From: Lacinutrix sp. 5H-3-7-4
Lineage (GTDB): Bacteria > Bacteroidota > Bacteroidia > Flavobacteriales > Flavobacteriaceae
Assembly: GCF_000211855.2 (NCBI RefSeq)
Contig: NC_015638.1
Coordinates: forward strand, 2,949,001-3,013,000
Reading direction: 5' to 3'
DNA length: 64,000 nucleotides
Shown piece after piece: positions 1 through 64,000 of the stretch; the first letter of the stretch is position 1, and every line of letters starts with the position of its first letter. The notes under the pieces are model-generated. The model searched no databases. It was not told where the DNA came from and worked only from the letters and a program-made list of their open reading frames with translations. Both the position numbers and the translations under genes were made by a program.

Positions 1-1629
1 ATAACTAGATATACTATTCATTTTTAGTCTTATATAAGCTGGTTTACCTTCTTTTTTATTTTTAATTTCTTTATTTATTAAATTAAAAAAAGCATTTTGC
101 GTATAATGTGGTGATGTAATAATGTGCTTATAGCGATACATTTTATAGTTTACAGAAAAGAAATTAAAAACTTTGTTTACGTCTTTTAATATTTTTTGGT
201 TTGATGTAAATAAAGTATAATCTGTATAAATTTTTGCAGTAGACTCGTTAAAATTCCCTGTACTTATAAAGCCATATCGTACTAATTTAGGTCCTTCTTC
301 TCTTTCTATAACACACATTTTACTGTGCACTTTTAAACCTTGTACTCCAAATATTAATTGTATGCCTTCACGTTGCATTTGTTCTGCATATTCAATATTG
401 GCTTGTTCATCAAAACGTGCTTGAATCTCCATTGAAACAGTAACTTTTTTACCGTTAATTGCAGCGTTAATTAGCGAGCTGGCAACATGAGAAATTTGTG
501 CCAGCCTGTAAATTGTAATTTTTATGCTTTTTACTTGAGGGTCTAATGCTGCTTCACGTAAAAACTTTACAATGTATGCAAAGGTATGATATGGTGTGTA
601 TTGTAAATAATCTTTTTTTGAAATTGCTTTAAATATGCTGTTTTCTAATCCTAAGTTTTTAACGGGTAAAGCTGTAATTTTATCATATAACAAATCTGTT
701 CTTCCTAAGCTTGGAAAATTCATATAATCACGACGGTTGTGATATCGACCTCCAGGTATAATACTGTCTGAAGATTCTATACTCATTTTATCCATTAAAA
801 AATCTAGTGTATGTTTATCTATACTTTTATCGTAAACAAAACGAACCGGTTGGCCATCTTGCCTATCTTTTACACTATTACTAATTTTTTCCATAAAACT
901 TTTACTTAAATCACTTTCTAAGTCAAGCTCTGCATCACGTGTAATTTTTATCATATGTGCCGATATAGAATTATACTCGAAAATATTGAAAATATCATCT
1001 AAACAGAAACGTAATAAATCGTCTAAAATAATAATAGACTGTTTTCCATTCTCTTCTGGAAGTTCTACAAAACGATCCATGTTTTTGGAGATTTCTATAA
1101 GCGCATATTGGTGCTCTCCATTTTCTAAACTCATATTTATTGCAAGATATGCTGCGCTATCCTTAAGATTTGGTATTGCTGCATCTTCATTTAAAATTAT
1201 AGTTACTAAAGCAGGACTTACATGCTGAATGAAATAATTTTTTATAAAAGATTTTTGAGTATTACTTATTTGTTTTTCGGTGATAATAAATATGTTTTCA
1301 GATTTTAATTTTTGCTGAATATTATTTAAAATCTTTAAGCTTTCAGCTTGTTTTTTTATTACTGTTTGAGTAATAATTTCTAATAATTCTGAAGCTCTTA
1401 TACCTCCTAATTGACTTTTTCCTTCTTTTCCAGCTTCGTCTATACGTTTTACTGTTGCATATCTAACTTTAAAAAATTCATCTAAATTATTAGAAAAAAT
1501 CCCTAAAAAACGAAGACGTTCAATTAATGGAACGTTCTCATCTGATGCTTCCTGCAGCACTCTTTCATTAAATTGTAACCAACTTAATTCTCTATTAATA
1601 TAGCTGAAATTAGAAGTTTTTTTAATCAT
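1..1629 (-). CDS. ppk1: Polyphosphate kinase 1, 3' end outside window
   Basis: Reversibly makes inorganic polyphosphate from the terminal phosphate of ATP. The first 543 codons are visible from the ATG at 1629, and the C-terminal part (usual length about 690 residues) lies beyond the left edge. The start ELSWLQFNERVL and NNLDEFFKVR are typical PPK1 N-domain motifs. The VHSK motif places the likely phosphorylated histidine at residue 435, the same number as in the E. coli enzyme, and GFISTGNFNEST follows. The gene lies 38 bases downstream of a SixA-like phosphatase gene on the same strand, so the two are probably cotranscribed. Family assignment is secure; only the truncation by the window limits it. 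Confidence 0.96.
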   Translation of the reverse strand, partial: MIKKTSNFSYINRELSWLQFNERVLQEASDENVPLIERLRFLGIFSNNLDEFFKVRYATVKRIDEAGKEGKSQLGGIRASELLEIITQTVIKKQAESLKILNNIQQKLKSENIFIITEKQISNTQKSFIKNYFIQHVSPALVTIILNEDAAIPNLKDSAAYLAINMSLENGEHQYALIEISKNMDRFVELPEENGKQSIIILDDLLRFCLDDIFNIFEYNSISAHMIKITRDAELDLESDLSKSFMEKISNSVKDRQDGQPVRFVYDKSIDKHTLDFLMDKMSIESSDSIIPGGRYHNRRDYMNFPSLGRTDLLYDKITALPVKNLGLENSIFKAISKKDYLQYTPYHTFAYIVKFLREAALDPQVKSIKITIYRLAQISHVASSLINAAINGKKVTVSMEIQARFDEQANIEYAEQMQREGIQLIFGVQGLKVHSKMCVIEREEGPKLVRYGFISTGNFNESTAKIYTDYTLFTSNQKILKDVNKVFNFFSVNYKMYRYKHIITSPHYTQNAFFNLINKEIKNKKEGKPAYIRLKMNSISSY

Positions 1630-1667
1630 TTAATTATAAATTTTTTAACAAATATATTATAGTTTTC

Positions 1668-2177
1668 TTATTTAAGGTGTTTTGGAAAAAGTATTGTTTT
1701 AGTTTCTCCTTTTTTTATGTTTTCCCATTTATCTGTAGCAAAGTGAATTTCCACAAAACCAGAAGTTGTTATGTTATCTATAGCTTTACTTCCATAGGTA
1801 TTTGCTATATTGGTTAGCGCATTATTATGTCCAAAAACAAGCAGTTTATCGATAGAATTATTACAAGATTTTAAAACGTTCAATAAAGACTGACCTGAAA
1901 AATCATAAACTTCATTATTTATTAAAAAATTTACTTTTTTAAGATTTAAGTTTTCAATAAAAATTTTAGCTGTAGTTTTTGCTCGCTCTGCTCCACTACT
2001 TATAATTAAATCTGGACTTAATGAAAAGGTTTTTAAATGGTTTGATATTAAATTAGCATCATTAAATCCTCTTTTTTTTAAAGGACGATCAAAATCTCGC
2101 AAATCATATTTCCATGATGACTTTGCATGACGAACTAAATATAGAACTTTATTGCTTTTTGTCGGTATTTCTTGCAT
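1668..2177 (-). CDS. sixA: SixA-like histidine phosphatase family protein
   Basis: A 169-residue cytoplasmic protein of the histidine phosphatase (phosphoglycerate mutase-like) superfamily. The catalytic RHAKSSW motif is at residues 16-22, with the histidine that accepts phosphate at position 17. A second conserved histidine occurs in VFGHNN near residue 117. The short length and the RHAKSSW wording match the SixA branch, which in E. coli dephosphorylates phosphohistidine on histidine-containing phosphotransfer domains. The real substrate here is unknown. Its position directly before ppk1 suggests a shared transcript and perhaps a role in phosphate or polyphosphate metabolism, which is inference. 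Confidence 0.85.
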   Translation of the reverse strand: MQEIPTKSNKVLYLVRHAKSSWKYDLRDFDRPLKKRGFNDANLISNHLKTFSLSPDLIISSGAERAKTTAKIFIENLNLKKVNFLINNEVYDFSGQSLLNVLKSCNNSIDKLLVFGHNNALTNIANTYGSKAIDNITTSGFVEIHFATDKWENIKKGETKTILFPKHLK

Positions 2178-2587
2178 TTAATCGGATTTAGTGTTACATT
2201 TGGTTTTTTAACGAATATTTAAGTTATTAAACTCATTTATTTGAATTAGAATTTAAATACTATTTCATTTGTATACGCTATTAATACCCAATAAATCAAC
2301 CTACTTTGTGACGCTTATGGTGCACTTCCCTTGACTGTAGATTAATATCATAATAGTAATTAATGGCATAACTTTTATTAAAACAGTTAAAATTTTTGTT
2401 ATGAAAATAAATCATTTCAAAGCAAAGTTAAATATTAATATTAATGTTTTCGTTTATAGCAAGTTAATTATTTGTTATGCGGAAACACTTTTTTATGCAA
2501 TTATTTCTCAGTTAATGGAGAATAACAATATTAAATCAAATGTAAATCTTGTGCCTACTTATAGATCCATTTGTAAAATCCCAAATT
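2178..2587. other. Intergenic region between sixA and the giant adhesin
   Basis: About 410 bases separate two divergent genes, so promoters for both should lie here. I found no good match to the Bacteroidota TTG / TAnnTTTG promoter pair, no convincing hairpin and no RNA gene. A 65-codon open frame at 2401-2598 has no recognisable domain and overlaps the adhesin start, so I do not call it. Confidence 0.5.
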
Positions 2588-5500
2588 ATGCTATCTAAAA
2601 CCAACTTTTCAAAAATGTCTTTAGTTAAGCGCACTATTACAGTGCTTCCGCTTTTTATTTTATTTTTATCAGCGTCAACTTTAAATGCTCAAATTAAAAA
2701 AGCGTTTACGCCTAGGTATAACGAAACAATTAGTGGCCAAGTAACAACTATTGCAAATAATGTTGTTTCTGCACATCCTACGTTAAATTACAATGGTTCG
2801 TTTGACAATCATAATTTCAACACTTTTTATGTTGATATAGATAATGACAACTCTACGTTTAACTCTAGCAGTGCTAATTTAGCAAACCCTAGACCTGGCG
2901 ATAGCTGTTTAGAGATTGAAAGAGTGTTATTATATTGGGCTGCTGCAGATAAAGGACCTATTTTTGGAGGTACTGAATTTGATAATGAACCTAATTGGAA
3001 TTTTAACGATGTAAAAATAAAACTTCCTGGTCAAGCTAATTACACAACCATAACTGCTGATGAAGTTATTTACCGAGGTAGAGATGAACACTTTATAAAC
3101 GATCCTTACGTTTGCTTTAAGGACATAACTGCAGATGTAAAAAGCTTAAGTTCACCATTTGGCACCTATCAAGTAGCTAATGTTGAAGCTAAAACTGGTA
3201 CTCTTTTTTCTCATGCTGGAAACAACACTGGTACTTCTGGTGGTTGGCAAATTGCAGTGGTTTATTCTAGTCCAGATTTAGAGCAAAGAAATATTACTTT
3301 ATCTGATGGTTATGTACATATAGCTAGTTCTACAAATAATATAGATTTTAACTTTAGTGGTTTTCAAACTGTACCTAATGGTCCTGTTAACACCAATGTT
3401 TTGGTTGGTGCACTGGAAGGTGATAGAAGTTTAAGTGGAGATAGGCTTCAAATTCAAGATATAAATGGAAGTTTTGTAGATATTAGTACACCTTCACGAA
3501 ATGCCAATAATTTTTTTAATAGTAGAATTACCATTGATCCAAATGGAGCGGATTTTACAAACAGAACACCTGCAAGTACTAACACTTTAGGTTTTGACGT
3601 TGCTTTATTTCCTTTAAGCAATCCTGGTAAATCTATTTTATCTAACAACCAAACGTCTGCAACAATTAGATTAAGATCTACGCAAGAAACTTATGGTTTA
3701 TTTTTATTAGGTTTTTCAATAGAAGTTTATCAACCAGATGTAGAAGTTGCTTTATTAGGATCTCCAACATCTGTTACTCCAGGTCCTACTCCAACTATAA
3801 TTAATTTTAATACACAATTAATTAATAGTGGTAATGATAATGCTGAAAATGTAATTCTTTCTACGGTAATAGACTCTGAAGCAGAACTCGTTTTACCAAT
3901 TACAGGTTTACCTGCTGGTGTTAATTATACTTATGATGAAGCTACACGATTATTAACCTTTACTGTAGATGATGGTATTTTAACATCAAACTCTCAACCT
4001 TTAGATATAAATTTCCAAGTAGAAATAAATGATGAATGTTACTTTTTAGAAAATAATGATGATGGCAATTTTTCTATTCAATTAAACACAAGTTATAACG
4101 GACAGATTAATAATTCAAATCAATCAACTGTTAGTTCTCAAGATTTTGATGCTTGTTCAAACGGAAATCTTAATACTACAACTGTAACAATTAATACACC
4201 TGAGCCTCCAACTTGGGAAACTGAACCTGGAGAATTAGATGTTACAATAGAATGTGATGATGCTAATGCTTTAAATGATGCTCAAGATTTAGCTCCTGTT
4301 ACAAATTGCGAAGGGTTACCGCCTATAAAAACTTCTGGTTCATTCGTTCAAAACGGAACATGTAATTCAAACGGAACATATACAAATACATTTACTTTAA
4401 CAGACGCTTACGGTAATGAGATTGACACTTATACACAAACCATTACAATTCAAGATACTCAAGCACCTGTAATAGATACAACTGCTTTCGATTTTACTGT
4501 GCAATGTGATGGTAATGGAAATACAACAGCACTTAACGATTGGTTAAATTCTAATGCTGGAGCCGTTGCTTACGATACTTGTAGTGAACCAATTATCTGG
4601 ACTAATGATTTTAGTGGATTGTCAGATGAATGTGGTGGTACAGGATCTGCTATTGTTACTTTTACAGCAACAGATCAATGTGGAAATTCTAGTACTACAT
4701 CTGCTTCATTTACAATAATTGATACATTACCTCCAACAATTGTTGGTTTCCCTTCAAATGTAGATAATAGTCAACCATCATGTGTAGATGTTCCTGTTTT
4801 AAGTTTTGAAAATTACACAGAAGAATCTGGAGACGGAAATGTAAATACCTATTTACAAGGAGAGGTTTTTAGATTTACTGAAATAGCTCCTGGTGTTGAT
4901 GCTTTAGTTAATATTGTAGCTACAGTTAATACAACAATTCCTGTTTTTGATGATAACTCTACAGGAAGTGATTCATTTAGACCAAGAACAGCTTTTTCAA
5001 TAGCAAATAATGGGGATAGAGCTTATACTGAGTTTAGATTCGATTTTGTTCAAGCAGGAACAACAACGCCTACTAGTTTACCAGAATTCTATTCAAATTT
5101 TAATGATATTGATGGTAATAATAATTATGGAGAAGTAAATTGGACTCAATTTACAAATAGTTATACTGTTAATGACCCTACAGATTTAACAATTACAGAA
5201 GAAGGACCTTGGATTGTTGCTACTTCTGGAACTACGGAATATACAGGCGTAACAAATGCAAATCCTCAAGCTAATTTTACTACTAGAAATACTAATGCAT
5301 CAAGTTTTTCTTTTAGAGTTGGTGTTGAAGCTAGAAAAAACAATGTTTCTGGAAGTGGAAGACAACATAATATTGAATTTACTTGTATTTCTAATTATAC
5401 AGATGCTGTTACAATTTCTGAAGAAATTACAATTGAATGTGATGAGCTAGAACCTGCTGAAGATTTAACAGCTACTGATGAATGCGGAAGTGCTACTATT

Positions 5501-6355
5501 AATTTTGAAGAAACAACAACTCCAGGAACTTGTGAAAATGAATTTACTGTAGAGAGAACATGGACTGCTACAGATGAATGCGGTAATACAACAACAAGAA
5601 CTTTAATAATAAATGTTGTAGATACCACTCCTCCTACTTTTACTGCGCCTGCTGATATTGAAATATTTACTGATGACTCTTGTAATTATGATGCGACAGT
5701 AACTCAAACTGGTGATGTAACAGATGAAGCTGATAACTGTTCTACTTCTATCGATGCTACTTTTACTGATGTAGTGACTGCTGGTGATTGTGAAGGTGCT
5801 TATATCATTACGAGAACTTGGACCTTAACGGATGATTGTGGAAATACTGCTACTGAGCAAACACAAACTATTACGGTTTCTGATAATACTGCGCCTACTT
5901 TTACTGCACCAGCTGATATTGAAATATTTACTGATGCCTCTTGTAACTATGATGCTACAGTAACTCAAACGGGTGATGTAACGGATGAAGCTGATAACTG
6001 TTCTGCTTCTATCGATGCTACTTTTACTGATGTAGTGACTGCTGGTGATTGTGAAGGTGCTTATATCATTACGAGAACTTGGACCTTAACGGATGATTGT
6101 GGAAATACTGCTACTGAGCAAACACAAACTATTACGGTTTCTGATAATACTGCGCCTACTTTTACTGCGCCTGCTGATATTGAAATATTTACTGATGTTT
6201 CTTGTAATTATGATGCTACAGTAACTCAAACGGGTGATGTAACGGATGAAGCTGATAACTGTTCTGCTTCTATCGATGCTACTTTTACTGATGTAGTGAC
6301 TGCTGGTGATTGTGAAGGGTGCTTATATCATTACGAGAACTTGGACTTTAACTGA
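2588..6355 (+). CDS. Adhesin fragment 1: signal peptide, unique N-terminal region, first repeats
   Basis: This open segment carries the signal peptide and a unique surface-protein region. It then has a DUF11-like stretch (about residues 380-530 from the upstream TTG frame), divergent HYR-like modules with the D-x-CGN signature, and the first three copies of the 87-residue unit. It ends at a TGA at 6353-6355 because a GAAGGG at 6315-6319 has one G more than the GAAGG found at the same place in other copies. ATG at 2588 is the first ATG of the frame; ATG at 2615 starts directly before the hydrophobic core and may be the true start. The TTG at 2549 would bury the signal peptide behind extra residues. 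Confidence 0.8.
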   Translation: MLSKTNFSKMSLVKRTITVLPLFILFLSASTLNAQIKKAFTPRYNETISGQVTTIANNVVSAHPTLNYNGSFDNHNFNTFYVDIDNDNSTFNSSSANLANPRPGDSCLEIERVLLYWAAADKGPIFGGTEFDNEPNWNFNDVKIKLPGQANYTTITADEVIYRGRDEHFINDPYVCFKDITADVKSLSSPFGTYQVANVEAKTGTLFSHAGNNTGTSGGWQIAVVYSSPDLEQRNITLSDGYVHIASSTNNIDFNFSGFQTVPNGPVNTNVLVGALEGDRSLSGDRLQIQDINGSFVDISTPSRNANNFFNSRITIDPNGADFTNRTPASTNTLGFDVALFPLSNPGKSILSNNQTSATIRLRSTQETYGLFLLGFSIEVYQPDVEVALLGSPTSVTPGPTPTIINFNTQLINSGNDNAENVILSTVIDSEAELVLPITGLPAGVNYTYDEATRLLTFTVDDGILTSNSQPLDINFQVEINDECYFLENNDDGNFSIQLNTSYNGQINNSNQSTVSSQDFDACSNGNLNTTTVTINTPEPPTWETEPGELDVTIECDDANALNDAQDLAPVTNCEGLPPIKTSGSFVQNGTCNSNGTYTNTFTLTDAYGNEIDTYTQTITIQDTQAPVIDTTAFDFTVQCDGNGNTTALNDWLNSNAGAVAYDTCSEPIIWTNDFSGLSDECGGTGSAIVTFTATDQCGNSSTTSASFTIIDTLPPTIVGFPSNVDNSQPSCVDVPVLSFENYTEESGDGNVNTYLQGEVFRFTEIAPGVDALVNIVATVNTTIPVFDDNSTGSDSFRPRTAFSIANNGDRAYTEFRFDFVQAGTTTPTSLPEFYSNFNDIDGNNNYGEVNWTQFTNSYTVNDPTDLTITEEGPWIVATSGTTEYTGVTNANPQANFTTRNTNASSFSFRVGVEARKNNVSGSGRQHNIEFTCISNYTDAVTISEEITIECDELEPAEDLTATDECGSATINFEETTTPGTCENEFTVERTWTATDECGNTTTRTLIINVVDTTPPTFTAPADIEIFTDDSCNYDATVTQTGDVTDEADNCSTSIDATFTDVVTAGDCEGAYIITRTWTLTDDCGNTATEQTQTITVSDNTAPTFTAPADIEIFTDASCNYDATVTQTGDVTDEADNCSASIDATFTDVVTAGDCEGAYIITRTWTLTDDCGNTATEQTQTITVSDNTAPTFTAPADIEIFTDVSCNYDATVTQTGDVTDEADNCSASIDATFTDVVTAGDCEGCLYHYENLDFN

Positions 6356-9300
6356 TGATTGTGGAAATACTGCTACTGAGCAAACACAAACTATTACGGT
6401 GTCTGATAATACTGCGCCTACTTTTACTGCACCAGCTGATATTGAAATATTTACTGATGCCTCTTGTAACTATGATGCTACAGTAACTCAAACGGGTGAT
6501 GTAACGGATGAAGCTGATAACTGTTCTGCTTCTATCGATGCTACTTTTACTGATGTAGTGACTGCTGGTGATTGTGAAGGTGCTTATATCATTACGAGAA
6601 CTTGGACTTTAACGGATGATTGTGGAAATACTGCTACTGAGCAAACACAAACTATTACGGTGTCTGATAATACTGCGCCTACTTTTACTGCGCCTGCTGA
6701 TATTGAAATATTTACTGATGCTTCTTGTAATTATGATGCTACAGTAACTCAAACGGGTGATGTAACGGATGAAGCTGATAACTGTTCTGCTTCTATCGAT
6801 GCTACTTTTACTGATGTGGTGACTGCTGGTGATTGTGAAGGTGCGTATATCATTACTAGAACTTGGACTTTAACTGATGATTGTGGAAATACTGCTACTG
6901 AGCAAACACAAACTATTACGGTGTCTGATAATACTGCTCCTACTTTTACTGCGCCTGCTGATATTGAAATATTTACTGATGCTTCTTGTAACTATGATGC
7001 TACAGTAACTCAAACGGGTGATGTAACGGATGAAGCTGATAACTGTTCTGCTTCTATCGATGCTACTTTTACTGATGTGGTGACTGCTGGTACTTGTGAA
7101 GGTGCTTATATCATTACGAGAACTTGGACTTTAACTGATGATTGTGGAAATACTGCTGCTGAGCAAACACAAACCATTACAGTGTCTGATAATACTGCGC
7201 CTACTTTTACTGCGCCTGCTGATATTGAAATCTTTACTGATGCTTCTTGTAACTATGATGCTACAGTAACTCAAACGGGTGATGTAACGGATGAAGCTGA
7301 TAACTGTTCTACTACACTTGATGCTACTTTTACTGATGTGGTAACTGCTGGTGATTGTGAAGGTGCTTATATCATTACAAGAACTTGGACCTTAACTGAT
7401 GATTGTGGAAATACTGCTACTGAGCAAACACAAACTATTACAGTGTCTGATAATACTGCGCCTACTTTTACTGCGCCTGCTGATATTGAAATATTTACTG
7501 ATGCCTCTTGTAACTATGATGCTACAGTAACTCAAACGGGTGATGTAACGGATGAAGCTGATAACTGTTCTACTACACTTGATGCTACTTTTACTGATGT
7601 GGTGACTGCTGGTACTTGTGAAGGTTCGTATATCATTACTAGAACTTGGACTTTAACTGATGATTGTGGAAATACTGCTACTGAGCAAACACAAACTATT
7701 ACGGTGTCTGATAATACTGCGCCTACTTTTACTGCGCCTGCTGATATTGAAATATTTACTGATGCTTCTTGTAACTATGATGCTACAGTAACTCAAACGG
7801 GTGATGTAACGGATGAAGCTGATAACTGTTCTGCTTCTATCGATGCTACTTTTACTGATGTGGTGACTGCTGGTACTTGTGAAGGTGCTTATATCATTAC
7901 GAGAACTTGGACTTTAACTGATGATTGTGGAAATACTGCTACTGAGCAAACACAAACTATTACGGTGTCTGATAATACTGCACCTACTTTTACTGCGCCT
8001 GCTGATATTGAAATATTTACTGATGCTTCTTGTAATTATGATGCTACAATAACTCAAACGGGTGATGTAACGGATGAAGCTGATAACTGTTCTACTTCTA
8101 TCGATGCTACTTTTACTGATGTGGTGACTGCTGGTACTTGTGAAGGTTCGTATATCATTACAAGAACTTGGACTTTAACTGATGATTGTGGAAATACTGC
8201 TACTGAGCAAACACAAACTATTACGGTGTCTGATAATACTGCGCCTACTTTTACTGCGCCTGCTGATATTGAAATCTTTACTGATGCTTCTTGTAACTAT
8301 GATGCTACAGTAACTCAAACGGGTGATGTAACGGATGAAGCTGATAACTGTTCTACTACACTTGATGCTACTTTTACTGATGTGGTTACTGCTGGTACTT
8401 GTGAAAGTGCTTATATCATTACGAGAACTTGGACTTTAACTGATGATTGTGGAAATACTGCTACTGAGCAAACACAAACTATTACGGTGTCTGATAATAC
8501 TGCGCCTACTTTTACTGCACCAGCTGATATTGAAATATTTACTGATGCTTCTTGTAACTATGATGCTACAGTAACTCAAACGGGTGATGTAACGGATGAA
8601 GCTGATAACTGTTCTGCTTCTATCGATGCTACTTTTACTGATGTGGTGACTGCTGGTACTTGTGAAGGTACTTATATCATTACGAGAACTTGGACTTTAA
8701 CTGATGATTGTGGAAATACTGCTACTGAGCAAACACAAACTATTACGGTGTCTGATAATACTGCCCCTACTTTTACTGCGCCTGCTGATATTGAAATATT
8801 TACTGATGTTTCTTGTAATTATGATGCTACAGTAACTCAAACGGGTGATGTAACGGATGAAGCTGATAACTGTTCTGCTTCTATCGATGCTACTTTTACT
8901 GATGTAGTGACTGCTGGTGATTGTGAAGGTGCTTATATCATTACGAGAACTTGGACCTTAACGGATGATTGTGGAAATACTGCTACTGAGCAAACACAAA
9001 CTATTACGGTGTCTGATAATACTGCGCCTACTTTTACTGCACCAGCTGATATTGAAATATTTACTGATGCTTCTTGTAACTATGATGCTACAGTAACTCA
9101 AACGGGTGATGTAACGGATGAAGCTGATAACTGTTCTGCTTCTATCGATGCTACTTTTACTGATGTAGTGACTGCTGGTGATTGTGAAGGTGCTTATATC
9201 ATTACGAGAACTTGGACTTTAACTGATGATTGTGGAAATACTGCTACTGAGCAAACACAAACTATTACGGTGTCTGATAATACTGCGCCTACTTTTACTG

Positions 9301-9947
9301 CGCCTGCTGATATTGAAATATTTACTGATGCTTCTTGTAATTATGATGCTACAGTAACTCAAACGGGTGATGTAACGGATGAAGCTGATAACTGTTCTGC
9401 TTCTATCGATGCTACTTTTACTGATGTGGTGACTGCTGGTACTTGTGAAGGTTCGTATATCATTACTAGAACTTGGACTTTAACTGATGATTGTGGAAAT
9501 ACTGCTACTGAGCAAACACAAACTATTACGGTGTCTGATAATACTGCGCCTACTTTTACTGCGCCTGCTGATATTGAAATATTTACTGATGCTTCTTGTA
9601 ACTATGATGCTACAGTAACTCAAACGGGTGATGTAACGGATGAAGCTGATAACTGTTCTACTTCTATCGATGCTACTTTTACTGATGTGGTGACTGCTGG
9701 TACTTGTGAAGGTGCTTATATCATTACGAGAACTTGGACTTTAACTGATGATTGTGGAAATACTGCTACTGAGCAAACACAAACTATTACGGTGTCTGAT
9801 AATACTGCACCTACTTTTACTGCGCCTGCTGATATTGAAATATTTACTGATGCTTCTTGTAATTATGATGCTACAGTAACTCAAACGGGTGATGTAACGG
9901 ATGAAGCTGATAACTGTTCTACTTCTATCGATGCTACTTTTTCATGA
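6320..9947 (+). CDS. Adhesin fragment 2: fourteen tandem HYR-like units, no own start
   Basis: The repeat continues here in a different frame for fourteen unit starts from 6435 to 9828, spaced exactly 261 bases apart. The only upstream start-like codon in this frame is a GTG at 6306 inside a repeat, so this is a continuation of the adhesin and not an independent gene. It ends at TGA 9945-9947, where the usual ACTTTTACTGATG is replaced by ACTTTTTCATGATG. That net +1 change involves more than one base and is not a plain homopolymer slip. All units keep the conserved cysteines (SCNYD, DNCS, CEG, DDCGN). Confidence 0.7.
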
Positions 9948-11127
9948 TGTGGTGACTGCTGGTGCTTGTGAAGGTGCGTATATCATTACAAGAACTTGGA
10001 CTTTAACTGATGATTGTGGAAATACTGCTACTGAGCAAACACAAACTATTACGGTGTCTGATAATACTGCGCCTACTTTTACTGCGCCTGCTGATATTGA
10101 AATATTTACTGATGCTTCTTGTAACTATGATGCTACAGTAACTCAAACGGGTGATGTAACGGATGAAGCTGATAACTGTTCTGCTTCTATCGATGCTACT
10201 TTTACTGATGTAGTGACTGCTGGTGATTGTGAAGGTGCTTATATCATTACGAGAACTTGGACCTTAACGGATGATTGTGGAAATACTGCTACTGAGCAAA
10301 CACAAACTATTACGGTTTCTGATAATACTGCGCCTACTTTTACTGCGCCTGCTGATATTGAAATATTTACTGATGCTTCTTGTAATTATGATGCTACAGT
10401 AACTCAAACGGGTGATGTAACGGATGAAGCTGATAACTGTTCTGCTTCTATCGATGCTACTTTTACTGATGTGGTGACTGCTGGTGATTGTGAAGGTGCG
10501 TATATCATTACTAGAACTTGGACTTTAACTGATGATTGTGGAAATACTGCTACTGAGCAAACACAAACTATTACGGTGTCTGATAATACTGCACCTACTT
10601 TTACTGCGCCTGCTGATATTGAAATATTTACTGATGCTTCTTGTAACTATGATGCGACTGTAACTCAAACGGGTGATGTAACGGATGAAGCTGATAACTG
10701 TTCTGCTTCTATCGATGCTACTTTTACTGATGTGGTGACTGCTGGTACTTGTGAAGGTGCTTATATCATTACGAGAACTTGGACCTTAACTGATGATTGT
10801 GGAAATACTGCTACTGAGCAAACACAAACTATTACGGTTTCTGATAATACTGCACCTACTTTTACTGCGCCTGCTGATATTACTATTAACTGTGAAGAAA
10901 ACCCAGATAATTTAACTTTAACTGGTGATGTGACTGATGAAGCAGATAATTGTTCTTCTGGATTAGAAGCAACATATACTGATACTACTAATCCTGGTGC
11001 TTGTGAAAATGAAGTAACAATCACAAGAACTTGGTCTTTAACTGATAACTGTGGGAATACTACAACAGCTATACAAACTATAAATGTTCAGGATAATACT
11101 GCGCCTGATATTTCTGCACTGCAGTAG
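9948..11127 (+). CDS. Adhesin fragment 3: three standard units and one ADITINC variant unit
   Basis: A third frame carries standard units starting at 10090, 10351 and 10612, then a diverged unit at 10873 with ADITINCEENPDN in place of ADIEIFTDASCNYD. The block from 10612 to 11117 matches 11762-12267 at a constant offset of 1150 bases. The frame closes at 11127, just after the join at 11117/11118, where sequence equivalent to 12267 is fused to sequence equivalent to 12966. It is part of the same adhesin and has no credible start of its own. Confidence 0.7.
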
Positions 11128-14100
11128 TGAATCTGTTATTACTAGAACTTGGACCTTAATTGATGATTGTGGAAACACAACTACTCAAGTACAAACCATT
11201 ACAATTCAAGATACAACCGTACCTACTTTTACTGCGCCTGCTGATATTGAAATCTTTACTGATGCTTCTTGTAATTATGATGCGACTGTAACTCAAACGG
11301 GTGATGTAACAGATGAAGCTGATAACTGTTCTGCTTCTATCGATGCTACTTTTACTGATGTGGTGACTGCTGGTACTTGTGAAGGTGCGTATATCATTAC
11401 TAGAACTTGGACCTTAACGGATGATTGTGGAAATACTGCTACTGAGCAAACACAAACTATTACAGTGTTAGATAATACTGCGCCTACTTTTACTGCGCCT
11501 GCTGATATTGAAATATTTACTGATGCTTCTTGTAATTATGATGCGACTGTAACTCAAACGGGTGATGTAACGGATGAAGCTGATAACTGTTCTGCTTCTA
11601 TCGATGCTACTTTTACTGATGTGGTTACTGCTGGTACTTGTGAAGGTACTTATATCATTACTAGAACTTGGACCTTAACGGATGATTGTGGAAATACTGC
11701 TACTGAGCAAACACAAACTATTACGGTGTCTGATAATACTGCGCCTACTTTTACTGCGCCTGCTGATATTGAAATATTTACTGATGCCTCTTGTAACTAT
11801 GATGCTACTGTAACTCAAACGGGTGATGTAACGGATGAAGCTGATAACTGTTCTACTTCTATCGATGCTACTTTTACTGATGTAGTGACTGCTGGTACTT
11901 GTGAAGGTGCTTATATCATTACTAGAACTTGGACCTTAACTGATGATTGTGGAAATACTGCTACTGAGCAAACACAAACTATTACGGTTTCTGATAATAC
12001 TGCACCTACTTTTACTGCGCCTGCTGATATTACTATTAACTGTGAAGAAAACCCAGATAATTTAACTTTAACTGGTGATGTGACTGATGAAGCAGATAAT
12101 TGTTCTTCTGGATTAGAAGCAACATATACTGATACTACTAATCCTGGTGCTTGTGAAAATGAAGTAACAATCACAAGAACTTGGTCTTTAACTGATAACT
12201 GTGGGAATACTACAACAGCTATACAAACTATAAATGTTCAGGATAATACTGCGCCTGATATTTCTGCTTGTAATGTTACTGATCAAACTGTTGAGTGTAC
12301 TGCTGATCTAAATCAAACGATCGCTGACCAATGGAATGCTGATAATATTGCTGCTTTGGAAGCTTGTGCTACTGACAATTGTGACACTTCTTTCTCTGGT
12401 CAAGTATCTTCTGATTACGATTACAACAACTTAAACACGGTATGTGGTCCTTGTGGAAATATTACTGTAACATATACGGTATCTGATAATTGTGGTAATA
12501 CTTCAACGGTAACTGCTACTCTTTCTTTTGGTGATACTACTGGTCCTGATCTTTCTTCTTGCGATGTTACTGATCAAACTCTTGAATGTGATGGGCAAAA
12601 CAACCAAACAATTGCTGATAACTGGAATAATGATAATATAACTGCTATCCAAGCTTGTGCTGATGATATTAATGTTACTATTACTTCTAATTATGACTTT
12701 AATAATTTAAATGCTACTTGTGGTGCTGGTGGAACTATAAGCGTTACTTATACTGCTACTGATGATTGTGGAAATACTGCAAATATTAATGCTACTTTAA
12801 CTCTTGAAGATTCTACTGATCCATCTTTTACAACGCCTCAAGATATTACTATTAATTGTGATCAAGATCCTACAGATTTAACGCTTACTGGTGATGTAAC
12901 GGATGAAACAGATGCTTGTTCTGGCGCTTTAAATGCTACTTTCCAAGATTCTATCGCTGCTGGGAACTGCAGTAGTGAATCTGTTATTACTAGAACTTGG
13001 ACCTTAATTGATGATTGTGGAAACACAACTACTCAAGTACAAACCATTACAATTCAAGATACAACCGTACCTACTTTTACTGCACCAGCTGATATTGAAA
13101 TATTTACTGATGCCTCTTGTAACTATGATGCTACAGTAACTCAAACGGGTGATGTAACGGATGAAGCTGATAACTGTTCTGCTTCTATCGATGCTACTTT
13201 TACTGATGTAGTGACTGCTGGTGATTGTGAAGGTGCTTATATCATTACGAGAACTTGGACCTTAACGGATGATTGTGGAAATACTGCTACTGAGCAAACA
13301 CAAACTATTACGGTTTCTGATAATACTGCGCCTACTTTTACTGCGCCTGCTGATATTGAAATATTTACTGATGCTTCTTGTAATTATGATGCTACAGTAA
13401 CTCAAACGGGTGATGTAACGGATGAAGCTGATAACTGTTCTGCTTCTATCGATGCTACTTTTACTGATGTGGTGACTGCTGGTGATTGTGAAGGTGCGTA
13501 TATCATTACTAGAACTTGGACTTTAACTGATGATTGTGGAAATACTGCTACTGAGCAAACACAAACCATTACAGTGTCTGATAATACTGCACCTACTTTT
13601 ACTGCGCCTGCTGATATTGAAATATTTACTGATGCCTCTTGTAACTATGATGCTACAGTAACTCAAACGGGTGATGTAACGGATGAAGCTGATAACTGTT
13701 CTGCTTCTATCGATGCTACTTTTACTGATGTGGTGACTGCTGGTGATTGTGAAGGTGCTTATATCATTACGAGAACTTGGACTTTAACTGATGATTGTGG
13801 AAATACTGCTACTGAGCAAACACAAACTATTACAGTGTCTGATAATACTGCACCTACTTTTACTGCGCCTGCTGATATTGAAATATTTACTGATGCTTCT
13901 TGTAACTATGATGCTACAGTAACTCAAACGGGTGATGTAACGGATGAAACTGATAACTGTTCTGCTACACTTGATGCTACTTTTACTGATGTGGTGACTG
14001 CTGGTACTTGTGAAGGTGCGTATATCATTACGAGAACTTGGACCTTAACGGATGATTGTGGAAATACTGCTACTGAGCAAACACAAACTATTACGGTGTC

Positions 14101-15724
14101 TGATAATACTGCACCTACTTTTACTGCGCCTGCTGATATTGAAATATTTACTGATGCTTCTTGTAACTATGATGCGACTGTAACTCAAACGGGTGATGTA
14201 ACGGATGAAGCTGATAACTGTTCTGCTTCTATCGATGCTACTTTTACTGATGTGGTGACTGCTGGTACTTGTGAAGGTGCTTATATCATTACGAGAACTT
14301 GGACCTTAACTGATGATTGTGGAAATACTGCTACTGAGCAAACACAAACTATTACAGTGTCTGATAATACTGCACCTACTTTTACTGCGCCTGCTGATAT
14401 TGAAATATTTACTGATGCTTCTTGTAATTATGATGCTACAGTAACTCAAACGGGTGATGTAACGGATGAAGCTGATAACTGTTCTACTTCTATCGATGCT
14501 ACTTTTACTGATGTGGTGACTGCTGGTGATTGTGAAGGTGCGTATATCATTACGAGAACTTGGACCTTAACTGATGATTGTGGAAATACTGCTAATGAGC
14601 AAACACAAACTATTACGGTGTCTGATAATATAGGACCAGACTTATCAAATTGTGATGTGACAGATGAGACAATTGAATGTACAGGTTCAGATAATGAAAC
14701 AATTGCTAATGATTGGAATGCTTCAAATATTGCAATTTTAACAAGTTGTGGAGTTGATAATTGTAATACAAATAACACAAATACAGTAGTTTCAGATTAT
14801 GACTTTAACAACTTAAACTCATCTTGTGGTGTTGGAGGAACAATAACTGTTAATTATACAGTTGGTGACAACTGTGGAAACACGACAACTATTCAAGCTA
14901 CCTTAACAATTGAAGATAGTATTGCTCCAATATTATTAACAGATATAGATGCTTCAATTTATGTGACTTGTTCAGAAATACCAGAACCTCCTACTTTAGA
15001 GTTTACAGATGACTGCTCTACTTTAGATGTAACTATCGATTTTACAGAAACTGATACAAGCGATGGATCTGGAGAAGATTATCAAATATTTTGGACTTGG
15101 ACTGCTACAGATTCTTGTGGTAATATTAAAGAGATTACACAAACTTTAAATGTTGTAAGTGAAGATTTTGTTGTAGAACAAGAAGATGCTAGATGTTTTA
15201 ATGATGGACTAATTGATTTATTTGAATATTTAGATGAAGGAGCAGATATTACTGGAACATGGACTGTAATTTCTGGTGACACAACAATAGAAGATGGTAT
15301 ATTTGATCCGTTAGAAGTTGAATTAGGTAATTATACTTTCAGTTATACATTACCTGAAGGAAATTGCTTAAAAACTACAGAAGTAACAATAGAAATTAAT
15401 GATGAATGTATTGAATTACCATGTGGTGTAGACACATTCAAAATTTCTAAAGCTGTCACACCTAATGGTGATGGATTTAATGATTTCTTTGAAGTTGGTG
15501 GTGTTAAAAAATGTGGGTTTATAATCGAACTACAAATATTTAATAGATATGGTGGCATTATTTTTGAATCTAAAAACTACCAAAACGACTGGAATGGTTC
15601 TTCTATTAGAACATCTTTAGGAGGTGCAGATAAGTTACCAAACGGAACTTACTATTATGTTGTTATAATTCAAGACAGTGGTTTAGATCCAATAACAGGA
15701 CCACTATACTTAGGTACTAAATAA
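11118..15724 (+). CDS. Adhesin fragment 4: repeats and C-terminal type B sorting domain
   Basis: This segment carries three standard units (11240, 11501, 11762), an ADITINC variant (12023), two longer divergent modules with DVTDQTxEC, another ITINC module (about 12840), six more standard units (13089-14394), and a unique C-terminal stretch. The last 95 residues match the gliding-motility-associated C-terminal domain that directs T9SS type B export. An ATG at 11084 opens the frame only by reading the preceding repeat out of frame, so it is not a natural start. If the breaks are real, this part, including the sorting signal, would not be joined to the signal peptide. Confidence 0.75.
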
Positions 15725-15732
15725 TTATTTTA

Positions 15733-16677
15733 ATGAAAAATAAAACAATATTAACATTTGCAATTATAGTTTTTAGTTTTGCGTTAAGTTTCGCTCAACA
15801 ATTACCACAATTCTCGCAATATATGTTTAATACTATATCTATAAATCCTGCTTATGCAGGAAGTAGAGAGACTTTAAGTGTTGTTGGTTTACACAGAAGT
15901 CAATGGGTAGGATTAGAAGGTGGTCCTAGTACACAAACACTGTCTATTCATTCTCCAATGAAAAACGAAAAAGTTGGATTAGGGCTTTCTATAATTAATG
16001 ACCAATTAGGATATGAAAATTTCATATTTGTTTATGGTGATTTTTCATATACCATACAAACAGGAGAGAAAACAAAATTAGCATTTGGATTAAAAGCAGG
16101 TTTCACTCACTATAGCTTAGATAATATTGGTTTTTTAAATGAAGAAGAAGTTTATTCAGATCCTTTTTTTAGTGATGTTAGCAGCCGTTGGAACCCAAAT
16201 GTAGGTGTTGGTTTATTTTGGCACACTAATAAATGGTACGTAGGTTTATCTGCTCCAAGAATATTAAATACAGATTATAATTTAGCAAATAAAGTAGATA
16301 ACGTAGATTACGTCGCATTAGAACGTGTTGGCTATTATTTAACTGGAGGTTATGTATTTAATTTAAGTGAAAATACTAAACTAAAACCAGCTGTATTAGC
16401 CAAAGTAGTTAATGGCGCACCACTTTCTTTCGATATTAACGCAAATCTATTATTTTATGAAAAACTTTGGCTTGGTGCCGGTTACCGCTATAATCAAGAT
16501 ACAACTACACTAGGAGCTTTAGTAGATTTTCAAATAGACAAACAATTAAGAATTGGTTATACTTACGAATATTTTCTTTCAGACTTAAGACCATATACAA
16601 GTGGAACACACGAAATTATACTTATGTATGAGCTCTTTAAACCTCAAAAACGTATAAAATCTCCAAGATATTTTTAA
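15733..16677 (+). CDS. PorP/SprF family type IX secretion outer-membrane protein
   Basis: A 314-residue outer-membrane beta-barrel with a signal peptide ending SFAQ, followed by QLPQFSQYMFNTISINPAYAGSRE, the hallmark N-terminus of the PorP/SprF family. In Flavobacterium johnsoniae SprF is needed to secrete the adhesin SprB, and proteins with type B sorting domains are usually encoded beside a PorP/SprF partner. It begins eight bases after the adhesin stop and its own stop is followed at once by the next ATG, so the three genes look like one operon. The likely job is dedicated export or anchoring of the upstream adhesin. That specific partnership is inferred from position. Confidence 0.93.
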   Translation: MKNKTILTFAIIVFSFALSFAQQLPQFSQYMFNTISINPAYAGSRETLSVVGLHRSQWVGLEGGPSTQTLSIHSPMKNEKVGLGLSIINDQLGYENFIFVYGDFSYTIQTGEKTKLAFGLKAGFTHYSLDNIGFLNEEEVYSDPFFSDVSSRWNPNVGVGLFWHTNKWYVGLSAPRILNTDYNLANKVDNVDYVALERVGYYLTGGYVFNLSENTKLKPAVLAKVVNGAPLSFDINANLLFYEKLWLGAGYRYNQDTTTLGALVDFQIDKQLRIGYTYEYFLSDLRPYTSGTHEIILMYELFKPQKRIKSPRYF

Positions 16678-18618
16678 ATGAAAAAAATACTATTCATACT
16701 AACTTTTATATCAATATCTGCTCTTGGTAGTGCACAAGTAAAAGTTGCAGATAACTTTTTTAGAGACTATGCTTATTATCAAGCAACAGAACTTTATTTA
16801 GAAGTACTAAAAAAAGGAGATACTACAGAACATGTTTTAACAAGACTTGGTGATTGCTATTACAACAACTCTAATGTTAAAATGGCTAGTTACTGGTATA
16901 AAAAAGCAGTTACAAAATATAATGATGTAAATCCAGAATACATTTATAAGTACATACAAACACTAAGAAGTTTAAATCAATTTTCAGAATCTAAAAAATG
17001 GACGCAAGTTTTTAAAGAAAGAAAGAAAAATGATAAACGTGTAAAACAAGAAGAAGATTTTGATATAGAAAAATTTGAAGCATTAGAAAATACAGAACGT
17101 GTTTATGTAGATTTTAAAAATTTAGATTTAAACACAGAATATTCAGACTTTGGAAGTTTTGAAATTGATAACAAACTATACTTCGCCTCTACTAGAGTAA
17201 GAGATACTATTATAGATGAAAAATTAATATATCAATGGAATAAAGAACCTTTTCTAAATATATATCAAGCCGAAGTTAAAATTGAAGATTCAAAACAAGT
17301 AATTAGTGATCCAGTAGAAATTAATTCTAACAGTATAAACTCTGCTTTTCACGAAGCTTCTGTTACTATAACTAATGATGGGAAAACAATTTATTTTACA
17401 AGAGATAATTTAAATAAAAAAGGAAAAAAAGTAACCTACGATAAAAAGGGCACATCAAACTTAAGAATTTTTAGAGCCAAATTAGAAAATGATAAATGGA
17501 GTAAACCTGAAGATTTACCATTTAATGGAGACGATTTTTCTAATGGTTCACCTGCACTGAGTCCAGATAATAATACATTATATTTTGTTTCAGATCGTGA
17601 AGATGGTTTTGGGCAAACAGACTTATACAAAATAAAAATAAATAAAGATGGTACCTTTGGTGAACCAAAAAACTTAGGTTCTAAAATTAATACTGAAGGA
17701 CGAGAAAACTTTCCATTTATAGCGAAAGACTCTACTCTATATTTTTCATCTGATGCCCATTTAAACTTAGGTCTATTAGATATTTTTGAATCTAATATTT
17801 TAAAAAAGGATACTACAGACGTTTATATTAAAAACTTAGGAGCTCCATTTAATAGTGGGTTTGATGATTTTGCTTTTTTTATAAATTCTGATACTAAAAC
17901 AGGCTATTTTTCATCAAACAGAGATGGTGGAAATGGTGGAGATGATATTTATTCATTTGGAAAATACGAATGTAAACAGACTATTACTGGTATAACAAGA
18001 AATAAACTCTCTAACGAACCACTGCCTAAAACTGTTGTAAAACTTATGGACGAATCTGGTAAAGTTATAGAAATGGTAACGTCTGACGAAAATGGGTTTT
18101 ATGAATTTAAAGATGTTGCTTGTAATTCTAAATTTGTAGTATTAGCAGAGAAAGTTATTTATAGGCCAGACCAAAGAGATATTAAAACATCTGAGGTGAA
18201 TGCCGAAGAAACTCAAGTTGATTTATTTTTAACACCATTAATTGTTGACAGTGAAATTGTAATAAACCCAATTTTCTTTGATTACGATAAATCTAACATA
18301 CGACCAGATGCAGCATACGAACTAGAAAATATTGTAGTTGTTATGCGAGAACATCCTAATATGGTAATTAAAATTGAATCTCATACAGATAGTAGAGGAA
18401 GAGATAAATACAATGAAAAACTCTCGGACAGAAGAGCAAAATCAACCAGAGATTATTTATTCTCTAGAGGAATTGCCAAAGATAGAATAGAGAGTGCAAT
18501 TGGTTATGGTGAATCTCAATTACTAAATAAATGTTCTAATGGTGTTAAATGTAGTGAAGAAGAGCACCAGAAAAATAGACGTTCTAAATTTATTATAACA
18601 AGTGGTTATTCAAAATAA
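16678..18618 (+). CDS. OmpA family protein with TPR-like, PD40 and carboxypeptidase-regulatory-like domains
   Basis: A 646-residue envelope protein. It has a signal peptide (residues 1-20), a TPR-like helical stretch (about 25-110), WD40-like PD40 beta-propeller repeats (about 190-420, with PALSPDNNTLYFVSD and DSTLYFSSD), a carboxypeptidase-regulatory-like beta-sandwich (about 435-505), and a C-terminal OmpA/MotB peptidoglycan-binding domain (about 525-640). The OmpA part shows FFDYDKSNIRPDA, SHTDSRG and NRRSKF. This architecture is common immediately after PorP/SprF genes in gliding Bacteroidota, where it probably anchors the secretion or adhesin complex to the cell wall. The start codon directly abuts the stop of the PorP/SprF gene. 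Confidence 0.93.
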   Translation: MKKILFILTFISISALGSAQVKVADNFFRDYAYYQATELYLEVLKKGDTTEHVLTRLGDCYYNNSNVKMASYWYKKAVTKYNDVNPEYIYKYIQTLRSLNQFSESKKWTQVFKERKKNDKRVKQEEDFDIEKFEALENTERVYVDFKNLDLNTEYSDFGSFEIDNKLYFASTRVRDTIIDEKLIYQWNKEPFLNIYQAEVKIEDSKQVISDPVEINSNSINSAFHEASVTITNDGKTIYFTRDNLNKKGKKVTYDKKGTSNLRIFRAKLENDKWSKPEDLPFNGDDFSNGSPALSPDNNTLYFVSDREDGFGQTDLYKIKINKDGTFGEPKNLGSKINTEGRENFPFIAKDSTLYFSSDAHLNLGLLDIFESNILKKDTTDVYIKNLGAPFNSGFDDFAFFINSDTKTGYFSSNRDGGNGGDDIYSFGKYECKQTITGITRNKLSNEPLPKTVVKLMDESGKVIEMVTSDENGFYEFKDVACNSKFVVLAEKVIYRPDQRDIKTSEVNAEETQVDLFLTPLIVDSEIVINPIFFDYDKSNIRPDAAYELENIVVVMREHPNMVIKIESHTDSRGRDKYNEKLSDRRAKSTRDYLFSRGIAKDRIESAIGYGESQLLNKCSNGVKCSEEEHQKNRRSKFIITSGYSK

Positions 18619-18770
18619 TAAATTTAATGGTTTTAAATAAACTATTAACTAAATAATATAGATAAAACCTCTACTCTAGATAAAGACTTTTAAAACGGCT
18701 TAAAATGATTAAACTAGTTGTTTTATAAACAATTTATAGACTAAATAATCTATTAAAATTAATTAATAAA

Positions 18771-18800
18771 AAAAGCATCTAAAATTAGATGCTTTTTTTT
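18771..18800. terminator. Bidirectional rho-independent terminator
   Basis: A perfect 7-bp stem (AGCATCT at 18774-18780 and AGATGCT at 18787-18793) has a run of A before it and a run of T after it. It lies between the convergent OmpA and CAP-domain genes, so it can serve both strands. Confidence 0.85.
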
Positions 18801-18825
18801 ATATATAAACCTGAATAGGTAGCTG

Positions 18826-19317
18826 TTATTTGTTTATAAAAATATTTGTGTAGTACCACTTGCCCTCATCGTTTTGTTCAGCAGATACTTCAAAATTTGT
18901 AAAGTCGCCTTCTATATTAGCTTTATGTCCTTCACTGTTTAACCAGGCATCTACAACAGATCGTGCATTAGTAAAACCATAAGCTACATTTTCTGTTACT
19001 GTTTTTGCACCTGCATTATTAATTAAATAAGCTTTTCTAGAATAAAAATTATCATGAGACACATTGTTTGTCTCTACCATATAATCTGAATGAGAAAATG
19101 CCTGACCTTTTATAGCATCCATAGGAGCTAAACTATTAAAGCCATTTGCTATTCTATACTCATTAATAAGTTCTAAAATTTCTATTTCAATTGTTTTAGA
19201 TTCAGGAATGACTACAAACTCTTTTTCATTAGAAAACTCTTCTGAAGAATCACTTGAACAAGATGTAGATGTAACTAAAATTAATGCAATAAAAAGTAGG
19301 TTAAGTACAGTTTTCAT
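18826..19317 (-). CDS. CAP/SCP domain lipoprotein
   Basis: A 163-residue lipoprotein with a lipobox in TSTSCSSDSSE near residue 20 and a CAP (SCP/PR1-like) domain over residues 45-163. Typical CAP motifs are visible: LINEYR near the start of the domain, AFSHSDYM, SHDNFYSR, TENVAYG, VDAWLNSEGHKANIEG and YYTNIFIN. The conserved histidines of the CAP cavity are present. Bacterial CAP proteins are exported and their function is mostly unknown, so no substrate is proposed. It is a single gene, with pdxH 184 bases upstream on the same strand and a terminator immediately downstream. Confidence 0.9.
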   Translation of the reverse strand: MKTVLNLLFIALILVTSTSCSSDSSEEFSNEKEFVVIPESKTIEIEILELINEYRIANGFNSLAPMDAIKGQAFSHSDYMVETNNVSHDNFYSRKAYLINNAGAKTVTENVAYGFTNARSVVDAWLNSEGHKANIEGDFTNFEVSAEQNDEGKWYYTNIFINK

Positions 19318-19388
19318 AAGGTTACAATTTTGGGGGCATGTAAATATAACCAGAGAGAAACTTACAAAATGTTAAAGAAATGTTAAAA

Positions 19389-19414
19389 TCGATGAAAAAC
19401 GTGCATTTCATCGA
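19389..19414 (-). terminator. Possible terminator or operator hairpin downstream of pdxH
   Basis: A perfect 9-bp stem (TCGATGAAA / TTTCATCGA) with an 8-base loop lies between pdxH and the CAP gene. Read on the minus strand it is followed by a short T-rich run, so it could end pdxH transcription. The run is weak, and an operator for the CAP gene is equally possible. Confidence 0.35.
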
Positions 19415-19500
19415 AAAACTATGTTTTTAATCGTTAAAATTGATTTTTTCGAGTTTTGAAAACACTTATTGTCGTTGTAAAATGCTTTTAAACGATTGAG

Positions 19501-20148
19501 CTATGGTGCTAATCTATTTTTGTTCCAATCTTGATTTTTAGCTTGTTTATATAAAATTCTATCATGTAAACGGTTTGCTCTTCCTTGCCAAAATTCAATT
19601 TCTATAGGTTCTATAATAAATCCTCCCCAATAATCTGGTCTGTCAATGGGTTTATTGTTATATTTATTTTTTAAAACTTCAAGAGTACTATCCAAAATGG
19701 CTCTACTTTGTACTGGCTCACTTTGATTAGAAGCTACAGCTCCTAGCCTACTTCCTCTAGGTCTGGAATTAAAATAATTATCGCTAATAGTTTTATCTAC
19801 TTTCTTTGCATTTCCTTTTATAATAATTTGTCTTTCAGCTTCAGCCCAAAAAAATGAAATACAAACTTTTGAGTCGTTTAATATCGCTTTTCCTTTATCA
19901 CTATTGTAATTGGTAAAAAAAACAAATCCTTTTTCATTATAACTTTTTAAAAGAACAACTCTGTTTTTTGGAAAACCATCTAAACCTAAAGTAGAAAGTG
20001 TCATTGCATTTGCTTCAATGTCTGGGAAATTAGTATCAATATCTTTAAACCATTTTTCGAATAGATTTAATGGATTATCTGGCGTATCTTCAAGTAATAA
20101 TTCACCTTTTTCGTAAGATTTTCTATAGTTTGATAAGTCTTTATTCAT
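19501..20148 (-). CDS. pdxH: Pyridoxamine 5'-phosphate oxidase
   Basis: A 215-residue FMN enzyme that oxidises pyridoxamine or pyridoxine 5'-phosphate to pyridoxal 5'-phosphate, the last step of vitamin B6 salvage. The N-terminus (LSNYRKSYEKGELLLED), the FMN-contacting region GFPKNRVVLLKSYNEKGFVFFTNY, the SRLGAVASNQS segment and the C-terminal RLHDRILY...WNKNRLAP match PdxH along its full length of about 215 residues. It is a cytoplasmic housekeeping enzyme. It is transcribed away from the DUF3784 gene and shows no sign of operon partners. Confidence 0.96.
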   Translation of the reverse strand: MNKDLSNYRKSYEKGELLLEDTPDNPLNLFEKWFKDIDTNFPDIEANAMTLSTLGLDGFPKNRVVLLKSYNEKGFVFFTNYNSDKGKAILNDSKVCISFFWAEAERQIIIKGNAKKVDKTISDNYFNSRPRGSRLGAVASNQSEPVQSRAILDSTLEVLKNKYNNKPIDRPDYWGGFIIEPIEIEFWQGRANRLHDRILYKQAKNQDWNKNRLAP

Positions 20149-20189
20149 GGATCATGTACCTAAGTTAAAATTTAATATATTTTACAGTT

Positions 20190-20240
20190 TATAATCATTT
20201 TAATATATTTAATAAAGTTAAATATATTAAAATGATTATA
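20190..20240. repeat. Perfect 23-bp inverted repeat over the DUF3784 start codon
   Basis: The arms 20190-20212 and 20218-20240 are exact reverse complements (beginning TATAATCATT and ending AATGATTATA) and are separated by the five bases TAAAG. The ATG of the following gene (20232-20234) lies in the right arm. In mRNA this would form a 23-bp hairpin, if transcription begins upstream of it, and would hide the start codon. No terminator-like T run follows. Confidence 0.9.
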
Positions 20241-20546
20241 GGTCAAGTTTTATTAAGTAGTATTTTAATTATAACTGGTTATTTTGTTAGTAAGTATCCT
20301 AATTTAATTGCAGGATATAATACTATGTCTAAAAAAGAGAAACAAAAAGTAAATATAAAAAATTTACAAAATTTTCTACAATGGTTATTAATTGGTTTAG
20401 GTGTATTTTCTCTAATATTCTATTTTATATTAGACATTATTAATATCCCAAGTGAGCGTATTATATCAATAAACTCTTTAATAATTGTTATTACAGTAAT
20501 TATTGCTTTGGTATATGTTAATACACATAAAAAGTTTAAAAACTAA
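20232..20546 (+). CDS. DUF3784 family small membrane protein
   Basis: A 104-residue integral membrane protein with three hydrophobic segments: about residues 2-20, 47-68 and 78-95. The first segment is followed by YPNLIAGYNTMSKKEK, the recurrent signature of DUF3784 proteins in Bacteroidota and Firmicutes. No function is known for the family. The ATG lies inside a perfect inverted repeat that covers the ribosome binding region. The 3' end overlaps the end of the convergent rnz gene by four bases. Confidence 0.82.
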   Translation: MIIGQVLLSSILIITGYFVSKYPNLIAGYNTMSKKEKQKVNIKNLQNFLQWLLIGLGVFSLIFYFILDIINIPSERIISINSLIIVITVIIALVYVNTHKKFKN

Positions 20547-21448
20547 AGGTTAAACACCTTTCCATCGTCTGCTAATTCTACGTTATCAAAATACTCTTTT
20601 GCTTCTGTTTTAAACATATTCAAGTTATCATATCTAGTAGAGTAATGTCCTAATATCAATTTACCTGCATTAGCTAACTGTGCTATTTTTGCAGCTTCTT
20701 TAGCTGTACTATGTTTTGTTTTTGGTGCTAAATGAGCATGTTGTTCTAGAAAGGTAGACTCATGATAAATAACATCTATATTTTTTATTAATGGCACAAT
20801 AGCTTCGTTATATGCTGTATCACTACAAAAGGCATAACTTTTAGGCTTTTCTGGCGGAAATGTTACTGTTTCATTTTTTACAAGATCTCCTTTTTTGTTT
20901 TCAACATTAAAACCTTGTTTTAACTTTCTATAATATGCTACCTCAATATCTTCATTTAGTACAGCATTCATGTCTAATTTGCGTTCACCAGGCTTTTCTT
21001 TAAACAGAAACCCGTTGGTATACACTCTATGATCTAACGGTATAGTACTAACTTGGACTTTATCGTCTTCAAAGAGAACTTGAGATTCTAAACTAGTTAA
21101 TTCATGAAATATAAGCTTATAATTGGTCCATGACTTACTTAATTTCATTTGAAGCGTTATAACCTCTTTTATCCCTTTAGGGCCATAGATATGAAGATCT
21201 GCTTCTCTAGTCAACAATCTAAATGTTGAAATTAAACCTACTAAACCAAAAAAATGGTCACCGTGTAAATGGGAAATAAATATGTGTTTAATACGATTAA
21301 ACTTAATTTTATGTTTTCTAAGTTGTACTTGTGTACCTTCTCCACAATCTATTAAAAAAATATGGTTTTTAATCTCTAAAACTTGAGCTGTAGGATTTGT
21401 AAATGTACGTGGTGTTGCACTATAGCAACCAAGAATATTTAATTTCAT
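20543..21448 (-). CDS. rnz: Ribonuclease Z
   Basis: A 301-residue zinc-dependent endonuclease of the metallo-beta-lactamase fold that removes 3' trailers from tRNA precursors. The zinc-binding HLHGDH motif is at about residues 60-65. It is preceded by LIDCGEGTQVQL and followed by AFCSDTAYN and HSTAKEAAKIA with ILGHYSTRY, all standard for RNase Z. Its ATG overlaps the stop of the preceding STAS-like gene as TAATG, which suggests translational coupling. It closes a pyrR-pyrB-STAS-rnz minus-strand group. Confidence 0.96.
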   Translation of the reverse strand: MKLNILGCYSATPRTFTNPTAQVLEIKNHIFLIDCGEGTQVQLRKHKIKFNRIKHIFISHLHGDHFFGLVGLISTFRLLTREADLHIYGPKGIKEVITLQMKLSKSWTNYKLIFHELTSLESQVLFEDDKVQVSTIPLDHRVYTNGFLFKEKPGERKLDMNAVLNEDIEVAYYRKLKQGFNVENKKGDLVKNETVTFPPEKPKSYAFCSDTAYNEAIVPLIKNIDVIYHESTFLEQHAHLAPKTKHSTAKEAAKIAQLANAGKLILGHYSTRYDNLNMFKTEAKEYFDNVELADDGKVFNL

Positions 21449-21780
21449 TAGAAGCCTAAATCTCGTTCCATTTCTTCCATTTCAATAATATCGTAAGCTT
21501 CTTGTAATGTAGGTACCACTACAATTTCATATGGAGTTTCGTTTGCATTTATAGCATTTGTTACAATTACAAAAGATTGTTTTGCTGCACGATGTTTATT
21601 AGAAAGTCTTAAAAATTCAATAATATCTTCTAAGGCAATTTTCCCTAAAGCAGATAATTTTACTATTATATTATGTTTTTGAAACTTTGGGTATAATGCT
21701 TCTATTTTTTTCACTAATTCAACAACTGTTGCTTTTTCTTGTGTTATAATAGAAATATTTTCCTGTTGATCTATAATCAT
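21448..21780 (-). CDS. Small STAS-like protein coupled to rnz
   Basis: A 110-residue soluble protein with alternating strand and helix predictions and the segment IVKLSALGKIALEDIIEFLRLSNKHRAAKQSFVIV, which resembles the core of a STAS or anti-sigma-antagonist-like fold. Genes of this size next to rnz in flavobacteria are sometimes labelled ribonuclease Z by transfer from the neighbour, but no metal-binding HxHxDH motif is present, so it is not an RNase. It starts three bases after pyrB and overlaps rnz by one base, so it is firmly inside the operon. Function is unknown. Confidence 0.75.
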   Translation of the reverse strand: MIIDQQENISIITQEKATVVELVKKIEALYPKFQKHNIIVKLSALGKIALEDIIEFLRLSNKHRAAKQSFVIVTNAINANETPYEIVVVPTLQEAYDIIEMEEMERDLGF

Positions 21781-21783
21781 AAT

Positions 21784-22713
21784 CTATTGTTTTATTTTTG
21801 AAGCTAATAAATATATTACAGCCATTCTTACAGCAACACCATTTTGTACTTGATCCAGAATTATAGCTTGTTTAGAATCTGCAACATCACTAGTTATTTC
21901 AACTCCTCTATTTATTGGTCCTGGATGCATGATTGTTATTTCTTTATTGAGCGAATCTAGTAACTCTTTATTAACTCCAAATTGTTGTGTATATTCTCGT
22001 GTAGATGGAAAATAACTAATTTCCATACGTTCGTTTTGTACACGTAGCATATTTGCAACGTCACACCATTCTAACGCTTTGCGCAAGTTTGTTTCTACTT
22101 TTACACCCAAATCTGCAATATATTTTGGTAAAAGTGTTTTAGGACCGCAAACCATAACATTTGCACCTTGTAATTTTAAAGCGTATATATTTGATAAAGC
22201 CACGCGACTATGCAAAATATCTCCTACAATTACTACATTTTTTCCTGCTACATCTCCTAATTTTTCTCTTATAGAATACGAGTCTAAAAGGGCTTGTGTT
22301 GGATGTTCGTGTGCGCCATCGCCGGCATTAATTATATTAGCTTTTACATGTTTAGATAAAAACACACCAGCACCTGGATTAGGATGCCGCATTACTACCA
22401 TATCTACTTTCATAGATAATATATTATTTACAGTATCTATTAAAGTTTCTCCTTTTTTAACAGAGGATTGTCCTGCTGAAAAATTAATAACATCGGCAGA
22501 TAATCGTTTTTCTGCTAACTCGAAAGAAAGTTTTGTTCTGGTTGAGTTTTCAAAAAATAAATTTGCGATAGTAATATCGCGGAGAGATGGTACTTTTTTT
22601 ATTGGCCTATTAATCACTTCTTTAAAATGATCGGCTGTTTCAAAAATAAGTTGAATATCTTTTTCTTGAAGGTACTTAATTCCTAATAAGTGATCAACAC
22701 TTAACTCGCTCAT
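21784..22713 (-). CDS. pyrB: Aspartate carbamoyltransferase catalytic subunit
   Basis: A 309-residue cytoplasmic enzyme that condenses carbamoyl phosphate with aspartate in the committed step of pyrimidine synthesis. The carbamoyl-phosphate loop FFENSTRTKLSFE lies near residues 53-65, HPTQALLDSYSI near 135-146 and the HPGPINRGVEI motif near 265. Length equals that of the free catalytic chain, and no regulatory pyrI gene is adjacent. It lies 119 bases downstream of pyrR on the same strand, a usual pairing. Confidence 0.97.
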   Translation of the reverse strand: MSELSVDHLLGIKYLQEKDIQLIFETADHFKEVINRPIKKVPSLRDITIANLFFENSTRTKLSFELAEKRLSADVINFSAGQSSVKKGETLIDTVNNILSMKVDMVVMRHPNPGAGVFLSKHVKANIINAGDGAHEHPTQALLDSYSIREKLGDVAGKNVVIVGDILHSRVALSNIYALKLQGANVMVCGPKTLLPKYIADLGVKVETNLRKALEWCDVANMLRVQNERMEISYFPSTREYTQQFGVNKELLDSLNKEITIMHPGPINRGVEITSDVADSKQAIILDQVQNGVAVRMAVIYLLASKIKQ

Positions 22714-22832
22714 GTTTTTATACTTCAGTTGGCAGTCTTCAAGTGCCAGTTTTTATTTTATAAGTTATCTTTTTTGTTATAAAGAGTTTACCTGTTTTTA
22801 CCTAAACAAGTATTTATTTCTTATTTATAACT

Positions 22833-23372
22833 TTAACTATTAATTAAATAAACTGCATCTTCTCCTTCGTTTTCTTCCCAGTTTACTTTTACTTTTTCTT
22901 TATTTATGGCATCTACTTGTCTACCTCGATAGTTAGGTTGTATTGGTAAATGCCTACTAAAACGTCTATCTATAAGTGTTAATAGTTCTATTTCTGTTGG
23001 TCTTCCAAAAGATTGAATTGCTGTTAAAGCTGCACGTATGCTTCTTCCTGTATAGAGTACATCGTCTATAAATACTACTTTTTTATTTTCTACTACAAAA
23101 TTAATATTAGTAGTATTTGCTTCGTGAATTTTATCTCCACGCCTAAAATCATCTCTATAAAATGTAATGTCTAAATGCCCTAATTTTAGGTCTTTTATAT
23201 TGTATTCGGTTTTAAGCATATTGGCTAATCTATTAGCCAAAAATTTACCTCTAGGTTGTATGCCTATTAATACTGTATTAGAAAAATCTTTATGATTTTC
23301 AATTAATTGGCAAGCCAATCTATGAAGAATGATATTTATGGTTTTAGCATTAAGTAATACTTTGTGACTCAT
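22833..23372 (-). CDS. pyrR: PyrR bifunctional pyrimidine regulator / uracil phosphoribosyltransferase-like protein
   Basis: A 179-residue type I phosphoribosyltransferase. The PRPP-binding motif VVFIDDVLYTGRSIRAAL is near residues 95-112, and the N-terminus SHKVLLNAKTINIILHRLACQLIE is typical of PyrR. In Firmicutes PyrR binds pyr mRNA to attenuate transcription; in many Bacteroidota only the enzyme role is assumed. I use the ATG at 23372 because the longer frame would need a TTG at 23384. It leads the pyrR-pyrB-STAS-rnz group. I saw no clear PyrR-binding attenuator in the 119-base gap before pyrB. Confidence 0.93.
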   Translation of the reverse strand: MSHKVLLNAKTINIILHRLACQLIENHKDFSNTVLIGIQPRGKFLANRLANMLKTEYNIKDLKLGHLDITFYRDDFRRGDKIHEANTTNINFVVENKKVVFIDDVLYTGRSIRAALTAIQSFGRPTEIELLTLIDRRFSRHLPIQPNYRGRQVDAINKEKVKVNWEENEGEDAVYLINS

Positions 23373-23480
23373 ATTGATTTTCAAACGGATTTGATGAACA
23401 AAGTTAAGCTAAAAAATTAGTGTTTGCAATGGCTATTAAAATTTATATTTTTAAAGTTCTTGTATAGATTTACCATATAA

Positions 23481-23508
23481 AAAAGCCTCACATTTCTGTG
23501 AGGCTTTT
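23481..23508 (-). terminator. Rho-independent terminator downstream of rpsA
   Basis: A perfect 12-bp stem (AAAAGCCTCACA / TGTGAGGCTTTT) with a four-base loop lies 44 bases beyond the rpsA stop and before pyrR. It ends the rpsA transcript and insulates the pyrimidine genes. Confidence 0.85.
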
Positions 23509-23551
23509 AGATATTTATTGGATAAGATTCCTTTTTACAAAGGAATGAATA

Positions 23552-25390
23552 TTACTTCTTCCCGTCCATTTTATCTTTAAGAGCTTGTAAAGCGTCGTTA
23601 GCGTCACCTAAAGTTGGTTTAGCTTCAGCAGCTTGAGATGCTTGCTTAGCTTGTGCAGCTTTTACGTTTGCCATTTCTTCTTCTCTAAAGATTGCAGTAT
23701 GCGATGCTACTACTCTCTTAAACTCTTTGTTAAATTCAATGATTTTGAATTCTGCAGAATCACCTTTCTTTAATTTCTTACCGTCTTCTTTTTCAAGGTG
23801 ACGAGAAGGAACAAATGCTACGATGTCTTCATTAAATTCAATAGTTGCTCCTTTGTCTACAACTTCAGCAATTTCTGCTGTATGTGTAGTTCCTAAAGCA
23901 AATTCAGTTTCATACTTATCCCAAGGATTTTCAGTTGTCTGTTTGTGACCTAAAGATAATTTACGTCCTTCAACATCTAACTCAAGTACTACTACATCTA
24001 ACTTATCTCCTACGTTACAGAACTCTGATGGGTGTTTAATTTTCTTAGTCCAAGATAAATCTGAGATGTAAATTAATCCATCAATACCTTCTTCTAATTC
24101 TACAAAAACTCCAAAGTTTGTAAAGTTACGTACAATACCAGTGTGCTTAGAACCTACTGGGTATTTAGTTGTAATATCTGTCCATGGATCTTGCGATAAT
24201 TGCTTGATACCAAGAGACATTTTTCTATCTTCTCTATCTAAAGTTAAAATTTGTGCTTCTATTTCGTCTCCAACGTTAACAAAATCGTTAGCAGAACGTA
24301 AGTGAGTAGACCAAGACATTTCAGAAACGTGAACTAAACCTTCAACACCTTCTGCAACTTCGATAAATGCACCGTAATCTGCGATTACAACTACTTTACC
24401 TTTTACTTTATCTCCAACAGAAACTTCTTCTCCTAAAGCATCCCAAGGATGTTTAGATAATTGTTTAAGACCTAATTGGATTCTTGATTTGTTTTCATCA
24501 AAATCAAGGATTACAACATTTAATTTCTGGTCTAACTCAACAATCTCGTTTGGATGGTTAATTCTTGACCAAGATAAATCTGTGATATGAACTAAACCAT
24601 CAACACCACCAAGATCGATAAATACACCGTATGAAGTAATGTTTTTAACTACACCTTCTAATACTTGACCTTTTTCTAATTGACCAATGATTTCTTTCTT
24701 TTGCTCTTCGATATCTGCCTCAATAAGAGCTTTATGAGAAACTACTACGTTTTTGAATTCGTGGTTGATTTTCACAACTTTAAATTCCATAGTTTTGTTT
24801 ACGTATTGATCGTAATCTCTAATTGGTTTAACATCAATTTGAGAACCTGGTAAGAATGCTTCAATTCCAAAAACATCTACAATCATACCACCTTTTGTTC
24901 TACACTTAACGAAACCATTAACGATTTCACCTGTATCATGTGCATTATTTACACGATCCCAAGCTTTAATAACACGTGCTTTTCTGTGAGATAATACTAA
25001 TTGTCCTGTTGCATCTTCACGCACATCAATTAATACTTCTACTTTGTCTCCAACTTTTAAATCTGGATTGTAACGAAATTCGTTTAAAGAAATTACACCT
25101 TCAGATTTTGCGTTGATGTCGATAATAGCATCACGATCTGTCATGTGTACTACTTCTCCTTCTACTACTTCGTCATCTAATGTATCTACGAAATTTTCAG
25201 ATACTAACTTTTCAAATTCTTTTAATTGAGAATCTTCAACCTCATCGATACCTTCTTGGTAGTTGTGCCAGTTAAAGTCTGCTAAGAATTTTTCAGGGTT
25301 TGCTTGTGCTTCAGATACTACTGGAGCTTCTTTTTTTGCTGTTGCAGCGTCTTGAGCTTCAACTTCTGCTTGTTTTGCTTTTTCAGCCAT
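23552..25390 (-). CDS. rpsA: 30S ribosomal protein S1
   Basis: A 612-residue RNA-binding ribosomal protein that helps the 30S subunit engage mRNA. Six S1 (OB-fold) motifs are visible, including GVVKNITSYGVFIDLGG, GKVVVIADYGAFIEVAEG and GIVRNFTNFGVFVELEEG. The last, AEIAEVVDKGATIEFNED, is more divergent, as expected for the C-terminal domain. The N-terminus is rich in Ala, Glu and Lys. I use the ATG at 25390 (MAEKAKQ); the frame extends upstream to a GTG at 25444, but those residues are not S1-like. Because no anti-Shine-Dalgarno use is typical in this phylum, S1 is expected to be central for initiation. A structured leader precedes it. Confidence 0.96.
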   Translation of the reverse strand: MAEKAKQAEVEAQDAATAKKEAPVVSEAQANPEKFLADFNWHNYQEGIDEVEDSQLKEFEKLVSENFVDTLDDEVVEGEVVHMTDRDAIIDINAKSEGVISLNEFRYNPDLKVGDKVEVLIDVREDATGQLVLSHRKARVIKAWDRVNNAHDTGEIVNGFVKCRTKGGMIVDVFGIEAFLPGSQIDVKPIRDYDQYVNKTMEFKVVKINHEFKNVVVSHKALIEADIEEQKKEIIGQLEKGQVLEGVVKNITSYGVFIDLGGVDGLVHITDLSWSRINHPNEIVELDQKLNVVILDFDENKSRIQLGLKQLSKHPWDALGEEVSVGDKVKGKVVVIADYGAFIEVAEGVEGLVHVSEMSWSTHLRSANDFVNVGDEIEAQILTLDREDRKMSLGIKQLSQDPWTDITTKYPVGSKHTGIVRNFTNFGVFVELEEGIDGLIYISDLSWTKKIKHPSEFCNVGDKLDVVVLELDVEGRKLSLGHKQTTENPWDKYETEFALGTTHTAEIAEVVDKGATIEFNEDIVAFVPSRHLEKEDGKKLKKGDSAEFKIIEFNKEFKRVVASHTAIFREEEMANVKAAQAKQASQAAEAKPTLGDANDALQALKDKMDGKK

Positions 25391-25765
25391 TGCAGATAAT
25401 AATTTGTATTCTGTTATGTTTAATAAGAAATAATGCGCTAACACACAGAAGTGTTTAAAATAAAATTGTTTAATCCCTTTTATTTCTTACTTGCGCTAAA
25501 AAGGAGTGCAAAAATACTACTTTTTAGTTATATTACCTAATACAATTTAAAAAGTTTAATATTACTGATTATCAAGAAAATATACTTCAAAATTGGTTAT
25601 GTCTTTTTTATAAATTCTATCGATAATTATGTAAATAATCGATTAAATAGATCACTTTATCTAATTTTAGTTTAATTTTTTACAAATTGGAAATTGAATA
25701 TCCTTTTTAAATTGATTAATTACTATCTTTAATACAGTAAGAATAACATTAAAAACAAAACAATT
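25391..25765. promoter_or_regulatory. Divergent control region between rpsA and the BON/LysM gene, with structured rpsA leader
   Basis: This 375-base stretch separates divergent genes. On the minus strand TATTTTTG at 25516-25509 fits the Bacteroidota -7 element TAnnTTTG and would give rpsA a leader of about 110 bases. Inside that leader are complementary arms at 25424-25433 (TAAGAAATAA) and 25480-25489 (TTATTTCTTA). Each is followed on the plus strand by a GCGCTAA copy. A feedback element for S1 is possible but unproved. No gene was seen here. Confidence 0.45.
25724..25731 (+). promoter_or_regulatory. Candidate -7 element for the BON/LysM gene
   Basis: TATCTTTA is one base from TAnnTTTG and lies 42 bases before the ATG. 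The surrounding 15-mer ACTATCTTTAATACA recurs before the ECF sigma gene near 33539-33553. No TTG element sits at the usual spacing, so this is weak. Confidence 0.35.
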
Positions 25766-26143
25766 ATGGTAAAAGCAAAATATCAAGGTGTACTTGATTT
25801 AGGCGAAAAATTAAACATTCAAAACGGTGACGTTTCTGAAACTAATGGTGTATTAACAGTTAAAGGTACTGCTGCTACACAATATGAAAAGAATTTACTT
25901 TGGGATGAAATTAAAGCAGCTGGTGGTGAAAACCCAAGCGATATTGTTGCAGATATAAAAGTTGAAGATACTAGCGTTTTTGCTAGACATACAGTAAAAA
26001 GTGGTGAAACTTTAGGTGGTATTGCTAAGCAGTATTATGGTAATGCTAGTAAATACAATACTATTTTTGAAGCTAACACTAATATTTTAAAAAACCCAGA
26101 TGTTATACACCCAGATCAAGAATTAGTAATCCCGAATTTGTAG
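25766..26143 (+). CDS. BON and LysM domain protein, Kbp/YgaU-like
   Basis: A 125-residue protein without a signal peptide. The N-terminal part (about 15-72) resembles the BON domain, and a LysM domain follows at about 77-123 (HTVKSGETLGGIAKQYYG and NPDVIHPDQELVIP). The BON-LysM order and small size match E. coli Kbp (YgaU), a cytoplasmic potassium-binding protein. That comparison covers architecture only, so potassium binding here is inference. It is a single gene between divergent rpsA and convergent cmk, with its own terminator. Confidence 0.85.
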   Translation: MVKAKYQGVLDLGEKLNIQNGDVSETNGVLTVKGTAATQYEKNLLWDEIKAAGGENPSDIVADIKVEDTSVFARHTVKSGETLGGIAKQYYGNASKYNTIFEANTNILKNPDVIHPDQELVIPNL

Positions 26144-26167
26144 GGATTAATAGCGAATTTCTTTTTT

Positions 26168-26201
26168 AAAAGCGAGTTAACTTTGGTTGACTCGCTTTTT
26201 G
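26168..26201. terminator. Bidirectional terminator between the BON/LysM gene and cmk
   Basis: AAAAGCGAGTTAAC pairs with GTTGACTCGCTTTT (one G-U pair) around a short loop, with T runs on the plus side and A runs at the left. It lies between convergent genes. Confidence 0.85.
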
Positions 26202-26206
26202 TTTTG

Positions 26207-26902
26207 TTATTTTAAATTTTTAAAAGTCATGTTTACAAGTTGTAATACTTTTTCAAACTGCTCTTTTAAAGATAAATCGCTATTATCTATTTCTATAGCG
26301 TCGTCTGCTTTACGTAATGGTGAATCTTCGCGATGCGAATCTATATAATCACGTTCTTGTACATTTCTTAATACGTCTTCATATTTAACATCATCACCTC
26401 TTTCTATTAACTCATTGTAACGACGTGTTGCTCTTTTTTCGGCAGAAGCTATCATAAATAATTTTAGTTCTGCATAAGGGAATACCACTGTACCAATATC
26501 TCTACCATCCATAACAACACCTTTGTCTTTTCCCATTTGTTGCTGTTGTTTTACTAACTGGTAACGAACTTCTGGTATTGCTGCAACTTTACTTACAAAA
26601 CTAGATACTTCTAAAGTTCTTATTTCTCTTTCTATGTTTTCACCGTTTAAGTATACCTCGGCAAAACCTAAGTCTTTATTAAATTTAAAAGTAATATTTA
26701 TAGCTCCTAATTTTTCTACTAAGCCATTAACATTAAAATCTTCTTTTGAAATATAACCGTTGCGCATAGTAAATAAAGTTACTGCGCGATACATGGCGCC
26801 TGTATCTACATAAATGTATCCTAAGTGTTTTGCTAATTGTTTAGCGACTGTACTTTTTCCTGTTGACGAAAAACCGTCTATAGCTATTGTTATTTTTTGC
26901 AT
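26207..26902 (-). CDS. cmk: Cytidylate kinase
   Basis: A 231-residue cytoplasmic nucleoside monophosphate kinase that phosphorylates CMP and dCMP. The P-loop DGFSSTGKSTVAKQL is near residues 8-22, the CMP-binding VDTGAMYRAVTL near 33-44 and the MDGRDIGTVVFP motif near 130-141. I use the ATG at 26902 (MQKITIAIDG). Upstream extensions to 26944 or to a TTG at 26956 would add a hydrophobic, non-conserved tail that overlaps the neighbouring terminator hairpin. Confidence 0.95.
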   Translation of the reverse strand: MQKITIAIDGFSSTGKSTVAKQLAKHLGYIYVDTGAMYRAVTLFTMRNGYISKEDFNVNGLVEKLGAINITFKFNKDLGFAEVYLNGENIEREIRTLEVSSFVSKVAAIPEVRYQLVKQQQQMGKDKGVVMDGRDIGTVVFPYAELKLFMIASAEKRATRRYNELIERGDDVKYEDVLRNVQERDYIDSHREDSPLRKADDAIEIDNSDLSLKEQFEKVLQLVNMTFKNLK

Positions 26903-26944
26903 GTGATATATTGTGCTGCAAAAGTAATTATAATATTCAAGCAT

Positions 26945-26983
26945 AAAAAAACTCAAATCTTAATTATAAAATTTGAGTTTTTT
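26945..26983 (-). terminator. Terminator downstream of the four-repeat protein gene
   Basis: AAAAAAACTCAAAT and ATTTGAGTTTTTTT pair around an 11-base loop. The hairpin lies 33 bases beyond the stop of the minus-strand gene at 27017 and before cmk. Confidence 0.7.
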
Positions 26984-27016
26984 TGTTTCACTTTTAATAT
27001 TTAAATTTAAAAATTA

Positions 27017-28072
27017 TTATTTGCAACTGTTAGAGATTTCAACTTTAGCTATATAGTAATTTTTACTAAACGTTTTTATACATTCGTCTGTTTTACTATT
27101 ATACCACAATTTATAAGTAACATTCCTGTCTTGGAATGTTTTAGTATTACCAAAACCACTTTGTTCTATACTTGTATATACTGCTTTAGACTTTAAGCCT
27201 TTATATTTACTATTGTAAACATTAGTATTATTACAATTATTAGAGTTTTCTGTTTTAACAATGTAAAAATTTCTACTAAATGTTTTTAAACATTCACCCG
27301 TTTTGCTATTATACCATAACTTATAAGTTACATTTCCTTCTTGAAATGTTTTGCTATTAGCGTAGCCATTTTGCTCTAAAGTTACATATGCTGCTTTAGA
27401 TTTCATACCAGAGATATCACTTATAGAAAAAGAATTATTTACACTTGTAACTGTTGTTGTATTTGTTTGAGTGGTTGAAATAGTTGGTGTTGATGTAGTT
27501 GAAACTGTATTGTTATTTAAATTATCTATTGAGCCAAGTCCTGTATTGGTATTACCTCCACAATTATTAGAGTTTTCAACTTTTACTATATAAAAGTTTC
27601 TACTATAGGTTTTTACACATTGTCCTGTTTTACTATTATACCAAAGCTTATAAGTTACATTTCCTTCTTGAAATGTTTTTGTGTTTCCAAATCCATTTTG
27701 CTCTAAAGTAGTATAACCCGCTTTAGATTTCATTTTACTTAATTCACTAATATTGTAAGGATTATTCGCTGAAGTGTTTTTACCTTTGCAACTAGTAGAA
27801 TTCTCTACTCTAGCAATGTAAAAGTTTTTACTATAAGTTTTTATACATTGCCCGCTAACACTATTGTACCAAAGTTTATAGGTTACATCATCTTCTTGAA
27901 AAGTTTTACTATTGCCAAAATTATTTTGTTCTAAAGTAACATATGCTGCTTTAGATTTCATTCCATTTAATTGGCTTACGTCAAGTAGGTTTGTGTTAGA
28001 CTGAGATTGAGAAGAATACGTCACTGCTAAAACAATGACTAAAAAAATATTTTTGAGTTGTAGACACTTCAT
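27017..28072 (-). CDS. Secreted protein with four cysteine-containing 63-residue repeats, function unknown
   Basis: A 351-residue exported protein. The signal peptide (MKCLQLKNIFLVIVLAV) is followed by four copies of a module of about 63 residues, near residues 34-95, 107-171, 217-281 and 287-350. Each copy has the order MKSKAAYVTLEQNGF, SKTFQ, VTYKLWYNSKTGQC, KTYSRNFYIVKVENS and a terminal cysteine. That gives two cysteines per copy, well placed for one disulfide. A Thr/Ser/Asn-rich linker of about 45 residues separates copies two and three. I do not recognise a named family. The YKLWYNSKTGQC stretch recalls a short secreted domain of unknown function (WWN..T.QC....DGR) that I remember from proteobacteria, which is a weak impression only. 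It has its own terminator. Confidence 0.8.
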   Translation of the reverse strand: MKCLQLKNIFLVIVLAVTYSSQSQSNTNLLDVSQLNGMKSKAAYVTLEQNNFGNSKTFQEDDVTYKLWYNSVSGQCIKTYSKNFYIARVENSTSCKGKNTSANNPYNISELSKMKSKAGYTTLEQNGFGNTKTFQEGNVTYKLWYNSKTGQCVKTYSRNFYIVKVENSNNCGGNTNTGLGSIDNLNNNTVSTTSTPTISTTQTNTTTVTSVNNSFSISDISGMKSKAAYVTLEQNGYANSKTFQEGNVTYKLWYNSKTGECLKTFSRNFYIVKTENSNNCNNTNVYNSKYKGLKSKAVYTSIEQSGFGNTKTFQDRNVTYKLWYNSKTDECIKTFSKNYYIAKVEISNSCK

Positions 28073-28141
28073 TTTTTTTATATTTTGGTTTGTATTAACA
28101 ATATAAAAAAATTTAACTTAAAATTTTAAGCTAAATGTAAC

Positions 28142-29161
28142 TTATCTCAAATCTATTTGTAGCCCAAAAAAGTTTGAATTTGCTGCACTTGTATATTTTG
28201 CATGTGTATAACTAAAACGGAGTTTGTTTAGTTTTACTGAAAAACCTGCCGAAATACCAGAAAAATTACGCTGTTCTTCTATTCGAAGTTCTTCTCCACG
28301 TCTAAAACTGTAACCCAATCTAATATTAAAACCTTTATCTGGAAACAGCTCTGCTCCTACTATAGTATGACGAATAACTTGAGCTAAAAACCCTACTTTC
28401 TCTGGTGTTATATTACCTTCTAAATCTGTAGTTGCTCTTGCTGGATTTTCTAAGCCTATTGGCCATTGTTGTAAATTCTCGAAAGTTAAATGCCAACGTA
28501 ATGGTACATTTTCTAAAGTTTGAGACAAACCTAAATCTATCTCTAATGGTAAACGCTCTCTATTACCTGCGTAGGTTGTAATTTGTGTTCCTAAATTTCT
28601 AACTACTAATGTGCCTTGAAATTCTAAACGCTCGTCTATATACAACAAACCTAAATCTGCAGCAATACCAAAAGAATTGTATTGCTCTAATGTAGATGTA
28701 ATAAGTTTTACATTTGCTCCTGCATAAAAATCGCTATATCCTATTTGTTTAGCATAACCAACAGACAATGCAGCTTCAGATCCTGTAAAAGTACCTGTTG
28801 AAATTCCGTTTTCATCATAACCATCAAAATCACCATAATTTACATAAGTCATTCCGGCATGTATGGTTTGTGTTCTTCTATCCCAAGTATAAGCGTATGC
28901 TGCAGTACCATAACTAATACCTCCTAAATAACTGGTATAATTTAAAGCAAATTGATTATCCATTTCTATATTAATAGTTGATGGATTATAAAGTGCTTGA
29001 GTAACATCCCAATCTACATTGGTAAGTACTTTTCCTCCTAGGGCAGCTTGCCTTGGAGAATTAACCAAGTTAAGAAACTGATAAGTAGATTGTCCTCCTA
29101 ATTGCGCAAAGCAAAAGGTGCTGAATAATAGTGTGCAGGTTAGGACAGTTTTTTTAAGCAT
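28142..29161 (-). CDS. porQ: Type IX secretion system protein PorQ
   Basis: A 339-residue outer-membrane beta-barrel with a signal peptide ending CFAQ, followed by LGGQSTYQFLNLVNSPRQAALGG, the characteristic PorQ N-terminus. The protein belongs to the PorV/PorQ group related to FadL-type barrels. In Porphyromonas PorQ anchors the T9SS attachment complex components PorU and PorZ at the outer membrane. Together with the PorP/SprF-adhesin module elsewhere in the window it shows that the organism has a T9SS. It is apparently a single gene; its ATG is about a dozen bases from TTACTTTG, a one-off match to the -7 element. Confidence 0.92.
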   Translation of the reverse strand: MLKKTVLTCTLLFSTFCFAQLGGQSTYQFLNLVNSPRQAALGGKVLTNVDWDVTQALYNPSTINIEMDNQFALNYTSYLGGISYGTAAYAYTWDRRTQTIHAGMTYVNYGDFDGYDENGISTGTFTGSEAALSVGYAKQIGYSDFYAGANVKLITSTLEQYNSFGIAADLGLLYIDERLEFQGTLVVRNLGTQITTYAGNRERLPLEIDLGLSQTLENVPLRWHLTFENLQQWPIGLENPARATTDLEGNITPEKVGFLAQVIRHTIVGAELFPDKGFNIRLGYSFRRGEELRIEEQRNFSGISAGFSVKLNKLRFSYTHAKYTSAANSNFFGLQIDLR

Positions 29162-29239
29162 GAAGTTGCAAAGTAACTAAATCTATCTTAAAACGTATAT
29201 ATGTATTTTTTATTTTTATGAAAGAAAAATATTATAGAA

Positions 29240-29710
29240 TTATTTAAGCATTAGTACTTGACCAATACTTATAATATTATTTTGCAAACCGTTTAATTCT
29301 TTTAAATAAGAAACTGATATATTATTACTTTTAGCTATACTATAAAGCGTATCTCCCTTAACAACAGTATGTGTGTTTTTATTTACAATTATTCTTGAAG
29401 TAGAATAACCTATAGCTAGTTTTTGATCAACTTTTAAATAATTAGAACTTAAATTATTTACACTTTTAATTTGTGCTATACTTATATCGTATTTTTTTGA
29501 TATAGAATATAGTGTTTCTCCTTTTTGTACAACATGCAAACCTGGCGTTTTATCTATAGTTTTATTTAGAGATCCATCTATAAATTTATAATCGCCAGTA
29601 GTAATATTTAATTTTGCTGGTTTATTATCTATTAAAACGTCTACAACGTTGTCTTGAGAAAATGCAGCGAGTGATAAAGACAGAAAAGCTACAGTAAGTA
29701 CTTTTTTCAT
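29240..29710 (-). CDS. Exported protein with two LysM domains
   Basis: A 156-residue protein with a signal peptide (MKKVLTVAFLSLSLAAFSQ). A short N-terminal region contains DNKPAKLNITTGDYKFID, followed by LysM domains at about 58-102 (HVVQKGETLYSISKKYD) and 112-155 (HTVVKGDTLYSIAKSNN). LysM binds N-acetylglucosamine polymers, so it probably associates with peptidoglycan. No enzymatic domain is present. It follows another LysM protein gene by 19 bases; both share a similar N-terminal stretch (GxxAFI/LNITTGDY/TGEY), which suggests a duplication within one operon. Confidence 0.88.
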   Translation of the reverse strand: MKKVLTVAFLSLSLAAFSQDNVVDVLIDNKPAKLNITTGDYKFIDGSLNKTIDKTPGLHVVQKGETLYSISKKYDISIAQIKSVNNLSSNYLKVDQKLAIGYSTSRIIVNKNTHTVVKGDTLYSIAKSNNISVSYLKELNGLQNNIISIGQVLMLK

Positions 29711-29729
29711 TTATTTATTATGAGATGTT

Positions 29730-30845
29730 TTATTGTTTAGCTATTGGCTTAACCTTGAGTTTTTGCCCAACGCTAATATTATTATTTTTTAAAGCATTTA
29801 ATCTTTTAATCTCAACTACAGTCATACCGTGTTGTTTTGCAATACTCCATAAAGAGTTCCCTTTTTCAACAGTATAGAAGCTAACTTTAGACTCGGTTTT
29901 CTCACGTGTTATTTTAGACTTGCTTTCAGCTTGTTCCTTTTTTGTATTACGAACTTCTTCTATAATTCTTGCTGCTTTTTCTGCAGTAGTTTCTTTATGT
30001 ATTGTAACTTCTTCTTCAGTATTATTTTCAAAAACCATTAATTTTTTGCCATTATCTTCTTTAATATTGGCTTTAGGTTCTTCAACAATAGTTTCGTTAA
30101 TTAAGGTTTCTGTTTCTTCTACTAACGGTTCTTCAACATCACTTTTAGTAGCTTCAGTCTCTTCAAGTTCGGCTTCTAGTGCTGCCATTTCACTTTTTAA
30201 ACGTGCTAAACGCTCTTTTTTAGTTTCGGTAGTTTCATTTACTACTTTATTAGTTACCTCCGAATTGGCCTCGACATCTAAAATTGGATTTTTTACGCTT
30301 TTTTTAACTTTATAAACCTTTTGATTTGGTTTTTCTTGGCTAGTTTTAGTTTTAACGAGTTTTTTTTCAATCTCTTCCATTGGTGGTGGTGGCGCTAATG
30401 CACCTGGAGATTCACCTGGAGGTAGTTTTGCTATTATACGCTCTTCACCAGAAGTACCAATTACTGGACTACTTGATTTTAAAAGTATTTTAGATTCTAT
30501 TTTTAATTTTGCACCTGGTTTTAAGTTTAAAGCGCTTGCTTTGTTACTTTGTTTTAATTGAGCTACAGTTGTATTATTCTTTTTTGCTATAGCAAATAGT
30601 GTTTCTCCTTTTTTTACTTCGTGATATATTGTTTCTGTATAAACCACGCCACTAGGCGTGGTTTTTAAATGCTCTGCATTGGTCTCTTTATGCGCTCGAT
30701 AAGTATATTCTCCTGTTTTAGTAGAAATAAAAGCTTCCTTACCTTCTACTTCTATTGGAATAAACTCTTCTGCAATTTCGGTTGTGTCTTGAGCATAAAT
30801 GCTTAAGCTTAGTAAACCAAATAATCCCAATACAATTTTTTTCAT
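29730..30845 (-). CDS. Exported protein with two LysM domains flanking an acidic coiled-coil region
   Basis: A 371-residue protein with a signal peptide ending SIYAQ. The first LysM is at about 71-115 (HEVKKGETLFAIAKKNN) and the second at the C-terminus, about 321-367 (YTVEKGNSLWSIAKQHG). Between them lie a proline-rich stretch (PPGESPGALAPPPP) and a Glu/Lys-rich, probably coiled segment (RLARLKSEMAALEAELEE). The spacing suggests an envelope spacer or scaffold bound to peptidoglycan at both ends. Its ATG lies one base after the lon stop on the same strand, so it is probably in the lon transcript. A perfect hairpin lies inside the gene at 30641-30664. Confidence 0.88.
   Translation of the reverse strand: MKKIVLGLFGLLSLSIYAQDTTEIAEEFIPIEVEGKEAFISTKTGEYTYRAHKETNAEHLKTTPSGVVYTETIYHEVKKGETLFAIAKKNNTTVAQLKQSNKASALNLKPGAKLKIESKILLKSSSPVIGTSGEERIIAKLPPGESPGALAPPPPMEEIEKKLVKTKTSQEKPNQKVYKVKKSVKNPILDVEANSEVTNKVVNETTETKKERLARLKSEMAALEAELEETEATKSDVEEPLVEETETLINETIVEEPKANIKEDNGKKLMVFENNTEEEVTIHKETTAEKAARIIEEVRNTKKEQAESKSKITREKTESKVSFYTVEKGNSLWSIAKQHGMTVVEIKRLNALKNNNISVGQKLKVKPIAKQ
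30641..30664. repeat. Perfect intragenic hairpin in a LysM gene
   Basis: AAACCACGCC and GGCGTGGTTT pair exactly around ACTA and lie inside codons of the minus-strand LysM gene. On the plus strand a T run follows, so it would act as a terminator for antisense transcription. Confidence 0.6.
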
Positions 30846-30846
30846 T

Positions 30847-33294
30847 TTATAATTTTTTAGCGTTCTTAACTTTTTGATTTGTTAGGGCTAATTTTAAAAC
30901 ATCTTTCATATCTGTTACAAAGTGAAACTTTAAACCTTTTACATATTCTGGTTTAATTTCTTCGATGTCTCTTTTATTCTCTTCGCAAAGTAAAATTTCT
31001 TTAATTTTTGCACGTTTTGCTGCTAGTATTTTTTCCTTAATTCCGCCAACAGGTAAAACTTTTCCACGAAGTGTTATTTCTCCAGTCATTGCAATACTCT
31101 TTTTTACCTTTTTTTGTGTAAATAAAGAAACTAAAGAAGTTAGCATTGTTACACCTGCACTTGGGCCATCTTTTGGTGTAGCACCTTCTGGAACGTGAAT
31201 ATGCACATTATACTTATCGAAAACTTCTGGATTAATACCAAACTCATCTGCATTCGCTTTTATATATTCCATAGCGATGGTTGCAGATTCTTTCATTACT
31301 TTTCCAATATTTCCAGTAATAGATAAAGATCCTTTTCCTTTAGACAGTATAGACTCTATAAATAAAATATCACCACCAACTCTTGTCCATGCCAAACCTG
31401 TTACAACTCCTGCAACGTCATTATTTTCATATTTATCGCGCTCTAATTTTGGTCCGCCTAAAACGTCTACAACAGTATCATTAGTTACTTTAACATCATA
31501 CTCTTCTTCCATTGCAATATTCATTGCTGCGTAACGTACCATTTTGGCTATTTTTTTATCTAGTGTTCTAACACCAGATTCTCTTGTATAACCTTCAACA
31601 ATTTTTTCAAGTTGTGGTTTTCCTAGCTTTAAGTGCTTATCTTCTAAACCGTGCTCTTTTAATTGTTTTGGCAATAAATGGCGTTTACCAATTTCTACTT
31701 TCTCTTCTATTGTATAGCCAGTTACATTGATAATTTCCATTCTATCACGCAATGCTGGTTGAAGATTAGCCAAACTATTTGATGTTGCTATAAACATAAC
31801 CTTAGATAGGTCGTAACCCATTTCTAAAAAGTTATCGTGAAACTCACTATTTTGCTCTGGATCTAATACTTCTAACAAAGCAGAAGATGGATCACCTTGA
31901 TGAGAGTTAGAAAGTTTATCTATTTCATCTAATACAAATACAGGATTGGATGTTCCTGCCTTTTTTAGAGACTGAATAATACGTCCTGGCATTGCACCAA
32001 TATAAGTTTTACGATGACCTCTAATTTCGGCTTCATCTCTTAAACCACCAAGAGACATACGCACATATTCTCTCCCTAATGCTTCGGCAATAGATTTACC
32101 TAAAGATGTTTTACCAACTCCTGGAGGTCCATAAAGACATAAAATTGGAGATTTCATATCATTACGTAACTTTAATACGGCTAGATATTCTATAATACGC
32201 TTTTTAACATCATCTAAACCATAATGGTCTCTATCTAATATTTTTTTAGCACGTTTAAGGTCAAATTTATCTTTACTAAACTCATTCCATGGTAAATCTA
32301 GAAATAAATCTAAATAATTACGTTGTATAGAGTACTCTGCAACTTGAGGATTCATACGTTGCATTTTAGATAATTCTTTTTCAAAATGCTCAGCAACCTT
32401 ATCATCCCATTTTTTTGCTTTAGCACGCTTTTTCATGTCTTCCATTTCCTCGGCATTACCACCACCAAGTTCTTCTTGTATGGTTTTCATTTGCTGATTT
32501 AAGAAGTACTCACGTTGCTGCTGGTTCATATCACTTTGAACCTTAGATTGTATATCGTTTTTAAGCTCTAATTTTTGAAGCTCAATATTCATAAACTTTA
32601 AAGTCTCTAAAGCACGATCTTTAAGGTCGTTTTTTTCTAATAAAGCTTGTTTGTCTTTTACAGGCAAATTCATGTTAGACGAAACAAAGTTTATTAAAAA
32701 CGAATCGCTTTCAATATTCTGTATTGCAAAAGATGCCTCACTTGGAATATTTGGTGAATCTTTAATAATTTGTAAGGCTAACTCTTTAATAGAGTCTATT
32801 ATAGCCTGAAACTCTTTATTCTTTTTCGCTGGTTTCGCTTCTGGCACCTCGCGTACTGTAGCATTAATATAAGGTTCTTCGGTAATTACTTCTGCAACCG
32901 AAAATCTTTTTTTACCTTGTATAATAACTGTAGTATTACCATCAGGCATCTTTAAAACCTTTAATATTCTTGCTACTGTACCAATTTCATGTATATCTCC
33001 TGCCTTTGGGTCTTCTACAGCTTCGTCTTTTTGCGAAACAACACCTATAACTTTTCCACCGTTATTTGCATCATTAATTAGTTTTATAGATTTATCTCTA
33101 CCGGCTGTAATTGGTATTACTACACCAGGAAATAAAACCGTATTTCTAAGCGATAGAATTGGTAAGGTTTCTGGTAAAGACTCATTGTTTATTTTCTCTT
33201 CATCTTCTGGCGTCATTAATGGAATTAACTCAGAATTTGCATCAAAATCCTGCAATGACAAACTGTCTAGACTAATAAAATTTGATTTCTTCAT
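30847..33294 (-). CDS. lon: ATP-dependent Lon protease
   Basis: An 815-residue cytoplasmic AAA+ serine protease that degrades misfolded and regulatory proteins. The N-terminal LonN substrate domain ([19 protein letters not shown]) is followed by a coiled-coil, the Walker [10 protein letters not shown] near residue 390, Walker [10 protein letters not shown] and, near the C-terminus, the catalytic serine in [11 protein letters not shown] with the lysine in [13 protein letters not shown]. Length is slightly above the E. coli enzyme (784) because of an N-terminal extension rich in acidic residues. It is divergent from the ECF sigma gene across a 277-base gap and is followed at one base by a LysM protein gene. 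Confidence 0.97.
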
Positions 33295-33540
33295 ATGTAT
33301 ATAAGTGTCATTATGTCGCTCGTTTAAAACAAAACATAATGCAATATTTATAAAATTAAACTACTTTTTTAACAAAAACCACTGATTTTCAAAACATTAT
33401 TAACAATCAATATGTTTTATATGTTAATAAAAATCAATTAATATGCCATAATTCACCTTCTTATTTAAAGCTTCTAAAAGTCAATTTTAAATAAATTTTT
33501 AAAATAGTTTTATAAAACTGTAACAATTTAATTTTACCAC

Positions 33541-33548
33541 TATCTTTA
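33541..33548 (+). promoter_or_regulatory. Candidate -7 element for the ECF sigma gene
   Basis: TATCTTTA lies 31 bases before the TTG start and sits in the same 15-mer (ACTATCTTTAATACA) that precedes the BON/LysM gene. No TTG at standard spacing is visible, so a non-standard sigma factor or autoregulation is possible. Confidence 0.35.
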
Positions 33549-33571
33549 ATACAACAAACCATAATAACAAA

Positions 33572-34129
33572 TTGAGTTTAACCAACCATAATACCGAAAC
33601 ATTAATAACACTTTGTTTATCTAAAAACCAAGCGGCGCAATTAGAGATTTACAATAGATATTATAAAGCAATGTTTAATACAGCTTTTCGTATTGTAAAA
33701 GATCGTTATGAGGCAGAAGATATTATGCAAGATGCTTTTTTAAAAGCCTTTACGAAGTTAGACACATTAAAAGAGCTTAAAACCTTTGGATCTTGGTTAA
33801 AACGTATAGTAGTAAATATGAGTATTTACCACTATAATAAAAGCACAAAGTTTGACGAAGTACCATTAGACGATGTACTATATAAAGTTGAAGATTGTGA
33901 TGGCATAGCATCAAACCACGAGTTTAATAGTATAAAAGCAAAACAAGTAATAGAAAGTATGTCGCTTTTAAAAGACAATTATAGAGTATCTCTCACATTA
34001 CATTTAATAGAAGGTTATGATTATGAAGAAATATGTGAAATAATGAAAATCTCTAATGCTAATTGTCGCACAATGATCTCTAGAGCAAAAGAAAGTTTAA
34101 GACACAAAATGCTTGCAGTAGTAAGCTAA
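33572..34129 (+). CDS. ECF-type RNA polymerase sigma factor with TTG start
   Basis: A 185-residue sigma-70 family factor with region 2 (YYKAMFNTAFRIVKDRYEAEDIMQDAFLKAF, about residues 26-56) and region 4 (YRVSLTLHLIEGYDYEEICEIMKISNANCRTMISRAKESLR, about 137-177). There is no region 1.1 or 3, as in the ECF group. The start is TTG: no ATG or GTG precedes region 2, and the next ATG near residue 30 would remove part of it. It heads a four-gene plus-strand group with a membrane protein and two beta-solenoid-like exported proteins, so it may control envelope homeostasis (inference). Confidence 0.92.
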   Translation: MSLTNHNTETLITLCLSKNQAAQLEIYNRYYKAMFNTAFRIVKDRYEAEDIMQDAFLKAFTKLDTLKELKTFGSWLKRIVVNMSIYHYNKSTKFDEVPLDDVLYKVEDCDGIASNHEFNSIKAKQVIESMSLLKDNYRVSLTLHLIEGYDYEEICEIMKISNANCRTMISRAKESLRHKMLAVVS

Positions 34130-34167
34130 AACATTAAAATAATAACGCTTTCGCGGAAAAACTAAAT

Positions 34168-34725
34168 ATGAAAAAAGATAATATAGATAATGTATTTAAA
34201 AAGCTTCAAGACGATTTTGATTTTGAAACACCAAGTCTTAATCATAAGGCAAATTTTCTAAACAAATTAGAAGCACAAAACAATACAAAAAGTATAACAA
34301 GTAAAACTAGCATTTGGAAACCTCTATTAGGTGTTGCAGCCTCAATACTATTAATTGTAACTCTGGTATTTAATTTTAATACTAATACCGAAACTAAAGA
34401 TTTAGCAAGTGTATCTCCAGAAATGGCACAAACACAAAGCTTTTTCACATCGGTTATAAACCAAGAATTAGAAAAAATAAAAACTAAACGCACACCAGAA
34501 ACCGAATTATTAATAAAAGATGCCTTAATACAATTAGAACTTTTAGAAAAAGAATACAAACAACTAAAAATTGACTTAACAGATAGTGGTAATGATAAAC
34601 GCGTAATTCATGCCATGATTAACAACTTTATGAATAGAGTTGATTTGCTAAAATCGGTTTTAGAGAATATAGAAGAAACAAAAAACTTAAAACAAACTAA
34701 TAATGAAACTACAATTACACTATAA
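34168..34725 (+). CDS. Single-pass membrane protein, candidate anti-sigma factor
   Basis: A 185-residue protein with an N-terminal cytoplasmic segment of about 50 residues, one transmembrane helix at about 52-70 (PLLGVAASILLIVTLVF) and a C-terminal region rich in charged, probably helical sequence (ELLIKDALIQLELLEKEYKQLKIDL). No ZAS (HxxxCxxC) motif is visible, so the anti-sigma role rests on topology and on its position directly after an ECF sigma gene. Its 3' end overlaps the next gene by 23 bases, which supports translational coupling. Confidence 0.7.
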   Translation: MKKDNIDNVFKKLQDDFDFETPSLNHKANFLNKLEAQNNTKSITSKTSIWKPLLGVAASILLIVTLVFNFNTNTETKDLASVSPEMAQTQSFFTSVINQELEKIKTKRTPETELLIKDALIQLELLEKEYKQLKIDLTDSGNDKRVIHAMINNFMNRVDLLKSVLENIEETKNLKQTNNETTITL

Positions 34726-35794
34726 AATTTTCTTACTCTTTATGCTTCTGCCATTAGTAATGGTAGCCAATAATGGTAAAGGAAAACATAAAAAAGAAAA
34801 AACAATAAACAAAACGTTTAATGTAAGTAAAAATGCAACTTTAAAAATAGATAACAGCTATGGTAATTTAGATATTGTTACTTGGAATGAAAACAAAATT
34901 GTTTTCGAAATTAAAATAATAACCAGCGGTAATGACGAAGAAAAAGTTACTAAAAAACTAAACGAAATCACAGTAGATTTTTCTGGAGAAGGCGATTATA
35001 TTTCAGCAAAAACACGCTTTAATAAAGAAAAAAACAAATCTTGGTGGAGCAGCTGGACTAGTAACAATAGTAATGTAAATATGGAAATTAATTACATAGT
35101 AAAGATGCCTATAACTGGAAATGTAGATTTAAGTAATGATTATGGTAGCATTAACCTTGCTACTCTAGAAGGCAAAGCTATATTAGATTGTGATTATGGA
35201 AAAATTACAACAAAAGAATTGTTAGCAGATAACAACGAAATCTCTTTTGACTATTCTAACAACTGCTATTTTGAATACATAAAAAGTGGAAAAATAAACG
35301 CAGACTATAGTGGCTTTACAGTTTCTAAAACCGAAAACCTAGACATTAATGCAGATTACACAAAATCTAAAATAGAAATTGCAGAAAACATATCTTACAA
35401 CTGTGATTATGGTGGTGTAACAATAGAAAAAGCAAACAATGTAAAAGGAATTGGAGATTATTTAACATTGAGATTAGGAGATATTTATAAAAGTATTTCT
35501 ATAGATGCAGATTATGGCTCAATAAGAATAGATAAACTTCACAAAAGTTTTCAAAAACTTAATATAGACAGCGACTACGTAGGTATTAAAATTGGTTACG
35601 ATCCTGCATTAGCATTTAATTTTGATATAGACCTAGATTATGCCTCTTTAAAAGATGAAGACGCTTTTGAATTTATTAAAAAAAGAGAAGAATCTTCTGG
35701 GAAATATTATATGGGATATTATAAAAATGAAAACGCAAACAGCACAATAAAAATTAATAGTGATTATGGCAGCGTTTCTTTTTACAAAAATTAA
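34703..35794 (+). CDS. Exported DUF4097-like beta-solenoid protein with repeated D-Y-G motif
   Basis: A 363-residue protein with a signal peptide (MKLQLHYKIFLLFMLLPLVMVAN). The body repeats a short pattern about every 20-25 residues: NSYGNLDI, NDYGSINL, CDYGKITT, ADYSGFTV, ADYTKSKI, CDYGGVTI, ADYGSIRI, SDYVGIKI and SDYGSVSF. This is the pattern of DUF4097/putative adhesin beta-strand proteins. It overlaps the preceding membrane protein gene and is 82 bases upstream of a head-GIN gene of similar repeat style. Function is unknown; exposure in the periplasm or on the surface is inferred from the signal peptide. Confidence 0.82.
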   Translation: MKLQLHYKIFLLFMLLPLVMVANNGKGKHKKEKTINKTFNVSKNATLKIDNSYGNLDIVTWNENKIVFEIKIITSGNDEEKVTKKLNEITVDFSGEGDYISAKTRFNKEKNKSWWSSWTSNNSNVNMEINYIVKMPITGNVDLSNDYGSINLATLEGKAILDCDYGKITTKELLADNNEISFDYSNNCYFEYIKSGKINADYSGFTVSKTENLDINADYTKSKIEIAENISYNCDYGGVTIEKANNVKGIGDYLTLRLGDIYKSISIDADYGSIRIDKLHKSFQKLNIDSDYVGIKIGYDPALAFNFDIDLDYASLKDEDAFEFIKKREESSGKYYMGYYKNENANSTIKINSDYGSVSFYKN

Positions 35795-35801
35795 AATAAT
35801 T

Positions 35802-35829
35802 TCAATCAATCAATCAATCAATCAATCAA
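35802..35829 (+). repeat. Seven tandem TCAA repeats upstream of the head-GIN gene
   Basis: Seven exact copies of the tetranucleotide TCAA lie between the DUF4097-like gene and the head-GIN gene, 47 bases before the ATG at 35877. Tracts of this kind mutate by slippage and could change promoter or leader spacing. Confidence 0.95.
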
Positions 35830-35876
35830 AAAACGAGCACTTAAAATATAATAGTGATCTACAAAAACCAACAATC

Positions 35877-36608
35877 ATGAAAACATTAAAATTAACATTA
35901 GTATTAGCCATTACAGTATTTAGTTTTTCTTGTGTAAATGCACAATGGAATGGAAAAAAAATTAAAGGAAACGGAAAAGTAACAACTATTAAAAGATCTA
36001 CATCAAACTATGATGCGGTAAAATGTGCCGGATGGATGGATTTTATATTAGTTAAAGGAACCGAAGGCAATATAACTATAGAAGGCGAAGAAAACCTATT
36101 AGATTATATTATAACAGAAGTAAATGGGAACACACTTAAAATTAAAACTGAAAACAACATTAATTTAAGTCCAAGTCGTAATAAAACAATTAAAATTACT
36201 ATACCTTTTAATGATATAGACGAAGTAACATTATCTGGATCTGGAGATGTTAAAAATATGGATAAAATAATTACTAATAATTTTGAAAGTAAAGTTTCGG
36301 GTTCTGGTGATATTATTTTAGAAATAGATGCTAAAAATATTGAAGCTGGTGTAACTGGTTCTGGAGACCTAACGCTAATAGGCACAACAAATAATTTAAA
36401 AGCTAGCGTTACAGGTTCTGGAGATTTCCATGGTTTTGATTTAGAAGCTAATGATGTTGAAGCAAAAGTAACAGGCTCTGGAGATATAGAGATTATTTGT
36501 AACGGTGATTTAAAAGGGCGAGTAACAGGTTCTGGAGATATTGAATATAAAGGCAACCCAAGAAAAGAAGACACTAAAGTAACTGGTTCTGGAAGTATTG
36601 GTAATTAG
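35877..36608 (+). CDS. Head-GIN domain (DUF2807) exported protein
   Basis: A 243-residue protein with a signal peptide (MKTLKLTLVLAITVFSFS, then CVNAQ; either lipoprotein or standard processing is possible). The mature part has the head-GIN/DUF2807 beta-solenoid pattern, with seven copies of a turn motif: LSGSGDV, VSGSGDI, VTGSGDL, VTGSGDF, VTGSGDI, VTGSGDI and VTGSGSI. I use the ATG at 35877, directly before the hydrophobic core. The open frame extends upstream to a GTG at 35760 and an ATG at 35766, across the TCAA repeat and into the preceding gene. It ends the ECF sigma group and has a strong terminator. Confidence 0.88.
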   Translation: MKTLKLTLVLAITVFSFSCVNAQWNGKKIKGNGKVTTIKRSTSNYDAVKCAGWMDFILVKGTEGNITIEGEENLLDYIITEVNGNTLKIKTENNINLSPSRNKTIKITIPFNDIDEVTLSGSGDVKNMDKIITNNFESKVSGSGDIILEIDAKNIEAGVTGSGDLTLIGTTNNLKASVTGSGDFHGFDLEANDVEAKVTGSGDIEIICNGDLKGRVTGSGDIEYKGNPRKEDTKVTGSGSIGN

Positions 36609-36622
36609 CAGTTAGCAAAACT

Positions 36623-36663
36623 AAAAAAGCCGCTTTTCTAAATTTAGAAAAGCGGCTTTTTTT
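36623..36663. terminator. Bidirectional rho-independent terminator after the head-GIN gene
   Basis: A long perfect palindrome (AAAAAAGCCGCTTTTCTAA and its complement) ends in a T run and lies between convergent genes. Confidence 0.9.
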
Positions 36664-36678
36664 ATTACTGTATTTTTT

Positions 36679-37833
36679 TTAATAAGAAATATTTATTGTG
36701 CCTTGACTTAAACTTAAATCACCACCACTAGAGTTTGATACAACACCTCCAAAAGAACCTACAAGAGTACCTGTTCCATTCTCTGTGATTGTAGAGGTAA
36801 AATCATCAAAACCTTGTGTAGAAGGAAAATAATCTGGATCTGTGGTAGATAAAGTTAAAACAAACGTATCGTTTATAATTTCCATTCCAGTTGCACCTTC
36901 TTCAACTTCAAAATAAATTGAATAATTATTAGCTGCTGAAGTTTCTCCCGTAACTTGTAATATATTACCAACGGTAACAACCTCAACTAAATCAAACTCT
37001 ATTGGTAAAGTTCCTGCAGTTAAACTAATTTCAACTACTGGTACAGGTTGTGTATCGTCTTCTTCACAGTTTCCTAAACCATCAATAATAGATTGTATTT
37101 CACCTGTTGAATCACCACAAGAATCAATTAACTCTTCTAATGCAGATTTATATGAAATACATAAATTAACACTGTCTTGGTTATTATTATAAGCTATTTC
37201 AGCTTGCTCTGCAAAGGCTGTAGCATCATCACAACTTGTATCTATATTATCTATTTTTGTCCAAGTAGATGAACCTGTAACTGTAGATGTACTTGTTGCT
37301 CCACCTGCGCTATTAACTTCTGTTGTATCTTGAATAAAAGTTAATGTTTGTCCATCAGCTGAAATTGAATAATTTATAGTTTGTTCTCCTTGCAGCTCCG
37401 AGAAATCCATACCTTGAAACTCTATTGTAAAAAATGAACCATCTATAGTTAACTCTGTATTTGTAGCAGTATAAGTTCCTGCACCTGTAACATTTTCTAA
37501 AAACAAATCTTGAGAATTAGTTATACCATTAACTGTTGTTGTTGCTGTATAACCATAACTTCCGGTAGTAAAAAAAGCATCGTTTGTAAAAGTTAAGTTA
37601 TAATCTGGATTAGGCAAACCATCTACTAAAGATGACGATTCAACAGATATACCACCTACTTCTGTTGTTGATACTACAGATACATCAAAATCTACTAAAG
37701 CCCAAGTACCAACTAAACTGTTTCCAAAAGGATTGTTACCTTCTTCTTCGAAACCTTCAAGTGGTTCATTGTCACAAGCCGTATAAGTTAATGATATTAA
37801 TACTAGTAAAAGAAATGTCTTTAAATTTTTCAT
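36679..37833 (-). CDS. Lipoprotein of unknown function with lipocalin-like region
   Basis: A 384-residue lipoprotein; the lipobox SLTYTAC is at residues 15-21. The segment after it (NSLVGTWALVDFDVSV) resembles the start of the lipocalin-like domain common in Bacteroidota lipoproteins, and covers about residues 38-200. A small cysteine-containing helical part (about 200-270, DTSCDDATAFAEQAEIAYNNN and LGNCEED) and a beta-rich C-terminal domain follow. No enzyme motif is visible. It is flanked by a terminator downstream and the UMF1 transporter gene 36 bases upstream on the same strand. Confidence 0.75.
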   Translation of the reverse strand: MKNLKTFLLLVLISLTYTACDNEPLEGFEEEGNNPFGNSLVGTWALVDFDVSVVSTTEVGGISVESSSLVDGLPNPDYNLTFTNDAFFTTGSYGYTATTTVNGITNSQDLFLENVTGAGTYTATNTELTIDGSFFTIEFQGMDFSELQGEQTINYSISADGQTLTFIQDTTEVNSAGGATSTSTVTGSSTWTKIDNIDTSCDDATAFAEQAEIAYNNNQDSVNLCISYKSALEELIDSCGDSTGEIQSIIDGLGNCEEDDTQPVPVVEISLTAGTLPIEFDLVEVVTVGNILQVTGETSAANNYSIYFEVEEGATGMEIINDTFVLTLSTTDPDYFPSTQGFDDFTSTITENGTGTLVGSFGGVVSNSSGGDLSLSQGTINISY

Positions 37834-37869
37834 AATTAAGTAATTTAAGCAAACATAATAAATTTAACT

Positions 37870-39171
37870 TTAATTTGCTGTTGATTTTTTGGGTACTCTA
37901 AATAATAATATTATTCCGAAAAGGAAAAATACGAATAAAAATAATATTGCGTATCGCATTGTACTTATTTGATCTACAACCGCAAAAATAGTCATACCTA
38001 TTACAATACCTATTTTTTCGGCTACATCAAAAAAGCTAAAGTACGATGTGGTGTCTTCTGTATTATCTGGTAAAAATTTTGAATATGTCGATCTTGCTAA
38101 AGATTGTACACCACCCATAACTAAACCTACAAATCCTGCTGCTATGTAAAACTGAACAGGTGTTACCATAAAGTATGCATAAAAACACAATAGCATCCAT
38201 ATAGCATTTACAATAATTAGTGTTTTTATATTGCCAAATTTAGCTGAAGCTTTAGAGGTTAAAACAGCCCCAATAATTGCAACTATTTGAATTACTAATA
38301 TACTAACTATTAGTCCTTGAGTTTTTTGATCTGTATCTACCCAAGAAATTTCTTTTTCTCCAAAATAAACTGCCATTAACATTATAGTTTGTACAGCCAT
38401 ACTAAAAACAAAAAAGGCATATAAATAACGTTTCAGCCTTAAGTTTTGTTTTAATTGTGCCCAAACCATTTTTAACTCTTTAAAACCATTAAATATAACT
38501 GCTTTGGTTACTTTATGACCACTTGAAACACCTTTTGGTAATATATAGAATGTATATTGACTAAATATTAACCACCATAATCCTACTGTTACAAAAGCAT
38601 ACCTCATCATCTCTACTTTCTCTGCACCTGTTTCTTGACTCATTACCATACCTAGGTTTACAACTAGTAAAATTACACTACCTATATAACCTAAAGAGAA
38701 TCCTTTTGCACTAATACTATCTTGTTGCTCATCGAATGCTATATCTGGCAAGTAAGAATTATAAAATACCAGACTTCCCCAATAACCAATAAGTCCCATA
38801 AAATAAAACAAAAGACTTAAATGTATACGCTCTTTAGAAAACCAAAATAAGCCTATACAGCCTAAACTACCTATGTAGCAAAAAAACTTCATAAAATTCT
38901 TTTTGTTTCCTACATAATCTGCTATACCAGATAAAATAGGAGACGTAAATGCTACTACTAAAAATGTAAATGCTGTAATTATAGATATTAAAACAGTTGG
39001 TTTCATTACAAAACCAAAAGCTGAGATGGTTTCATTTTCTGAAGTAAATAAAGTTCCATAAAACAATGGAAAAATTGAGGATGCAATTGTAAGTGTGTAT
39101 ACTGAGTTTGCCCAATCGTAAAACGCCCATGCGTTAAGAAGTTTTTTACTTCCTTTTTGTAATGTTTCCAT
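37870..39171 (-). CDS. MFS transporter, UMF1 / Atg22-like family
   Basis: A 433-residue inner-membrane protein with about twelve hydrophobic segments. The N-terminus LLNAWAFYDWANSVYTLTIASSIFPLFYG and the GxxSLARSTYSKFLPDNTEDTTSYFSFFDVAEKIG segment near residue 360 are signatures of the UMF1 family, whose yeast relative Atg22 exports amino acids from the vacuole. Substrate here is unknown. I use the ATG at 39171 because the frame upstream begins at a GTG (39186) inside a terminator hairpin. The hairpin lies directly before this ATG, so expression needs readthrough or a promoter inside it. Confidence 0.9.
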   Translation of the reverse strand: METLQKGSKKLLNAWAFYDWANSVYTLTIASSIFPLFYGTLFTSENETISAFGFVMKPTVLISIITAFTFLVVAFTSPILSGIADYVGNKKNFMKFFCYIGSLGCIGLFWFSKERIHLSLLFYFMGLIGYWGSLVFYNSYLPDIAFDEQQDSISAKGFSLGYIGSVILLVVNLGMVMSQETGAEKVEMMRYAFVTVGLWWLIFSQYTFYILPKGVSSGHKVTKAVIFNGFKELKMVWAQLKQNLRLKRYLYAFFVFSMAVQTIMLMAVYFGEKEISWVDTDQKTQGLIVSILVIQIVAIIGAVLTSKASAKFGNIKTLIIVNAIWMLLCFYAYFMVTPVQFYIAAGFVGLVMGGVQSLARSTYSKFLPDNTEDTTSYFSFFDVAEKIGIVIGMTIFAVVDQISTMRYAILFLFVFFLFGIILLFRVPKKSTAN

Positions 39172-39206
39172 AATTAAAAAAGCCACTTATTTTGGTAAGT
39201 GGCTTC
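39172..39206 (-). terminator. Terminator hairpin directly before the UMF1 gene
   Basis: AAGCCACTT and AAGTGGCTT (plus strand, 39179-39205) pair around ATTTTGGT. On the minus strand a six-T run follows and then the UMF1 ATG. It should end the M48 peptidase transcript. Confidence 0.7.
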
Positions 39207-39234
39207 GAAAATAATAATAATTAATGACTTATTG

Positions 39235-40065
39235 TTAAAACTTAGTAATAGGTCTAAAAGATTGTACTCCAAATTTTCTAGCTTCTTCTTTTGCAGTTGG
39301 TGCTAAAGCTTCTAAATTTGCTATTCTAGTTGTTGTTGCTGGATGCGTACTTAAAAATTCTGGTGGTGCTTGACCGCCACTAGCTTCTCCCATTCTTCTC
39401 CATAGGTTTGCTGCTTCATCTGGATTGTAACCTGCTAATGCTGTTAAAATTAACCCTATTCTATCTGCTTCTGTTTCATGACTTCTACTAAATGGTAACA
39501 TAACTCCTACTTGAGAACCAACACCATAAGCTTGATTAAAAATATTTAAGGTTTGTTGATCTTTAATTAATACATTACCTGCTACACCACCAACTTGTTG
39601 TAAAATTCCAGCACTCATACGTTGTTGACCATGGTTTGCTAAAGCATGAGCAACTTCATGTCCCATAATTGCTGCTATTGCAGCTTCATTTTCTGCTACT
39701 GGTAGTATTCCTGTATAGAATACAATTTTTCCTCCTGGCATACACCAAGCATTTACTGTGTTGTCGTTTACTAAATTGTATTCCCATTTATAGTCGCTTA
39801 AATAACCTTGTTGACCATTAGCGTTTAACCAACGCTCTGCTGCAACTGCAATACGTTGTCCTACTCTAGAAATCATTTCAGATTCTTTTGTTCCTTTTAC
39901 TACATTATTTTCACTTAAAAATTGATTGTATTGTGCAAAAGATGTTGGGAATAACTGAGAATTACCTACTAATGCTAAAGTACTTTTTCCTGTAAACGGG
40001 TTTGTTGCGCATGAGAAAAAAATTATGACAGTTAGTAAAGTTACTATTCTAGATTTGAGTTTCAT
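39235..40065 (-). CDS. M48 family metallopeptidase lipoprotein
   Basis: A 276-residue zinc peptidase with a lipobox near residue 19 (IIFFSCATNPFTGKS). The catalytic HEVAH lies in IMGHEVAHALANHGQQRM near residue 135, and the third zinc ligand is the glutamate of ETEADRIGL near residue 195. The length and the NPFTGKS-type start match the BepA/LoiP-like periplasmic M48 proteases that handle outer-membrane protein quality control. The specific role here is inferred. A terminator follows, so it is probably transcribed alone. Confidence 0.92.
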   Translation of the reverse strand: MKLKSRIVTLLTVIIFFSCATNPFTGKSTLALVGNSQLFPTSFAQYNQFLSENNVVKGTKESEMISRVGQRIAVAAERWLNANGQQGYLSDYKWEYNLVNDNTVNAWCMPGGKIVFYTGILPVAENEAAIAAIMGHEVAHALANHGQQRMSAGILQQVGGVAGNVLIKDQQTLNIFNQAYGVGSQVGVMLPFSRSHETEADRIGLILTALAGYNPDEAANLWRRMGEASGGQAPPEFLSTHPATTTRIANLEALAPTAKEEARKFGVQSFRPITKF

Positions 40066-40167
40066 TTTAATTTATTTTTTATTGTTGTTTGTTACAAGTT
40101 AATAAAAGTTAAGCAATATCTAATTTTTTAATGGTTAATAGCTAGCAATTTATTCTATAAAGCGCTA

Positions 40168-42573
40168 CTATTTACCGATAATGTGTATTTCAGAGAAGTT
40201 TTTATCTATACTCATAGTATTAACTTTATCTTCCATTAATACATTTAGTGGCACTGTTACATTATCTATTTGTATTTCCCCTATTTCAAATGGTAAACCG
40301 TGTATATTGAGTTTAAATGTTGAGTACTCTGTTATAAATTTACCTTGTTTATGTTGCTGGATTATTAACTCTTCAGTTTTACCTGTTAAATTAAAGGTTC
40401 TAAAACTGTAACGTCCTTTTGTATAATCGTATCCATCATGTGCATCATCATATAATTGAGAGCTTTCTTTTCCTTCTTTATAATATACATCTAATGTTAT
40501 TTCTTCAATTTTCTTTTCGCCTGTATATTGTTGTATTGGGTATTTTGGAATTACTGCTCCTTCTTTAATAAAAATTGGCATGCTATCTATTTCAGCATCA
40601 ACCCATTTTTCTTTGCCTCCTTCTACTACTTCATCTGTCCATAAGTTATACCATTTTCCTCTTGGTATATACATACGTCTTCCTTTAGAGTTTGGTTCTT
40701 GAATTGGGCAAACCAATATTTTTTCACCATATATAAACTCGTCTGTTCTATAATGTGTTTGGTTGTCTTCTTGATCGAATAGTACCAATGATTGCAAAAT
40801 TGGTGTTCCATGTTCTACTAAATTCCAGAATGCAGTATATAGATATGGTAATAATTGATAACGAAGGTTTATGAACTTTCTAACCACATCTGTTACATCA
40901 TCATCGAAAGCCCAAGGTTCTTGGTCACCATGATCTCCAGAAGAATGCACACGGCAAAACGGATGAAATACACCTAATTGTATCCAACGTGTAAATAACT
41001 CGCCTTGTGGCTGCTCTGCAAATCCACCAATATCACTTCCGGCAAAACTAAAGCCAGACATTGCCATACGTTGCGCTTGTACGTTTGCAATCCATAAGTG
41101 TTCCCATGTTGCAACATTATCTCCTGTCCAGGTTGATGTATAGCGTTGTGTCCCTGAATATGCTGCTCTAGTAATTACAAATGGTCGTTTAGGGTAGTTA
41201 AACTTTTTTAAGCCTTGATATGTGGCTCTAGCCATTTGCATTCCATAAACATTATGAGCTTTTCTATGGCTACATGGGTTACCATCATAATCATGCCTTA
41301 CATCGTTTGGAAATGTTTTATTTGGTACTTCCATAACCGCTGGTTCATTCATATCATTCCATACGCCTTTAACACCAATTTCCTCTATAAGTTCTTTAAA
41401 TAATCCAGCCCACCATTCTCTAACTTCTGGTTTAGTGAAGTCTGGAAAATAACAATCACCTGGCCAAACTTTTCCTTTCATGTATGGTCCATCTGCACGA
41501 CGACAGAAGTAGTCTTTCTCTAAAGCTTCTGCAAAAACATCGTAATCTTTATCTATTTTAATTCCAGGATCTATAATTACTACGGTTTTAAAACCATCGT
41601 CTGCCAGTTCTTTAACCATACGTTTAGGGTCTGGAAAGTATTCTTTATTCCATGTAAAACACCTAAAACCATCCATATAATCTATATCTAAATATATAGC
41701 ATCACATGGTATTTGTAAATCTCTAAATTTTTTAGTGACTTCTTTTACGTTTGCTTCTGGATAGTAACTCCATTTACATTGGTGAAAGCCCAAAGCCCAT
41801 AATGGTGGTAGTTGGTGAGGCTTTCCTGTTAGGTCTGTATAGTTCTCTACAACATCTTTCATTTTTGGACCATAAATAAAATAGTAATTCATTTCTCCAC
41901 CTTGTGCCCAAAAACTTGTTACGTTTCTTCGTTCTTGCCCAAAATCGAAAAATGACCTAAAACTATTATCAAAAAAGATACCGTATGCTTTATTATGGTG
42001 TAAACCTGTGAAAAAAGGAATGGCTTTGTAAATAGGATCTGTTTCTTTACCAAACGCATAGGAGTCTGTCACCCAATTTTCAAAACGTTTTCCTTTTAAA
42101 TTTAAATGTTCTGGTTTATCACCTAAACCAAAATAGCTTTCACGCTCATTAATGGTTTTACTCATTTTTACAATATTACCACCATATTCATAGCTTTCTT
42201 CCCAATGAAAACCTATTTCATCTTCATTTAGTAAAGTTCCATCAATAATATCATAGATTGAAATTCTTAAATTTGCCTTAGCTACATTACAAATAAGTTT
42301 TGATGTTCTTATAATATAGTAAGCATCATTTTCTGTAATTTCTAAATGATTGTACCCTTTACTGGCATATTTTGTAATAGCATAAGAAAAATCTTTCTCA
42401 AAAGTTCCTGTAGTTGTATATCTAAAACGAAGTACACTATCTCTAAAAATAGTAAGCTGAAGTACTACACTATTTTCGGTTGAAAAATATAAGGTATCTA
42501 CATCTTTATTAAATGCTATTATTTTAGAAGGAAATAGATTTCCTTTTTGTTCAAGTTCGGTATTTACAATCAT
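40168..42573 (-). CDS. Glycoside hydrolase family 31 alpha-glucosidase, cytoplasmic
   Basis: An 801-residue protein with the GH31 N-terminal beta-sandwich and catalytic barrel. The nucleophile aspartate is in WNDMNEPAV near residue 400, DIDYMDGFRCFTWN lies near 297 and the acid/base region GDHGDQEPW near 545. No signal peptide is seen, so it should act in the cytoplasm. It is the last gene of a glgA-glgC-glgB-GH31 minus-strand cluster, 119 bases beyond glgB. A role in trimming glycogen-derived or imported alpha-glucans is inferred from that position. Confidence 0.94.
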   Translation of the reverse strand: MIVNTELEQKGNLFPSKIIAFNKDVDTLYFSTENSVVLQLTIFRDSVLRFRYTTTGTFEKDFSYAITKYASKGYNHLEITENDAYYIIRTSKLICNVAKANLRISIYDIIDGTLLNEDEIGFHWEESYEYGGNIVKMSKTINERESYFGLGDKPEHLNLKGKRFENWVTDSYAFGKETDPIYKAIPFFTGLHHNKAYGIFFDNSFRSFFDFGQERRNVTSFWAQGGEMNYYFIYGPKMKDVVENYTDLTGKPHQLPPLWALGFHQCKWSYYPEANVKEVTKKFRDLQIPCDAIYLDIDYMDGFRCFTWNKEYFPDPKRMVKELADDGFKTVVIIDPGIKIDKDYDVFAEALEKDYFCRRADGPYMKGKVWPGDCYFPDFTKPEVREWWAGLFKELIEEIGVKGVWNDMNEPAVMEVPNKTFPNDVRHDYDGNPCSHRKAHNVYGMQMARATYQGLKKFNYPKRPFVITRAAYSGTQRYTSTWTGDNVATWEHLWIANVQAQRMAMSGFSFAGSDIGGFAEQPQGELFTRWIQLGVFHPFCRVHSSGDHGDQEPWAFDDDVTDVVRKFINLRYQLLPYLYTAFWNLVEHGTPILQSLVLFDQEDNQTHYRTDEFIYGEKILVCPIQEPNSKGRRMYIPRGKWYNLWTDEVVEGGKEKWVDAEIDSMPIFIKEGAVIPKYPIQQYTGEKKIEEITLDVYYKEGKESSQLYDDAHDGYDYTKGRYSFRTFNLTGKTEELIIQQHKQGKFITEYSTFKLNIHGLPFEIGEIQIDNVTVPLNVLMEDKVNTMSIDKNFSEIHIIGK

Positions 42574-42692
42574 ATAAATAGAGGTTTTTGGTATAACAAA
42601 AAAACGGAAAACTTATTAAAATATATAATTGTTACACTGATTTATTAACGAAAACGATGTAATTGTAATATTCTCAAAATTAATAGATTATA

Positions 42693-44600
42693 TTAAGAAT
42701 ATTTTAAAGCAATCATGGCTAATGGAGGTATAATTATTGCTACCGAATGTTTTTTAAAATGTGATGTTATGGCTTGAGAAGTAAGTGTTTTATTTTTAAA
42801 ATTCCCAGAGCCAAAATACTCTAAGTTATCACTATTAAAAACTTCTTTTAGTTTTCCTTTTTTTGGTAGACCAATACGGTAGTTTTCTCGAGGTATTGGC
42901 GTCATGTTACAAACAATAATTAAGTTTTCTTTTTCTGCTTCTCCTTTTCTTATATATACCAATACCGAGTTTTCTGCATCGTTATAATCTATCCACTCAA
43001 ACCCATCATTACTAAATTGTTTTTGATATAATGCTGGTTCTGTTTTATAAAAAGTGTTTAAATTTTTAATAAGCTGTTGTACACCTTTATGTGGTTTGTA
43101 CTGTGTTAAATGCCAATCTAAACTGTTTTGAAAATCCCATTCTTCACTTTGACCAAATTCTGCACCTTGAAACAATAATTTAGTTCCTGGATGTGTAAAC
43201 ATGTAACTATATAATAGTCTTAAGTTTGCAAAACTTTGCCACTCGTCTCCAGGTTGACGCCTTAAAATTGAGCGTTTTCCATATACAACCTCATCATGAG
43301 AAAGTGGTAGCATAAAGTTTTCTGAAAATGCATAAGTCATTGAAAACGTTAAATCGTTTTGATGGTGTTTTCTATATATAGGCTCTTTTTCAAAATATTG
43401 TAAGGTATCATGCATCCATCCCATCATCCATTTCATACCAAAACCTAATCCTCCTAAGAAAACAGGTTTTGAAACTCCTGGAAACGATGTAGATTCTTCG
43501 GCTATAGTTTGTATATCTGGAAAAGATTTATAAACGGCTTCGTTCATTTCTTGTAAAAAGGCAATAGCTTCTAAGTTTTCTCGACCTCCAAATTTATTAG
43601 GTTCCCATTCGCCATCTTTTCTAGAATAATCTAAAAACAACATTGATGCTACTGCATCTACACGTAAACCATCAACATGAAATTGCTCTAACCAAAAAAT
43701 AGCATTACTTATTAAAAACGACTTTACTTCGTTTCTGCCATAATTAAATATTAAACTTTTCCAGTCTTGATGATAGCCTTTGCGCTTGTCTGGATGCTCG
43801 TATAAACATGTACCATCAAAAAAACCTAAGCCGTGTGCATCTTCTGGAAAGTGTGATGGTACCCAATCTAGAATTACACCTATATTATTTTGATGCAGTT
43901 TATCTATTAATACTTTAAACTCTTCAGGATAACCAAAACGCGAAGTTGGTGCAAAATATCCTGTAATTTGATATCCCCAACTAGGATCGTACGGAAACTC
44001 CATAATTGGCATAAACTCTACATGTGTAAAGTTCATTTTTTTTACGTAAGCAACTAATTGGTCTGATAATTCTAAGTATGATAAAAACCTATTTTCTTTA
44101 ATTTCTTTTTTCCATGAACCTAAGTGTACTTCGTATACAGAGAATGGCGCATTAAGAGTATTTACTTGTTTTCTGTTAGATAGCCATTGTTTGTCTTTCC
44201 AGCTATAATTATCTTCCCAAACAATTGATGCTGTTTTAGGATTGTGTTCATAGCGACGTGCATAAGGATCTGCTTTTTCGGTTTTAATACCTTGGTTATG
44301 ACTTTCAATTTTATATTTATAGGTAGTGCCTTTTCCAATATTAGGTATAAAACCTTCCCAAATTCCACTTTCGTCCCAACGTACATTTAATTTGTGTTCG
44401 CCTTCCTGCCAGAAATTAAAATCTCCTATTACAGAAACTTGCTTTGCACTTGGAGCCCATACAGAAAAGTAGGTGCCTTCTACTCCATTTTTTGTTATTA
44501 TATGCGAGCCAAACTTATTATATAAATTATAATGCTTTCCGCTTTTAAATAAACTAACATCAAACGCTGTAAAAAGACTATGGTTTAATACGTTATCCAT
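42693..44600 (-). CDS. glgB: 1,4-alpha-glucan branching enzyme
   Basis: A 635-residue GH13 enzyme that transfers alpha-1,4 chains to form alpha-1,6 branches in glycogen. An N-terminal carbohydrate-binding CBM48 domain (TYFSVWAPSAKQVSVIGDFNFW) precedes the catalytic barrel. The nucleophile is in HVDGLRVDAVASML, the acid/base in TIAEESTSFPG and the third acid in LSHDEVVYGK. It is shorter than the E. coli enzyme (728) because the extra N-terminal module is absent. The ATG follows the glgC stop by four bases. Confidence 0.96.
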   Translation of the reverse strand: MDNVLNHSLFTAFDVSLFKSGKHYNLYNKFGSHIITKNGVEGTYFSVWAPSAKQVSVIGDFNFWQEGEHKLNVRWDESGIWEGFIPNIGKGTTYKYKIESHNQGIKTEKADPYARRYEHNPKTASIVWEDNYSWKDKQWLSNRKQVNTLNAPFSVYEVHLGSWKKEIKENRFLSYLELSDQLVAYVKKMNFTHVEFMPIMEFPYDPSWGYQITGYFAPTSRFGYPEEFKVLIDKLHQNNIGVILDWVPSHFPEDAHGLGFFDGTCLYEHPDKRKGYHQDWKSLIFNYGRNEVKSFLISNAIFWLEQFHVDGLRVDAVASMLFLDYSRKDGEWEPNKFGGRENLEAIAFLQEMNEAVYKSFPDIQTIAEESTSFPGVSKPVFLGGLGFGMKWMMGWMHDTLQYFEKEPIYRKHHQNDLTFSMTYAFSENFMLPLSHDEVVYGKRSILRRQPGDEWQSFANLRLLYSYMFTHPGTKLLFQGAEFGQSEEWDFQNSLDWHLTQYKPHKGVQQLIKNLNTFYKTEPALYQKQFSNDGFEWIDYNDAENSVLVYIRKGEAEKENLIIVCNMTPIPRENYRIGLPKKGKLKEVFNSDNLEYFGSGNFKNKTLTSQAITSHFKKHSVAIIIPPLAMIALKYS

Positions 44601-44604
44601 AGGT

Positions 44605-45870
44605 TTATATTACGAATCCTTTTGGAATTATTGCTCCTTTTTTAACAACTACTATTCCTTCTTTTATAAACACTTTATCGGTTTCCATATCTTCTAAATG
44701 GCTACCGCCGTTTATTCTAACATCATCACCTATTTTTACATTTTTATCTATAATGCAGTTTTTTATAAAGCAGCGTTCTCCAATACCTATTAGTGTTTCT
44801 ATTTTAGATGCTTCAATTTCATTTAAGGTTTCATATTTATCATTACCCATCATGTAGGTATTAATAACCGTAGATTCTTTTCCAATTCGAGATCGAATAC
44901 CAATTACAGATTTTTCTATTTTTGCTGCATGAATAATGCAACCTTCTGCTATTACTGCTCTATCTAAAGCTGTTCCAGATATTTTAGATGTTGGTAAAAT
45001 TCTCGCTCTTGTATACACTCTTTGTGCTACATCGTAAAGGTTAAATTTTGGAATCTCATCTGTTAGTCCAAGATTAGCTTCAAAAAAGGAGTCTATGTTT
45101 CCTATATCTGTCCAATATCCTTCAAATTGGTAGCTTAATGTTTTATGTTCTTTAATGGATTGTGGAATAATTTCTTTACCAAAATCTATAGTTGATTCAT
45201 CATTCATTAAATCAACTAACAAATCTCTGTTAAAAATATAAATTCCCATTGATGCTAAATGGTTTTTGCCTTGTTTTTGCATGTCTTCACTAGTTTGCGA
45301 CGTCCAATCTGGAAGCAATGAAGCATCTGGTTTTTCTATAAATGAGGTTATAATATTATTTTCATCGGTTTTTAAAATTCCAAAAGAGGTTGCATCTTTT
45401 TCATTTACAGGTATTGTTGCTATAGATATTTTGGCATTAGCCTCTATATGAGCATTTATCATATCATTAAAATCCATTTGATATAATTGATCTCCAGAGA
45501 GTATTAAAGCATACTCAAAATCATGCCTTAAAAAATGATGCATACTTTGCCTAACAGCATCTGCTGTTCCTTGAAACCAACCTTTATTTTCTGGTGTTTG
45601 TTCTGCTGCTAATACATCTACAAATGCCGAACTAAAAAAACTAAAATGAAACGTATTTTTAATATGCCTATTTAATGACGCTGAATTAAATTGTGTTAAT
45701 ACAAACATGCGCTTAATATCTGAATTTATACAATTAGATATTGGTATATCTACCAGACGGTATTTACCTGCAATTGGCACGGCTGGTTTAGAGCGTGCCT
45801 CGGTTAATGGATACAATCTTGAGCCTTGGCCACCACCTAGAATAATTGAGAGTACTTTGTCATTAATCAT
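44605..45870 (-). CDS. glgC: Glucose-1-phosphate adenylyltransferase
   Basis: A 421-residue ADP-glucose pyrophosphorylase that makes the glucosyl donor for glycogen. The nucleotide-binding start ILGGGQGSRLYPLTEARSKPAVPIAGKYRLVDIPISNCINS is complete, and the C-terminal left-handed beta-helix follows (IIDKNVKIGDDVRINGG). Substrate-binding SFIEKPD lies near residue 190. It lies six bases after glgA and four before glgB, so it is clearly operonic. Allosteric control by glycolytic intermediates is usual for the family. Confidence 0.97.
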   Translation of the reverse strand: MINDKVLSIILGGGQGSRLYPLTEARSKPAVPIAGKYRLVDIPISNCINSDIKRMFVLTQFNSASLNRHIKNTFHFSFFSSAFVDVLAAEQTPENKGWFQGTADAVRQSMHHFLRHDFEYALILSGDQLYQMDFNDMINAHIEANAKISIATIPVNEKDATSFGILKTDENNIITSFIEKPDASLLPDWTSQTSEDMQKQGKNHLASMGIYIFNRDLLVDLMNDESTIDFGKEIIPQSIKEHKTLSYQFEGYWTDIGNIDSFFEANLGLTDEIPKFNLYDVAQRVYTRARILPTSKISGTALDRAVIAEGCIIHAAKIEKSVIGIRSRIGKESTVINTYMMGNDKYETLNEIEASKIETLIGIGERCFIKNCIIDKNVKIGDDVRINGGSHLEDMETDKVFIKEGIVVVKKGAIIPKGFVI

Positions 45871-45876
45871 AGTTTT

Positions 45877-47280
45877 TTAGTTTATGGATTGGTATAGGTT
45901 TAAATAGTCTTTTGCCGATTTATCCCATGAATGATCAATAGTCATTATGGATTTTCTAATGTCTTTAAATTTATTTTGGTTTTCGTAAAGTGCAATACCT
46001 CTAAAAATACTATCTACTATATTTTTAACAGTTAGTGTATTAAAGCATATACCAAAACCATTATTAGATATATCTATTACAGTATCTTTTAAACCTCCAA
46101 TACTTCTTACAATTGGTATTGCGCCATATCTAAGTGCATACATTTGGTTTAAACCACAAGGTTCTACACGAGATGGCATTAATAAAAAATCTGTTCCAGC
46201 ATAAATTATATGTGAAAGTTTTTCATCATAACCTATATAAGTATTATAAAGCCCTTTGTTATTTACTTTTATTGCCTCTAACGCTTCTTCTCTTTGTTTT
46301 TCTCCAGAACCTAAAACCAAAACATTACATTGTTTAGATTCTAGAACTATTTTTAAAGCTTCAGGTAATAAATCTGCTCCTTTTTCTCCTACTAGCCTAC
46401 CAATAAAAGCAAATAATGGTTTATTAATATCTAAGTTATAAGTATCACAAATCCATTTTTTATTTGCCGCTCTTCCAGACTGTACAGTAGTTTTACTAAA
46501 ATTTTCAACTATAAAACTATCAGTTTCAGGATTCCACACCTTAGTATCAATTCCGTTTAAAATACCAATACATTTATTCCTTTCGTTACTAAGTAAGGTT
46601 TCTAATCCATTTGCATTCTTTTTTAATTCCTCCATATAAGTTGGAGATACAGTGGTCACACGCCATGCACATTTAATAGCAGCAGCAAGAGGATTTATTT
46701 GTCCGTCCCAATCTAAAAGACCAGAATTTTCGTTATTAAATTTTGGAATGAGGTGAAATTTATCATAATTAAACCAGCCTTGGTATTGTGCGTTATGTAT
46801 GGTTGTAATTACAGGAATAGTATTTAATTCTTCATATTTATAACATTCTTGAGCCATAAATGGAATTAGTCCTGTATGATGATCATGACAATGTATAATT
46901 GTTGGTCTATTATCCAAAGTTAACATCCAATCTAAACAAGCTATTTGAAAAGCTAAAAAACGCTTAGCATCATCATAAGAATATATAAAGTTTTTGTAAA
47001 GTAATTCTGGAACATCCACAAAGCAAACAGGAAACTCTAAAACATCTTCATTTACCTTTAAAACTCTAAAATCAAATTCCTCATGACCTAAAGTAATCGT
47101 GCCATTATAAATTGAAGTAAATATATGTGTTTGTGTAAAAGTATTGTTATAAAATGGCATTAAAACAGTTGCACTAACGTTTTTATTAGCTTGATATTTT
47201 GGTAGTGCTCCAACTACATCGGCCAGACCGCCTATTTTTGCAATTGGGTAACACTCTGCGCTAATGTGAAATATATTCAT
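45877..47280 (-). CDS. glgA: Glycogen synthase (ADP-glucose type)
   Basis: A 467-residue GT5 glycosyltransferase that extends alpha-1,4-glucan from ADP-glucose. The N-terminal KxGGL-type motif (AECYPIAKIGGLADVVGALP) and the C-terminal FLLMPSRVEPCGLNQMYALRYG loop are present. It is the first gene of the glycogen cluster. A 165-base gap separates it from the divergent msrB gene, and the promoter should lie there, though I could not point to one. Confidence 0.95.
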   Translation of the reverse strand: MNIFHISAECYPIAKIGGLADVVGALPKYQANKNVSATVLMPFYNNTFTQTHIFTSIYNGTITLGHEEFDFRVLKVNEDVLEFPVCFVDVPELLYKNFIYSYDDAKRFLAFQIACLDWMLTLDNRPTIIHCHDHHTGLIPFMAQECYKYEELNTIPVITTIHNAQYQGWFNYDKFHLIPKFNNENSGLLDWDGQINPLAAAIKCAWRVTTVSPTYMEELKKNANGLETLLSNERNKCIGILNGIDTKVWNPETDSFIVENFSKTTVQSGRAANKKWICDTYNLDINKPLFAFIGRLVGEKGADLLPEALKIVLESKQCNVLVLGSGEKQREEALEAIKVNNKGLYNTYIGYDEKLSHIIYAGTDFLLMPSRVEPCGLNQMYALRYGAIPIVRSIGGLKDTVIDISNNGFGICFNTLTVKNIVDSIFRGIALYENQNKFKDIRKSIMTIDHSWDKSAKDYLNLYQSIN

Positions 47281-47445
47281 TCTGGTTTTTTATATAAAAT
47301 TGTAGTTGGACTACTAATTTAAATAATTCATACAGAAAAAAGTAAAATAAAATAAGTTTTTAAAAAATTATGAAATGATTAACGCATTCTACATTAAGAT
47401 TTTATTTATTTAACGACTAATAATTTAAACTAATTTAAAGTTATT

Positions 47446-47925
47446 ATGAAAAAATTGTTATTACTTGCCATTTCTGTTATCCTATTTAATTGTAATGGCA
47501 TTGCCCAAGACAAAACCAAAGAAAATAAAGTTTACAAAGTTTCTAAAACGGAACAGGAATGGAAGAATGAATTAACAGAAAGTGAATTTAAAGTACTAAG
47601 AGAAGCTGGGACAGAAAGACCTTTTTCTAGCAAATTAAATAAAGAATATAGAGCAGGAACTTATGTTTGTGCAGCTTGCGAAACACCATTATTTAAAAGT
47701 GAACATAAATTTGATTCTGGTACCGGCTGGCCAAGTTTTGATAGAGAAATTAAAGGAAATGTAGATTTTTCTGTAGATTACAATCTAGGTCATGCTAGAA
47801 CCGAAGAGCATTGTGCAACATGTGGTGGTCACTTAGGGCATGTATTTAGCGACGGTCCTAGAGACACTACTGGCAAAAGACACTGTATTAATGGTGTGGC
47901 ATTAAATTTTATACCAGAAAAATAA
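47446..47925 (+). CDS. msrB: Exported peptide-methionine (R)-S-oxide reductase
   Basis: A 159-residue MsrB that reduces methionine-R-sulfoxide in proteins. An N-terminal hydrophobic segment (LLLLAISVILFNCNGIAQ) indicates export, by lipoprotein or standard signal. Zinc-binding CxxC pairs occur as CAAC and CATC, followed by GGHLGHVF, and the catalytic cysteine is in RHCINGVALNF near residue 150. It is the first of two tandem msrB genes; its stop overlaps the next ATG as TAATG. The exported copy probably protects envelope proteins from oxidation, which is inference from the signal. Confidence 0.93.
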   Translation: MKKLLLLAISVILFNCNGIAQDKTKENKVYKVSKTEQEWKNELTESEFKVLREAGTERPFSSKLNKEYRAGTYVCAACETPLFKSEHKFDSGTGWPSFDREIKGNVDFSVDYNLGHARTEEHCATCGGHLGHVFSDGPRDTTGKRHCINGVALNFIPEK

Positions 47926-48320
47926 TGAAAGAATTTAAAGTAAATAAAACTGAAGAGCAATGGCGTAAAGAGCTAACAGATGAGCAATACCGTATTTTAA
48001 GAAAAAAAGGCACTGAAATGCCACATACTGGAAAATACAATTTACATTTCGAGTCTGGAGCTTACCATTGTGCAGCTTGTAACCAACAGCTATTTGAAAG
48101 CGATAGTAAATTTGAATCAAGTTGTGGTTGGCCAAGTTTTGATGAAGCTATTCTTGGTAGTATTACTAATATTCTAGATAAAAGCCATGGCATGATTAGA
48201 ACCGAGATTGTATGCTCAAATTGTGGCGGACATTTAGGTCATGTTTTTAACGATGGTCCTACAGAAACCGGAACAAGATTTTGTGTAAATAGCGCTAGTG
48301 TAGATTTTAAAAATGAATAA
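47925..48320 (+). CDS. msrB: Cytoplasmic peptide-methionine (R)-S-oxide reductase
   Basis: A 131-residue MsrB without a signal peptide. Zinc cysteines are in CAAC and CSNC, with GGHLGHVFNDGPTETG and the catalytic cysteine in RFCVNSASVDF near residue 122. Compared with its upstream neighbour it has diverged well beyond recent duplication but keeps the same order of motifs. The start overlaps the preceding stop by one base and the end overlaps the DinB-like gene by eight, so all three are likely translated from one mRNA. Confidence 0.94.
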   Translation: MKEFKVNKTEEQWRKELTDEQYRILRKKGTEMPHTGKYNLHFESGAYHCAACNQQLFESDSKFESSCGWPSFDEAILGSITNILDKSHGMIRTEIVCSNCGGHLGHVFNDGPTETGTRFCVNSASVDFKNE

Positions 48321-48843
48321 CAACTATATTACAAGTATAATAAAACAGTTTAACTATTATAAAACTGCTGGAGATAAAACTCTCCAGCAGTTGTCGTTTA
48401 ATGAAATAAACTGGCAATCTCACGACAATTCTAACAGTGTTTCAATAATAGTAAAACACATGGTTGGTAATATGTTAAGCCGTTGGACTAATTTTTTAAC
48501 CGAAGATGGCGAAAAAACCTGGAGACAACGTGAGCAGGAATTTCAAGCTACTTATACTACAAAAGAACAATTATTAGCCGATTGGAATAAAGGATGGACT
48601 TGCCTTTTTAATGCAATTACACCTTTAAACAACGACGATTTAAATAAAACAGTTTATATTAGAAATGAAAGTCATTTGGTAGCCGAAGCTATTTTTAGAC
48701 AATTAGGTCATTACAGTTACCATATTGGGCAAATAGCACATATTGGAAAACAAATTAAAAATGAATCATGGCAGAGTTTATCCATACCCAAAGGACAATC
48801 AGACCAATTTAATGCAGAAAAATTTAGTAAACCAAAACAATAA
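48313..48843 (+). CDS. DinB-like / DUF1572 family protein
   Basis: A 176-residue helical protein of the DinB/DUF1572 group. The pattern MNNNYITSIIKQFNYYKTAGDKTLQQL, then SIIVKHMVGNMLSRWTNFLTEDGEKTWR and QLGHYSYHIGQIAHIGK gives three histidines (about positions 48, 132 and 136) that would form the metal site of this fold. Members are often metal-binding and some act as thiol-dependent transferases, but the function is unassigned. Coupling to two MsrB genes is suggestive of a redox role. A perfect 10-bp hairpin lies at 48365-48390 in its early codons. Confidence 0.85.
   Translation: MNNNYITSIIKQFNYYKTAGDKTLQQLSFNEINWQSHDNSNSVSIIVKHMVGNMLSRWTNFLTEDGEKTWRQREQEFQATYTTKEQLLADWNKGWTCLFNAITPLNNDDLNKTVYIRNESHLVAEAIFRQLGHYSYHIGQIAHIGKQIKNESWQSLSIPKGQSDQFNAEKFSKPKQ
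48365..48390. repeat. Perfect intragenic hairpin in the DinB-like gene
   Basis: CTGCTGGAGA and TCTCCAGCAG pair exactly around TAAAAC, 52 bases after the ATG. No T run follows on the plus strand, so it is not a terminator; its meaning is unclear. Confidence 0.5.
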
Positions 48844-48847
48844 AAAC

Positions 48848-50131
48848 TTAAGATTTTAATTCCTTTTTAAACGGCCTAATTATTAAGCGTGCTTCTCTAT
48901 CAAACCTAATATAATTATAAACCCAATTTATAAAAACAACCATTCGGTTTCTAAAACCTATTAAAAAAAACAGGTGCACAAACATCCAAACAAACCAAGC
49001 AAAAACACCTTGAAATTTAAATTTTGGCAAATCTACAACAGCCTTGTTTCTGCCTATTGTTGCCATAGAACCTTTATCATTATACACAAAAGGTGTCATA
49101 GGCTTACTTGCTAACAACTTTAATAAATTTTCTCCTAATAATTTACCTTGTTGTATCGCCGGTTGTGCCATCATTGGGTGCCCAAATGGTACAGTTTCTG
49201 TTTCCATTTGCGCTACATCGCCTATTGCAAAAACGTTATCACACCCTTTTACTTGATTAAATTCATTTACAATAATTCTATTGCCTCTAGTTACAAACTG
49301 TTCTGCATCTAAGCCTTTAATAGTGGCGCCTTTTACACCAGCTGCCCAAACTACCGTAGCAGCATCAAAAGTTAAATCGCTATTTGTAGTAACTGTTTTT
49401 CCATCGTATCCTGTAACTCTAATATTTTTCCAAACATGAACTCCTAAATTCTCTAAAAAATCTTCTGCCTTTTTAGAGGCTTTGGCACTCATGGTTTTTA
49501 AAATTTTATCTCCAGATTGAATTAAATTAATTTGCGCTAAACGCGTATCTAAATCTGGATAATCTTTAGGCAATATTCCTTTTTTAATTTCGGCTAAAGC
49601 ACCAGCAAGCTCTACTCCTGTTGGTCCTGCTCCAACAATTACAAAATTCATTAAAGCATTTCTCTCGTTTAAATCTGAAGTTAATAATGCATCCTCAAAA
49701 TTTTCAAGAATTAAACTTCTTAAGTTCAAAGCTTGCGGTACGGTTTTCATCTCCATACTATTTTCTTTAATGGATTTGTTACCAAAATAATTGGTTTTAG
49801 ATCCAGAAGCGACTACCAAGTAATCAAACTTTAAGTCACCTATATTGGTAATAACAGTGTTTTTTTTGGTATCTATCTCTAAAACATTTGCAAGTCTAAA
49901 AAAGAAATTAGGGAAATCCTGTAACACTTTACGTATTGGGTAAGCAATAGAGTCTGGCTCTAAACCACCTGTAGACACTTGATATAATAAAGGTTGAAAC
50001 GTATGGTAATTGTGTTTATCTAAAAGTACAACTTGCACTTCTTGTTTAGATAATTTTTTTGCTAAAGCAATGCCAGCAAAACCTCCACCAATAATTATAA
50101 CTCGTGGAAAACTAGACTTAGGTATGTTCAT
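48848..50131 (-). CDS. ndh: Type II NADH dehydrogenase (NAD(P)/FAD-dependent oxidoreductase)
   Basis: A 427-residue single-subunit NADH:quinone oxidoreductase that passes electrons to menaquinone without pumping protons. The FAD-binding VIIGGGFAGIALAKKL is at about 11-27, and the NADH-binding FVIVGAGPTGVELAGALAE at about 163-181. A hydrophobic C-terminal stretch (FAWFVWMFVHLFFLIGFRNRMVVFINW) attaches it to the membrane. Length and topology fit NDH-2. It is convergent with the DinB-like gene, with only four bases between stops, and divergent from lpdA. Confidence 0.93.
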   Translation of the reverse strand: MNIPKSSFPRVIIIGGGFAGIALAKKLSKQEVQVVLLDKHNYHTFQPLLYQVSTGGLEPDSIAYPIRKVLQDFPNFFFRLANVLEIDTKKNTVITNIGDLKFDYLVVASGSKTNYFGNKSIKENSMEMKTVPQALNLRSLILENFEDALLTSDLNERNALMNFVIVGAGPTGVELAGALAEIKKGILPKDYPDLDTRLAQINLIQSGDKILKTMSAKASKKAEDFLENLGVHVWKNIRVTGYDGKTVTTNSDLTFDAATVVWAAGVKGATIKGLDAEQFVTRGNRIIVNEFNQVKGCDNVFAIGDVAQMETETVPFGHPMMAQPAIQQGKLLGENLLKLLASKPMTPFVYNDKGSMATIGRNKAVVDLPKFKFQGVFAWFVWMFVHLFFLIGFRNRMVVFINWVYNYIRFDREARLIIRPFKKELKS

Positions 50132-50249
50132 ATTATTTAACTTGCTTTACAAAGGTAGTAAAAGATATATTTTTTTTAAGATTCTAGATTCTTTATTAAA
50201 TTTTGGTTTTGTAACTTCGTAACTTCTTAAAACGACAAAAAAATACACA

Positions 50250-51626
50250 ATGAGTAAATACGATATTATTGTACTTGGTAGTGGTCCTGGAGGCTACGTA
50301 GCTGCCATTAGAGCTTCTCAATTAGGGTTTAAAACAGCAATTATTGAAAAAGAAAGTCTTGGTGGAATATGTTTAAATTGGGGATGTATACCTACAAAAG
50401 CGCTACTAAAATCTGCGCAGGTTTTTGAATATTTAAAGCATGCTGAAGATTATGGCCTTTCAGTAAAAGAATACGATAAAGATTTTAATGCTGTTGTAAA
50501 GCGTAGTCGTGGTGTTGCCGATGGTATGAGTAATGGTGTAAAGTTTTTAATGAAAAAAAACAAAATCGATGTTATTGAAGGTTTTGGAAAGTTAAAAACA
50601 GGAAAGAAAATAGATGTAGATGGTAAAGAATATAGTGCAGACCATATTATTATAGCTACTGGTGCACGTTCAAGAGAATTACCAAGTTTACCACAAGATG
50701 GTGAAAAAGTAATTGGTTACAGACAAGCAATGTCTTTACCAAAACAACCAAAAAAGATTATTGTTGTAGGTTCTGGTGCCATTGGTGTTGAGTTTGCATA
50801 CTTCTATAACTCTATGGGTACTGAAGTAACAATTGTGGAATATTTAGATAGAATTGTACCTGTAGAAGATGATGATGTTTCTAAGCAATTAGAACGTTCT
50901 TTCAAGAAAAACGGTATAAAAGTAATGACATCTGCCGAGGTTACTAGCGTAGACACTTCTGGTGATGGCGTTAAAGCTACTGTAAAAACTAAAAAAGGTG
51001 AAGAAGTATTAGAAGCTGATATTGTATTATCTGCCGTTGGTATTAAATCTAACATAGAAAATATTGGCCTTGAAGATGTTGGTATTGCAGTAGATAGAGA
51101 TAAAGTATTAGTAAATAATTATTACCAAACAAATATTCCTGGTTACTATGCAATTGGAGATATTACTCCAGGTCAAGCATTAGCACACGTAGCATCGGCT
51201 GAAGCAATTTTATGTGTTGAAAAAATTGCAGGAATGCATGTTGAAGCTATAGACTATGGTAATGTACCTGGTTGTACTTACTGTACGCCAGAAATTGCAA
51301 GTGTTGGTTTAACAGAGAAACAAGCTAAAGAAAAAGGTTACGACATTAAAGTTGGTAAATTTCCTTTCTCTGCTTCAGGTAAAGCAAGTGCTGGAGGAAA
51401 TAAAGAAGGTTTTGTAAAAGTAATTTTTGATGCTAAATATGGTGAATGGTTAGGGTGCCACATGATTGGTGCTGGTGTTACAGATATGATTGCCGAAGCT
51501 GTTTTAGGTCGTAAATTAGAAACTACAGGTCACGAAGTGTTAAAAGCTATACATCCACACCCAACTATGAGTGAAGCGGTAATGGAAGCTGTAGCAGATG
51601 CTTACGATGAGGTAATACACTTATAA
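50250..51626 (+). CDS. lpdA: Dihydrolipoyl dehydrogenase
   Basis: A 458-residue FAD enzyme, the E3 component of 2-oxo acid dehydrogenase complexes and the glycine cleavage system. The FAD-binding GSGPGGYVAAIRA begins at about residue 10, the redox-active pair is in GGICLNWGCIPTKALLKSA (cysteines near 41 and 46), NAD-binding VVGSGAIGVEFAYFY is near 172 and the C-terminal catalytic HPHPTMSEAVMEA near 435. It stands alone with its own terminator, so it probably serves several complexes. Confidence 0.96.
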   Translation: MSKYDIIVLGSGPGGYVAAIRASQLGFKTAIIEKESLGGICLNWGCIPTKALLKSAQVFEYLKHAEDYGLSVKEYDKDFNAVVKRSRGVADGMSNGVKFLMKKNKIDVIEGFGKLKTGKKIDVDGKEYSADHIIIATGARSRELPSLPQDGEKVIGYRQAMSLPKQPKKIIVVGSGAIGVEFAYFYNSMGTEVTIVEYLDRIVPVEDDDVSKQLERSFKKNGIKVMTSAEVTSVDTSGDGVKATVKTKKGEEVLEADIVLSAVGIKSNIENIGLEDVGIAVDRDKVLVNNYYQTNIPGYYAIGDITPGQALAHVASAEAILCVEKIAGMHVEAIDYGNVPGCTYCTPEIASVGLTEKQAKEKGYDIKVGKFPFSASGKASAGGNKEGFVKVIFDAKYGEWLGCHMIGAGVTDMIAEAVLGRKLETTGHEVLKAIHPHPTMSEAVMEAVADAYDEVIHL

Positions 51627-51651
51627 AAACACTTAATCATTTAAGTTAAAA

Positions 51652-51688
51652 ACAAAAAAAGTTCCAGAAAATTCTGGAACTTTTTTTA
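51652..51688. terminator. Bidirectional terminator after lpdA
   Basis: A perfect 10-bp inverted repeat (GTTCCAGAAA / ATTCTGGAAC region, 51661-51680) is flanked by A and T runs between convergent genes. Confidence 0.88.
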
Positions 51689-51705
51689 TAGCTATTTGTT
51701 TGGTT

Positions 51706-52344
51706 TTAAAACATAAAACCAACTCCAACTTGCCATACATTATTTTTAGCATCTACACCTTCAAATGGTGTACCATCGTCAAAAATATCTGTTACTCCAA
51801 TATTATAACGACCACTTAAGAAAAAGCCATTATCGAATTTGTATGAAGCACCAACGGCAACATTGGTATCAAAATCTTTAACATAAGAATCTTCTGAATC
51901 TATTTCAATATCTCCTCCATCGCTATTAGGTTGAGAATCGAATTCCTCATGAATTTTAAATCCAAATTGCGGACCTGCTTCAACACTTAACCCTTTAACT
52001 AAATATACTTTTAATAATAATGGTACCTGAATATAATCTAATTGATATTCAATATTATCATCTGTATCAAAAACATTGTCTTGATCAATTTCTCTTACAT
52101 CAAATCCTTGTCCAGAATAAAAAACCTCTGGCTGAAAAGATAAACGTTCAGAAATTGGAATTTCGGCTACGAAACCAGCGTTAAAACTTGTTCTAGAATC
52201 TGGATCGCCAAAATCGTCCCCACTAATTGTTGAAAAATTTGCTCCACCTTTTACACCTAATTGCACTTGTTTAGAATCTGACTGAGCATTTAATAATGCT
52301 AATCCTGAAACAAAAACTACTGTACTTAAAATTAATTTTTTCAT
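51706..52344 (-). CDS. Small outer-membrane beta-barrel protein
   Basis: A 212-residue porin-family (outer-membrane beta-barrel, PorT-like) protein with a signal peptide ending LLNAQ and the common start VQLGVKGGANFSTISGDDF. Alternating aromatic strands continue to a C-terminal phenylalanine (QVGVGFMF), needed for barrel insertion. Function is unknown. It is similar in plan to the proteins at 53919-54608 and, less closely, 53047-53676, so this is a small local family. A TAGTTTTG element at 52376-52369 fits the -7 consensus 25 bases before the ATG. Confidence 0.88.
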   Translation of the reverse strand: MKKLILSTVVFVSGLALLNAQSDSKQVQLGVKGGANFSTISGDDFGDPDSRTSFNAGFVAEIPISERLSFQPEVFYSGQGFDVREIDQDNVFDTDDNIEYQLDYIQVPLLLKVYLVKGLSVEAGPQFGFKIHEEFDSQPNSDGGDIEIDSEDSYVKDFDTNVAVGASYKFDNGFFLSGRYNIGVTDIFDDGTPFEGVDAKNNVWQVGVGFMF

Positions 52345-52552
52345 GTTTTCTTTTTTTGGTTATTACAGCAAAACTAATAACTGAAAACAAAAAAAGAAGC
52401 ACTATTAACAGGGTTTAACAACGAATTTGAACTTTTTAACTTTTATTAATAAAACTTAAAAGTTAGCTAAAAAAAATTAATTTTTATTTAAGAAAAATCA
52501 TACTAATGTATTGCCAAAAATTGACGATTTTATATGTAAAACTTTCTTGTAA

Positions 52553-52969
52553 TTATAAGAAACTCTGGATTGCTAACTCGTAACTTTGAAGACCAAAACC
52601 TAAAATTACGCCTTTAGCATTTGCAGAAATATAAGATTGGTGCCTAAACTCTTCTCTACCAAAAGTATTAGAAATATGTACTTCTATTACAGGTGTTTCT
52701 ATAGCTTTAACCGCATCGCCAATACCTACAGAAGTATGTGTATAGGCAGCAGCATTTAAAATAATACCATCGTAAGTAAAACCACATTCTTGAAGTTTGT
52801 CTATAATTTCACCTTCTATGTTAGATTGAAAATGCTCTAAAACAGTTTCTGGATATTTAGCTTTAACGGTATCAAAAAACTCTGTAAACGATAAATTACC
52901 GTATACATTAGGTTCTCGCTTACCTAATAAGTTTAGGTTTGGTCCATTTATTATAATAAGTTTTTTCAT
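52553..52969 (-). CDS. aroQ: Type II 3-dehydroquinate dehydratase
   Basis: A 138-residue enzyme of the shikimate pathway that dehydrates 3-dehydroquinate. The start MKKLIIINGPNLNLLGKREPNVYG carries the active-site tyrosine (about position 22), LNAAAYTHTSVGIGDAV holds the asparagine and histidine pair, and HISNTFGREEFRHQSYIS holds the second histidine and arginine. Full length for the dodecameric class. I use the ATG at 52969; the longer frame begins at TTG 52984. It is the only biosynthetic gene among outer-membrane barrel genes. Confidence 0.96.
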   Translation of the reverse strand: MKKLIIINGPNLNLLGKREPNVYGNLSFTEFFDTVKAKYPETVLEHFQSNIEGEIIDKLQECGFTYDGIILNAAAYTHTSVGIGDAVKAIETPVIEVHISNTFGREEFRHQSYISANAKGVILGFGLQSYELAIQSFL

Positions 52970-52996
52970 AATGTAAAAGTACAAAAGTTATGGTAT

Positions 52997-53030
52997 AAAA
53001 AAAGCCGAAGCGTATTGCTTCGGCTTTTTT
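52997..53030 (-). terminator. Terminator downstream of the barrel gene at 53047
   Basis: AAAAAAGCCGAAGC and GCTTCGGCTTTTTT pair around GTATT, 17 bases beyond the barrel gene stop and before aroQ. Confidence 0.88.
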
Positions 53031-53046
53031 ATAATTATATATCTAA

Positions 53047-53676
53047 TTAAAATTTGTATGCAATACCAAAGTTAATGTTAGAGAAATCTAAACCAACATT
53101 AAAGTTGTTTCTAGCTTCTGCTCCTTCTGTATCTGCTTTAAAAGTATTATATCCAATAATACCATAAGATGCTTCTAAAGTAATACAATCTGAAACAAAG
53201 TAGCTAATACCTGGTGCTAATTCAAAGTTTAAGCCATCAAATTTAGCATCTTCATCTACAAATGCTACTTCGTTTTTTGAAGCGACAAAACTTGCTGATA
53301 ATTCAGCAAAGAAAGAAAATTGGTTTACTGGAGTCGCATAATAACGTCCAAAAACTCCCGCACTAAATGCTGTAGTTTTATCTTCTGCATCTACAAGCTC
53401 TAAAGTTGTAGGATTTATTGCAGGTCTTTCACTAGTTTGTGAAGCATAACCTAATGTTGCACCAATAGCAATGTTATCACTTACAAAAAATCCAACTTTT
53501 GGAGAAATTTCAAATTGGTTACCTTTAATATCTCCTTGAGATGTAGAACCAAATCCTACAGATCCTGAGATAAAAATATCTCCTTGATCAAAACCACCAA
53601 CAGTAGTTTGTTCTTGCGCACTTACGCTTGTAAAACCTAATACTGCAATAGCAGCTGTAAATAATAATTTTTTCAT
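53047..53676 (-). CDS. Outer-membrane beta-barrel protein
   Basis: A 209-residue protein with a signal peptide (MKKLLFTAAIAVLGFTSVSAQ). The body (GDIFISGSVGFGSTSQGDIKGNQFEISPKVGFFVSDNIAIGATLGYASQ) shows the strand-and-turn pattern of OmpW/OprF-like eight-stranded barrels and ends in GIAYKF. I use the ATG at 53676, supported by a promoter at 53707-53737 that would start transcription between it and the TTG at 53772, excluding the longer frame. Function is unknown; structural or stress barrel is likely. Confidence 0.88.
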   Translation of the reverse strand: MKKLLFTAAIAVLGFTSVSAQEQTTVGGFDQGDIFISGSVGFGSTSQGDIKGNQFEISPKVGFFVSDNIAIGATLGYASQTSERPAINPTTLELVDAEDKTTAFSAGVFGRYYATPVNQFSFFAELSASFVASKNEVAFVDEDAKFDGLNFELAPGISYFVSDCITLEASYGIIGYNTFKADTEGAEARNNFNVGLDFSNINFGIAYKF

Positions 53677-53706
53677 TTTTAAATTGATTTTATTGATTTG
53701 AATACG

Positions 53707-53737
53707 CAAATATAGGTCTCGGTTTATATTGCTCCAA
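53707..53737 (-). promoter_or_regulatory. Bacteroidota-type promoter for the barrel gene
   Basis: On the minus strand TTG (53737-53735) is followed after 20 bases by TATATTTG (53714-53707), an exact TAnnTTTG match. Transcription would start about 20-25 bases before the ATG at 53676. Confidence 0.6.
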
Positions 53738-53871
53738 GCACATTTTAGAGTAAAAAAAACATGTTTTCGCAAACGTTTGCATTACAATTATTTACTTAAT
53801 AAGTTTAACATCTTGTTATGAGTTTTATTATAAAAACCATAAAATCATTGATGTAAAAATTTATTATAAAA

Positions 53872-53898
53872 AAAGCCGAAGCTATTAACTTCGGCTTT
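53872..53898 (-). terminator. Terminator downstream of the barrel gene at 53919
   Basis: AAAGCCGAAG and CTTCGGCTTT pair around a seven-base loop, with A runs on the plus strand (T runs on the minus strand) beyond. It closes the barrel gene transcript. The stem sequence is nearly the same as in the terminator at 52997-53030. Confidence 0.85.
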
Positions 53899-53918
53899 AT
53901 TATAATTACTTTATATGT

Positions 53919-54608
53919 TTAGAACATGTATCCTACTGAAAGTTGAAATACTCTATTTTTTGGCTCGAAAAAATCGTCAAATTCTTCAAAATCATCACTG
54001 TCATCTTCTTCATCAATATCTGCTAACCCAAAATTATATCTTGCTTGAAACATGATACCATTTTCTAATCTATATCCAACACCAAAGTTAAGTCCAAAAT
54101 CAATTGATTTGTATAAATCTTTAACGTCAACACCATCTTCTGATCCAGATACTGTTTCTCCTGTTCCAGAATCTGTATAACTAAACTCATTATCAGATTT
54201 TGCAGAAACTAAAAAACCTACTTGTGGTCCTGCTTCAATAGAAAAACCTTCAAAAGGCATAAATTTCGCCATTATTGGTAGTGTTATATAATCTAACTTA
54301 ATAGTTGACTCTGAGTTTTCAAAATCAAATCCATCATCATATCTATAAGTAGATTTAGCTCCTTGTGAAGAATAAAGTACTTCTGGTTGAATAGCAAATT
54401 TTTCTGAAATTGGAATTTCTACTAGACCGCCAACATGAAAAGATGTTCTAGCTTCAAAGTCATTAGTTTCATCAAAATCGAAATTACCTAAATCACCACC
54501 AATATTAGCAATGTTTAATCCAGATTTAACTCCAAATTTTAATTCTTGCGCTTGGTTAGTTGCTAAAGTCATTACAGCTATTGCAGCTGTTAAAAATAAT
54601 TTTTTCAT
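53919..54608 (-). CDS. Small outer-membrane beta-barrel protein
   Basis: A 229-residue porin-family protein with a signal peptide (MKKLFLTAAIAVMTLATNQAQ) and LKFGVKSGLNIANIGGD, the same plan as the protein at 51706-52344. Matching segments include SFHVGGLVEIPISEKFAIQPEVLYSSQGA and SIEAGPQVGFLVSAK. It ends QLSVGYMF, an aromatic C-terminus fit for barrel insertion. Asp/Glu-rich loops (DIDEEDDSDDFEEFDDFF) are probably surface exposed. Function unknown. Confidence 0.88.
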   Translation of the reverse strand: MKKLFLTAAIAVMTLATNQAQELKFGVKSGLNIANIGGDLGNFDFDETNDFEARTSFHVGGLVEIPISEKFAIQPEVLYSSQGAKSTYRYDDGFDFENSESTIKLDYITLPIMAKFMPFEGFSIEAGPQVGFLVSAKSDNEFSYTDSGTGETVSGSEDGVDVKDLYKSIDFGLNFGVGYRLENGIMFQARYNFGLADIDEEDDSDDFEEFDDFFEPKNRVFQLSVGYMF

Positions 54609-54773
54609 AATAGTTTATTTTAAATTTAATTGATTAACGAAACTAAATTATGCATTTTTTTTAATTCCATTACTAATTATATAAAAAAGTAACCATATTT
54701 TAATAATACATTTATAATTGGTGATTTAAATAATAATAATTTGTAGTTAGCAATTAAATAGTATTTTTAAACC

Positions 54774-55670
54774 ATGAATTGGACTAATGCTTTAAACGAT
54801 TATAAGCTGTATTTAAAGATAGAACGTGGTTTGTCTAATAATTCTATAGACAACTACAGTTTTGATGTAAAAAAACTTATAAAACACCTTGAAGAGAATA
54901 ATATTGTTAGCTCTCCTGTAAACATACAAAAGCAAACCATTCAAGAATTTATTTATGCCATTTCTAAAACAATTAATTCTAGGTCGCAATCCCGGTTAAT
55001 ATCTGGGCTTAAAGGCTTTTTTAACTATTTAGTTTTCGAAGATTATAGATTTGATAATCCTCTAGATACTATAGATGCTCCTAAAATAGGTCGAAAACTT
55101 CCAGATACTTTAAGCGAACAAGAAATTAACAACCTTATAAGTGCTGTAGATTTAAGTACGCCACAAGGCGAAAGAAACCGCTGTATTCTTGAACTTTTAT
55201 ATGGTTGTGGTTTACGTGTAAGCGAATTAACACATTTAAAAATTTCAGATTTATTTTTCGACGAAGGTTATATAAAAGTAACTGGTAAAGGAGATAAACA
55301 AAGGTTTGTACCTATTGTTCCTGCTACACAAAAATTTATAAATATTTATAGAAACGAAGTAAGGAACCATATGGTTATACCTAGCGAATATAAAGACACA
55401 CTTTTTTTAAACCGAAGAGGAAAACAGCTTACAAGAGCCATGATTTTTACTATAGTTAAAAGTTTAGCTATCAAAATTAACTTAGGCAAAACAATCTCTC
55501 CACATACATTTCGTCATTCTTTTGCTACGCATTTATTAGAAAACGGAGCCGATTTGCGAGCCATACAATTAATGCTTGGTCATGAAAGTATAACAACTAC
55601 AGAAATTTATATGCATGTTGATAAAAGTCACTTAAAAGATGTTATGCAAAGTTATCACCCAAGGCAATAA
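54774..55670 (+). CDS. xerD: Site-specific tyrosine recombinase XerD-like
   Basis: A 298-residue tyrosine recombinase. The N-terminal SAM-like core-binding domain (about 1-85, YKLYLKIERGLSNNSIDNYSFDV) is followed by the catalytic domain with arginine in GCGLRVSELTHLK (near 148), HTFRHSFATHLLENG (near 244), LMLGHESITTT (near 267) and the nucleophile tyrosine in EIYMHV (near 279). Length and full active site fit the XerC/XerD chromosome dimer resolvases, most like XerD. It is a single gene, without mobile-element genes nearby, so it is a core recombinase. Confidence 0.93.
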   Translation: MNWTNALNDYKLYLKIERGLSNNSIDNYSFDVKKLIKHLEENNIVSSPVNIQKQTIQEFIYAISKTINSRSQSRLISGLKGFFNYLVFEDYRFDNPLDTIDAPKIGRKLPDTLSEQEINNLISAVDLSTPQGERNRCILELLYGCGLRVSELTHLKISDLFFDEGYIKVTGKGDKQRFVPIVPATQKFINIYRNEVRNHMVIPSEYKDTLFLNRRGKQLTRAMIFTIVKSLAIKINLGKTISPHTFRHSFATHLLENGADLRAIQLMLGHESITTTEIYMHVDKSHLKDVMQSYHPRQ

Positions 55671-55728
55671 CGCACTTTTTTTATCTATATAAGAAGTATT
55701 TGTAATACTTATTTTACATATATTTGTA

Positions 55729-55736
55729 GATAACTA
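55729..55736 (+). promoter_or_regulatory. Candidate -7 element for the PAS histidine kinase gene
   Basis: TATATTTG is an exact TAnnTTTG match 52 bases before the ATG. A TTTG lies 26 bases further upstream, longer than usual spacing, so confidence is limited. Confidence 0.35.
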
Positions 55737-55787
55737 TCTATAATACACTGTTTTGTTCTCCCTTAAAAACTATGTATAAGTCGTACT

Positions 55788-56933
55788 ATGCCTAATACTA
55801 AGACCCAATTTTTAATGGATATTGATACACCTGAATCTAATTTAGAAATGTTACAAGCCGCGCTTGGAATCTCTAAAATAGGAGTTTGGAATTTTAATGA
55901 AAAAAGAAACAGAGTATATTTCTCTAAAGCATCTAAAGCCTTAATAGGTTTAGAAAATGATCACACCTTTGGAAACAATATTGACGATTGGAATAATCGC
56001 GTACACAAAGATGATAAAGAAACATATTTTAGTGATTATAAAAACCACATAGAAGGTAAAACAAAAATGTATGTGAATAAGCATCGCATACGTTGTGAAG
56101 ATGGTAGTTATAAATGGATTTTAGATCAAGGACAAATTATTAACGACCATACTACAGATGGTTACATACATTTTGTTGGTACACATATAGATATTACCAC
56201 TCAAGTTAAAAATCAAACAAAAGTAGATAATGCTCTAACAATAGCAACAGAGCAAAATAACAAATTAAAAAACTTTGCGCATATTGTTACTCACAACCTA
56301 AAACAATACTCTAGTAATTTTGAAAACTTATTAGACTTTTATGATGAGGCAAACTCTGTAAACGAAAAAGAAGAAATTATTTGTCATTTAAAAAGTGTTT
56401 CTAGTTCATTAGATAGAACTATTCAAAATCTAAACGAAATAGTTTCTGTACAATCTAAAAAGAATAAAAACATACAGTCACTTAATGTTAATAGTTTTAT
56501 TGAAGACACTTTAAAATTATTAGAAATTATTATTATTGAAAGTAATGCTACAGTAATAAACAATGTAAGTCCACAATTAAATATTAGTTATCATTCTGCC
56601 TATTTAGAAAGTATAATTTTAAACTTACTTTCTAATGCCATAAAATATAAACATCCAGAACGTGATCCTATAATTCATATTATTTCTAAAATTGAAGGCG
56701 ATTTTATTAACCTTTACTTTAAAGATAATGGTCGTGGTATTGATTTAAAGAAATTTGGAAAAGATGTTTTTGGCCTCTATAAAACATTTCATTATAATGA
56801 TAATGCTGAAGGTGTTGGTTTATATTTAGTAAAGAGTCAAATTGAAAGTATAGGTGGAAAAATTAGTATAGAAAGTGAAGTAAACGTTGGCACAACTTTT
56901 AAAATCAGCCTAAAAAACAAAAAATCCAGTTAA
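55788..56933 (+). CDS. PAS-domain sensor histidine kinase, soluble
   Basis: A 381-residue protein with a PAS/PAC domain (about 20-145, GVWNFNEKRNRVYFSKASKALIG and RIRCEDGSYKWILDQGQI), a dimerisation helix with the probable phospho-acceptor histidine in FAHIVTHNLKQYSSNFENLLDF (near 168), and a HATPase domain (NLLSNAIKYKHPERDP, FKDNGRGIDL, GVGLYLVKSQIES). No transmembrane segment is present, so the signal is sensed in the cytoplasm. No response regulator is adjacent. The stop codon lies inside the terminator hairpin. Confidence 0.9.
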   Translation: MPNTKTQFLMDIDTPESNLEMLQAALGISKIGVWNFNEKRNRVYFSKASKALIGLENDHTFGNNIDDWNNRVHKDDKETYFSDYKNHIEGKTKMYVNKHRIRCEDGSYKWILDQGQIINDHTTDGYIHFVGTHIDITTQVKNQTKVDNALTIATEQNNKLKNFAHIVTHNLKQYSSNFENLLDFYDEANSVNEKEEIICHLKSVSSSLDRTIQNLNEIVSVQSKKNKNIQSLNVNSFIEDTLKLLEIIIIESNATVINNVSPQLNISYHSAYLESIILNLLSNAIKYKHPERDPIIHIISKIEGDFINLYFKDNGRGIDLKKFGKDVFGLYKTFHYNDNAEGVGLYLVKSQIESIGGKISIESEVNVGTTFKISLKNKKSS

Positions 56934-56952
56934 TAATTAACTGGATTTTTTT
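56919..56952. terminator. Terminator overlapping the kinase stop codon
   Basis: AAAATCCAGTTAA pairs with TTAACTGGATTTT around TAA, with a T run on the plus side and an A run on the other. It lies between convergent genes and should end both. Confidence 0.88.
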
Positions 56953-56971
56953 ATACTCTATTTTTTAAATT

Positions 56972-58543
56972 TTATTTAGCAATATTAACAGCACGTGTTT
57001 CTCTAATAACTGTTACTTTAACTTGTCCTGGATAAGTCATATCTGTCTGGATTTTTTGTGAGATATTAAACGATAAATCTGCGGCATTTTGGTCGTTTAC
57101 CTTTTCACTTTCTACAATAACACGTAATTCTCTACCAGCTTGAATAGCATATGCTTTTTTAACTCCATTAAATCCAAATGCAACATCTTCTAAATCTTTT
57201 AAACGTTGTATGTACGAATCTAAAACCTGGCGTCTTGCTCCTGGTCTTGCTCCAGAAATAGCATCACAAACCTGTATTACTGGAGATAAAAGAGAATTCA
57301 TTTCTATTTCGTCATGGTGCGCACCAATAGCATTACAAACCTCAGGCTTTTCACCATACTTTTCTGCCCATTGCATACCCAAAATAGCGTGAGGTGTTTC
57401 CATATCTGCCTCTGCGTCTGGCACCTTACCAATATCATGTAATAAACCAGCACGCTTAGCTAATTTAGAATTTAAACCTAACTCTGCAGCCATTATGCCA
57501 CAAAGCTTAGCAACTTCACGTGAGTGTTGTAGTAAGTTTTGACCGTAAGATGAACGATACTTCATTCTACCAACCATTTTAATAAGTTCTGGATGTAGAC
57601 CATGAATACCTAAATCTATAACTGTACGTTTACCAACTTCTATAATTTCTTGTTCTATTTGTTTTTGTGTTTTCTTAACAACCTCTTCAATTCTTGCTGG
57701 ATGTATTCTACCATCTGTTACCAGTTTATGAAGCGATAAACGTGCAATTTCACGTCTAACAGAATCAAAACAAGATAAAATAATAGCTTCAGGTGTATCA
57801 TCTACAATAATTTCTACACCAGTAGCAGCTTCAATGGCTCTAATGTTACGTCCTTCTCTACCAATTATTCTACCTTTAACATCGTCACTTTCAATATTAA
57901 ATACAGATACACAGTTATCTACAGCCTCTTCTGTACCAATACGTTGTATTGTGTTAATTATTATTTTTTTAGCCTCTTGTTGCGCTGTTAATTTAGCTTC
58001 TTCTATTGTATCTTGTACGTAAGCCATAGCATCACTTTTAGCTTCACTCTTTAAAGATTCTACTAATTGAGATTTTGCTTCTTCGGCAGATAGGCTTGAG
58101 ATTACTTCTAGTTGTTCTACTTGATTTTTATGAAGTTTATCTAACTCTTCCTGTTTTTTATCAAGTATGTCTAGTTTATGATTAAAGTCTTTATCTTTTG
58201 CTTCAATAGAAGCGTTTAGTTTTCGGTTTTTAGATAACTCGTTAGAAACTTGAGACTCTTTATCACGAGTACGTTTTTCAGCATCAGCAATTTTTTTATC
58301 ACGAGAAAGTATCACTTTTTCATGTTCAGCTTTAAGCTCTATAAATTTTTCTTTTGCTTGAAGTATTTTATCTTTTTTTATGCTTTCTCCTTCATTATTA
58401 GCTTCTCTAATAATTGACGAAGCAGATTTTTTTGCATTTTTTATCAATTTTGAGGCATTATTTTTTTCCATCACCTTGGCAATAACAAAGCCAATTATGG
58501 CGCCTATGGCAACACCTGCAACAATTAAAATTATATTATCCAT
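56972..58543 (-). CDS. rny: Ribonuclease Y
   Basis: A 523-residue membrane-anchored endoribonuclease that starts mRNA decay. An N-terminal transmembrane helix ([22 protein letters not shown]) leads to a long coiled coil (about 35-200), a KH domain ([33 protein letters not shown], about 215-260) and an HD domain ([28 protein letters not shown]). Full family length. It lies downstream of zapA and the putative 6S RNA on the same strand. Confidence 0.97.
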
Positions 58544-58581
58544 TTTTTAGTTAGTTTTGATTGTTATTTGTTTTGGTTACA

Positions 58582-58785
58582 AAAAAAAAGCCTACACTAA
58601 TTTTGTTTTGTATAAACTCCTTAAAAACAAGTTTAGGGTTAACAAGCTGATCAAGTATCTGCCCAAATGGATACTGAAAAAATTCAGTAAAACCATTAGC
58701 AGCACGCTTTTACAACTTAAACTCACCCTTTTTAAAAGAATTAACGTTGAGTTTATCAAAAAGATAATTAATGTAGGCAGTAACC
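58582..58785 (-). ncRNA. ssrS: Putative 6S RNA
   Basis: The zapA-rny gap holds an RNA-like element of about 200 bases. The two ends, 58778-58766 (GCCTACATTAATT on the minus strand) and 58602-58590 (AATTAGTGTAGGC), form a 13-bp terminal helix with one G-U pair, followed by a nine-T tract. An inner pair ATAAACTC / GAGTTTAT continues the rod. The centre holds a long hairpin: CTGC, ATGG and ACTGAA pair with TTCAGT, CCAT and GCAG around a T-rich loop. A rod with terminal helix, unpaired centre and apical stem is the plan of 6S RNA, which binds RNA polymerase. Location beside zapA is also the usual site of ssrS in proteobacteria. Identification rests on structure and context, not on a covariance search. 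Confidence 0.7.
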
Positions 58786-58810
58786 TAATTTTATTTATAT
58801 GAACGTTTTT

Positions 58811-59104
58811 TTAAGAACTTAAATGCTCTTGCAACACTGTATTTAAAGCTTTTAACTTTTCTTCTACGTGCTCGTTAACATGTTCTTTGTCTAAGCTTTT
58901 TTGTTCTACTTGAGAGGCAAATTGTAATGCACACATGGCTAATACATCTTGTTTATCTCTTACAGAATAACTTTGCTCAAACTGTTTTATCATAGCATCT
59001 ATATTTTTAGCGGCTTTTCTTAATCCTTCTTCCTGACTAGGCGGAATAGTTAAAGGATATACTCTATTCGCTATTGAAAGCTTTATTTTAAGCGTTTCGG
59101 CCAT
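58811..59104 (-). CDS. zapA: Cell division protein ZapA
   Basis: A 97-residue protein that promotes FtsZ bundling at midcell. The N-terminus (LKIKLSIANRVYPLTIPPSQEEGLRKAAKNIDAMIKQFE) and the C-terminal coiled coil (about 50-95) match ZapA. It starts 15 bases after a small coiled-coil gene and is followed by the putative 6S RNA and rny on the same strand. Confidence 0.93.
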   Translation of the reverse strand: MAETLKIKLSIANRVYPLTIPPSQEEGLRKAAKNIDAMIKQFEQSYSVRDKQDVLAMCALQFASQVEQKSLDKEHVNEHVEEKLKALNTVLQEHLSS

Positions 59105-59119
59105 ATATACTATTTGGCA

Positions 59120-59410
59120 TTATTCAGATAATTGACCTATACAATGGTCTATTTCTCTTATTAATGCGTTTATTTTGAGTTTTGTTTCTCTTTTATCATC
59201 GTCACTGCCAAGTATTGTATTAGCCATTTTAAGTGTTTCGTACTTTTCTTTCCAAGTTAAAATTTCATTTTCTTGGTTTTGAATAGTAGATTGAGATTGT
59301 TCTAATTCTTGCGATAATTTATTGTTAGCCGCTTCTAAAAGGCGTTGTTTATCTAAAACTTTGCTAATTTTATTCTCAAGAGCATCTACAATTGCTTCAA
59401 TATTACTCAT
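59120..59410 (-). CDS. Small coiled-coil protein, ZapB-like
   Basis: A 96-residue protein that is almost wholly a coiled coil with heptads of leucine and isoleucine (VDALENKISKVLDKQRLLEAANNKLSQELEQ). It has no signal peptide. Its place directly upstream of zapA and its length suggest a ZapB-like division factor, but coiled coils resist family assignment, so this is inference from context. Confidence 0.75.
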   Translation of the reverse strand: MSNIEAIVDALENKISKVLDKQRLLEAANNKLSQELEQSQSTIQNQENEILTWKEKYETLKMANTILGSDDDKRETKLKINALIREIDHCIGQLSE

Positions 59411-59592
59411 TTACTAATATCAATACTTATCTTACAAAGTTAACAGAACACAACCTATTTTACAATTGTTTTAGCATAAATTTTTAATTTTAAACTTCTT
59501 ATATAATTCATTAAATATTGCACTCTCATAATCAACACAATGGCGTAATGTTTGTTTGTTACTTACTTTAACATATAAACATTTAAAATTCG

Positions 59593-59623
59593 TTTGGTAT
59601 AATTGTTATCAAATGTATATTTT
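59593..59623 (+). promoter_or_regulatory. Candidate promoter for the M23 peptidase gene
   Basis: TTTG at 59593-59596 is followed after 19 bases by TATATTTT at 59616-59623, one base from TAnnTTTG. Transcription would start about 40 bases before the ATG at 59669. Confidence 0.4.
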
Positions 59624-59668
59624 AGCAATTACGCTTCAATAAACTTTTAAACATTCAATTTTTAATTT

Positions 59669-61354
59669 ATGCGCATACTCCTTTTTTTAATGCTATTAAG
59701 TATGCCTGTTTTATCTCAAAACGGTTACCCTCAAGATTATTTTAGATCTCCTTTAGATATTCCAATTGTATTAGCAGGAACTTTTGCAGAGTTACGTTCT
59801 AATCATTTTCACTCTGGGTTAGATATTAAAACAAAACGCGTAGAAGGTTTAAAAGTTTACGGCATTGCAGATGGTTATGTAAGTAGAATTAAAGTAGCTC
59901 ATTTTGGTTATGGAAAAGCATTATATATAACACACCCAAATGGTTACACTAGTGTTTATGCACACTTGCAAAAATTTGGACCAGAAATAGAAAAATATAT
60001 TAAATCGAAACAATATGAAAAAGAATCTTTTGAAATAGAACTTTTTCCAACTCCAAATCAACTTAAAATTAAAAAAGGAGATATTATTGCTTATAGCGGA
60101 AACACAGGAAGTTCTTCTGGGCCACATTTACATTTCGAAATTCGTGATAATGCAGAACGCCCTATAAACCCAATGCTTTTTGGTTATGATATTAAAGACA
60201 CAAAAAAACCAATAGTAACTAATGTTTATGCTTATCCTATTGGCGAAAAATCACATATTAATGGGTCTAATAAAAAACAAAAATTACGTTTAATACCACA
60301 AGCTAACGGCGATTATAAAATTAAAAATTTAAAAGCTTTTGGAAAAATTGGTTTTGCAGTGCAAACTATAGACAGACAAGATTTAGCAGCTAATAAAAAT
60401 GGTGTTTATAATATTAAAACCTTTTATAACGGAGTTGAAAATTTTGAAATAGATTTTAGGCGTTTTTCTTTTGCAGAAACCAAACACCTAAACCGCTTAA
60501 TAGATTACGAGCATTACAAAACAAAAAAGCAAAGACTGCAAAAGTTGTTTTTACAACCTAACAATCCATTAAGTTTATATAATAATATTATAGACGATGG
60601 TTATGTTTCAATTATAGACGAGACTGCTTCTGTTTATAAAGTAAAAATAAACGATTTTAAAGGTAATGAAACAACAATAGTAATAGATATTCAAGGTTTA
60701 AATATACCTCCAAAAGATGTAGAAGAAGAAAAGGTTTTACAACATTACATTCAACACGATCTTGAAGCCGAATTAGAAGAAGGAAACATTAAAGTTAAAT
60801 TTTATAAAGACACCTTCTATGATGATTTTTTTATAGATTTTAGTGTTAATAATGATACACTAACACTTCATAAACCAACAATTCCTGTAAAAAAGAATTT
60901 TACAATAAGTTATGATATTTCAAATTATAAAGAAGAAAACACAGACCAGCTTTATATTGCAGAATTAGTAGGTTGGAATAACTGGCCAAGCTATTCTTCA
61001 ACAAAAAGAAAAGGAAATATTTTAAGTACACGTACTAAAGATTTAGGTACCTACGTTTTAGCAAGAGATACCATTGCACCAACCATAAAACCTTTAAAAT
61101 TTAAAAACGGATCTTGGCTAAGTAAATACCGCTTTTTAAAATTAAAAATTGAAGATAAAATTACTGGTATCTCTAATTACCGCGCTACTATTAATGGTAA
61201 ATGGATTTTAATGGAATATGATTACAAAAGAAAAACATTAACTTACGATTTTAATGATGCTGTAAGTACCGAAACCAAAAACAATTTAAAAGTAATTGTT
61301 ACAGATAATGTTGGAAATAGCACTACATTTGAAACGATTTTTTATAGAAAATAA
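59669..61354 (+). CDS. M23 family metallopeptidase
   Basis: A 561-residue exported protein with a signal peptide ending PVLSQ. The lysostaphin-type M23 peptidase domain (about 35-170) has the zinc motif SNHFHSGLDI near residue 50 and the HLHFEIRD motif near 152, as in peptidoglycan endopeptidases. A large C-terminal beta-rich region (about 180-561) is of unknown function and typical for the long Bacteroidota members. It is followed after 11 bases by a TonB-dependent receptor gene, so they are probably cotranscribed. Confidence 0.93.
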   Translation: MRILLFLMLLSMPVLSQNGYPQDYFRSPLDIPIVLAGTFAELRSNHFHSGLDIKTKRVEGLKVYGIADGYVSRIKVAHFGYGKALYITHPNGYTSVYAHLQKFGPEIEKYIKSKQYEKESFEIELFPTPNQLKIKKGDIIAYSGNTGSSSGPHLHFEIRDNAERPINPMLFGYDIKDTKKPIVTNVYAYPIGEKSHINGSNKKQKLRLIPQANGDYKIKNLKAFGKIGFAVQTIDRQDLAANKNGVYNIKTFYNGVENFEIDFRRFSFAETKHLNRLIDYEHYKTKKQRLQKLFLQPNNPLSLYNNIIDDGYVSIIDETASVYKVKINDFKGNETTIVIDIQGLNIPPKDVEEEKVLQHYIQHDLEAELEEGNIKVKFYKDTFYDDFFIDFSVNNDTLTLHKPTIPVKKNFTISYDISNYKEENTDQLYIAELVGWNNWPSYSSTKRKGNILSTRTKDLGTYVLARDTIAPTIKPLKFKNGSWLSKYRFLKLKIEDKITGISNYRATINGKWILMEYDYKRKTLTYDFNDAVSTETKNNLKVIVTDNVGNSTTFETIFYRK

Positions 61355-61365
61355 TACTTGCTACC

Positions 61366-63825
61366 TTGACTAAAAAAACCATTCTATTTTATTTTACTGC
61401 CTTGCTTCTGCCCTTTTTTGCTCTGGCACAATCTGCAACAGTTACCGGCGTTATTTTAAACGAAAACAACACACCTATAGAAGGTGTAAATATTAAAGCT
61501 AATACAAGTGGAACTACCACAAATCGTGATGGCTTTTACGAATTAAAAATAGAAAATAATACAGAGGTTTCTATAAACTACTCTCACGTATCGCATAAAA
61601 AAGTAGCCATTAAAGTAAATTTAAAAAACGGAGAGGTTTTTGAGTTTAATCCAGTAATGAAAATTGATGTTGAGCAAATTTCTACAGTAGTTATTAGCGG
61701 AAAAAAACGTAAAGATGTTGAAGGCGTTACAACAATAGCTCCAGCAGTTATTAGAAAAATTCCTGGTGCACAAGCTGGTGTAGAAAATATTTTAAAAACC
61801 TTACCAGGAGTAAGTGGTAATAATGAGTTAAGCACACAGTATAATGTACGTGGTGGTAATTTTGATGAAAACCTTGTATATGTAAATGGTATTGAAATTT
61901 ACAGACCATTTTTAGTTAGGTCTGGACAACAAGAAGGTTTAAGTTTTGTAAACAGCGACATGGTACAAAATGTAGATTTTTCAGCAGGAGGATTTCAAGC
62001 CAAATATGGAGACAAACTATCTTCAGTTTTAGATATTACATATAAAAAACCCGTAGATTTTGGTGTCGCTTTAGATTTAAGTTTATTAGGAGGAAGCCTT
62101 ACTTTAGAAACAGCAAGTAAAGATTCAAAATTCACATCCATTACAGGTGTACGTTATAGAGATAACAGTTTACTTGTAGATGCAAAAGAAACAGAAACCA
62201 ACTACGACCCTACTTTTATAGATGCACAAACTTATTTAACCTATAAGTTTACAGATAAGTTTGAGTTAAGTTTTTTAGGTAATGCCTCGTTAAATAAATA
62301 CCGTTACGAGCCACAAACAAGACAAACAAATTTTGGAACACTAGAAAACCCACTAGCTTTATTAGTGGTTTATCAAGGCCAAGAGCGTGACAGTTACCAA
62401 ACACTTTTTGGAGCATTACAAGCACGTTATAATTTAAATGATAATGTTAATTTAAATTTAGTAGCTTCTACATATCACACTACAGAAGAAGAACATTTTG
62501 ATATTTTAGCACAATACCGTTTAGGAGAAGTAAACAGTAATATTGGAGATGAAGATTTAGGTGAAGTAGAATTTTCTGAAGGTATAGGCAGTCAATTAAG
62601 TCATGGTAGAAATGATTTAGATGCTTTAATAACAACAATAGAGCATAAAGGAACTGCAACAGTAGAAGACAACGAGATAAAATGGTCTGTTAAATATACA
62701 AATGAAGATATTCGAGACCGTTTAATAGAATGGGAAGTTATAGATTCGGCAGGATTCTCTGTAAATCCTCCAGGCGCAGGATTTAATGATGAGCCATATG
62801 CACCAGACGAGTTTCCATTAACTGCATTTACAAATGTACAGTCGCGAAACAACACACAAATTAATAGGATACAAGCCTATTTACAATGGAGTAAACGCAG
62901 TACAATTGGCGATGCAGATGTTTGGTATAATGCAGGAGTTCGTGCCCATAACTGGCAAGTAAAAAACAATGGAGTTAGTGGTGATTTTCAAACAGTAATA
63001 AGCCCAAGAGCACAATTTGCAATAAAACCAAATTGGGAAAAAGATATGCTTTTTAGAGTAAGTGGTGGTTTATACTTTCAGCCTCCATTTTACAGAGAAT
63101 TACGAGACGCAAATGGCGACGTACAATTAAACGTAAAAGCACAAAAATCTATACACTTAGTATTAGGAAACGATTATAGTTTTAAAATGTGGGATCGCCC
63201 ATTTAAATTAACTACTGAGGCGTATTACAAAAAACTATCAGACGTCAACCCATATACTGTTGAAAATGTAAGAATACGCTATGCAGCAAATAATAATGCG
63301 AAAGCTTATGCTTATGGTTTAGATATGCGTTTAAACGGAGAGTTTGTTCCAGGAACCGAGAGTTGGTTTAGTTTTGGATATTTAAAAACCGAAGAAAATA
63401 TTAACGACCGTGGTTATATTGCTAGACCAACAGATCAACGTTTAAAATTTGCTGCTTTATTTCAAGATTATGTACCAAATTTACCAAACTTTAAAATGTA
63501 TTTAAACCTTGTTTATAATACAGGATTACCAGGTGGTTCTCCAAGTTATGCAGATCCTTACGATTACCAAAACAGATTGCCAGATTATAGACGTGCAGAT
63601 ATTGGTTTTCAATTTGTTTTAGTAGATGAAAACAAACAATTTAATAGCGGCTGGAAAAAACCTTTTAAATCGTTAAGTTTAGGTTTCGAAATTTTTAATG
63701 TATTTAATAACCAAAATTCAATTACCAACACATGGGTGCGTGATGTTTATAGTAAACGTCAATATGCAATACCAAATTATCTAACACCCAGAGTATTTAA
63801 TGTTCGATTAACTTCTAGGTTTTAA
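61366..63825 (+). CDS. TonB-dependent receptor with CarboxypepD-like N-terminal domain, TTG start
   Basis: An 819-residue outer-membrane receptor. After the signal peptide (TKKTILFYFTALLLPFFALAQ) comes a carboxypeptidase-regulatory-like domain (about 25-105, VTGVILNENNTPIEGVNIKANTSGTTTNRDGFYEL), a plug (about 120-240, LKTLPGVSGNNELSTQYNVRGGNFDENLVYVNG) and a barrel to the C-terminal phenylalanine (VFNVRLTSRF). The start is TTG at 61366, since no ATG precedes the hydrophobic core. No classic TonB box was seen. Substrate is unknown. The stop overlaps the convergent recombinase gene end by four bases. Confidence 0.93.
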   Translation: MTKKTILFYFTALLLPFFALAQSATVTGVILNENNTPIEGVNIKANTSGTTTNRDGFYELKIENNTEVSINYSHVSHKKVAIKVNLKNGEVFEFNPVMKIDVEQISTVVISGKKRKDVEGVTTIAPAVIRKIPGAQAGVENILKTLPGVSGNNELSTQYNVRGGNFDENLVYVNGIEIYRPFLVRSGQQEGLSFVNSDMVQNVDFSAGGFQAKYGDKLSSVLDITYKKPVDFGVALDLSLLGGSLTLETASKDSKFTSITGVRYRDNSLLVDAKETETNYDPTFIDAQTYLTYKFTDKFELSFLGNASLNKYRYEPQTRQTNFGTLENPLALLVVYQGQERDSYQTLFGALQARYNLNDNVNLNLVASTYHTTEEEHFDILAQYRLGEVNSNIGDEDLGEVEFSEGIGSQLSHGRNDLDALITTIEHKGTATVEDNEIKWSVKYTNEDIRDRLIEWEVIDSAGFSVNPPGAGFNDEPYAPDEFPLTAFTNVQSRNNTQINRIQAYLQWSKRSTIGDADVWYNAGVRAHNWQVKNNGVSGDFQTVISPRAQFAIKPNWEKDMLFRVSGGLYFQPPFYRELRDANGDVQLNVKAQKSIHLVLGNDYSFKMWDRPFKLTTEAYYKKLSDVNPYTVENVRIRYAANNNAKAYAYGLDMRLNGEFVPGTESWFSFGYLKTEENINDRGYIARPTDQRLKFAALFQDYVPNLPNFKMYLNLVYNTGLPGGSPSYADPYDYQNRLPDYRRADIGFQFVLVDENKQFNSGWKKPFKSLSLGFEIFNVFNNQNSITNTWVRDVYSKRQYAIPNYLTPRVFNVRLTSRF

Positions 63826-64000
63826 AGAAAATCTATTGGACTTGGTATGTTTTCTAAAGTTTTTTGTGTCACATGTGTATAAATAAGTGTGGTTTTAATA
63901 GAACTGTGACCAAGTAACTCTTTTATAATTCTAACATCTGTACCTCTATCCATTAAATGTGTGGCATACGCATGGCGCAAACTATGTAATGTAATTTGTT
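63822..64000 (-). CDS. Tyrosine recombinase / integrase, 3' end only
   Basis: The last 59 codons of a tyrosine recombinase read leftward from the window edge: QITLHSLRHAYATHLMDRG, LLGHSSIKTTLIYTHV and a short tail ending SPIDFL. The HxLRH, LGH and nucleophile tyrosine motifs are intact. The phrasing differs from the XerD-like gene at 54774, so this is a different recombinase. Whether it is a mobile-element integrase or an integron-type integrase cannot be told, since the rest lies outside. No IS or prophage gene is visible in the window. Confidence 0.9.
   Translation of the reverse strand, partial: QITLHSLRHAYATHLMDRGTDVRIIKELLGHSSIKTTLIYTHVTQKTLENIPSPIDFL

Follow-up and report, generated by a model that had tools for sequence, protein, structure and literature searches.

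Is the giant adhesin gene of Lacinutrix sp. 5H-3-7-4 really broken, or was it broken in the making of the deposited sequence? The question was raised by the first-pass annotation of a 64,000-nucleotide stretch of the genome (hereafter the window), which had noted three frame breaks confined to the repeat array of the gene. We found these breaks to be present in the deposited sequence, where they divide the gene into four open reading frames (ORFs), and we consider it very probable that they are consensus and joining errors of this sequence in tandem arrays.

The window (bases 2,949,001–3,013,000; GC content 31.7%) belongs to a genome of 3,296,168 bases in one contig (99.97% complete), which was published in 2011. 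A genome size of 3.29 Mb and a GC content of 30.8% are given for strain 5H-3-7-4 in the excerpted text of PMC4916215. It should be mentioned that Table 1 of PMC4324048, as excerpted, lists 37.2% GC for the same strain against the 31.7% of the window and the 30.8% of PMC4916215; this value is probably a slip in the table.

Structure of the adhesin gene and its neighbors

The adhesin as a whole occupies positions 2549–15724 of the plus strand and is represented by four overlapping ORFs in changing frames, all on this strand. The first piece (2549–6355; 1268 aa) contains the N-terminal region, HYR_4C domains and the first units of the array, and stops past the first break. It is followed by a second piece composed of HYR_4C units (6306–9947; 1213 aa), a third one (9901–11127; 408 aa) and a fourth one (11084–15724; 1546 aa), in which more units precede a C-terminal CHU_C/TIGR04131 sorting domain. 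HYR_4C domains were revealed in pieces 1, 2 and 4 by a domain scan of those three pieces. The sorting domain of piece 4 scored 74.3 bits with PF13585 (cut-off 27) and 43.2 bits with TIGR04131 (cut-off 35).

Two intact genes lie downstream on the plus strand. The first one, at 15733–16677, encodes a PorP/SprF family protein of 314 aa (TIGR03519, 271.1 bits, cut-off 90.55; PF11751, 284.4 bits, cut-off 22.3), and the second one, at 16678–18618, a PD40/OmpA protein of 646 aa. Thus, two features of T9SS type B adhesins, the C-terminal sorting domain (in piece 4 only) and the adjacent PorP/SprF gene, are found at this locus. An export signal and a sorting domain on one open frame, export signals being judged by eye, are not found in the deposited sequence with its four ORFs, and because of this split we do not class the complete deposited gene as a T9SS type B member.

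Structure of the repeat array and its three breaks

The array span of the adhesin extends over 9,113 bases (5621–14733) and contains many-copy exact repeats, the longest of 452 bases. Its first tandem array (5621–11117, plus strand) consists of 261-base HYR_4C units and a terminal variant block. In total, 31 starts of units were located, and two of the intervals between them (367 and 1065 bases), which extend over other blocks, were left out of the alignment. The unit length is 261 bases in 27 of the 29 aligned units and 262 bases in the remaining two, which start at 6158 and 9813 and are the sites of breaks 1 and 2.

All three breaks, on the plus strand, are at the places given in the first-pass annotation. 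At break 1 (6317–6319) a run of three G has gained one base relative to the other aligned units, in agreement with the one extra G described there. Break 2 had been characterized as a net gain of one base with more than one base changed, and we indeed observed one added base and changes in the adjoining bases at 9938–9945. Break 3 lies exactly where it had been placed, at 11117|11118, and is a seam with no base common to both sides. The 344 bases on its left side are identical to a copy ending at 12267, and the 118 bases on its right side to a copy starting at 12966, the block between these two copies (12268–12965, plus strand) being 698 bases long. The sequence contexts joined at break 3 were not found adjacent anywhere else in the gene. 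Since the two sides of the seam match copies that are 698 bases apart and nowhere else adjacent, a misjoin is favored at this point.

The odd spacings of 262, 262 and 367 bases are all equal to 1 modulo 3, and piece 4 is therefore back in the frame of piece 1; three shifts of random sign would have equal sign, and so restore the frame, by chance one time in four. The longest runs near breaks 1, 2 and 3 comprise three, five and three bases, respectively. The runs that grew by one base reached three G and five T in this adhesin and four A in a second adhesin described below.

Confinement of the breaks to the array

The window was compared by tblastn with the closest relative, genome G011, from whose fetched stretches all stop-to-stop ORFs of at least 80 aa in six frames, spurious ones included, were taken. 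Among 94 ORFs compared, 76 had a match in the window, 70 of them at 60% identity or more. The matched ORFs cover 50,173 bases of the window, including 49,136 bases outside the array span, and only one of them, the adhesin, was flagged as split; no other frame break was thus detected against G011 over these 49,136 bases. The probability that three of three breaks fall inside the 9,113-base array span is 0.004 under uniform placement. Furthermore, 181 runs of six or more bases in the compared sequence carry no break. Around 27.5–28 and 53–54.5 kb the window has little or no G011 match at 60%; the ORFs of these regions (272, 244 and 231 aa) are uninterrupted.

In the reverse test, in which window ORFs were compared with G011, 65 of the 66 ORFs with a match passed the filter. 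An 83-aa ORF (58551–58799) was flagged; it aligns to G011 in two frames via an 18-residue stretch. Over the bases covered, the comparison with G011 ORFs agrees with the earlier remark that no other internal frameshift was noticed in the genes read.

Two adjoining minus-strand ORFs of 244 and 231 aa at 53000–54500 have similar starts and no match at 60% in the G011 stretches compared.

The breaks are confined to long exact-repeat arrays, which is one of the features by which tandem-repeat assembly errors are recognized. The first-pass annotation had taken this confinement as a pointer to assembly error; our data support this view, though they do not prove it, and add to it the seam at break 3, a second broken adhesin and the signs of purifying selection.

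A second broken adhesin and other CHU_C genes of the genome

The genome has 16 genes with CHU_C, and the 15 besides the window gene were all inspected. One encodes a second giant adhesin, with CshA repeats and Ig-like domains, which is located at G000:C1:2068213-2081228 and is likewise represented by four ORFs (2146, 630, 431 and 1149 aa). All three of its breaks lie inside its own array and two of them are joins. The join at local position 22533|22534 has no shared base, while that at 25706 can alternatively be read as an 8-base overlap with a further small length change. An A run is longer by one base than in seven other copies. The breaks of this gene do not restore the first frame. An in-frame boundary at 20982|20983 joins two kinds of units; it may be natural and was hence left out of the break count.

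In each of the remaining 14 CHU_C genes the frame is uninterrupted between a start that looks signal-like by eye and the sorting domain. Exact repeats of at least 100 bases make up 6,915 and 8,064 bases of the two broken genes; among the 14 open genes such repeats account for 1,669 bases in one (3,176 aa) and are absent from 13. Thus, only the two genes with more than 2 kb of exact tandem repeats are broken (two of two versus none of 14; p = 1/120, with a dividing line set after looking). That the breaks of a second adhesin fall within its array, with none in the other 14 CHU_C genes, favors assembly error; the open state of the 3,176-aa gene, with its 1,669 bases of exact repeats, counts against it.

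Exact stretches are also shared between CHU_C genes. Dispersed exact stretches as long as 1,947 bases are common to two open genes of 1,974 and 2,475 aa, and those shared by the loci of the 1,899- and 1,770-aa genes reach 927 bases; none of these genes is broken, and it is therefore tandem rather than dispersed repetition that accompanies the breaks. The locus pairs sharing such stretches (L055 4413–9310 and L057 7346–12243; L059 4887–11803 and L060 4747–11279) lie far apart in the chromosome, and their sequences hint at recent duplication or gene conversion.

The adhesin in related genomes

The closest relative by adhesin is the metagenome-assembled genome of Lacinutrix sp. MedPE-SW, for which 93% ANI to strain 5H-3-7-4 is given in the excerpted text of PMC4916215. 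An uninterrupted gene was found in two other genomes. The one-contig genome G002 contains an open frame of 5,836 aa, which matches both ends of the adhesin and includes two long arrays; 10,182 bases of this frame lie in exact repeats of at least 100 bases. In Psychroserpens sp. SPM9 the frame is open over 4,084 aa. In both genomes an export signal (by eye) and a sorting domain are located on one open frame.

A single frame break in the adhesin array, with open neighboring genes, was revealed in G004, an assembly of two contigs rated 100% complete. By eye, this break (L044, about 11340–11355) consists of two extra bases in a six-base stretch, while the aligner placed one two-base gap there. It may be a comparable error, or it may show that breaks of this sort arise in nature. 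G004 is the main result that fits poorly with a purely technical reading, unless a similar error occurred there.

In G009, which like G002 and G004 belongs to the one- or two-contig genomes of the genus, the array is open, an in-frame TAA lies ahead of the array, and the OmpA-like gene is divided into two ORFs in different frames; in view of these features and a completeness of 84%, this genome was set aside as evidence on array breaks. In all seven multi-contig genomes of the genus that matched the C-terminal query over its whole length, the distance from this match to a contig end is about 2.6 kb at most, which counts in favor of assembly error. Two further drafts, G001 and G003, yielded only weak matches.

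Selection on both sides of the breaks

In comparison with G011, dN/dS of the adhesin was 0.145 before the breaks and 0.081 past all of them, and the neighboring PorP and OmpA genes gave 0.058 and 0.091, respectively. In the four segments, which contain 3, 13, 4 and 9 units, pN/pS between the units of the array was 0.078, 0.185, 0.110 and 0.127, respectively. These ratios are rough, as synonymous differences are high (0.55–0.60 per site), and the unit pairs are not independent. Nevertheless, they show purifying selection on both sides of the breaks, and no segment appears released from it, a picture that a very recent real break would also give.

Origin of the breaks

What, then, has broken the gene? 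Most likely, the breaks are errors of the assembly rather than real damage to the gene, an ordinary explanation. The cell would probably have one very large T9SS type B adhesin, encoded by an uninterrupted gene, which would probably be secreted and then held at the surface by the adjacent PorP-like protein. With exact repeats of such length in so many copies, short reads would have lacked a unique placement, and the unplaceable reads would have left local errors uncorrected, giving rise to breaks 1 and 2. Break 3 would have been formed when two sequence ends were joined without overlap.

The sequencing technology and the joining step presumably lie behind these breaks. According to the excerpted text of PMC3570806, a flavobacterial JGI project of similar date combined 454 and Illumina data with Newbler, Velvet and fake reads, applied Dupfinisher to misassemblies, and used editing and PCR to close gaps. 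A similar pipeline presumably yielded the present genome, to judge by the authors in its citation. The excerpt of PMC6868369 describes the misassembly of long adhesin repeats from short reads, and the 454 homopolymer trouble that it reports concerns runs above 4–5 bases. The excerpt of PMC5524665 does not bear on adhesin array breaks.

Plain homopolymer error was not adopted as a complete explanation of breaks 1 and 2: the runs there are short, and 181 runs of six or more bases are unbroken. As the runs at the breaks are mostly shorter than the problem length of 454 sequencing, both breaks are better read as uncorrected local errors in an unplaceable stretch. Unequal recombination was rejected, since units of 261, 630 and 597 bases are multiples of three, and their gain or loss would keep the frame and could not make the breaks.

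A second explanation is that indels and illegitimate joins, arising for example during laboratory culture, have recently deprived the strain of its two giant array adhesins. The breaks do stand in a deposited one-contig sequence, an array break is also seen in G004, and a recent event would leave no signal of relaxed selection. However, all six breaks in the two genes lie within arrays, with none in the 14 other CHU_C genes, whereas a break anywhere in a gene would suffice to inactivate it, so that confinement to arrays is not expected from real loss; the partner genes, moreover, are intact. We therefore regard such an inactivation as improbable. Slightly less probable still is the broader proposition that the breaks are real in both adhesins, that G004 is a third case, and that T9SS adhesin arrays are hot spots of frame-breaking illegitimate rearrangement; if the breaks were real, adhesin loss would concentrate in the arrays.

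The first-pass annotation had also suggested that the cell, if the breaks are real, has lost the sorting domain or can switch it. In the latter case slippage at the break points would toggle this domain, and the three shifts of the window adhesin do have the same sign and add up to a whole codon. Contingency loci are known to undergo slipped-strand phase variation, for which a hypermutable run or a short tandem repeat at the switch point is required; yet the longest runs near the breaks are of three, five and three bases, the runs of six or more bases are unbroken, equal sign arises by chance in a quarter of cases, the second adhesin stays out of its first frame, and break 3 is a seam rather than a slippage site. 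With no slippage tract at the breaks, the suggestion of a switch did not hold, and phase variation is very unlikely. The same absence of slippage tracts and the same seam led us to reject programmed frameshifting, in which ribosomes would shift at three sites to make one long protein: the pieces are consecutive and each is open to its break, but such a site is absent from 27 of the 29 aligned units, the frames of G002 and Psychroserpens sp. SPM9 are open without any shift, and the seam is found nowhere else in the gene, which makes this explanation negligible.

Returning to assembly error, the two T9SS type B adhesins richest in repeats in this genome are probably misassembled. Care is therefore needed when lengths are taken from such records, intact substrates are counted or pseudogenes are called.

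Comparison with known systems

A close parallel to an error of this kind is the adhesin Ilm of Yersinia ruckeri, with identical repeats of about 300 bases. In both cases near-identical units, which are similar in length in the two genes, cannot be spanned by short reads, but the effects differ: wrong copy numbers and a contig break are described for Ilm in the excerpted text of PMC6868369, whereas the window adhesin shows frame breaks and seams. Contingency loci resemble it in having frame changes in a surface protein gene and differ from it in that the window adhesin has no long homopolymer or short tandem repeat at its breaks.

In its architecture the window adhesin corresponds to the SprB-like T9SS type B giant adhesins, with which it shares the HYR_4C stalk, the terminal CHU_C/TIGR04131 domain and the adjoining PorP/SprF-like gene. 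It differs from them in being deposited over four ORFs, of which only the last passes the domain test. The partner gene provides a further distinction. SprF of the SprB gliding system carries a Cys-X-Cys tail (PMC12635249, excerpted text), whereas the 40 C-terminal residues of the window partner (15733–16677) include no cysteine, and neither do those of the second adhesin's partner. Since the window partner lacks a C-terminal cysteine, unlike SprF, surface anchoring is likelier than gliding; gliding is not implied by this gene, and the adhesin is likely to be anchored at the cell surface.
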